Shown here: positions 1-27,899 of the stretch, piece by piece
Layout of the letters: the number at the start of each line of letters is the position of its first letter
Numbering within the stretch: position 1 is the stretch's first letter
Virus record (IMG/VR): IMGVR_UViG_3300030389_001619
Span: 1-27,899 of that record
Reading direction: 5' to 3' (one strand)
DNA: 27,899 bases
From: a virus
Program-made: the position numbers and the translations under genes
Notes under the pieces: generated by a model
What the model was told of the DNA's origin: nothing
Seen by the model: the letters and a program-made list of their open reading frames with translations, nothing else
Database searches by the model: none

Positions 1-76
1 TTGTGCCTTCTACAGTTCGCTTATAGTATGCTACTTCTCTGGCATAGACAATGTATTTCTTTTTCTGTACAGCCAT
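1..76 (-). CDS. hypothetical protein, partial (runs off the left edge)
   Basis: An open frame starts at an ATG complementary to 74-76 and is still open at base 1, giving 25 codons that begin MAVQKKKYIVYAREV. It begins 6 bases after the stop of the next gene to the right (stop at 83-85), so it is most likely the next member of the same leftward operon. Its fifth to seventh codons overlap nothing notable, but a CTGTACAG palindrome (65-72) lies across codons 2 to 4. Too little of the protein is visible to assign a family or a function. Confidence 0.55.
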   Translation of the reverse strand, partial: MAVQKKKYIVYAREVAYYKRTVEGT

Positions 77-82
77 TATTCG

Positions 83-307
83 TTAGTCTTCACTTTTACT
101 AATAATGCCTATTGTTAACAAAGTAATGTGATTAACATAATGTTTGTTAAAAACATCACACACTTCTTGCCACACACTGTCAGACGTAAAATCCTCTCTA
201 TACAGGTCTAGAAATTTACACTGTGGAATTACCTCCCAATCCTTCTTCTCCAACTCCTTCTGCTGTTTAGCTGTCAGAGTCCATTTGCCTGTTTCTGGTT
301 TATGCAT
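83..307 (-). CDS. small hypothetical protein, 74 aa
   Basis: Read from the ATG at 307 the product starts MHKPETGKWTLTAKQQKELE and ends ISKSED; it is charged, with Trp and Cys but no membrane segment. The start at 307 overlaps the stop of the upstream gene by 8 bases (ATGCATAA) and has an AAGAG element before it. An in-frame ATG at 343 would overlap the upstream gene by 44 bases and has no ribosome-binding site, so I prefer 307. The first four residues (MHKP) and twelve bases of DNA at the start match the start of the gene at 511-792. Function unknown; probably an early phage gene. Confidence 0.55.
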   Translation of the reverse strand: MHKPETGKWTLTAKQQKELEKKDWEVIPQCKFLDLYREDFTSDSVWQEVCDVFNKHYVNHITLLTIGIISKSED

Positions 308-518
308 TTTTAATCTCTTTATTAATTTTTTGTAATACTTCATTTAAATTATTGTTTTTGAGTATACAAAGTAATTTTATACTATCCTCAGCTACAGAAA
401 AATCTTGTTCTATCCATTCTTTTTCTTGCTCTTTCCAATCTTTAACATCTTCTTCTGTACCAAAAGAAATAGTATATTTGTTGTTTTCGTAAACTTTTCT
501 AATATATATTTTACTCAT
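300..518 (-). CDS. small hypothetical protein, 72 aa
   Basis: The product starts MSKIYIRKVYENNKYTISFG and is rich in Glu, Asp and Lys, with a predicted helical C-terminal half. Three in-frame starts exist (TTG 533, ATG 524, ATG 518). The ATG at 518 is chosen because a GAGGAG element sits 7 bases before it and because it gives the same 8-base ATGNNTAA overlap with the upstream gene that is seen at the neighbouring junctions. No family recognised. It lies in the middle of a compact leftward operon and is probably translationally coupled to its neighbours. Confidence 0.6.
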   Translation of the reverse strand: MSKIYIRKVYENNKYTISFGTEEDVKDWKEQEKEWIEQDFSVAEDSIKLLCILKNNNLNEVLQKINKEIKNA

Positions 519-792
519 CCACATGCTCCTCAAACTCTTTTTGAGTCACAGCATCTAACTTAGATGTTATACAGCTTAATAATATGTTGGTAGCACACGC
601 ATTACTCGGTGCTGTATCAAAAGCCAATTGACAATTAAATAGCTGTATAGCCTGTACCATGTTAGGAATTGTCACTCTCTCTGATAGTTCTTCAGACAAG
701 TCTAATAATTTGTCACGCACTAATTGTATCTGTCCATTGTCAGATAATGGTGCTTTCTTTGGTTTTAGTTTTACTAATTTTGGTTTATGCAT
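511..792 (-). CDS. small hypothetical protein, 93 aa
   Basis: The product begins MHKPKLVKLKPKKAPLS, a basic stretch, followed by a mostly helical body with the sequence VTIPNMVQAIQLFNCQLAFD near residues 41-60. The start has an excellent ribosome-binding site (AAGGAG, 6 bases before the ATG). The gene overlaps the small gene upstream by 8 bases and the one downstream by 8 bases. The DNA carries several TTGTCA or TGACAA hexamers (629-634, 669-674, 710-715, 738-743). No family recognised; function unknown. Confidence 0.65.
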   Translation of the reverse strand: MHKPKLVKLKPKKAPLSDNGQIQLVRDKLLDLSEELSERVTIPNMVQAIQLFNCQLAFDTAPSNACATNILLSCITSKLDAVTQKEFEEHVDE

Positions 793-961
793 TTATTTCT
801 CCTTGATAAATATGATATTTTGATATTTGTTCTTGGATAAAATTTATTTCTTTTTTATATATAGCATGGTCTTTAGAAATAGGTTCTTTGTTATTATTAG
901 TCCATATAAATACTTCGCCTTCGTCTATCTCCCACCATATTGGATATAAAGTATTTGTCAT
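785..961 (-). CDS. small hypothetical protein, 58 aa
   Basis: This short frame starts at the ATG complementary to 959-961 and encodes MTNTLYPIWWEIDEGEVFIW followed by a Lys-rich tail ending in QGEINA. The start has AAGGAAGG 7 bases upstream, a strong ribosome-binding site, and the stop overlaps the next gene's start by 8 bases (ATGCATAA), which supports it as a real first gene of the leftward operon. Two TTGTCA hexamers (955-960 and 962-967) flank and include the start codon. An ATG at 968 is in another frame and is not used. No family recognised. Confidence 0.6.
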   Translation of the reverse strand: MTNTLYPIWWEIDEGEVFIWTNNNKEPISKDHAIYKKEINFIQEQISKYHIYQGEINA

Positions 962-1365
962 TTGTCATCCTTCCTTAGTTATTAGACTGTACAGTCCCAA
1001 AGTTACCACCACACATTAGAGCTTTGGTTAATAGGATTCCCATTATCTTTCGATAGTGTAGCTATCCCACCTAACAAGCTGTACAGTCTGTTTATTCGTG
1101 GTAACAGATTTAGCATAGTCACTTTTAATCTAGATACATACCTAACTGTCACCACTAGACTTATAAACGATAAGCAATATAAAACTTTGTTTGAATAAAT
1201 CATGTTTAGCTAAATATACTAAGACTTAGGCACGGTCAAGAATAATAAACGCTGTACAGTATCTTTTTCATATTGACTAGTATCAGTCGATTTGATACTT
1301 ATGTATCACCGTCCAGATTTGGTTGGGGGGTTTACATATATATCCTATACAGAAAGGAAGGGATT
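962..1365. promoter_or_regulatory. divergent intergenic control region
   Basis: This 404-base stretch separates the leftward operon from the rightward early operon and contains no convincing gene. It holds three CTGTACAG palindromes (987-994, 1079-1086, 1252-1259), the first extended to the 12-base GACTGTACAGTC at 985-996, plus GATAG-N5-CTATC at 1052-1066 and CTAAG-N-CTTAG near 1219-1229. Possible promoters are weak: TTGACT (1273-1278) with GATACT 15 bases on for the rightward operon, and TTGACC (1234-1239, minus strand) with TATATT 15 bases on for the leftward one. The density of inverted repeats suggests repressor binding, but this is inference. Confidence 0.6.
1279..1308. promoter_or_regulatory. 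operator-like triple half-site GTATCA/TGATAC
   Basis: AGTATCA (1279-1285) is followed after 7 bases by its exact reverse complement TGATACT (1293-1299), and a third half-site GTATCA follows at 1303-1308, also forming an inverted repeat with the second. The site lies just after a TTGACT -35-like box and about 60 bases before the first rightward gene, the place expected for a repressor or activator site. No binding protein is identified in the window. Confidence 0.45.
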
Positions 1366-1584
1366 ATGCAAAAGCAGATAGTAAAGAATCTTATTAGTAT
1401 CTATACAGCAGAGATTACAAAAGCTAAGACTAATATAGATGTGCTTATGGTCAATCCAACGTCTATACCAGAGCATAGTGAATTTACTAAAGAACTTGAT
1501 AAACATATAACAGAGATAGCTACAGCAAAAGAAAAGATTGCTGTATTGGAAACTGATTTAGCCTATCTTGGAAAGGATCATTAA
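1366..1584 (+). CDS. small hypothetical protein, 72 aa
   Basis: The product starts MQKQIVKNLISIYTAEITKA and is an acidic and basic helical protein, with heptad-like spacing (IVKNLISI, ITEIATAKEKIAVLETDL) consistent with a coiled coil of two helices. The ATG at 1366 is chosen because AAGGAAGGG stands 4 to 12 bases before it; the frame is open further upstream to 1273 but that part covers the operator region. It is the first gene of the rightward early operon. No family recognised. Confidence 0.65.
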   Translation: MQKQIVKNLISIYTAEITKAKTNIDVLMVNPTSIPEHSEFTKELDKHITEIATAKEKIAVLETDLAYLGKDH

Positions 1585-1585
1585 T

Positions 1586-1777
1586 ATGAATGCAGAAACT
1601 TTGATAGAAGTATTACAGCAGATACCAGATAAGAAATTACCTATTAGATTGGCTGTACCTAAAGAGGGTAATGATGATGAGCATCCTAATTATTGGCTAC
1701 ACAGCATATTTGTACATAACAAAGGTGATTCTGGTTATGAGCAGAACGGTGAAGTAACTTTATGGGGAGAAGAGTAA
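1586..1777 (+). CDS. small hypothetical protein, 63 aa
   Basis: The product starts MNAETLIEVLQQIPDKKLPI and ends VTLWGEE. The pattern of a helix (LIEVLQQIP), then a beta strand (KKLPIRLAV), and a C-terminal strand (EVTLWGE) is that of a small alpha/beta domain, similar in style to small phage proteins of unknown role. The start follows the previous stop by one base and has AAAGGA 9 bases upstream. The last base of its stop codon is the first base of the next start (TAATG). Function unknown. Confidence 0.65.
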   Translation: MNAETLIEVLQQIPDKKLPIRLAVPKEGNDDEHPNYWLHSIFVHNKGDSGYEQNGEVTLWGEE

Positions 1778-2013
1778 TGACGGATGAAATGTATGAGAAG
1801 ACTATAAAAGACTTACAAGAAACTTTGTATACAGCATATACAAGGATCAAGGAACTTACAGAGCAACTTGAAAAAATTAAGAAAGATATGATAGCGTTAC
1901 GGTTGCTGTTACCAGAGAATAGGGTGACTGCCACTGAGTATGCAGAGAAAGATTATGGACAGCAAGATTTAGAAACTTATTTACAGAGAGTGAGGAAGAA
2001 TGAAGGACAGTAG
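1777..2013 (+). CDS. small coiled-coil protein, 78 aa
   Basis: The product starts MTDEMYEKTIKDLQETLYTA and is almost wholly helical; residues 1-45 have regular hydrophobic spacing (LQETLYTAYTRIKELTEQLEKIKK) typical of a coiled coil, followed by a Pro and a more polar tail. The start at 1777 shares a base with the previous stop (TAATG) and has GGAGAAGAG just upstream; an earlier in-frame ATG at 1762 lies in the ribosome-binding site itself and is less likely. Function unknown; probably forms oligomers. Confidence 0.6.
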   Translation: MTDEMYEKTIKDLQETLYTAYTRIKELTEQLEKIKKDMIALRLLLPENRVTATEYAEKDYGQQDLETYLQRVRKNEGQ

Positions 2014-2323
2014 CATAAAAGATGAACTAGACATGTGGAGAGGGCATGGCGTTGTTGTTGCTTCTCTCACCAATGAAGAGAAGAGTAAGTATATACAGCA
2101 AAAGGTAAAGGGGAAGATATTCTCTGTATCTTTTATAAAGAAGGACGGCACTGAAAGAAATATGGTTTGTCGTTTGGGTGTACAGAAATATTTGACAGGT
2201 GGGAAAAGTGTCAACGATCCTAGCAAGTATCTGACTGTATTTGACATGCAGAAGAAAGCATATAGAAATGTCGCTTTGGAAACTATCTACAGATTAAGGT
2301 GCAAAGATGTGTTCATTGGGTGA
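2000..2323 (+). CDS. WYL_2-like (former DUF2693) SH3-fold small protein, 107 aa
   Basis: The centre of the protein (about residues 37-95) reads VSFIKKDGTERNMVCRLGV, then a Gly-rich turn, then LTVFDMQKKAYRNVALETIY. This strand, K-D-G-x-x-R turn, and YRNV strand pattern matches my memory of the WYL_2 family, a small Sm/SH3-like beta barrel common in phages and thought to bind nucleic acid or ligands; its role is not established. The start overlaps the previous gene by 14 bases and has GAGGAAG upstream. The family call is by motif only. Confidence 0.55.
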   Translation: MKDSSIKDELDMWRGHGVVVASLTNEEKSKYIQQKVKGKIFSVSFIKKDGTERNMVCRLGVQKYLTGGKSVNDPSKYLTVFDMQKKAYRNVALETIYRLRCKDVFIG

Positions 2324-2498
2324 CGTAAACATAAAACAATTGTCAGCTGTTATGGATGACTTCGAGGAGAATAAATTGTCAACAGACTGTATAGCAGAGA
2401 AATATAATTTGTCAGTTGCAGAAGTCGTACAAATTGTCAACGAATTGTCATACTTTCGTAAGAACAGGCATAAATTTGTCACCAAAATTGTCAGCTAA
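2307..2498 (+). CDS. small helix-turn-helix protein, 63 aa
   Basis: Residues about 22-47 (ENKLSTDCIAEKYNLSVAEV and onward to VNEL) fit a helix-turn-helix: a helix, the turn around NLS, and a recognition helix, in the style of a DNA-binding repressor or an RNA polymerase sigma-like region. It ends in a basic tail. The gene overlaps the previous one by 17 bases. Its DNA is laced with TTGTCA hexamers, partly in frame as Leu-Ser and partly in another frame, so the repeat is a DNA feature rather than only a protein repeat. A natural guess is that the protein binds its own repeat array, but this is inference. Confidence 0.55.
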   Translation: MCSLGDVNIKQLSAVMDDFEENKLSTDCIAEKYNLSVAEVVQIVNELSYFRKNRHKFVTKIVS

Positions 2499-2507
2499 AA
2501 TTTGTCA
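2340..2507 (+). repeat. iteron-like array of eight TTGTCA direct repeats
   Basis: Eight copies of TTGTCA, all in the same direction, start at 2340, 2376, 2409, 2434, 2445, 2476, 2488 and 2502; most are preceded by AA or AAA (AAATTGTCA, AAATTTGTCA). Several of the spacings (33, 11, 12 bases) are near multiples of a helical turn. The copies fall in different reading frames and run past the stop at 2498, so coding does not explain them. Further copies occur at 669, 710, 738, 955, 962 and 5604, and two in the end of the gene at 3756-3968. Confidence 0.7.
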
Positions 2508-2619
2508 TTACTGTACAGCCAACGCTGTGATCTATCAATGGGATAAGTGGTTGTGTTTCAAGCATTGGAAAATTGAAAGAGATAAAAAAGAGAAAAAAGA
2601 AAAGTTTGCTGTACAGTAA
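2476..2619 (+). CDS. zinc-finger microprotein, about 47 aa
   Basis: The frame carries C-x2-C, 14 residues, C-x2-H (ICHYC ... LCFKHW), the pattern of a small zinc-binding knuckle or ribbon, followed by a very basic Lys/Glu-rich tail ending KEKFAVQ. There is no ATG; the frame is open from a TTG at 2416, with TTG codons at 2476 and 2488 closer to the finger. I prefer 2476 because AGG stands about 8 bases upstream and because it overlaps the previous gene least without losing the finger. Both TTG codons belong to TTGTCA repeats. Role unknown; nucleic-acid binding is plausible. Confidence 0.5.
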   Translation: MSPKLSAKICHYCTANAVIYQWDKWLCFKHWKIERDKKEKKEKFAVQ

Positions 2620-2628
2620 TGAATTATC

Positions 2629-2658
2629 TTGACAGCATTATTGATCTTGCTGTATAAC
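2629..2658 (+). promoter_or_regulatory. sigma70-type promoter upstream of the DUF932 gene
   Basis: TTGACA (2629-2634) is followed after 18 bases by TATAAC (2653-2658). The predicted start would be near 2665, about 35 bases before the gene at 2700. The spacer contains TTGCTGT, one of the over-represented words of this genome. Confidence 0.6.
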
Positions 2659-2663
2659 ATTAT

Positions 2664-2676
2664 TTGTTATTAACAA
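2664..2676. promoter_or_regulatory. palindrome TTGTTA-T-TAACAA over the predicted start site
   Basis: A perfect 6-base inverted repeat with a single central base lies exactly where transcription from the promoter at 2629-2658 should start. This is a common place for a repressor site. AT-rich palindromes also arise by chance, so the call is tentative. Confidence 0.35.
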
Positions 2677-2699
2677 AATTATTTTAGGAAGGAAATAAT

Positions 2700-3755
2700 A
2701 TGACAAGTACAAATGATGTAATGGGAGTTGTAAAACCTACGACTCATATTCATAACAATATAGACGATCTATCTTTTTTTGATTTCAAGGTTGAGAAGAG
2801 ACCATTGTTTTTTGAAAGTACAGAGAAGGATACTTCTGTACATATCTATCCAGATGAGTCTCACGCTAACATTATGACTGAGATAAAAGGTAAACACGCT
2901 GTAGTCAGAGCAGATACTAACGAATGCTTAGGAGTACACGGCAGAACTTATAAGATTGTGCCACATTTAGATGTCTACAAAAGACACGCAGATGCTATCA
3001 AGAATAGTAGTGCTTATGATCCAGATCAAATTGAGATTATAGATCAGTTATGGGACAAGGGAGCAAAGGCACGTAGAACTATACACTTTCTTAATCACGC
3101 TAAAAGAGTATCAGATGAGGACGTTGTAACTATGCGATCAGATACTTTTAACAGTCTAGACGGATCATTTGCATTTCAAGTATTCTCTGGAATGTATAGA
3201 AAGTTATGCTTAAACACTTTGGTATTTGGAGGAGAAAAGTTTTATCATAGTAAACAAAAGCATACTTCTAATATCAATTATGCTAGTGCTGTTTCTAAGA
3301 TTGCCAACTCAGTAGACTTATACAATAGGGACTATGACAAGTTATGCAATTGGAGGGATACTAAAGTAACTGACGAGCAAGTGGCAATGCTGTTTGCAAA
3401 TACCATTGCTAAACGTAAATCAGAGTCTACTACAGTTATTAAAGAGGCATTGAAGGAAGAAGGTGTAGAACTAAAACAATTGATCAATGTTAAACTGAAT
3501 GACTTTCTTATGCACCAATATGGCAAGGAAAAAGAGTCGCTTGGTGGGACGCTGTACGCTGTATACAATGCACTTACCCATTGGAGTACGCATACAGATA
3601 GTAGTTGGGAACGTACCAACACTAAAGGCGAAACTGTCACAGCGTATACTTCTAGGAATGGTAGCAATGTAGGATCGGTGCAAATTGAAAGAGAAAACAA
3701 GGTGCGATCTTGCTTAGATTCTGACCATTGGAATGAATTGCAGATGGTGGCTTAA
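2700..3755 (+). CDS. DUF932 (phage/plasmid-like TIGR03299 type) protein, 351 aa
   Basis: The length and the pattern of conserved blocks fit DUF932: an N-terminal region with VHGRTYKIVPH (about residues 79-89), a core with FNSLDGSFAFQVFSGMYRKL followed by CLNTLVF (about residues 149-177) and a His-rich KHTSN segment, and a C-terminal block with YAVYNALTHWSTHTDSS. DUF932 proteins are frequent in phages and plasmids, often expressed early, and have no settled function. The start has AAGGAAAT just before the ATG and the gene has its own promoter at 2629-2658. No catalytic motif is obvious. I am fairly sure of the family and cannot give a role. Confidence 0.8.
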   Translation: MTSTNDVMGVVKPTTHIHNNIDDLSFFDFKVEKRPLFFESTEKDTSVHIYPDESHANIMTEIKGKHAVVRADTNECLGVHGRTYKIVPHLDVYKRHADAIKNSSAYDPDQIEIIDQLWDKGAKARRTIHFLNHAKRVSDEDVVTMRSDTFNSLDGSFAFQVFSGMYRKLCLNTLVFGGEKFYHSKQKHTSNINYASAVSKIANSVDLYNRDYDKLCNWRDTKVTDEQVAMLFANTIAKRKSESTTVIKEALKEEGVELKQLINVKLNDFLMHQYGKEKESLGGTLYAVYNALTHWSTHTDSSWERTNTKGETVTAYTSRNGSNVGSVQIERENKVRSCLDSDHWNELQMVA

Positions 3756-3968
3756 ATGACTTACCCGTATAATCTACCTATTCGCAATCCTAAGAATGTT
3801 AATTGGGAAGTTTATTATGCTCATATGGATGTACAAAATGCTTATAAAAAATGTATCAAGACCATTAAAGATACTAAAGAAAAAGAAATAATCCATTGTC
3901 TATTTCAAGACTTGTCAGATAAACTTATGGATAATCTAGAATTGTCAGATAAAAAATTGTCAGAGTAA
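3756..3968 (+). CDS. small hypothetical protein with LSDK repeats, 70 aa
   Basis: It begins directly after the previous stop (TAAATG) and encodes MTYPYNLPIRNPKNVNWEVY, then a helical, Lys- and Asp-rich second half ending in three Leu-Ser-(Asp/Glu) units (LSDKLMDNLELSDKKLSE). The Leu-Ser pairs are written as TTGTCA in all three cases, so the protein repeat coincides with the TTGTCA word that forms an array at 2340-2507. No family recognised. Confidence 0.55.
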   Translation: MTYPYNLPIRNPKNVNWEVYYAHMDVQNAYKKCIKTIKDTKEKEIIHCLFQDLSDKLMDNLELSDKKLSE

Positions 3969-3969
3969 A

Positions 3970-4311
3970 ATGCTAATTGCAATATTCTTTCACTTCTGGA
4001 TGGTACTAGCAACCACACTGATAGTAGGTGGGAATGCTAGTACCCCCCTTGCTGTGTGCTGTATGTTTATAATATCTTTTTTTATTTTAAGTTTGATTTC
4101 TTATCATTTATATATTAGTATCTACAGCAATAGTAATTTTAATAATTTTAAAGGAAGGATGAAAAATGACTATATATCTAAGAGAACAGATAAGACAACT
4201 GGGCGATATCATACTACAAACTCAAAAAACAAAAGGCGATTATCGTACCAGCGTAGTTCACACAACAGCACAGATGAACTATCAAGAAGAACACGATCAA
4301 GCACTAAATAA
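3970..4311 (+). CDS. small membrane protein with a doubtful C-terminal half, up to 113 aa
   Basis: Residues 1-21 and about 25-48 are two strongly hydrophobic segments (MLIAIFFHFWMVLATTLIVG and LAVCCMFIISFFILSLIS), so the N-terminal half is a two-helix membrane protein. From about residue 66 the frame overlaps the next gene (start 4166) by 146 bases, and there the product is a low-complexity Ser/Thr/Arg string that looks like the shadow of the other frame. Either the protein really carries this basic tail, or the true gene was shortened or frameshifted. The ATG at 3970 follows the previous stop by one base. Confidence 0.45.
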   Translation: MLIAIFFHFWMVLATTLIVGGNASTPLAVCCMFIISFFILSLISYHLYISIYSNSNFNNFKGRMKNDYISKRTDKTTGRYHTTNSKNKRRLSYQRSSHNSTDELSRRTRSSTK

Positions 4312-4492
4312 ATTAATAGATAGTTTAAAGGAATTAAGAGACAATCTGAGTGGTGAAAATTTAAGAATACAATCTGAGTTATGGCAGATTAATTGCTATA
4401 TGCAAGATGCTATTAAACGCAATAATTCAATAATGGCAGAGGATATCGCTAAATGGGAATTTACCAAAAGAGGAGGAAAAAAAAATGCCTAA
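4166..4492 (+). CDS. hypothetical helical protein, 108 aa
   Basis: The product begins MTIYLREQIRQLGDIILQTQ and is almost entirely helical, with Gln-, Glu- and Asn-rich heptads between residues 35 and 95. The start has AAGGAAGG upstream, one of the best ribosome-binding sites in the region, which supports this frame over the longer overlapping one. The stop overlaps the next start by 8 bases (ATGCCTAA). No family recognised. Confidence 0.65.
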   Translation: MTIYLREQIRQLGDIILQTQKTKGDYRTSVVHTTAQMNYQEEHDQALNKLIDSLKELRDNLSGENLRIQSELWQINCYMQDAIKRNNSIMAEDIAKWEFTKRGGKKNA

Positions 4493-4832
4493 ATTTATAT
4501 CTAAAAAACATTTAGAAATATGTAATAATCTTAGTTATGATCTGGGATTTAATCAAACTATTGAACCAAAACTATTTAAATATTTACCAAATACATTTTT
4601 TGAAATTGTATTTAGTATGCCACATGGGGGAGATGATCACGTTAGAACCGTGATAAGATTCCCAATGACTAAGGAATTAAGAAAGAAATTCCCTAAGCAT
4701 ATTGGATACCATTTTGAGTTAAATATGGATTTGACTTGGGAGGATTTTGAAAGCCTAAATGAATGGGATAATTTCACGGAGATATTACTAACACATGAAC
4801 TAGAACAAGAAGATAGGAGGTTGAACCAATGA
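4485..4832 (+). CDS. hypothetical protein, 115 aa
   Basis: The product begins MPKFISKKHLEICNNLSYDL and mixes helices with strands (FFEIVFSMPHGG, RTVIRFPMT, YHFELNMDLTWEDF), ending in an acidic helix. The HGGDDH stretch near residues 47-52 is polar and could bind a metal, but I do not recognise a family. AGAGGAGG before the ATG is a strong ribosome-binding site. The gene overlaps both neighbours (8 bases before, 4 bases ATGA after), so it is part of one translation-coupled run. Confidence 0.6.
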   Translation: MPKFISKKHLEICNNLSYDLGFNQTIEPKLFKYLPNTFFEIVFSMPHGGDDHVRTVIRFPMTKELRKKFPKHIGYHFELNMDLTWEDFESLNEWDNFTEILLTHELEQEDRRLNQ

Positions 4833-5122
4833 GCAGATCGTATCCAATTTGGAATGATGTTACTGCTTGTATATATAACGGTAGTAAATCATATGGGGTA
4901 AGAGATGAGGGAATAGTTAATATTAAGGTGGGATCAAGTGCCATATGGTCTTTTGACTTTATAAAGCATAGGACTACAAGGCGAATGCTTACTAAACATA
5001 TAGCAGAGTTTAGGTTCTATGTGGACGGTAAATTAATAAAGAGATCACAATTTGATAATAAAACTAAAATTTATTCTGATAATTTACCAATTAATAACCA
5101 CCAGAAGTTAATGGGGGAATAG
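4829..5122 (+). CDS. conserved-looking phage hypothetical protein, 97 aa
   Basis: The product begins MSRSYPIWNDVTACIYNGSK and contains KSYGVRDEGIVNIKVGSSA and FRFYVDGKLIKR. I recall similar wording (W-N-x-V-T-A-C, K-S-Y-G, V-G-S-S, F-x-V-D-G-K) in small proteins of marine tailed phages, where no role is known; this is memory, not a search result. The strand-rich pattern suggests a compact beta domain. It overlaps the previous gene by ATGA and is followed directly by a membrane microprotein. Confidence 0.6.
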   Translation: MSRSYPIWNDVTACIYNGSKSYGVRDEGIVNIKVGSSAIWSFDFIKHRTTRRMLTKHIAEFRFYVDGKLIKRSQFDNKTKIYSDNLPINNHQKLMGE

Positions 5123-5203
5123 ATGCTTGATTTTATTATTGCTGTACAAAAGATAGTATTTATTATAGTATGCATAGTAGTTTTATTAATTATTTTAGGA
5201 TAG
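5123..5203 (+). CDS. single-helix membrane microprotein, 26 aa
   Basis: The frame begins directly after the previous stop, has GGGGGA 4 bases before the ATG, and encodes MLDFIIAVQKIVFIIVCIVV followed by LLIILG. Everything after residue 10 is hydrophobic, enough for one membrane helix. Such tiny phage membrane proteins can act on host envelope enzymes, in lysis timing or in superinfection exclusion; nothing here decides between them. The ribosome-binding site and tight fit between genes make it more than a chance frame. Confidence 0.5.
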   Translation: MLDFIIAVQKIVFIIVCIVVLLIILG

Positions 5204-5211
5204 AGGAAAAT

Positions 5212-5430
5212 ATGAACACACAATTAAAAGACTTACAAATGCAGATAGACAAGGAATTAAAACAAAAGAAAATGCTTAATAAATTCAATCGAGACTTTCA
5301 AAAGTTAGTATTGGATAAGGGCAGAACTTACAAAGGTTATGCTCAATATTATAAAACATTGTTTATTCTTTGGGTTGTAATTGCTTCACAAATGGCAATT
5401 ATTATTTTGTTTCTTACTGATATTCTGTAA
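5212..5430 (+). CDS. small C-tail-anchored membrane protein, 72 aa
   Basis: The product begins MNTQLKDLQMQIDKELKQKK, a soluble coiled-coil-like basic helix, and ends in a hydrophobic segment at about residues 49-69 (LFILWVVIASQMAIIILFL) followed by only three residues. The start at 5212 is chosen because GAGGAAAA stands just before it; the frame is open upstream to 5170, inside the microprotein gene. It is the last gene before the terminator at 5441-5483. No family recognised. Confidence 0.6.
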   Translation: MNTQLKDLQMQIDKELKQKKMLNKFNRDFQKLVLDKGRTYKGYAQYYKTLFILWVVIASQMAIIILFLTDIL

Positions 5431-5440
5431 TCAAAAATAT

Positions 5441-5483
5441 AAATACCGTTGCTGTATGTAGGTTTATACACAACGGTATTTTT
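5441..5483. terminator. rho-independent terminator, probably bidirectional
   Basis: AAATACCGTTG (5441-5451) and CAACGGTATTT (5471-5481) form a perfect 11-base stem, with a further TGTAT/ATACA pairing inside the loop, followed by a run of T on the plus strand (5479-5483). It closes the rightward early operon. On the minus strand the stem is followed by ATTT-rich sequence with five T, so it could also stop a leftward transcript from the promoter at 5903-5931. Confidence 0.85.
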
Positions 5484-5728
5484 ATATCTAACAGAATTAC
5501 TTACTTAATTCATAACTAATTGATATTATTGGATTACATTTGGGCTGAATGACACGCCCACCAGCTGTTAAACATTGCATTTTATTTGTATTAAACCAGA
5601 AATTTGTCAGACTCTAATATGTGCGTATGCATTAGGTAGCACAGGAACAACAGCCACAGCAATCAAAACAATAAACCTTATACTTGTAACTAGTTTAGAA
5701 TTGATATTTTTAATAAGAAAAAATTACG

Positions 5729-5764
5729 CACACGCCCACGCAAGGGTCAGGGGGGTGGGGTGTG
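5729..5764. other. GC-rich imperfect hairpin with a G-rich loop
   Basis: CACAC-G-CCCAC (5729-5739) pairs with GTGGGGTGTG (5755-5764), giving ten base pairs with one bulged G. The loop is G-rich on the plus strand. It is the most GC-rich patch in a very AT-rich intergenic region, so it is probably functional as RNA structure or as a packaging or processing site. Confidence 0.45.
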
Positions 5765-5902
5765 TATACGTATGCGATGCCGATAATAATTTTGGAAAAA
5801 TGGGGGTTTAAACCAGTTGCTGTTTGTGGCTGTACCTAAGTAAGACCCCGTTGCTGTCTATAAGTATACCTATATATATGCTCCCCCAAAGGCTTACCTT
5901 TT

Positions 5903-5931
5903 ATTATACACCCCTATGAGCAACCTGTCAA
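5903..5931 (-). promoter_or_regulatory. leftward consensus sigma70 promoter
   Basis: On the minus strand TTGACA (complement of 5926-5931) is followed after exactly 17 bases by TATAAT (complement of 5903-5908), a perfect match to the sigma70 consensus. Transcription should start near 5896 and run left, where no gene is visible before the terminator at 5441-5483. Confidence 0.7.
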
Positions 5932-5945
5932 GTTTTTTCTTGACA
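5926..5945. promoter_or_regulatory. inverted repeat joining the two divergent -35 boxes
   Basis: TGTCAAG (5926-5932), six T, then CTTGACA (5939-5945) is a perfect 7-base inverted repeat. Its left arm is the -35 box of the leftward promoter and its right arm is the -35 box of the rightward one, so a protein bound here would control both at once. Confidence 0.6.
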
Positions 5946-5967
5946 AAGTGTGTATATACAGTATAAT
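5940..5967 (+). promoter_or_regulatory. rightward consensus sigma70 promoter for the late operon
   Basis: TTGACA (5940-5945) is followed after 16 bases by TATAAT (5962-5967). The start should be near 5974, about 100 bases before the small terminase gene. This is the only strong promoter seen ahead of the packaging and structural genes, so it probably drives most of the late operon. Confidence 0.8.
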
Positions 5968-5978
5968 TATATAATAAG

Positions 5979-6047
5979 GCATAAACTTCGTTCAGGTCTC
6001 ACCAATTACAACACAGGGATGAACTAGGGGACAGCAACTGTTTATGC
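5979..6047 (+). promoter_or_regulatory. structured 5' leader of the late transcript
   Basis: GCATAAAC (5979-5986) is the exact reverse complement of GTTTATGC (6040-6047), and inside it GTTCA (5990-5994) pairs with TGAAC (6020-6024), so the leader can fold into nested stems starting only a few bases after the predicted transcript start. The ATG of a short leader frame (6044-6046) lies in the outer 3' arm. This could protect the 5' end or gate translation; both are inference. Confidence 0.45.
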
Positions 6048-6079
6048 TTCTTTCTAATTTAGCACAGCAACAAATATGA
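6044..6079 (+). CDS. possible 11-codon leader peptide overlapping the small terminase start
   Basis: The frame encodes MLLSNLAQQQI and its TGA overlaps the ATG of the next gene as ATGA, the classic arrangement for translational coupling. The next gene has no ribosome-binding site of its own (GCACAGCAACAAAT precedes it), which makes coupling attractive. A purine-rich AGGGGA lies 12 bases before this ATG, rather far. The start codon can be hidden in the leader stem. Confidence 0.35.
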   Translation: MLLSNLAQQQI

Positions 6080-6486
6080 ATCAAGGATTACTAAAAGAAA
6101 AATCCAGAGAGCTAACCAAAAAACAGCAATCGTTCTTAACAGAGTTGTTTAAATGTGGTGGTAATATTACAAAGGCACTAGAGCTGGCTGGTTATAAGCC
6201 ATCTTCTAGACAACACGTATTACAGTCTCTCAAGGATGAGATTATAGAACAGGCAAAGGTAGAACTTGCAGCACACTCGGTTACAGCAATCAATCGTGTA
6301 GTCGAGGGTATGAATGATGTAGGTGAACACCCTAGAGCAGAGTTGCGACTGAAGGCTGCACAGACACTTCTTGACAGGGTCGGTCTGGGCAAACAAGAGA
6401 AGATTGATGTAGAAGGTAAGTTACTTCACGGTGTGGTATTGATGCCAGCTAAGAAGGAGATGCCAGTTGTAAACGTGGAGGATTGA
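6076..6486 (+). CDS. terS: terminase small subunit
   Basis: The 136-residue product begins MNQGLLKEKSRELTKKQQSF; the block LTKKQQSFLTELF, then GNITKALELAGYKPSSR (about residues 31-48), is the N-terminal helix-turn-helix of small terminases, followed by a long helix (IEQAKVELAAHSVTAINRVV) and the segment RAELRLKAAQTLLDRVGLGK (about residues 93-112) that also typifies them. Small terminases form rings that recognise the packaging site and pass the genome to the large subunit. It is the first gene of the late operon and lies 2.5 kb before the large subunit, with small genes between. Its start follows a stop in its own frame at 6055, so 6076 is the only possible ATG. Confidence 0.85.
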   Translation: MNQGLLKEKSRELTKKQQSFLTELFKCGGNITKALELAGYKPSSRQHVLQSLKDEIIEQAKVELAAHSVTAINRVVEGMNDVGEHPRAELRLKAAQTLLDRVGLGKQEKIDVEGKLLHGVVLMPAKKEMPVVNVED

Positions 6487-6488
6487 CT

Positions 6489-6785
6489 ATGGTAAAAACA
6501 GTAGAAGAAAGAGCTAGAGAACTAGCAAAAGAAAGAACTGACTACGGAGGGCAAGAAAACCCCTCTGAAGAAATGCGAAAGTATTATGAAACTCCCACAG
6601 GTATGGAGAGAGATAGAGCATTAAGAGATGCTTTAATAAGTGATGTTAAAAAAGATTTTAAACAAATAAAAAAAAGTGTAAAAAGGAAAGCACAACAGGT
6701 TAAATCATATTTTAGTAAAAATAAAGACTATGCAAATAAACCTAGAAAACCATTATACAGTAGAAAATATAACCCTAAGAGATAA
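6489..6785 (+). CDS. small basic hypothetical protein, 98 aa
   Basis: The product begins MVKTVEERARELAKERTDYG, has a charged helical N-terminal half with PTGMERDRALRDALISDVK, and a strongly basic second half ending LYSRKYNPKR. I chose the ATG at 6489 because GGAGG stands 7 bases upstream; a TTG at 6483 is also in frame. The wording of the first half (the E-x-A-R-x-L start, then PTGMERDRALRDALISD) resembles small proteins seen next to marine phage packaging genes. Function unknown. Its DNA is visibly more AT-rich than that of the terminase gene before it. Confidence 0.6.
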   Translation: MVKTVEERARELAKERTDYGGQENPSEEMRKYYETPTGMERDRALRDALISDVKKDFKQIKKSVKRKAQQVKSYFSKNKDYANKPRKPLYSRKYNPKR

Positions 6786-7007
6786 ATGACATACGATCCA
6801 AAAACAAAAGGTATATCCTTTCAAACAATAGATAAAATAATAGAAGCAGGTTTAGACCCCAGTGACTATAATATATCTAAAGATGATATGAAAAAATATT
6901 ATGATTTTAAAAAACAACAAGAGGATAGTAAAAAAGGTAATCGTTTTGGCGGGAAGATAAAAAGAAAAAAGAAAAGACTAGGTGGTAAGATCACCTATAA
7001 TTATTAG
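6786..7007 (+). CDS. small basic hypothetical protein with a GGKI repeat, 73 aa
   Basis: It starts immediately after the previous stop (TAAATG) and reads MTYDPKTKGISFQTIDKIIE, then a Lys-rich tail with the near-repeat RFGGKIKRKKK and RLGGKITYNY. The first half could form a short helical domain, the tail is likely unstructured and cationic, suited to binding DNA or RNA. No family recognised. The GGK/KGG style is shared with the repetitive protein at 21809-22075. Confidence 0.55.
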   Translation: MTYDPKTKGISFQTIDKIIEAGLDPSDYNISKDDMKKYYDFKKQQEDSKKGNRFGGKIKRKKKRLGGKITYNY

Positions 7008-7009
7008 AC

Positions 7010-7171
7010 ATGAGTATAGCCTGTTTGGTATTAGATTTCGTGACTAGAAAATACTATACAGTAGAAGAGCTGCAGAAAATACAAGAAGAGAGAAGAAAAA
7101 AACATGCCAAAGAAATCATCAAGAAAGAAAAGAGACCCAAAGAAGGGGACAGGAAAAAAACCAAAGGGTAG
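7010..7171 (+). CDS. possible small protein, 53 aa
   Basis: The frame begins two bases after the previous stop and encodes MSIACLVLDFVTRKYYTVEE, then a charged Glu/Lys/Arg helix. It overlaps the next gene by 68 bases in another frame. There is no good ribosome-binding site. The first half looks like a real protein and fills the gap between two genes, so I keep it at low confidence. Confidence 0.35.
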   Translation: MSIACLVLDFVTRKYYTVEELQKIQEERRKKHAKEIIKKEKRPKEGDRKKTKG

Positions 7172-7430
7172 TGATCGTAGGCTGTATACAGATGAGAATC
7201 CAAAAGATACAGTCAGTATAAAATTTGCAACACCTGCTGACGCTAGAGCAACCGTTGCCAAGGTAAGAAGAATAAATAAACCATACGCTAGAAAGATACA
7301 GATATTAACAGTTATGGAACAGAGAGCAAAAGTTATGGGTAAGATAGAGGTAGTAGCCATAGCTAAGAGAGCAAAAGAAAGTTTGAAAAAACAAAACAGC
7401 AACCGTTTAACTCGAAAGAGTCGGAAGTAG
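7104..7430 (+). CDS. small basic phage protein, 108 aa
   Basis: The first 27 residues are almost all Lys, Arg, Pro, Gly and Ser, followed by YTDENPKDTVSIKFATPADA, then KVRRINKPYARKIQILTVMEQ and a helical AKVMGKIEVVAIAKRAKESL. I recall the pattern D-E-N-P-x-D-T-V, K-F-x-T-x-x-D-A-x-x-T-V, and I-L-T-V-x-E-Q-R-A from other marine phages, always small and unassigned. The protein has a disordered basic arm plus a folded alpha/beta core, which would fit a nucleic-acid or capsid-interior role. The C-terminus is basic again. Confidence 0.65.
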   Translation: MPKKSSRKKRDPKKGTGKKPKGSDRRLYTDENPKDTVSIKFATPADARATVAKVRRINKPYARKIQILTVMEQRAKVMGKIEVVAIAKRAKESLKKQNSNRLTRKSRK

Positions 7431-7473
7431 GGAAAACCGAAGAAACGCACTAACTTTAATTAGGAGGTGTGTT

Positions 7474-7581
7474 ATGGACAGTCAAACATTGTACTGTTAT
7501 TTAAAACAAATAAAAAAAAGAAAAAGAAAATTATTAGAAAGATTATTTTACGAAAGAATAAAAAATGCCACATTACACTAA
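7474..7581 (+). CDS. basic microprotein, 35 aa
   Basis: The frame has one of the best ribosome-binding sites in the window (TTAGGAGGTG, 4 bases before the ATG). It encodes MDSQTLYCYLKQIKKRKRKL followed by LERLFYERIKNATLH, an amphipathic cationic helix. It overlaps the next small gene by 17 bases. No family can be assigned to so short a product, but the start signal supports real translation. Confidence 0.5.
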   Translation: MDSQTLYCYLKQIKKRKRKLLERLFYERIKNATLH

Positions 7582-7726
7582 ACCACTTAAAAAAATTATA
7601 AAAGGATTGAATAAAGCGTCTCGTCTACACGCTGGACAGGCTAAAAAACTAAGTGAAATAGAGAAAGACCAAAGAAAAAGATATGCTAATGCACATGTTA
7701 GAAAAAGGTCTTCAAAAAGAAGTTAG
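7565..7726 (+). CDS. small basic phage protein, 53 aa
   Basis: The product begins MPHYTKPLKKIIKGLNKASR and continues LHAGQAKKLSEIEKD before a basic tail ending RSSKRS. The block K-A-S-R-x-H-A-G-Q-A-K is one I recall in small Lys-rich proteins of marine phages. It likely forms one basic helix and a loose tail. No clear ribosome-binding site is visible, so it may be coupled to the upstream microprotein. Function unknown. Confidence 0.55.
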   Translation: MPHYTKPLKKIIKGLNKASRLHAGQAKKLSEIEKDQRKRYANAHVRKRSSKRS

Positions 7727-7759
7727 AATGCTTAACAGAGGAAGGGAGAAAATAAATAA

Positions 7760-8500
7760 ATGGTTGATCCAGTTACGGCACTGGCTACAGCAACTGCAGC
7801 TTTTAACGTCATTAAGAAAGGCTTCGAAGTGGGTCGTGACGTGGAGAGCATGTATGGAGATATGGGTAGATGGATGGGTGCTTGCTCCGATATCAACCAA
7901 GCTCAAAAGATGTCGCAAAAGCCTCCGCTATTTAAAAAGATATTTGCGGGTGCGTCTATTGAAGAGGAGGCGTTAAATGCTTTCGCAGCTAAGAAAAAAG
8001 CTCAAGCGATGGAGAATGAACTTAGGACGTTCATTAACTTTGCACATGGGCCGAATGCATGGAATGAACTTTTGCAAATGCAAGCAAGAATCAGAAAACA
8101 AAGAAAAGAAATGATTTATAAACAGCAAGAAAGACAGAGAAAGATGATAGAAATATCTTCGTTAGCAGTGGTAACATTACTGGCAGCAGCCATGATGATA
8201 TGGATTGCTACAGCAGTAGCTAGTAAAGTAAACGCACACGAACTCTGTGGTGAGTTTAAAACGGGCTACGCCATCTGTATAAACGAAGGATACGATCAGG
8301 CACACGCCAGTATGTTTAACAAAAGGTTTCCTAAACACGAGAGATATATAAGTTGTAAACTATCGGAGTATAGACCATACAACAGCAACGATATGGAAGG
8401 TATGCAGTGTAGATACAGATTTCCTAATCAGGATAGTTTTACTATTGTTACCTATGAGGGTATGTGCCCTGAACAATTAACATGCACGGTGAGTAATTAA
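7760..8500 (+). CDS. membrane protein with a six-cysteine outer domain, 246 aa
   Basis: Order: an N-terminal helical part beginning MVDPVTALATATAAFNVIKK, with a conserved-looking GFEVGRDVESMYGDMGRWMG near residues 21-40; a second helical region with PPLFKKIFAGASIEEEAL; a very basic helix (residues 110-128); one membrane helix at about 133-153 (SSLAVVTLLAAAMMIWIATA); and a C-terminal domain with six Cys (163, 173, 199, 217, 236, 242). The positive charges just before the membrane helix predict that the N-terminal part is inside the cell and the Cys-rich part in the periplasm, where disulfides could form. I recall similar N-terminal wording in other marine phages; the role is not known. GAGGAAGGG lies upstream of the start. 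Confidence 0.65.
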   Translation: MVDPVTALATATAAFNVIKKGFEVGRDVESMYGDMGRWMGACSDINQAQKMSQKPPLFKKIFAGASIEEEALNAFAAKKKAQAMENELRTFINFAHGPNAWNELLQMQARIRKQRKEMIYKQQERQRKMIEISSLAVVTLLAAAMMIWIATAVASKVNAHELCGEFKTGYAICINEGYDQAHASMFNKRFPKHERYISCKLSEYRPYNSNDMEGMQCRYRFPNQDSFTIVTYEGMCPEQLTCTVSN

Positions 8501-8755
8501 ATGAGTGATAAAAAAAAATACAAAACAGGATTTTTTACAAAAGTTATAGGTAAAGATATATTACCTAAATCTTTAAGAGATAAATATCAATTTGCTTATG
8601 ATAATCCAACTTTAGGTATGACTGAGGAAGATTTTAAAAAAAGAAGAGAAAAAAAAGAAAAAGAAAAAAGAAAAAAAGCTGCAATACAAATGGCAGACAC
8701 TGAATATAAATTACAAAAAAAATATAGCAACCCATCAAGGAAGCCAAGAATTTGA
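8501..8755 (+). CDS. small charged hypothetical protein, 84 aa
   Basis: It starts directly after the previous stop and encodes MSDKKKYKTGFFTKVIGKDI, then LPKSLRDKYQFAYDNPTLGM and a long Lys/Glu/Arg helix. The DNA is extremely AT-rich and A-rich compared with the terminase gene that follows it, so it may be a later addition to the operon. Its stop overlaps the start of the next gene by 4 bases. No family recognised. Confidence 0.55.
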   Translation: MSDKKKYKTGFFTKVIGKDILPKSLRDKYQFAYDNPTLGMTEEDFKKRREKKEKEKRKKAAIQMADTEYKLQKKYSNPSRKPRI

Positions 8756-8979
8756 AAAGAACAACATCAACCATCCCATTTGGATATGAACTATCAGAGG
8801 ATGGAAAAGAATATATTCCTATAGAGAAAGAGTTGGAATTGTTAGAAAAGGCGTTTACATTCGCAAACAGCTGTGGGCCTGCAAAAGCTGCGAGATGGCT
8901 AAGTACAGCATCTGGTAGGAGAATATCAAACCCCGGCCTGACAAAGCGAATGAAAATAGGTGTACACTTAGATAGATGA
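8752..8979 (+). CDS. small Recombinase-domain-like HTH protein upstream of the large terminase, 75 aa
   Basis: With a TTG start at 8752 (TTGA overlap with the previous stop) the product reads MKRTTSTIPFGYELSEDGKE, then YIPIEKELELLEKAFTFANS, then GPAKAARWLSTASGRRISNP and a basic end. The order P-F-G-Y, an acidic turn with D-G, I-P-x-E-x-E-L-x-x-L-x-x-A, and a helix-turn-helix with A-R-W-L matches the small Recombinase domain of serine recombinases, without any catalytic domain. I recall similar stand-alone proteins beside terminase genes in marine phages. Its place suggests a DNA-binding partner for packaging, possibly a second small terminase. This role is inference. Confidence 0.5.
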   Translation: MKRTTSTIPFGYELSEDGKEYIPIEKELELLEKAFTFANSCGPAKAARWLSTASGRRISNPGLTKRMKIGVHLDR

Positions 8980-10661
8980 CAGAAGAACAGAAACCAAAAA
9001 GAGGTAGACCTCCCAAAAAAGAGGGAGAACCAAAGACGAGATATAACTGGTCTATGAAGATGAAGGCCAGATTGGCTACTCAGAGACAGCTATCTGAAAA
9101 GAAGCGAAGAGCTGAAAGACTGACGAAACAGGCTAAGAAAGCGAGGCGTTCAGCCAAAGAAGCTCAAGAAGCTGCTGTCAAGGTGGACAATGCTCTGAAG
9201 GGAAGACAGAAGTCCGTCAGTGTGATCACAGATGAGGACTTGAAGAAGGTGCCTCAAGCTGTACGTGAGCATTTACAGCACCATGACGTAGTATTCAGGG
9301 CTAACGAAGGCCCACAAACTATGTTCCTTGAGTCACCTGAAAGAGATGTCTTATACGGAGGAGCAGCAGGAGGGGGAAAATCCTATGCATTATTAGCAGA
9401 TGTACTGCGAGATGCATCAAATCCCAACCATAGGGGCTTGCTGTTAAGAAGAACACTGGCAGAATTGACCGAATTGATAGACAAAAGCAAGCAACTCTAT
9501 CCAAAAGCGTTCCCCGGAGCTGTATTTAAGGAGGCAAAGTCCATCTGGCAGTTCCCATCAGGTGCTAGGATATGGTTTTCATACGTAGATGATGACCGAG
9601 ACGTGACTAGATACCAAGGACAAGCGTTTAATTGGATAGGAATAGACGAAATTACACAGTATCCCACACCATACGTGTGGAATTACTTACGTTCTCGACT
9701 AAGAACAACGGATAAAGACTTAGGAATGTACATGAGATGTACAGCAAATCCCGGAGGAACCGGTGGTTGGTGGGTAAAAAAGATGTATATCGACCCAAAT
9801 CCACCAAATGACCCCTTCTGGGCTAAGGATTTTGACACTGGTAAGGTTTTAAAGTACCCAGTAAATCACCCAAAGGCCGATCAGCCGTTATTTTTACGCA
9901 AATTCGTGCCTGCAAGGTTAACAGACAACCCATATCTGTTTGAAGACGGTCAATATGAGGCAATGTTGATGTCTCTACCGGAAATAGAGAGAAAAAGGTT
10001 GTTAGAAGGTGACTGGGACGTGGCAGATGGCTCTGCTTTTACTGAATTTAGCCGTGAGACACACGTTGTAGAGCCGTTTGATGTACCATCTGGCTGGACT
10101 AGGATACGATCAGGCGATTATGGGTATTCTTCACCCTCATGTATACTCTGGGGAGCTATAGATTGGGACAATAACATATGGATTTACAGAGAACTCTATG
10201 TAAAAGGGTTCACAGGAGAAAGGTTAGGAGATTTGATAGTACAAATGGAAAGAGAAGACCCACCAATGCAGCAGACAACGCTGGATTCTTCCTGTTGGAA
10301 CAGAACAGGTTTGGGGCCTTCTATTGCCGAGACTATGATACGAAGAGGAGCACGATGGACACCAGCGGACAGGAACAGAATTGCAGGGAAGATAGAAGTC
10401 CACAGGAGATTAGCCTGTGATGACCATGGTACTCCTAGGCTTCGCTTTTTTTCTACGTGCAACAATACAATCAGGACTCTACCTACACTGCCTATATCTA
10501 AAACTAACCCTGAAGATGTGGATACAAAAGCTGAAGATCATGCTTACGATGCGTTGAGATACATGGTAATGAGTAGAGTTTTAATGAATGTGCATTCTCC
10601 ACATAGAATGATGAAACACACACAACAATATGAACCACAAGATCAGGTATTTGGGTATTAA
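8976..10661 (+). CDS. terL: terminase large subunit, with an N-terminal AT-hook extension
   Basis: The 561-residue product is the packaging motor and nuclease. Walker A is GGAAGGGKS at residues 128-136 after DVLY; Walker B is IGIDE (221-225); a coupling-type motif CTANPGG follows near 255-261. The C-terminal RNase H-like nuclease has candidate metal-binding Asp at 381 (GDYGYSSP), 437 (TTLDSSC) and 525 (YDALRY). The first 100 residues are unusual: KRGRPPKK at 8-15 is a classic AT-hook core (RGRP) and a long basic helix follows, before the ATPase begins. The start is ATGA-coupled to the previous gene. Length after removing the extension is normal for the family. Confidence 0.9.
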   Translation: MTEEQKPKRGRPPKKEGEPKTRYNWSMKMKARLATQRQLSEKKRRAERLTKQAKKARRSAKEAQEAAVKVDNALKGRQKSVSVITDEDLKKVPQAVREHLQHHDVVFRANEGPQTMFLESPERDVLYGGAAGGGKSYALLADVLRDASNPNHRGLLLRRTLAELTELIDKSKQLYPKAFPGAVFKEAKSIWQFPSGARIWFSYVDDDRDVTRYQGQAFNWIGIDEITQYPTPYVWNYLRSRLRTTDKDLGMYMRCTANPGGTGGWWVKKMYIDPNPPNDPFWAKDFDTGKVLKYPVNHPKADQPLFLRKFVPARLTDNPYLFEDGQYEAMLMSLPEIERKRLLEGDWDVADGSAFTEFSRETHVVEPFDVPSGWTRIRSGDYGYSSPSCILWGAIDWDNNIWIYRELYVKGFTGERLGDLIVQMEREDPPMQQTTLDSSCWNRTGLGPSIAETMIRRGARWTPADRNRIAGKIEVHRRLACDDHGTPRLRFFSTCNNTIRTLPTLPISKTNPEDVDTKAEDHAYDALRYMVMSRVLMNVHSPHRMMKHTQQYEPQDQVFGY

Positions 10662-10664
10662 AAA

Positions 10665-12767
10665 ATGGCAGATAGAAAAAAAGTAAAAAAAATAGGTTCT
10701 AGATGGATTGCAATTATAAACGCTTTAAGTCCAAACGACACTGTTCCTACGCCTTCTCAAATTTTACAAAAATTTAAGAACGGAACAGCTACTGTTCGTG
10801 ATGGTATGATTGCTAGGCTGTACGGTGAAGGTATGTTATTTAAAATGGACGATGATGTTATAAGAAAAAATTATTCAAAAGATTTAGCAGATAGAATAAT
10901 AAATTTTCAAAATAATTTTGAATCTTCCGGATTAGATGAAACAGCAAAAGGACAACAAACTACAAATAGTTTAAAAGGTTTAGAAAGTGACGTTAATGTT
11001 TTTGATAAAAGCATTAGAAAAGATGTTGTAGGTATTAAAGACCCTTTTAATTTAAAATTAACAGAATTAGAGGAATTATTTGAAAGTGGTTCTTTTACTA
11101 AAAAGAAAAGTTGGACTCCTACACAAAATGTTATAGATAGGTTAAAATCTGATGGGGTGTATCGAGCACCTAAAGGTAAAAGTGTTACTAAAGGAACTCG
11201 TAAACTAGACAAAATAGATGGTAAAAAAGTATTAAAAACTATACTAACTAATATTGCTAAAATAGAAGACATTAATACTAAATCAGCTATATTAGTTGCG
11301 ATGTTTGGTCAAAGAGGAGAAGCATTAGTAAACATGACAAAAAGTCTAGAGTTAGCTACAGAATTTGGCCCGACAGAATATGATCCATTTTATGATATAG
11401 AAACAAATGAAATAGTAAATCCAACTGATAGAACAGGCATTGCAAAAAAAGGAGGTAGAAAAAGATTACCTCCAACTACTAAAGTAGGCCCGTTATTACA
11501 AGCTGTTTTAACCAATATGCACGAAAACACTGATGGTGATCTTTTTAAAATTGACGTAAAAGAATTGACGGATACTTTAAATAAAAAAATATACACAGGT
11601 ATTGAAGCCGAAGTGCAAGCAGGGTTTGGCAGAGCTTTAAAAGGATACACTGATTTAAGAAGAATATTTGCATCTACTATTATAAATGAAATGGCAGAAA
11701 AAGTAGACGACCCAGAAATCAAAAGATTGTATGGGTTGTACGCTGATCAATTATTAGGACATACAAATACTGCAAAAGGTATATCTCAAACTGAAGACCT
11801 CATAGGAAAAGTTATGAGAGATCATTATGCTACTGTCAATAAGGGTAAAAGTATTTTAAAACCCGGAGATATTATGGTTCAGTTTGAAAAGTTTTTTGCA
11901 GAAGCGTTAGGAACTGTTGATGAAAAAGGTAAACTTTCTGTAAGAATATTAGCAAATGCTATTGGTTTGCCAGATGATTTAAAAGGCATAGATAAAACAT
12001 ATCAAAATGATATTAAAAAATCAGAACCTCAAAATAGTAAACGCACTGTACAGCAAGATGAAATAGTAAATAAAGTAAAAACTAATGTAAATACTAATAT
12101 TGTGCAGGATCAAGAACTTAATATAATTACAGGTCAAAAAGAAATAGACGATGCAGCTTTCGATAGTTATAAAAGTAAATTAGAAAGGGGGAAAGGTTTA
12201 AATTTTACAGGCTCTGACGAAGAAATAGTACAAAAAGTAGAGGGTATTATTGAAAGAGAGACAGCCATAAAAAAACAAAAAACTCCTATTAAAAAATCCG
12301 TAGTTGCAGATGAAAATTTAGTAAAACCTACTTTAGTAGAAAATATGAAAAAAGCTAAAGAATTAGGAATGACTCTTAAAGAATACATGAAAAGTTTACA
12401 AAAAAGTGGTGGTAAACTTGGTCTTATTGTTGGTGGTTTAGGAGTAACTGCAGGAACTTCTCTTTTATCACAGCCAGCAGACACTGCAGATGTTATAAAT
12501 ATGTTTGTTCCTCCCGGAGCTGAAATAGCTAGATTTGGAGGAACAGGTAAAGGTCTTAAATATTCTGATGGTAGTGTGTTAACAAAACAAGAAGAAGATG
12601 AGATGCGTATGTCTAAACCGGATGAATACGCACAAATGGAAGCTGTTTTTAAACAAGAACAAGCCTATCAACAAGAACAAGAAAAAATAAAAGAAGAATT
12701 TAAAAAAACAAAACAAAAAGAAGAAATGGATAGACTACTTGCAGATCCATTAGGAGCAATAGATTAA
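10665..12767 (+). CDS. 700-aa protein with a putative tyrosine-recombinase core
   Basis: Residues about 185-392 carry the signs of a tyrosine recombinase: ILVAMFGQRGEALVNM (candidate first catalytic Arg 217), a Lys/Arg-rich turn and KVGPLLQAVL (261-282), DLF (292-294), GYTDLRRIFASTI (327-339, with Thr 329 where His is usual and candidate Arg 332), LLGH (363-366), and DHYATV with candidate nucleophile Tyr 388. The gap between LLGH and Tyr (22 residues) is longer than normal. The N-terminal 180 residues are helical and Lys-rich. The C-terminal half is charged and ends with a Gly-rich hydrophobic stretch (about 585-602) and a long Glu/Lys/Gln helix. It sits between large terminase and portal, an odd place for an integrase. 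DNA is more AT-rich than its neighbours. It could also be a virion protein with an inactive recombinase fold. Confidence 0.5.
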   Translation: MADRKKVKKIGSRWIAIINALSPNDTVPTPSQILQKFKNGTATVRDGMIARLYGEGMLFKMDDDVIRKNYSKDLADRIINFQNNFESSGLDETAKGQQTTNSLKGLESDVNVFDKSIRKDVVGIKDPFNLKLTELEELFESGSFTKKKSWTPTQNVIDRLKSDGVYRAPKGKSVTKGTRKLDKIDGKKVLKTILTNIAKIEDINTKSAILVAMFGQRGEALVNMTKSLELATEFGPTEYDPFYDIETNEIVNPTDRTGIAKKGGRKRLPPTTKVGPLLQAVLTNMHENTDGDLFKIDVKELTDTLNKKIYTGIEAEVQAGFGRALKGYTDLRRIFASTIINEMAEKVDDPEIKRLYGLYADQLLGHTNTAKGISQTEDLIGKVMRDHYATVNKGKSILKPGDIMVQFEKFFAEALGTVDEKGKLSVRILANAIGLPDDLKGIDKTYQNDIKKSEPQNSKRTVQQDEIVNKVKTNVNTNIVQDQELNIITGQKEIDDAAFDSYKSKLERGKGLNFTGSDEEIVQKVEGIIERETAIKKQKTPIKKSVVADENLVKPTLVENMKKAKELGMTLKEYMKSLQKSGGKLGLIVGGLGVTAGTSLLSQPADTADVINMFVPPGAEIARFGGTGKGLKYSDGSVLTKQEEDEMRMSKPDEYAQMEAVFKQEQAYQQEQEKIKEEFKKTKQKEEMDRLLADPLGAID

Positions 12768-12794
12768 TTTTAACAACCAAAAAAGGAGGTAAAC

Positions 12795-13037
12795 ATGCCA
12801 AAAGGAACTTACGATGCAGGATATATCATGGGTCAAATGTCCAAACAAGGCGAAATGAACGAGGCTAACGAAGGTTCTCTATACAGAGAAGGCTTAGATC
12901 AGAACTTGTTAGGTACAACCAACCTAGATTCCTACAATGTGGCAACCCCAAAGCCAGCTGGAAACAGACATATGGGAGACGCAGGCTACATCATGGGGCA
13001 AACACAGAAGCAAGGCTATCAAGGTACAGAAGGCTAA
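12795..13037 (+). CDS. small protein with a duplicated DAGYIMGQ motif, 80 aa
   Basis: The product starts MPKGTYDAGYIMGQMSKQGE and near its end repeats the same unit as GDAGYIMGQTQKQGYQGTEG. The middle is polar (NEANEGSLYREGLDQNLLGT). A near-perfect AAAGGAGGT stands before the ATG. The repeated DAGYIMGQ-x-x-KQG peptide at both ends looks like two copies of one binding element. It sits directly before the portal gene, so a role in head assembly is possible, but no family is recognised. Confidence 0.65.
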   Translation: MPKGTYDAGYIMGQMSKQGEMNEANEGSLYREGLDQNLLGTTNLDSYNVATPKPAGNRHMGDAGYIMGQTQKQGYQGTEG

Positions 13038-13040
13038 TAA

Positions 13041-15158
13041 ATGAGTGAACCAACAGACGTATCTGCAGAAATGCCGGAGGATGCTCCCGGTCTTGTAGGT
13101 TTTATAAAAGCAAGACAGAGAGAAGCAGAGGATGGTAGACTTGTACACGAAGAAAGATGGTTAAAAGCTTATAAAAACTTTAGAGGAATCTATGATTCTA
13201 GCACTCAGTATACAAACACTGAAAAATCTAAAGTATTTGTAAAAATAACCAAAACAAAAGTGCTTGCTGCTTACGGACAGATTGTAGATATCTTATTTGC
13301 AAACAAAAAGTTTCCGTTGACAGTAGAGTCTACCCCCATACCTGAAGGAATAGCAGAATTTGCTCATCTACAGACACCGTTAGATCAAATTGCACCTGCA
13401 GACCCTTATGGGTTTAAAGGAGACGGCAGAGAGTTACCACCCGGAAGTTTAGAAGCTACAGGTGGTAATTTAGACTATTTAGGAGGTGTGGCACCTAAAT
13501 ACGAAGGTGCTCCCCTAGCAGAAGGTAAAGCTAGAGTAGGAGAACCACAGATATCTCCTGCACAGGAAGCTGCATTGCGTATGGAAAAAGTGATACACGA
13601 TCAACTTACCAACACCAACGCTGTAACCACCTTGCGTAATTCTATATTTGAGTCTGTATTGATGGGTACAGGTATTGTAAAAGGCCCTTTTACACATGTA
13701 AAAACTGTGCATAAATGGGAAAATGTAGAGGGAGAAGGAAAAATATACACCCCTTACGCTAAGGATATACCTAAAATAGAGTCTGTGTCTTGTTGGGATT
13801 TATACCCCGATCCTGTAGCCACTAACATGGAAGACTGTGATTTTGTAATACAAAGACACAAAATGAACAGAGCACAGCTTAAAAACCTCATGAATATGCC
13901 TATGTTTAATGCAGATGCAATTAAAGAAGTATTAACAGGTGGTGGAAACTATGTAGATAAGTATTTTGAAAGTATAATTAGAGATGACGAATATTTATCT
14001 AGAAGTTCTTATGAAAGATATGAAGTATTAGAATATTGGGGTACTGTAGACTCTTCATTCATGAACGAAATAGGAGCAGAAACAGAAGGAATAGACGAAT
14101 TAGATCAAGTACAAGTAAATGTGTGGGTATGTGGAAATCAAATATTACGAGCTGTAGCAAATCCATTTACACCTCACAGAATACCTTTTCAAGTATTTCC
14201 ATATGAAATAAGCCCTTATCAAATATGGGGTATTGGAGTACCTGAAAATATGGAAGATGCACAGATGTTAATGAATGGTCATGTGCGAATGGCTATTGAT
14301 AACTTAACACTTGCAGGTAATTTAATATTTGATGTTGACGAAACATCATTAGTTCCCGGACAGAATTATGACATATTTCCGGGTAAGATATTCAGAAGAC
14401 AGTCTGGCGTTACAGGAACAGCAGTAAATGGTATTAAGTTCCCTAATACCGCTGGCGAAAACATACAAATGTATGATAAAGCTAGACAGTTGGCTGATGA
14501 AGAAACTGGTATACCCAGTATTATGCACGGACAGACAGGCGTTAGTGGAACGGGCAGAACAGCAGCTGGCCTATCAATGTTGTTAGGATCAGCTGGATTA
14601 TCAATCAAGACTGTGATTAAAAATATAGATGACCATATGATAAAACCTTTGGGAGAGGCTTTCTTTCAATGGAACATGCAGTTTAATGAAGACAATCCAG
14701 ATATCGTTGGAGACTTAGAAATTAAACCTAGAGGTGTGGCATCTGTAATGCAGAAAGAAGTGCGTTCTCAAAGACTCACAGCTTTATTGCAAACAGTGAC
14801 TAATCCTATGTTGGCACCTTTTATTAAGATACCAAACTTACTAAAAGAATTAGCTATTTCACAGGATATAGACCCAGACAGTCTTGTAAATGATATGAAC
14901 CAAGCTCAAATTTATTCAACCATGTTACAAGGAGTAATGCAAAATGTCCAAGGAGACCAACAACAACAATCAGGAAGTCCTCAAACGCCTAGCCCCGGTG
15001 GTGAACAACCCACAGGTATGGGAACCACTGCAGCAACTACTGCAGGGACTCAACCTACAGACCTTACAGGGTCTGGTAACGGCACAATCGGAACTGGAGG
15101 TGTACCGACTGCAGGGGAGAGCCAGTTTGCTGGCAATGCTCCTCAACTTGAAGAATAA
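13041..15158 (+). CDS. portal protein
   Basis: The 705-residue product forms, by family, a twelve-subunit ring at one corner of the head through which DNA enters and leaves. Evidence: size; place after the large terminase; EKSKVFVKITKTKVLAAYGQ (61-80) followed by a helix (IVDILFA); SCWDLYPDP (about 250-257), a motif usual in portals of short-tailed phages; and a helical region near residues 290-330. A polar stretch at 100-170 looks like an insertion. The last 70 residues are a Gln/Gly/Thr/Pro-rich low-complexity tail, which is exactly the part that overlaps the next gene in another frame. No frameshift or truncation is seen. Confidence 0.85.
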   Translation: MSEPTDVSAEMPEDAPGLVGFIKARQREAEDGRLVHEERWLKAYKNFRGIYDSSTQYTNTEKSKVFVKITKTKVLAAYGQIVDILFANKKFPLTVESTPIPEGIAEFAHLQTPLDQIAPADPYGFKGDGRELPPGSLEATGGNLDYLGGVAPKYEGAPLAEGKARVGEPQISPAQEAALRMEKVIHDQLTNTNAVTTLRNSIFESVLMGTGIVKGPFTHVKTVHKWENVEGEGKIYTPYAKDIPKIESVSCWDLYPDPVATNMEDCDFVIQRHKMNRAQLKNLMNMPMFNADAIKEVLTGGGNYVDKYFESIIRDDEYLSRSSYERYEVLEYWGTVDSSFMNEIGAETEGIDELDQVQVNVWVCGNQILRAVANPFTPHRIPFQVFPYEISPYQIWGIGVPENMEDAQMLMNGHVRMAIDNLTLAGNLIFDVDETSLVPGQNYDIFPGKIFRRQSGVTGTAVNGIKFPNTAGENIQMYDKARQLADEETGIPSIMHGQTGVSGTGRTAAGLSMLLGSAGLSIKTVIKNIDDHMIKPLGEAFFQWNMQFNEDNPDIVGDLEIKPRGVASVMQKEVRSQRLTALLQTVTNPMLAPFIKIPNLLKELAISQDIDPDSLVNDMNQAQIYSTMLQGVMQNVQGDQQQQSGSPQTPSPGGEQPTGMGTTAATTAGTQPTDLTGSGNGTIGTGGVPTAGESQFAGNAPQLEE

Positions 15159-15195
15159 TTTTGATAATATGAAAAAGGAAGATAAGAAAAAGTAA
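14944..15195 (+). CDS. small helical protein overprinted on the portal tail, 83 aa
   Basis: The frame overlaps the portal gene by 215 bases in another frame. It has AAGGAG 9 bases before the ATG and encodes MSKETNNNNQEVLKRLAPVV, then NNPQVWEPLQQLLQGLNLQT, then LVTAQSELEVYRLQGRASLL and a basic end. The V-W-E-P-L and E-x-Y-R-L-Q-G blocks look like a genuine folded helical protein, and I recall small proteins of this style behind portal genes of marine phages. The portal frame is low-complexity here, which suits overprinting by this gene. It ends exactly where the next gene begins. Role unknown. Confidence 0.6.
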   Translation: MSKETNNNNQEVLKRLAPVVNNPQVWEPLQQLLQGLNLQTLQGLVTAQSELEVYRLQGRASLLAMLLNLKNNFDNMKKEDKKK

Positions 15196-16602
15196 ATGGG
15201 TATAGACGTAACAGAGTTGTTAGACTTAGACTTTGACCAACAATTTGGCATAGGTCAAGGCACACGTCAGGATATAAAAAGTGATAAAAAAGGGTTTAAG
15301 TTTAAAGATGTAGAAATAAATTTAGACCCTAAAAGGGGTATTGGTAATAGAAATAAAGTTGAAGATGAAGAAGTAGAAGACGCTTTAAGAAATATACAAG
15401 AATCACTTACTAAAACTAAAGTTGCAGATATAAAAGCAAAACCTGTATCGGCTATCAGAACTGTTGATGCTCCTACTACAAAATTTAAACAAGTGGCTAG
15501 TATAGACCCTAGAACACCTGTAGTAGAAACTCAAGACCCTGCTTTAGCACAGACCCCAGATGTTGATTATGATTTTTTTGACAGTGATGAACTGATGGTA
15601 ATGCCTGAATCTACTACAGCAATAGAGGATACTGGTGCTTTTTTACAAAGTGATCAAGGTCAAGATACTATTTCAACAGGTTTAAATGTATTAAAAATAC
15701 CTGATAAAGCAGTGGGAACAAGTTTTCTTCCGGGTTATCAACAGGCAGAGACTGGTAAACAAGCTATGAAATTAGCTGAAATGAGAGGTAGTTCTAGTTA
15801 TTATCAAACTTCAGGATCACCAACTCTTACAGGTCAATTAGCTGGGGCAGGTATGGCTATAACTAGTGCATACTCTGCTTACGATGCGTTAAAAGGTGGT
15901 ATTGATAGTCCTCAAGAAGCATTGCAATTTGCTGGAGGAACTTTAGGAACGCTTGCAGGATTACAAACAGCAGGTATCATGGCAGGTTCACAGTTTGCTA
16001 CTATGATGGCAGGGCCTGTAGGGTGGGCCATAGCAGGTGCTAGTTTTTTAGCAGCATCAGGAATATTAGGTGGTAAGGGCAAAAGTAAACCTCCAATGGG
16101 TGGTGTAGAATTTAGGCTAGTTGATGATGCGGGTAATCAATACACAAACGTACAAGAAGGTCAAAAAAGAAGAATAAAAGCTGTAAATGCTCACAGTTAC
16201 AATGGTTTTAACTCTAGTGCTTTACAGGCACAAGCAAATAAAAATGTAGATTACATGTATGCATTTGCAGATAAATTTGATTTAAAAGTAAATGAAAAAG
16301 CGTGGGCAGACGCTGCATTTGGACAAAATAATGTGCCAATATATATGACTAGAGGAAGAGAAGCACCTTATAGAAGTGTGTTAGAAAGAATAGATTCTAT
16401 GGGAGACGGTTCTGTAAGTCCAAGTGAGTGGTTACGACACGCTATGGAATATGAAGGGCCAAACGGAGAAAGAATAATTGAGGGAGATATATACAAAGGG
16501 GTTAGAATAGGCCCTGATGGAATGCCAATGAAGGTAGGTTACAAAACACAGGAAGAGTTTCAAGAAGCAGTAGCTGATTTTAATAAGCAATTTTTTGCGT
16601 AA
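15196..16602 (+). CDS. Gly/Ala-rich virion protein candidate, 468 aa
   Basis: Order: an acidic, disordered-looking N-terminal part (1-150); a block with DKAVGTSFLPGYQQAETGKQ (170-189); a long Gly/Ala-rich hydrophobic region at about 208-298 with GxxxG spacing (LAGAGMAITSAYSAYDALKG, LAGLQTAGIMAGSQFATMMA, VGWAIAGASFLAASGILGG), likely membrane-active helices; and a polar C-terminal domain. A helix-loop-helix at about 392-418 contains DSMGDGSVSPSE, resembling an EF-hand calcium loop but with Met at the third position. Such Gly/Ala-rich helices are typical of proteins ejected with DNA through the cell envelope. It follows the portal cluster and precedes the lysis genes. Function inferred. Confidence 0.55.
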   Translation: MGIDVTELLDLDFDQQFGIGQGTRQDIKSDKKGFKFKDVEINLDPKRGIGNRNKVEDEEVEDALRNIQESLTKTKVADIKAKPVSAIRTVDAPTTKFKQVASIDPRTPVVETQDPALAQTPDVDYDFFDSDELMVMPESTTAIEDTGAFLQSDQGQDTISTGLNVLKIPDKAVGTSFLPGYQQAETGKQAMKLAEMRGSSSYYQTSGSPTLTGQLAGAGMAITSAYSAYDALKGGIDSPQEALQFAGGTLGTLAGLQTAGIMAGSQFATMMAGPVGWAIAGASFLAASGILGGKGKSKPPMGGVEFRLVDDAGNQYTNVQEGQKRRIKAVNAHSYNGFNSSALQAQANKNVDYMYAFADKFDLKVNEKAWADAAFGQNNVPIYMTRGREAPYRSVLERIDSMGDGSVSPSEWLRHAMEYEGPNGERIIEGDIYKGVRIGPDGMPMKVGYKTQEEFQEAVADFNKQFFA

Positions 16603-16611
16603 GGAGTAAAT

Positions 16612-16977
16612 ATGTTACAATTTTTAAACCCAATAGCAAACCTAGCAGGAACATGGTTGAAGGGTAGACAGAAGAAAGCAGAGATAAAACAAAAGCTAGA
16701 AGTAGCAAAGATAGAAGCACAGGTAAAAAGAGTACAAAGTGATGCTAACTGGGAAGAGAAAGCAATGGATGCTTCTGCAGATAGCTGGAAAGACGAGCTC
16801 TGGACAATTTGTTTTATCTCCATCATAGTAGCGTGCTTCATTCCTGCTGCACAGCCATATTTATCTGATGGGTTTAGATTCTTAAGAGAGGATTGCCCTG
16901 ATTGGTTAAGCTGGGGTATTCTTGCAAGTATCGGTGCTAGTTTTGGTTTAAAATCAATAGGACAATTTAAAAAATGA
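16612..16977 (+). CDS. putative holin (3TM, GTA-holin-like), 121 aa
   Basis: The protein has an N-terminal hydrophobic start (MLQFLNPIANLAGTWLKG), a charged helical stretch ending ANWEEKAMDASADSWKDELW, and two membrane helices at about 64-84 (WTICFISIIVACFIPAAQPY) and 98-116 (WLSWGILASIGASFGLKSIG). The charged helix followed by S-W-K-D-E-x-W and two membrane helices fits the phage and gene-transfer-agent holin family with three membrane segments, as I remember it. It is ATGA-coupled to the lysozyme gene, the normal partner of a holin: the holin opens the inner membrane and lets the lysozyme reach the cell wall. AAGGAG stands before the start. Confidence 0.7.
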   Translation: MLQFLNPIANLAGTWLKGRQKKAEIKQKLEVAKIEAQVKRVQSDANWEEKAMDASADSWKDELWTICFISIIVACFIPAAQPYLSDGFRFLREDCPDWLSWGILASIGASFGLKSIGQFKK

Positions 16978-17447
16978 TAAATGAAGAGACAAGAGAAAAA
17001 TTAATAGACAAGTTGGTATTGCACGAAGGTATGCGATTGAAAGTGTACGATGATGCAAACGGCAGCGAAATAAGAGCTGGAGATACGCTTGTAGGACATC
17101 CTACCATTGGTGTAGGTAGAAACATCGCAGGAGATGGTTTAGGTATCACAGAAGAAGAAGCAAAGATGTTGCTGTCTAATGATGTAGATAGAGTATTGAA
17201 AGAAGTAGATCACTGGACTTTTATGAAAGACCTAAACGAAGTGAGAAAAACTGTAATTATAGACATGGTATTTAACATGGGTGTATCTAGATTTAATCAG
17301 AGAGAATGGCCTAACTTTTTTGGTTCTGTAATAGAAGGTGATTTTAAAAGAGCTAAAAAAGAAATGCTGGATAGCAAGTGGGCAAGTCAAGTGAAAACAA
17401 GAGCAAACATATTAGCAAACATGATGGAAAGTGGCGAATGGTTGTAA
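16974..17447 (+). CDS. phage lysozyme (T4-type muramidase, GH24)
   Basis: The 157-residue enzyme should cut the glycan strands of peptidoglycan at the end of infection. The catalytic region reads LHEGMRLKVYDDANG, with Glu 18 and Asp 27 spaced nine residues apart as in T4 lysozyme, and PTIGVGRNI carries the Thr (44). Between Asp and Thr there are about 11 more residues than in T4, containing GSEIRAGDTLVGH. The C-terminal lobe has DMVFNMGVSRFNQREWPNFF and ends KTRANILANMMESGEWL, also family-like. No signal peptide is seen, so release depends on the holin upstream. Start ATG overlaps the holin stop. Confidence 0.88.
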   Translation: MINEETREKLIDKLVLHEGMRLKVYDDANGSEIRAGDTLVGHPTIGVGRNIAGDGLGITEEEAKMLLSNDVDRVLKEVDHWTFMKDLNEVRKTVIIDMVFNMGVSRFNQREWPNFFGSVIEGDFKRAKKEMLDSKWASQVKTRANILANMMESGEWL

Positions 17448-18439
17448 ATAATCAACAGATGCAAATGGGAGAAGATAGACCTGTAGGTATAGGAGAAATG
17501 GATTTTGCGTTTCTATCAGAAAATGATCCTGCAGTAGAACCACAGAATGCAGCCATCAACATGAAAAAAAACTTAACACCAGAAGAACAAAAAGAAATAG
17601 CAGGTTTAGTTCCTTACGTAGAAAGATTCTTTGTACTTAATTACAAAGCAGAAACTGGAGACTATCCACCTGAGCCTACTATGGAACCTGAAGGTGGTGG
17701 AGGTATAACTATAGATGAATATAGAGGTATGAGTGATGAAGACAGACTTGCTAACTCTACAGAAGGACAAGAAGTATCTTTAAACCTAAAACCTAAATCT
17801 TCTTTTGATAGAAGTCCTAGTGAGTTACCACAAGCACTTCCTGTAGAAGCACCAGAGATGGAACAAGCTGTACAGCAACCGGAACAGAAACCTGTTGAAC
17901 AACTACAGGAATCTCCTGTTAAAGAACCACCAATGATGCAAGAAGGTGGAGACGTTGAAGAAGAAAAACCTCAAAAGGCGAGTAAAGAACCTGTGCCAGT
18001 AGGGCCTGTAGGAGAGATAGATGTAGAAGGGAAAGATCGTTCTGGTGTAGCTGATGATATACCTGTAAAAGCAGATGGTTTTGTATTGAGCAGAGGTGCT
18101 GTCATAGCAAACGGCAAGATGTACATAAAAGAAGTTATACAAGATGCTATAGATAATTTAAAAGAAAAAGGAATAGAATTAGACACGTCTGAGACACCAG
18201 AGAAAGCAGAAGACATATTAATATCAAACGGTGAGGTAATCATACCAGACATTATCGCACAAGAAATAGGATATAAGAGATTAGAAAAGATGAATAAAAG
18301 AGGTGAAGAACTAACAGAAAAGCTGATAGCTGAATACGAAGCTGGGCAGCAACAACAGCCTCAACCACAGATTAAAGCACCTTTTGAGCAGGCTCCTAAG
18401 AAGACTGCCTTCAAGGAAGCTAAACAGAGTTTTAGTTGA
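17438..18439 (+). CDS. acidic virion-type protein of unknown function, 333 aa
   Basis: The start at 17438 overlaps the lysozyme stop by 10 bases; the frame is open further upstream to 17378, but that part lies inside the lysozyme gene, and ATG codons at 17459 and 17465 are also possible. The protein has an acidic helical N-terminal half, a Pro/Glu/Gln-rich linker with many EQ and EP pairs (about residues 110-195), and a compact C-terminal domain with ADGFVLSRGAVIANGKMYIK and SNGEVIIPDIIAQEIGY, two similar strand-turn-strand units. I recall this last pattern from marine phage structural clusters, without known function. Gln-rich C-terminal tail. It is the last gene before the RNA element at 18456-18525. 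Confidence 0.6.
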   Translation: MVVNNQQMQMGEDRPVGIGEMDFAFLSENDPAVEPQNAAINMKKNLTPEEQKEIAGLVPYVERFFVLNYKAETGDYPPEPTMEPEGGGGITIDEYRGMSDEDRLANSTEGQEVSLNLKPKSSFDRSPSELPQALPVEAPEMEQAVQQPEQKPVEQLQESPVKEPPMMQEGGDVEEEKPQKASKEPVPVGPVGEIDVEGKDRSGVADDIPVKADGFVLSRGAVIANGKMYIKEVIQDAIDNLKEKGIELDTSETPEKAEDILISNGEVIIPDIIAQEIGYKRLEKMNKRGEELTEKLIAEYEAGQQQQPQPQIKAPFEQAPKKTAFKEAKQSFS

Positions 18440-18454
18440 TGATAACTAAAAGTT

Positions 18455-18488
18455 CCAGCCACCCGAATTGCCTCGGCACTGGATTTTT
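18455..18488 (+). terminator. possible terminator within the first RNA hairpin
   Basis: CCAG (18455-18458) pairs with CTGG (18479-18482) around an inner CCGA/TCGG stem, and five T follow at 18484-18488. This could be a weak rho-independent terminator that lowers or sets the transcript level between the lysis and capsid genes. The stem has an internal loop, and the same fold is repeated downstream without a T run, so another role is equally likely. Confidence 0.35.
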
Positions 18489-18525
18489 ATAAACCCGTAA
18501 ACAGCCACCCTCGTAAGAGGCACTG
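18456..18525 (+). ncRNA. two tandem covarying RNA hairpins upstream of scaffold and capsid genes
   Basis: Copy A (18456-18481) and copy B (18502-18525) have the same plan: CAG, CCAC, a four-base stem, a loop, the matching stem, CA, CTG. The outer CAG/CTG and the asymmetric CCAC/CA internal loop are identical in both. The inner stem differs but stays paired (CCGA/TCGG in A, CCTC/GAGG in B), and loops are ATTGCC and GTAA, the latter a GNRA-type tetraloop. Changed yet compensated pairs between two adjacent copies are strong evidence for a conserved RNA structure. It lies in the 102-base gap before the scaffold gene; copy B ends 16 bases before its ATG, so it could affect ribosome binding. Confidence 0.65.
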
Positions 18526-18541
18526 AGAAAGGAATAGTAAA

Positions 18542-19438
18542 ATGGCAAAAAGAAAGACTAATGTACGCAATAAAGCAGAAGCACTTGAAATAGACCCTCG
18601 TGGAGATATGTACAAGGGAAAAGACAGAGTAACTACTGCTGAGGAAGAAGAAACAGAAACTGAGGACACTGACATCAAGGCCACGATGGAAGCCACTCCA
18701 GAGGTAGAAGGTTTTATAGATTCCACCCAACCTGAAAGTAAAGAGGAACCAGTTCAGGAAGATGAAGGTAAGTATAAGAAAAGATACGATGACCTTAAAA
18801 AGTATTACGATCAGAAGCTGTCTGAATGGAAGCAAGAAAAGGAAGTCTTAGAAGCACAAAGTAAAGCTGCTGAAAAAGCACAACCTAAGTATGCTCCACC
18901 AAAGACACCGGAAGAACTTGATAAGTTTAGGGATCAGTATCCAGATGTATACCAAGTTGTAGAAACCATATCTCACAATATGGCAGCGAAACAAGTTGAA
19001 GACCTTCAAGCTGAAATAGGTAGATTGAGTGAGAAAGAAAAGAAACTCAAAGTGCAATCAGCCTACAAACAGCTTCTGAACAATCATCCAGATTTCGATG
19101 AGATCAAGAAATCACCTGAGTTTTTAGGATGGTTAGAACAACAACCCAAAAGCATTTCTGAGGGTATTACAAAGAACAATACCGATCCTGTTTGGGCAAG
19201 TAGGACTGTTGATTTGTATAAAGCGGACATGGGTATGAATAGGAAACCGACTTCTGATAAATCTAAACAGGCTGCCAGAGCCGTGACTAAAACTGCTGCA
19301 AAGCAGATAAACACTACTGGTAAGACTGGAAGGGTTTGGAAGATGTCTGACATTCAGAAACTCAAGCCATGGGAGTTTGAGAAGTATGAAGCGGAGATTG
19401 ATCAGGCCGTAAAATCTGGTCAAGTTGTAAATGATTAA
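18542..19438 (+). CDS. capsid scaffolding protein
   Basis: The 298-residue product is highly charged and helical: a basic start, a very acidic region (EEEETETEDTDIK and on, about 36-80), a coiled coil with YKKRYDDLKKYYDQKLSEWK, a second helical region with YPDVYQVVETISHNMAAKQV, and a C-terminal basic helix ending QKLKPWEFEKYEAEIDQAVK. Composition and its place immediately before the major capsid gene are typical of scaffolds, which direct shell assembly and then leave, with the basic C-terminal helix binding the coat. GAAAGGA stands before the start. No protease domain is seen. Confidence 0.8.
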   Translation: MAKRKTNVRNKAEALEIDPRGDMYKGKDRVTTAEEEETETEDTDIKATMEATPEVEGFIDSTQPESKEEPVQEDEGKYKKRYDDLKKYYDQKLSEWKQEKEVLEAQSKAAEKAQPKYAPPKTPEELDKFRDQYPDVYQVVETISHNMAAKQVEDLQAEIGRLSEKEKKLKVQSAYKQLLNNHPDFDEIKKSPEFLGWLEQQPKSISEGITKNNTDPVWASRTVDLYKADMGMNRKPTSDKSKQAARAVTKTAAKQINTTGKTGRVWKMSDIQKLKPWEFEKYEAEIDQAVKSGQVVND

Positions 19439-19462
19439 CTAGCTAATAAAGGAGGATAAATC

Positions 19463-20419
19463 ATGGCTACTATGTCATCCGCTGCCGGATACCAAAACTT
19501 ACCGGTTGGTAACTGGGCACCAGCGATATACAGTCAAAAAGTTCTCAAGTATTTCCGTAGGGCATCAGTCGTAGAAGCTATTACTAATACTGACTACACT
19601 GGGGAGATCGAGAATTTTGGCGATACGGTAAACATCATCAAAGAACCAACTATCACAGTCAAAGACTATGCTAGAGGTCAAACTGTAAATACAGAGAACC
19701 TAGACGATAATCAAATTCAATTGACTATCGACCAAGGTAGTTACTTTGCATTTAAAGTAGATGATATCGAAGAAAGACAGTCACATATCAACTTTGAAGC
19801 ATTAGCAACCTCTTCAGGTGCTTATGCATTAAAGAAGAATTATGACTATAATGTGTTAAAGTACATTTTTGATAACGCTGTAGCATCTACAGGTTCATTA
19901 GGAACTCAAAGCACATCAGCTAACACTGGTGATGAAGTTGCTAATCTAGTATCTCAAGCTGCTACTGAATTAGATAAAAACGATGTACCAGAAGAGAACA
20001 GATGGCTCGTTGCACCACCTCAGTTTTATGAAGTGTTAAGACAAGCTGGTTCTAAAATTATGGATATGTCTATCACTGGTGGAGGAGCATCTCCTCTTCT
20101 AAACGGTAGAGTTACCGATAGTAAATTACATAACTTTGATTTATATGTAAGTAATGCAATTGCTGTTGGTTCTACTGGTAGTGCGGCTACCCAAACTTTT
20201 GGATCATCAAGCACAGCTGGTCAAACATTAATCCTATACGGACATATGTCTGGCGTTGCTACTGCATCTCATATTGCAAAGACTGAAGTAATAAGAGACC
20301 CAGATAGTTTCTCTGACATCGTAAGAGGATTACATGTTTATGGTAGAAAAGTTCTAAGAGCTGAATCTGATACAGGCTTTAAAGGCGTGTTCAAAGGGCT
20401 CATGGACTTAGACTCTTAA
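19463..20419 (+). CDS. major capsid protein
   Basis: The 318-residue product begins MATMSSAAGYQNLPVGNWAP and fits the HK97-fold coat proteins of short-tailed phages: an N-terminal arm with YSQKVLKYFRRASVVEAITN, the strand-rich E-loop region (GDTVNIIKEPTITVKDYARG), a long spine helix (SHINFEALATSSGAYALKKN), and an A-domain with RWLVAPPQFYEVLRQA and SNAIAV, ending with RGLHVYGRKVLRAES. It has a perfect AAAGGAGG ribosome-binding site, as expected for the most abundant virion protein, and follows the scaffold gene. DNA has more GCT/GGT-type codons than the AT-rich small genes, consistent with high expression. Confidence 0.88.
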   Translation: MATMSSAAGYQNLPVGNWAPAIYSQKVLKYFRRASVVEAITNTDYTGEIENFGDTVNIIKEPTITVKDYARGQTVNTENLDDNQIQLTIDQGSYFAFKVDDIEERQSHINFEALATSSGAYALKKNYDYNVLKYIFDNAVASTGSLGTQSTSANTGDEVANLVSQAATELDKNDVPEENRWLVAPPQFYEVLRQAGSKIMDMSITGGGASPLLNGRVTDSKLHNFDLYVSNAIAVGSTGSAATQTFGSSSTAGQTLILYGHMSGVATASHIAKTEVIRDPDSFSDIVRGLHVYGRKVLRAESDTGFKGVFKGLMDLDS

Positions 20420-20444
20420 TCTTAATTTGGAAAGGAAATAAAAA

Positions 20445-20912
20445 ATGGCTACATATAATGTAACTGGTGCCGGTGGCACTGCTGGTCATCCTTCCAATGG
20501 GAGGGTGCCATATTTAGTTGAAAACACAATAGACGTATCTGCAATTAATGGAGATTCAGGAGCTGCTCAAAACGATGTTATACAGTGTATTGACATTCCT
20601 GCTGAAACTTTAATTATGGAAGCTGGCATTGAAGTGATTACTGCACTATCAAGTTCAGTCACTATGGATTTAGGTATCACAGGTGGCGATATTGATAGAT
20701 ATGCAGATGGAGATACTAATGCTACAGGATTTTCTGCACCAACAGCTACAGCTAGAACTATAGTTGCAAGTGCTGATACTCTTGACATTAAAATCTTAGA
20801 CGCAGCATCAAGTGCCGGTAAAATCCGTGTATTCGCAGTTTTATGTGACGTATCAGGTATTGAAGAAGACGATAAGAATACTGATTCACAGCATGATACT
20901 GATGTGTCATAA
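20445..20912 (+). CDS. putative capsid decoration or head protein, 155 aa
   Basis: The product begins MATYNVTGAGGTAGHPSNGR and is strand-rich, with DVIQCIDIPAETLIMEAGIE, VTMDLGITGGDIDRYADGDT, and KIRVFAVLCDVSG near the C-terminus, ending in an acidic DDKNTDSQHD tail. Size, beta composition and place straight after the major capsid gene fit a decoration protein that sits on the shell. AAAGGAAAT stands before the start. I recall similar proteins behind capsid genes of marine podoviruses. The role is inferred mainly from position. Confidence 0.6.
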   Translation: MATYNVTGAGGTAGHPSNGRVPYLVENTIDVSAINGDSGAAQNDVIQCIDIPAETLIMEAGIEVITALSSSVTMDLGITGGDIDRYADGDTNATGFSAPTATARTIVASADTLDIKILDAASSAGKIRVFAVLCDVSGIEEDDKNTDSQHDTDVS

Positions 20913-20929
20913 GACAATATGATAAACTA

Positions 20930-20950
20930 AAGGGGGTGAAATTCCCCCTT
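20930..20950 (+). terminator. terminator-like hairpin after the capsid genes
   Basis: AAGGGGG (20930-20936) and CCCCCTT (20944-20950) form a perfect 7-base stem with a 7-base loop, in the gap between the decoration and the next gene. No T run follows on the plus strand, so it may reduce downstream transcription only weakly, or protect the capsid mRNA 3' end after processing. Confidence 0.55.
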
Positions 20951-20966
20951 ACACTTAGGAGATAAC

Positions 20967-21173
20967 ATGGCAACGTATGATATGAGAGCCACTCAAAAAA
21001 TTTACAGACCTAAATCTACAAGTAATAGAGATATAGATGCTCTAAAACAAAGAATGCAGTCTGTAGAGACAGCACTAAATTTAATATTACAAAAGTTAGA
21101 CAACAACGATCAGGGGAAGGTAGAACAGGAGAAACAACTTGAGCTACCTAATTTCAAATATCCCGCACTTTAA
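20967..21173 (+). CDS. small coiled-coil protein, 68 aa
   Basis: The product begins MATYDMRATQKIYRPKSTSN and its second half (RDIDALKQRMQSVETALNLI and on) is a regular coiled coil, followed by a polar tail ending FKYPAL. A TTAGGAG ribosome-binding site precedes the ATG. It overlaps the next gene by 35 bases. Its place between head and joining genes suggests a small head or neck component; no family recognised. Confidence 0.6.
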   Translation: MATYDMRATQKIYRPKSTSNRDIDALKQRMQSVETALNLILQKLDNNDQGKVEQEKQLELPNFKYPAL

Positions 21174-21837
21174 GTGTTGGGTACGTAAGGAGTTTACGCA
21201 TAACCATATGAAATACCACGGTGAGTATTTACATGGGTTAGCAATAGCAGTCAACACAATACCAGACAGATGTCTTAGTTTTCAGGTGGTGTTTACTGGT
21301 ATCGAAGAAGAAGACAACGTAGTCGGTGGTGCAATGTGGGCACGAATGCCAATCACCAGTTTGATTGCGGATGAGGTGTTAGATGAAATGCCAGAACGAA
21401 TGGACACACACCTCGCACAACCTTGGGACTGTTCCTCAAGAGGTCATTCAGTAGTAGTGATGGACAGAGTAAGTTCAAGCCCATGGATATGCAAAATAGG
21501 AGGGGATTTTTACAAGGGTCGATATCTGTTTACGGTTGATTATACAGACAGCCACATATCAGACGATCCTGCACAGCACAAACAGAGTCATGTACTCCAG
21601 TTGATAGACGCTGACAAATGGACAGGCAACATAGTTGCATTACCAAACAACAGGGTTCGTGTTACTAATCCTGCTCTGTGGGTAGCAGGCGAAGGGCCAC
21701 CAGACTTTGCACCTAGCCAGTATGTACACTCTGCAGAGATACACGATACGTACACTGATCCTGACGTAACTTTTAATAACTTATATAACCAATCAGAAAG
21801 GAAGACAAATGCCCGGAAGAAAAACAACAAAAAATAA
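21139..21837 (+). CDS. conserved-looking phage structural protein, 232 aa
   Basis: The frame has a TTG start at 21139 with AGGAG 8 bases upstream, overlapping the previous gene by 35 bases; there is no suitable ATG near the N-terminus before residue 24. The product reads MSYLISNIPHFKCWVRKEFT, then strand-rich segments with FQVVFTGIEEEDNVVGGAMW, LAQPWDCSSRGHSVVVMDRV and FYKGRYLFTVDYTDSHISDD. It ends in a basic tail. The aromatic-rich beta pattern suggests a compact jelly-roll or barrel. I recall similar proteins between capsid and tail genes in marine phages; role unknown, perhaps head completion. Confidence 0.6.
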   Translation: MSYLISNIPHFKCWVRKEFTHNHMKYHGEYLHGLAIAVNTIPDRCLSFQVVFTGIEEEDNVVGGAMWARMPITSLIADEVLDEMPERMDTHLAQPWDCSSRGHSVVVMDRVSSSPWICKIGGDFYKGRYLFTVDYTDSHISDDPAQHKQSHVLQLIDADKWTGNIVALPNNRVRVTNPALWVAGEGPPDFAPSQYVHSAEIHDTYTDPDVTFNNLYNQSERKTNARKKNNKK

Positions 21838-22075
21838 AGCGAAGATGATGAAAGGCGGAATGGCCAAGAAGAAAATGATGTACGGAGGTAAAACATCAAA
21901 GAACAAAGCCAAGATGATGAAAGGTGGTAAAACATCAAAGAACATGGCAAAGATGGCTAGAGGCGGAAAGAAGTCAAAGTACATGGCCAAAGGCGGAAAA
22001 ACATCTAAATACATGTCTAAAATGGCTAGAGGTGGAAAGAAGACTAAGTACATGGCTAAAGGCGGCAGAAGATAA
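21809..22075 (+). CDS. Lys/Gly/Met repeat protein, 88 aa
   Basis: The whole protein is built from near-copies of a unit like KGGKTSKNMAKMARGG: after MPGRKTTKNKAKMMKGG come GGKTSKNKAKMMKGG, GGKTSKNMAKMARGG, GGKKSKYMAKGG, GGKTSKYMSKMARGG and GGKKTKYMAKGG. The DNA repeats follow (about 21885-22070). It contains almost no acidic residue, so it is extremely basic. AAAGGAAG precedes the ATG. Proteins of this style occur in marine phages and could neutralise or condense DNA inside the head, or link shell and DNA. That is inference; no fold can be predicted. Confidence 0.65.
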   Translation: MPGRKTTKNKAKMMKGGMAKKKMMYGGKTSKNKAKMMKGGKTSKNMAKMARGGKKSKYMAKGGKTSKYMSKMARGGKKTKYMAKGGRR

Positions 22076-22357
22076 ATGGCTAAAACACCAGCTTGGCAAA
22101 GAAAAGAGGGTAAGTCTAAATCAGGAGGCTTGAACAGAAAAGGGATCGCCTCCTACAGAAAGGCTAACCCCGGCTCTAAGTTAAGCATGGCTGTGACGAC
22201 TAAACCATCTAAGCTGAAGAAGGGTTCTAAAGCTGCCAAACGCAGAAAGAGTTTCTGTGCAAGGATGAAAGGCATGAAGAAGAAGCTAACAAGTGCTAAG
22301 AAAAGAAGAGACCCTAATTCAAGAATTAATAAATCATTACGTAAATGGAATTGTTAA
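22076..22357 (+). CDS. DUF6321-like basic phage protein, 93 aa
   Basis: The product starts MAKTPAWQRKEGKSKSGGLN, contains RKGIASYRKANPGS and KKGSKAAKRRKSFCARMKGM, and ends NKSLRKWNC. These blocks (T-P-A-W-Q-R-K-E-G, G-L-N-x-K-G, R-R-K-S-F-C-A-R-M, L-R-K-W-x-C) match my memory of a small basic family found in many phages near head genes, DUF6321. No function is known; the basic composition and the conserved Cys pair suggest nucleic-acid or metal binding. It begins directly after the stop of the repeat protein and ends directly before the tail adaptor. Confidence 0.65.
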   Translation: MAKTPAWQRKEGKSKSGGLNRKGIASYRKANPGSKLSMAVTTKPSKLKKGSKAAKRRKSFCARMKGMKKKLTSAKKRRDPNSRINKSLRKWNC

Positions 22358-23467
22358 ATGGCAACTACTTACTTAACATTAGTAAATAATGTACTAAACG
22401 AATTAAATGAATCAGAGTTGACAGCCTCTACATTTGCAAATAGTAGAGGTGTACAGACAGCAGTGAAGAAGTTCGTGTTAAAAGCTATGCACGAGATATA
22501 CAGCACTCTACAAGAGGTGCCTGATTTGTATGTATCTACTAAACAAGATACACAAGTAGGACAGAGAGTGTATGGCCTACCAACTTCAAACTCTCCACAG
22601 ACAGGAGACGCTGAATATAGAAAGATTGATTACGACACTTTTCGTTTAGTGCCAAAAGAACTAACTACAAACGGTGAGTTTACTTCTGACATAAGCAACT
22701 GGACAACTATAGCCGGTTCTGGTAGTGCAAGTTATAGTTCTGCAGGTAATGGTAGATTAAGACTAAATGACTTTGCAGCTCATCAAACACTGTCTACTGT
22801 AAAGAATAGAGACTACAGAATACAGATTAGAGTATTAGACTCAAACAGCGTTGGTGCAGCATTGAAAGTACAAGTAGGTACAGCAGCTGAAGACGGCACT
22901 AATTTAAACACTACATTGACTGTTACAGATTTTGGAGAGGGTGCTGTGTTGGACACTACGTTTACAGCAACTGGACAATCTACAGTGGTCACTGTAAACA
23001 ACACTGTTACTACTACAAACTTAGATGTAGACTACATTAGAATATCTGAAGACTTACCTGTAAAAAGATTGAAGTATATTACCTACGACAATTGGGCTGA
23101 TAGATTTTTAGAAACAGACTTACTAAACTCAAAAGAACATTTTGGTAGACCAGAGTTAGTTTACACTACACAAGATAAAAAGTTTGGTTTACATCCTGTG
23201 CCTGATAAAGACACCTATACTATTGAGTACGAATATTGGAAAGTACATACTGACTTATCTGCAGCGACAGACACCATGGATTTAAATGACAGGTTTAAAG
23301 ATGTGATAATTACAAGAGCAAAGTATTATACTTATGTATTACGTTCTGATCCACAGGCTGCACAGATGGCATTGGCTGAATATAAACTACAATTACAAAT
23401 ATTAAGAAGTGAATATATAAACACAAAAGCATACATGAGAGACACAAGGATACATATAAATGCCTGA
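22358..23467 (+). CDS. tail adaptor (head-to-tail connector, gp4/gp11-like) with an inserted domain
   Basis: The N-terminal part (1-100) begins MATTYLTLVNNVLNELNESE and has the helical block VQTAVKKFVLKAMHEIYSTL; the C-terminal part (232-369) has LPVKRLKYITYDNWADRFLE, FGLHPVPDKDTYTIEYEYWK and a long helical end. Together these resemble the adaptor ring under the portal of P22- or T7-like phages. Between them, about residues 101-231 form a separate strand-rich domain starting TTNGEFTSDISNWT and ending DVDYIRIS, in the pattern of a carbohydrate-binding jelly roll. The insertion makes the protein longer than usual for this role. It overlaps the next gene by 8 bases. Confidence 0.65.
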   Translation: MATTYLTLVNNVLNELNESELTASTFANSRGVQTAVKKFVLKAMHEIYSTLQEVPDLYVSTKQDTQVGQRVYGLPTSNSPQTGDAEYRKIDYDTFRLVPKELTTNGEFTSDISNWTTIAGSGSASYSSAGNGRLRLNDFAAHQTLSTVKNRDYRIQIRVLDSNSVGAALKVQVGTAAEDGTNLNTTLTVTDFGEGAVLDTTFTATGQSTVVTVNNTVTTTNLDVDYIRISEDLPVKRLKYITYDNWADRFLETDLLNSKEHFGRPELVYTTQDKKFGLHPVPDKDTYTIEYEYWKVHTDLSAATDTMDLNDRFKDVIITRAKYYTYVLRSDPQAAQMALAEYKLQLQILRSEYINTKAYMRDTRIHINA

Positions 23468-25004
23468 TACCTCGATCATATCACCATTTAACGCAAGCTG
23501 TGCAGGCGGTTTAGTATTGAACAAAGATGTGTACAGCATGTCTCCGGGTGAAGCACTACAGCTTACAAACTTTGAGCCAGACATTACTGGTGGTTATCGT
23601 AGAATAAATGGCACGACTAAATTTAACACGAACATAGTACCACAAGTATCTTCATCTACAGAAAGAATAATGTTCTGTGCAATATTCAATGACTTAGTGG
23701 TTGCTGGTCGTGGAGGTTCAATATTCACAGGAACTACAAGTGGTAGTTGGACAAGTAGAGCTACAGGTAAAGGAACGGAATATACATATGATTTTGATAG
23801 ATTTAATTTTGATGGGACTGATAAAATTATTATAGCTACAGGTTCTACTAATGCTTTCACTCTAAACACTAGCTACGCAGAAGATATAATAAATGGCACA
23901 GGTGGAGGGACAGCACCGACAGCACCAAAGTTTGTAAAGACATTTGCCAACCACATGTTCTACGCAGGCATGAGTAACAGTAAAGCAGAAGTGATATTTA
24001 GTGCACCGTTTGCAGAAGATGACTTTGACGCTAGTGATGGTGCAGGATCATTTAAAATAGGTACAGAAGTTACAGGCATGAAAGTTTTCCGTAATGAATT
24101 ATTTATCTTTGGAGAAAACAAGATATTTAAACTTACAGGAACTAGCTTATCTAACTTTGCACTTGCAGAAGTGGCGAAAAGTGTTGGTACCATTGCACAT
24201 CATTCTATACAAGAACTGGGAGGAGACATTATATTCTTATCAGCTGATGGACTAAGAACAATCGCTGGTACAGAAAGAATTGGTGACGTTGAATTGGGCA
24301 CTGTATCTAAACAGGTACAGGAAAGAATAAATGAAATTGGTTATGACAACGTTACAGCAACGGTTATTAGAAACAAAACACAATATAGATTGTTCTATCC
24401 TGCCACTGGTGGGCTAGAATCTGTACAGAAAGGTTTAATTGCTGTAATTAAAATAAACCCAAACACAAAACAAATGGGTTATGAATACTCAGACTTGAAA
24501 GGATTAAAAGTTGCTGATTGTGATTCAGATTTAATTAGCAATGTAGAAACTACTATACATGGTGGGTATGATGGTTATATCTACAAACAGGATTCAGGTA
24601 ACGTATTCACCAGAGCATCTGGCACAAGTATTATAGATGCTACGTATAGGTCACCAGATATAGTAATGGGTGATGCAGGTATAAGAAAAAGTATGCAAAG
24701 AGTAAACTTAAATTGGAAACCTGAAGGAGAGGTAAGTGCCAGTTTATTTGTACGATATAACTACGATGACGTAAACACACCACAGCCTAATGTAATTAGT
24801 TTAGCTACATCAGGAAGTGGTGCTTTGTACGGAACAGCGTTGTTTGGTACAGCTGCATACGGACAAGGTGATTTGCCTATCACAAGACAGAGTGTCGAGG
24901 GCTCTGGTTTTTCAGTGGCAATCAAAATAACAGACACAAGTACAAACATACCTTTTGGAATAAAAGGTTTTCAATTAGAGTTCACACCGGGAGGGAGAAG
25001 GTAA
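23460..25004 (+). CDS. tail nozzle / stabilisation protein (P22 gp10, T7 gp12-like)
   Basis: The 514-residue product begins with a typical opening, SIISPFNASCAGGLVLNKDV, then GEALQLTNFEPDITGGYRRI, followed by many strands with repeated G-x-x-x-F/Y-x-G turns, as in a beta-propeller (for example NHMFYAGMSNSKAEVIFSAP, FRNELFIFGENKIFKLTG, SADGLRTIAG). The last part (about 400-514) forms a platform domain ending FQLEFTPGGRR. Such proteins close the tail tube tip and hold the packaged DNA. Its order behind the adaptor supports the call. It starts by an 8-base overlap and ends directly at the fibre gene. Confidence 0.7.
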   Translation: MPDTSIISPFNASCAGGLVLNKDVYSMSPGEALQLTNFEPDITGGYRRINGTTKFNTNIVPQVSSSTERIMFCAIFNDLVVAGRGGSIFTGTTSGSWTSRATGKGTEYTYDFDRFNFDGTDKIIIATGSTNAFTLNTSYAEDIINGTGGGTAPTAPKFVKTFANHMFYAGMSNSKAEVIFSAPFAEDDFDASDGAGSFKIGTEVTGMKVFRNELFIFGENKIFKLTGTSLSNFALAEVAKSVGTIAHHSIQELGGDIIFLSADGLRTIAGTERIGDVELGTVSKQVQERINEIGYDNVTATVIRNKTQYRLFYPATGGLESVQKGLIAVIKINPNTKQMGYEYSDLKGLKVADCDSDLISNVETTIHGGYDGYIYKQDSGNVFTRASGTSIIDATYRSPDIVMGDAGIRKSMQRVNLNWKPEGEVSASLFVRYNYDDVNTPQPNVISLATSGSGALYGTALFGTAAYGQGDLPITRQSVEGSGFSVAIKITDTSTNIPFGIKGFQLEFTPGGRR

Positions 25005-27707
25005 ATGGCAGTATATACAAGACAAAGTTCATCTGGAATTGTTGATGGTGGTGTTATTGAGGCTTCAGATTTAAATGCGGAATTTGATCAGTTAGCTTCA
25101 GCATTCCTACAGCCTACGTTTGGTACAGGGGCAGCAGGAACAGACATAGCCTTAACATTCGATGGGGAAACCAACGATGGTATTATAACATGGATGGAAG
25201 ACGAGGATTACTTTCAGTTCTCTGACGACATACTAATGACAACCACTGAGAAGGTGTTGTTTAGAGATGATGCTATTTATATAAATTCAGGAACTGACGG
25301 TCATTTAAATTTAGTTGCAGATACAGAAATAGACCTTACTGCCACAACCATAGACATAAACGGTAACGTAGATGTATCGGGCACACTAACCGTAGCAGGT
25401 GCTGTAGACTTTGGTGACGCTGCACTATCTAACGTAGGTGCTGTACAGCTAGACTCCATAGCCGGTGATGCAGACACAAACACAAGCATTACATTCAGTG
25501 GTTCAGATGTTATTACAGTAGCGACTGGCGGTTCAACTGCATTCACTGTAAACGCTTCACAATTAATTACAGCATCCGGTGGTATTACATCCACAGCTGC
25601 TTCAAACACTTTTGGTGCTACTTCTTTCAATGATGCAGATATAACCAACGTAGGTAGCATTGCATTAGACACTATAACTAACGATGGTACAGATGTTACC
25701 ATAGATTCTGGTGGAGATATTGTATTAGATGCAGGCGGTGCAGACATCACACTAAAAGATGACGGTACAACTTTTGGTAGCTTATCACAGTCAAGTGGTG
25801 AGCTAGTAATCAAGTCTGGCTCTACGCCAACTGCTGCAATTACAATGAGTGGTGCAAATGTAACCGTAGCTGGAGACTTAACAGTATCTGGCGATGACAT
25901 TACTATGGGCACAAACACTGCTGGTAACTTACTAATAGCAGATGGTACAAACTTCAACTCAGTTGCTGTTGGTTCTCTATCTGAAATATCTACTGTGGCT
26001 AACGATGATGTATTCCTAGCTGTAGATACATCTGGCGGTGGTCTAAAGAAGATTACAAGAAGTGCTGTTGTAGCAGGACTTGCAACATCTAGTGCGATAT
26101 CAAACGTATCAGAGGATACGACTCCGCAATTGGGCGGTGACCTTGATGTTGATGGAAACGATATTGTTTCTACATCAAACGGAAATATTAATTTATTACC
26201 AAATGGTAGTGGTAAAGTTATCATGGATGGTAATGGAAGCTCTGGCGGTGTTAGCATAACTGATGGTAACATTGATATACGCACAGGAACAGGTGCTGTA
26301 TCTAAAGTAAAATTTTATTGTGAATCTTCAAATGCTCATGCACAAACATTACAGGCACAGCCACATTCAGCCGGTAGTTCAGCTGTACTAACTTTACCTA
26401 CTGCAACAGGTACATTGATTGGTACTGGTGATACAGGAACATTACCTGTAGCTGCCATAGATATAGATGGAGCAACAGATATAGGTGCTGACATTGTAGA
26501 TGCTGATTTGTTTATAATTGATGATGGTGCTGGTGGTACGAACAGAAAAGTTGCAGCTTCTAGAATTAAATCATACGTGGCTTCTGCTACTGCTGCTGAT
26601 GATATAGGAACTGGTGACGCTGCTGTGACCCTTGCTACATCTTCTGGTAATATAACTTTAGACGCACAGGCTAGTGACACAGACATTATTTTTAAAGGAA
26701 CTGATGGTGGTGCAGATACTACTTTCTTAACTCTTGACGGTAGTGATGCTGGTACAGCCATATTCAACCATGATATAAAGATAGCAGACGGTGGACAGAT
26801 TGGTTCTGCCTCAGACGCAGATGCCATATCAATCGCTTCAGATGGTGTAGTAACCATGAACCAAATACCAGTGTTCAGTGCTGGTATCAACGTATCTGGT
26901 GGTTCAATAGCAGGTACACTTTCTACTGCTGCACAGACAAACATTACAAGTTTGGGTACACTTACAGCGTTGACTGTGGATGATGTAAATGTAAACGGCA
27001 AGGTCATAACCATGACAGGATCAACAGATGACACTGCTGTGTTTACTGCAGGCACGAATGGTGCGTTAACTATAGAGACAACAGACACTGCTGCTGCAGC
27101 TGCGAATATACAAATAACAGCAGATGGTACGTTTGAAGTAGATGCTACCACAATAACATTAGACTCTGCAGGAGACATTGCACTTGATGCTGCAGGTAAT
27201 AACGTAACATTTAAATCTGGCGGTACATCAATATTAGATTTTAGTAACAGCTCAAGTGATGCTGTAATTACTTCTAGCGTGCAGGACAAGGATATCATAT
27301 TCAAAGGAGATGACGGTGGTAGTGCTGTAACTCCTCTTACTATGGACATGTCTGCAGCTGGTAAGTTGCTGTTGGGTGCTGGTGCTGTAGGAAGCACGTT
27401 GACAGACACATCCAACTCTGGTAGTATCACATTAGATTTTGATACCTATCAAAACTTTGTACTTACAGCAACAGGAAATATAACGTTAGCTAATCCGTCC
27501 ACGGAGTCTGCAGGACAATCAGGAATTATTATACTCATTCAAGACGGTACTGGAAGTAGAACATTATCATTGGGAACAGATTATGAAACTGCTGGTGGAG
27601 CAGGTCTTACAATTTCAACAGCTGCAAATGCTGTAGATGTGATACCATATTTTGTAAAAGCCAGTGGATCAATTCAATTGGGAGCACCACAACTTGCATT
27701 TGCTTAG
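25005..27707 (+). CDS. long repetitive tail fibre protein, 900 aa
   Basis: The N-terminus (MAVYTRQSSSGIVDGGVIEA, then SDLNAEFDQLASAF) is a typical attachment segment of marine phage fibres. The body is a series of short beta repeats rich in Asp, Gly, Thr and Ser (for example ITLDAQASDTDIIFKGTDGG and its near copy DKDIIFKGDDGG; TIDSGGDIVLDAGGADITLK and TLDSAGDIALDAAGNNVTFK), expected to form a trimeric beta-fibre. A short helical block, VFLAVDTSGGGLKKITRSAV, occurs near residue 340. The C-terminal domain (about 800-900), with NFVLTATGNITLANPSTESA and a final LGAPQLAFA, is also family-like. It should bind host receptors or link to another receptor protein, which may be the next gene. Confidence 0.8.
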   Translation: MAVYTRQSSSGIVDGGVIEASDLNAEFDQLASAFLQPTFGTGAAGTDIALTFDGETNDGIITWMEDEDYFQFSDDILMTTTEKVLFRDDAIYINSGTDGHLNLVADTEIDLTATTIDINGNVDVSGTLTVAGAVDFGDAALSNVGAVQLDSIAGDADTNTSITFSGSDVITVATGGSTAFTVNASQLITASGGITSTAASNTFGATSFNDADITNVGSIALDTITNDGTDVTIDSGGDIVLDAGGADITLKDDGTTFGSLSQSSGELVIKSGSTPTAAITMSGANVTVAGDLTVSGDDITMGTNTAGNLLIADGTNFNSVAVGSLSEISTVANDDVFLAVDTSGGGLKKITRSAVVAGLATSSAISNVSEDTTPQLGGDLDVDGNDIVSTSNGNINLLPNGSGKVIMDGNGSSGGVSITDGNIDIRTGTGAVSKVKFYCESSNAHAQTLQAQPHSAGSSAVLTLPTATGTLIGTGDTGTLPVAAIDIDGATDIGADIVDADLFIIDDGAGGTNRKVAASRIKSYVASATAADDIGTGDAAVTLATSSGNITLDAQASDTDIIFKGTDGGADTTFLTLDGSDAGTAIFNHDIKIADGGQIGSASDADAISIASDGVVTMNQIPVFSAGINVSGGSIAGTLSTAAQTNITSLGTLTALTVDDVNVNGKVITMTGSTDDTAVFTAGTNGALTIETTDTAAAAANIQITADGTFEVDATTITLDSAGDIALDAAGNNVTFKSGGTSILDFSNSSSDAVITSSVQDKDIIFKGDDGGSAVTPLTMDMSAAGKLLLGAGAVGSTLTDTSNSGSITLDFDTYQNFVLTATGNITLANPSTESAGQSGIIILIQDGTGSRTLSLGTDYETAGGAGLTISTAANAVDVIPYFVKASGSIQLGAPQLAFA

Positions 27708-27715
27708 GATTACAT

Positions 27716-27899
27716 ATGTTTAAAGGAGAGTTTTTTCATACTTCTGCAGCAGGTGCAGCAGGATTTTATGAATATCAGATAAATCAATCACTAAGACTAG
27801 ATGGTACTTCTAATCAATATATGTATAAAGCAGTATCTGGAGCAACAGCACAAACTCAATACACAGTCAGTTTTTGGATAAAAAGAGCTGGTGCAGTTA
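27716..27899 (+). CDS. LamG-like receptor-binding protein, partial at the right edge
   Basis: The frame starts eight bases after the fibre stop, with AGGA 6 bases before the ATG, and is open to the end of the window (61 codons). It reads MFKGEFFHTSAAGAAGFYEY, then QSLRLDGTSNQYMYKAVSGA and YTVSFWIKRAGAV. The order S-L-R-L-D-G, then strand, then Y-T-V-S-F-W-I-K-R is the opening of a LamG / concanavalin-like jelly roll, often found in tail tip and spike proteins that bind sugars. Only the first domain is visible. Confidence 0.65.
   Translation, partial: MFKGEFFHTSAAGAAGFYEYQINQSLRLDGTSNQYMYKAVSGATAQTQYTVSFWIKRAGAV

Follow-up and report, generated by a model that had tools for sequence, protein, structure and literature searches.

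The window analysed here is a stretch of 27,899 nt of viral DNA (IMG/VR record IMGVR_UViG_3300030389_001619), in which two small hairpins stand directly in front of a putative scaffolding protein gene. The features of the locus are the following; in the hairpins the strands of the internal loop are enclosed in square brackets.

18454..18483, plus strand: hairpin A, tccag[CCAC]ccga-ATTGCC-tcgg[CA]ctgga, first copy of the CNAC/CM module; covariance model match of 31.1 bits
18459..18462, plus strand: long strand of the hairpin A loop, CCAC (CNAC); letters 3 (A) and 4 (C) are invariant in alignment A1
18477..18478, plus strand: short strand of the hairpin A loop, CA; CC or CA in relatives
18484..18501, plus strand: linker between the hairpins, 18 nt (8-26 nt in relatives), in which ACCG or CCTACCGA is frequent
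18502..18525, plus strand: hairpin B, cag[CCAC]cctc-GTAA-gagg[CA]ctg, second copy; covariance model match of 27.6 bits
18505..18508, plus strand: long strand of the hairpin B loop, CCAC, at the same CNAC position as in copy A
18521..18522, plus strand: short strand of the hairpin B loop, CA, from sequence comparison with relatives
18529..18535, plus strand: AAAGGAA, the scaffold gene's Shine-Dalgarno region, 3 nt 3' of hairpin B
18542..19438, plus strand: gene for a putative scaffolding protein of 298 aa (phrog_13678, PHROG match 4e-54), between the portal and coat genes
19463..20419, plus strand: major capsid (coat) gene (phrog_267 major head protein, 5e-61); relatives are annotated as P22-type coat

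From its position and its predicted shape, with disorder at the N-terminus, long helices and two paired helices at the C-terminal end (mean pLDDT 72), we infer that the gene at 18542..19438 probably encodes a scaffolding protein. The name is kept as putative, because the function of the phrog_13678 family is given as unknown by PHROGs and a structure search gave no meaningful match among solved structures; no known RNA-binding domain was found in the protein. Four residues of the stretch 80-85 (KRYDDL), K80, R81, D84 and L85, do not vary among 25 scaffolds; this motif is probably structural, since a similar one is found in Slicky01, which lacks the RNA element.

Two hairpins sharing one internal loop

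An earlier note on this DNA had described two hairpins with identical internal loops, and they are present as described: CAGCCAC-N-CACTG occurs twice in the window (18456-18481 and 18502-18525), with a start-to-start spacing of 46 nt, and has 0 occurrences in 100 dinucleotide shuffles. The inner stems, CCGA/TCGG in A and CCTC/GAGG in B, are changed on both sides at two of the four pairs, and hairpin B, which has a GUAA loop, ends 16 nt 5' of the scaffold ATG at 18542. The outer stem of hairpin A is composed of 5 bp (TCCAG/CTGGA), so that its span, 18454-18483, is longer than first reported. The GNRA tetraloop of hairpin B was rejected as a functional feature, in that relatives have GTGA, GTAG, ATTA and others at this point. 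The folding energy of the hairpin stretch is ordinary (z -0.85); as the energy of the single sequence is unremarkable, the case rests on comparison.

The element belongs to no RNA family in Rfam; the earlier note had not recognised it as a known family. A search of Rfam 15 with E values up to 5, covering 18380-18620 of the window and 33480-33620 of the HMO-2011 locus (L203), returned only a chance snoRNA match (E 4.1), and at the gathering score the element had no match in the whole window or in 16 related loci. The sole Rfam match of the whole window at gathering is a glutamine riboswitch (RF01739, 7402-7451, plus strand, 53.4 bits), which is followed by a Shine-Dalgarno sequence at about 7461 and by a lysine-rich small reading frame from 7474. 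An intrinsic terminator was also considered and rejected: no terminator-like site is found at either hairpin on the plus strand, and the relatives run straight into the Shine-Dalgarno. Between the scaffold and coat genes of HMO-2011 (L203 32385-32640) and CRP-345 (L205 34760-35040), a TTGACA...TATAAC pair can be seen by eye, possibly a separate coat promoter; it is not listed by the pattern scan.

Conservation, covariation and position of the module

Capsid homologues retrieved from IMG/VR have the module in front of the same gene. An exact pattern scan with variable gap gave mostly chance matches, yet the first relatives came to light there. The module that emerges is an outer helix closing with G-C, a long strand CNAC, an inner helix opening with C-G and a short strand CC or CA. 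Its internal loop is 4x2 (5'-G[CNAC]C / 5'-G[CM]C) and is flanked by short helices on both sides; in the rod modules described below, the inner helix sometimes opens with U-A or U-G. It is found 5' of the putative scaffold gene in HMO-2011, in pelagiphages HTVC033P/103P/104P/115P and in the roseophages CRP-x, and it has the same placement in Rhizobium, Sinorhizobium, Vibrio and Aeromonas phages. More distant phages have the loop CTAC/CC instead of CCAC/CA, and the stems differ almost completely, as in gtagg[CTAC]ccgtt-aacgg[CC]cctac, agcgg[CTAC]ccgata-tatcgg[CC]ccgct and aggag[CCAC]ctagat-atctgg[CA]ctcct. In Vibrio phage CHOED and the Aeromonas phages one module, ATAC/AC or ACAC/CC, was read by eye. 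Slicky01 and RHph_TM3_14A, both outgroup phages, have the scaffold family and no motif.

Pairing was measured in an alignment of 30 copies made with MAFFT (A1), where 92.6% of cells are paired in the proposed register and 26-42% once the partner strand has been slid; shuffling lowers the covariation score from 0.80 to 0.24. These sequences were chosen by a descriptor demanding at least three pairs per stem, which in the A1 statistics favours the three inner pairs of either helix, and the sequences within a clade are related, so that cell counts are not independent events. RNAalifold recovered the same structure from the MAFFT alignment without guidance. A larger alignment of 112 matches (70 distinct rows), fitted to the covariance model itself, has 91.9% of cells paired and a covariation of 0.74. 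In a descriptor scan of 63 distinct pre-scaffold regions, 58 contain the module, where 0.45 would be expected from shuffles, and two modules in 34 of the 63, against 0 in shuffles. For HMO-2011-type phages the two stems were anchored by the loop letters only, and 83% of the cells of stems 1 and 2 are paired against 23-50% when slid; neither this slide test nor the protein-blind scan described below selects for stem pairing. Stem 2 of the rods exists in many versions (ctaacc/ggttag, ctatg/catag, tcatc/ggtgg, caatc/gattg). G-U occurs in 106 of 828 rod pair cells, a descriptive count because the stem-listing scanner, in this as in its other tallies, requires pairing; the G-U pairs argue for an RNA rather than a DNA element. 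The controlled tests are the slide controls, the shuffles and the paired share of pattern matches (117/120).

The position of the module is equally constrained. Covariance model R1, run on both strands of 99 loci (611 kb), gave 112 matches, and all 112 adjoin the scaffold start on the sense strand, between -54 and +114 nt relative to the estimated start. A scan blind to proteins, which used the loop letters alone, was made over 2.9 million viral contigs of IMG/VR and found at least 120 loci; 117 of the 120 listed are paired rods, 115 of which were placed directly 5' of the scaffold gene by an automatic test, while the remaining two listed proved on inspection to be pre-scaffold as well (L447, where the distance had been miscounted, and L459, at a contig end). 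The hairpin proximal to the Shine-Dalgarno ends 12-21 nt 5' of the start codon and 1-8 nt 5' of the Shine-Dalgarno, so that no proximal copy includes the Shine-Dalgarno in its hairpin; the rods end 9-19 nt 5' of the scaffold start codon. The putative scaffold is the only gene consistently downstream of the element, and the element thus has one feature expected of a translational operator, a conserved RNA structure directly 5' of the ribosome-binding site of one gene.

Across whole records, the only credible model match away from the scaffold is in HTVC115P, at 24554-24584 on the minus strand (L429 2555-2585): tggag[ATAC]ccat-atgg[CA]ctcca. It lies 15 nt 5' of the start of gp40, a giant 5.7-kb gene, and hints at a second regulated gene; the element is therefore not confined to the scaffold gene. 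A further match (G008:7262) falls within a coding region and was judged to be chance. Scanning host genomes for the rod gave chance matches in GC-rich genomes and two contigs of a marine MAG; the latter (L310 and L364, Neomarinimicrobiota, MED589) carry an HMO-2011-type rod and are probably phage DNA binned with the genome.

The earlier note had proposed a covariance model with a search for homologues, and held that its idea would fall if none stood at the same place or if their inner stems were unpaired. Throughout a broad clade of phages the module keeps this place, and both of its stems, the inner and the outer, show strong compensatory change, so that the idea withstood the test. The observation of the two hairpins is confirmed, and it is the comparison that is decisive.

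Two-site architectures and their evolution

Most lineages have two modules, arranged as tandem hairpins, as a long-loop hairpin, or as one rod with two facing loops. In the linkers of the tandem hairpins (window 18484-18501; L131-L161), ACCG or AACCTACCGA is frequent. The rod is carried by the HMO-2011-type phages (80 loci); that of HMO-2011, gttgg[CTAC]tcact[CC]ccatac-CCGACA-gtgtgg[CTAC]ggtgg[CC]ccaac, contains the same loop twice in opposite orientation. Rods were also recognised by eye in Sinorhizobium phage phiM6 and Rhizobium phage N3_19, where the second long strand has 5 nt.

In the clade around L157-L199 the first module is split: one half is formed by the last part of the coding sequence upstream, the other by bases around the stop codon of that sequence, and 8-118 nt separate the two. 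The helices of the split module covary (ctgatac/gtatcag, ttgatac/gtatcaa, ctgaga/tctcag, ctagaca/tgtctag, ctagtca/tgactag), which argues that a second module is maintained despite the codon constraint. In this clade the upstream gene encodes VPP... near its end, and its codons there are constrained because they pair with bases around the stop codon of the gene.

Only one module was recognised in CRP-2, -9, -13, -603, -235 and -738, CHOED, Aeromonas 1233 and MQM1, so that a dimeric binder would not be strictly required; because of these isolates and of the extra HTVC115P copy, the simplest scheme of two sites and one gene fails in places. In a tree of 40 representative scaffolds, the states tandem, rod, single and none need 6 changes against 19.4 when shuffled: the architectures are clustered on the tree.

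A candidate translational operator

The loop letters are fixed while the stems vary, the module is present twice in more than one geometry, and its distance from the ribosome site is constant; together these features suggest a translational operator that is recognised by a protein, which may well be a dimer. In phage P22 the scaffolding protein (gene 8) acts after transcription to repress its own synthesis, which makes the scaffold the first candidate ligand here and the coat protein the second. The leader of the scaffold mRNA would present two copies of one 4x2 recognition loop, in helices whose letters are free to vary; a dimeric assembly protein in excess, most likely the scaffold, otherwise the coat, would bind both loops and hide the Shine-Dalgarno a few nucleotides downstream, so that scaffold synthesis would stop, and it would resume when capsid assembly has consumed the free protein. 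We give about an even chance to this reading, drawn from sequence comparison, in which the element acts in cis and its two sites serve repression by a phage assembly protein that binds as a dimer, the scaffold being the likeliest candidate.

Several other explanations have to be weighed. The element sits between structural genes on one strand, has a strong conserved secondary structure, and lies in a region (18200-18700) where a pattern scan finds no promoter-like site, all of which would suit an mRNA processing or stability element, at which a nuclease or RNA-binding factor makes or protects a 5' end and raises scaffold and coat mRNA. Sites of the RNase III type, however, need long duplexes of about two turns and the predicted helices are mostly 3-8 bp and broken by the internal loop, for which reason an RNase III site was rejected; moreover, a stability hairpin needs neither near-invariant loop letters nor a fixed distance from the Shine-Dalgarno, and we regard this explanation as unlikely. 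The earlier note had left the choice between a translational operator and a processing signal: the constant Shine-Dalgarno placement favours the former, and the latter gained no positive support. Because the phages infect a wide range of hosts (SAR11, SAR116, roseobacters, rhizobia, Vibrio, Aeromonas), the ligand could instead be a conserved host RNA-binding protein, for example a ribosomal protein, through which the state of the host is gauged; but the module goes with one phage scaffold family and was not found before host genes in the sequences searched, and the E. coli 16S, 23S and 5S rRNAs hold no module beyond one poor AGAC/AC match, which also led us to reject an rRNA mimic, so that a host-protein operator is somewhat less probable still. 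If the hairpins served to keep the ribosome site open or to block upstream interference, as an enhancer or insulator of translation with no dedicated ligand, their place just before the Shine-Dalgarno would be explained; stable stems would suffice for this, and neither two copies nor a near-invariant CNAC/CM loop would be required, which leaves a small probability for it.

A small-molecule riboswitch with two tandem aptamers is brought to mind by the small hairpins and conserved loop, which recall the guanidine-II layout. We consider it very improbable, since the element has no Rfam riboswitch match, precedes nearly always one and the same structural gene, and has no conserved alternative pairing between linker and Shine-Dalgarno (mean run 4.5 against 4.61 permuted, in a test of upstream linkers only). 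A linker switch hiding the Shine-Dalgarno looked plausible in a few clades (CTCCT/AGGAG) and was dropped because the permutation gave no excess. Finally, the ordinary folding energy of the window copy alone would agree with chance, an alignment artefact or an inverted repeat acting at the DNA level; this is refuted by the 58 of 63 regions, the slide controls, the G-U pairs and the specificity of strand and place, and its probability is negligible.

The proposed operator can be compared with known systems. The P22 feedback has the same place in the head operon, immediately upstream of a P22-type coat gene, and the same action as is proposed here; to our knowledge it has no defined structured RNA operator, whereas here the RNA is defined from sequence and the feedback is proposed. 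The thrS mRNA operator, whose domains imitate tRNA anticodon arms, also has two structured sites just 5' of the Shine-Dalgarno, where dimeric threonyl-tRNA synthetase binds and blocks the ribosome; in the phages it is an internal loop that the two sites have in common, and neither the gene nor the likely protein is related to those of thrS. The coat operators of MS2, Qbeta and PP7 are single hairpins with a bulge and a loop at the ribosome site, bound by the dimeric capsid protein, and they share with our element the small size and the place, and the reader that is known there and proposed here; they differ from its duplicated internal loop in dsDNA tailed phages. The guanidine-II (mini-ykkC) riboswitch likewise has two small tandem hairpins with a common conserved loop, but that loop is terminal, while here the conserved letters are in the internal loop and no Rfam match exists. 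The C-loop, an RNA 3D motif, is an asymmetric internal loop too (PMC8570644, PMC3854523), and CNAC/CM is likened to it by loop asymmetry alone, as a lead only.

More tentatively, and with a somewhat lower probability than for the operator itself, the elements may form a two-site operator class in dsDNA tailed phages, in which a dimeric scaffolding protein would read two CNAC/CM loops, in tandem or facing inward in a rod, and would couple scaffold translation to assembly, with an architecture that changed within the clade and both sites kept.

Scaffold feedback has been discussed since P22, and we know of no defined RNA site for it. The cultured carriers, phiM6 (Sinorhizobium meliloti 1021), HMO-2011, HTVC033P, the CRP phages and CHOED, make this feedback directly testable. 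HMO-2011-type phages are a dominant and broadly distributed marine viral group (PMC9038755); this group and its relatives infecting SAR11, roseobacters, rhizobia and Vibrio carry a structured RNA that is absent from Rfam, and its two-loop design with freely exchanged stems offers a compact case for the study of RNA-protein recognition and of the evolution of operator architecture.
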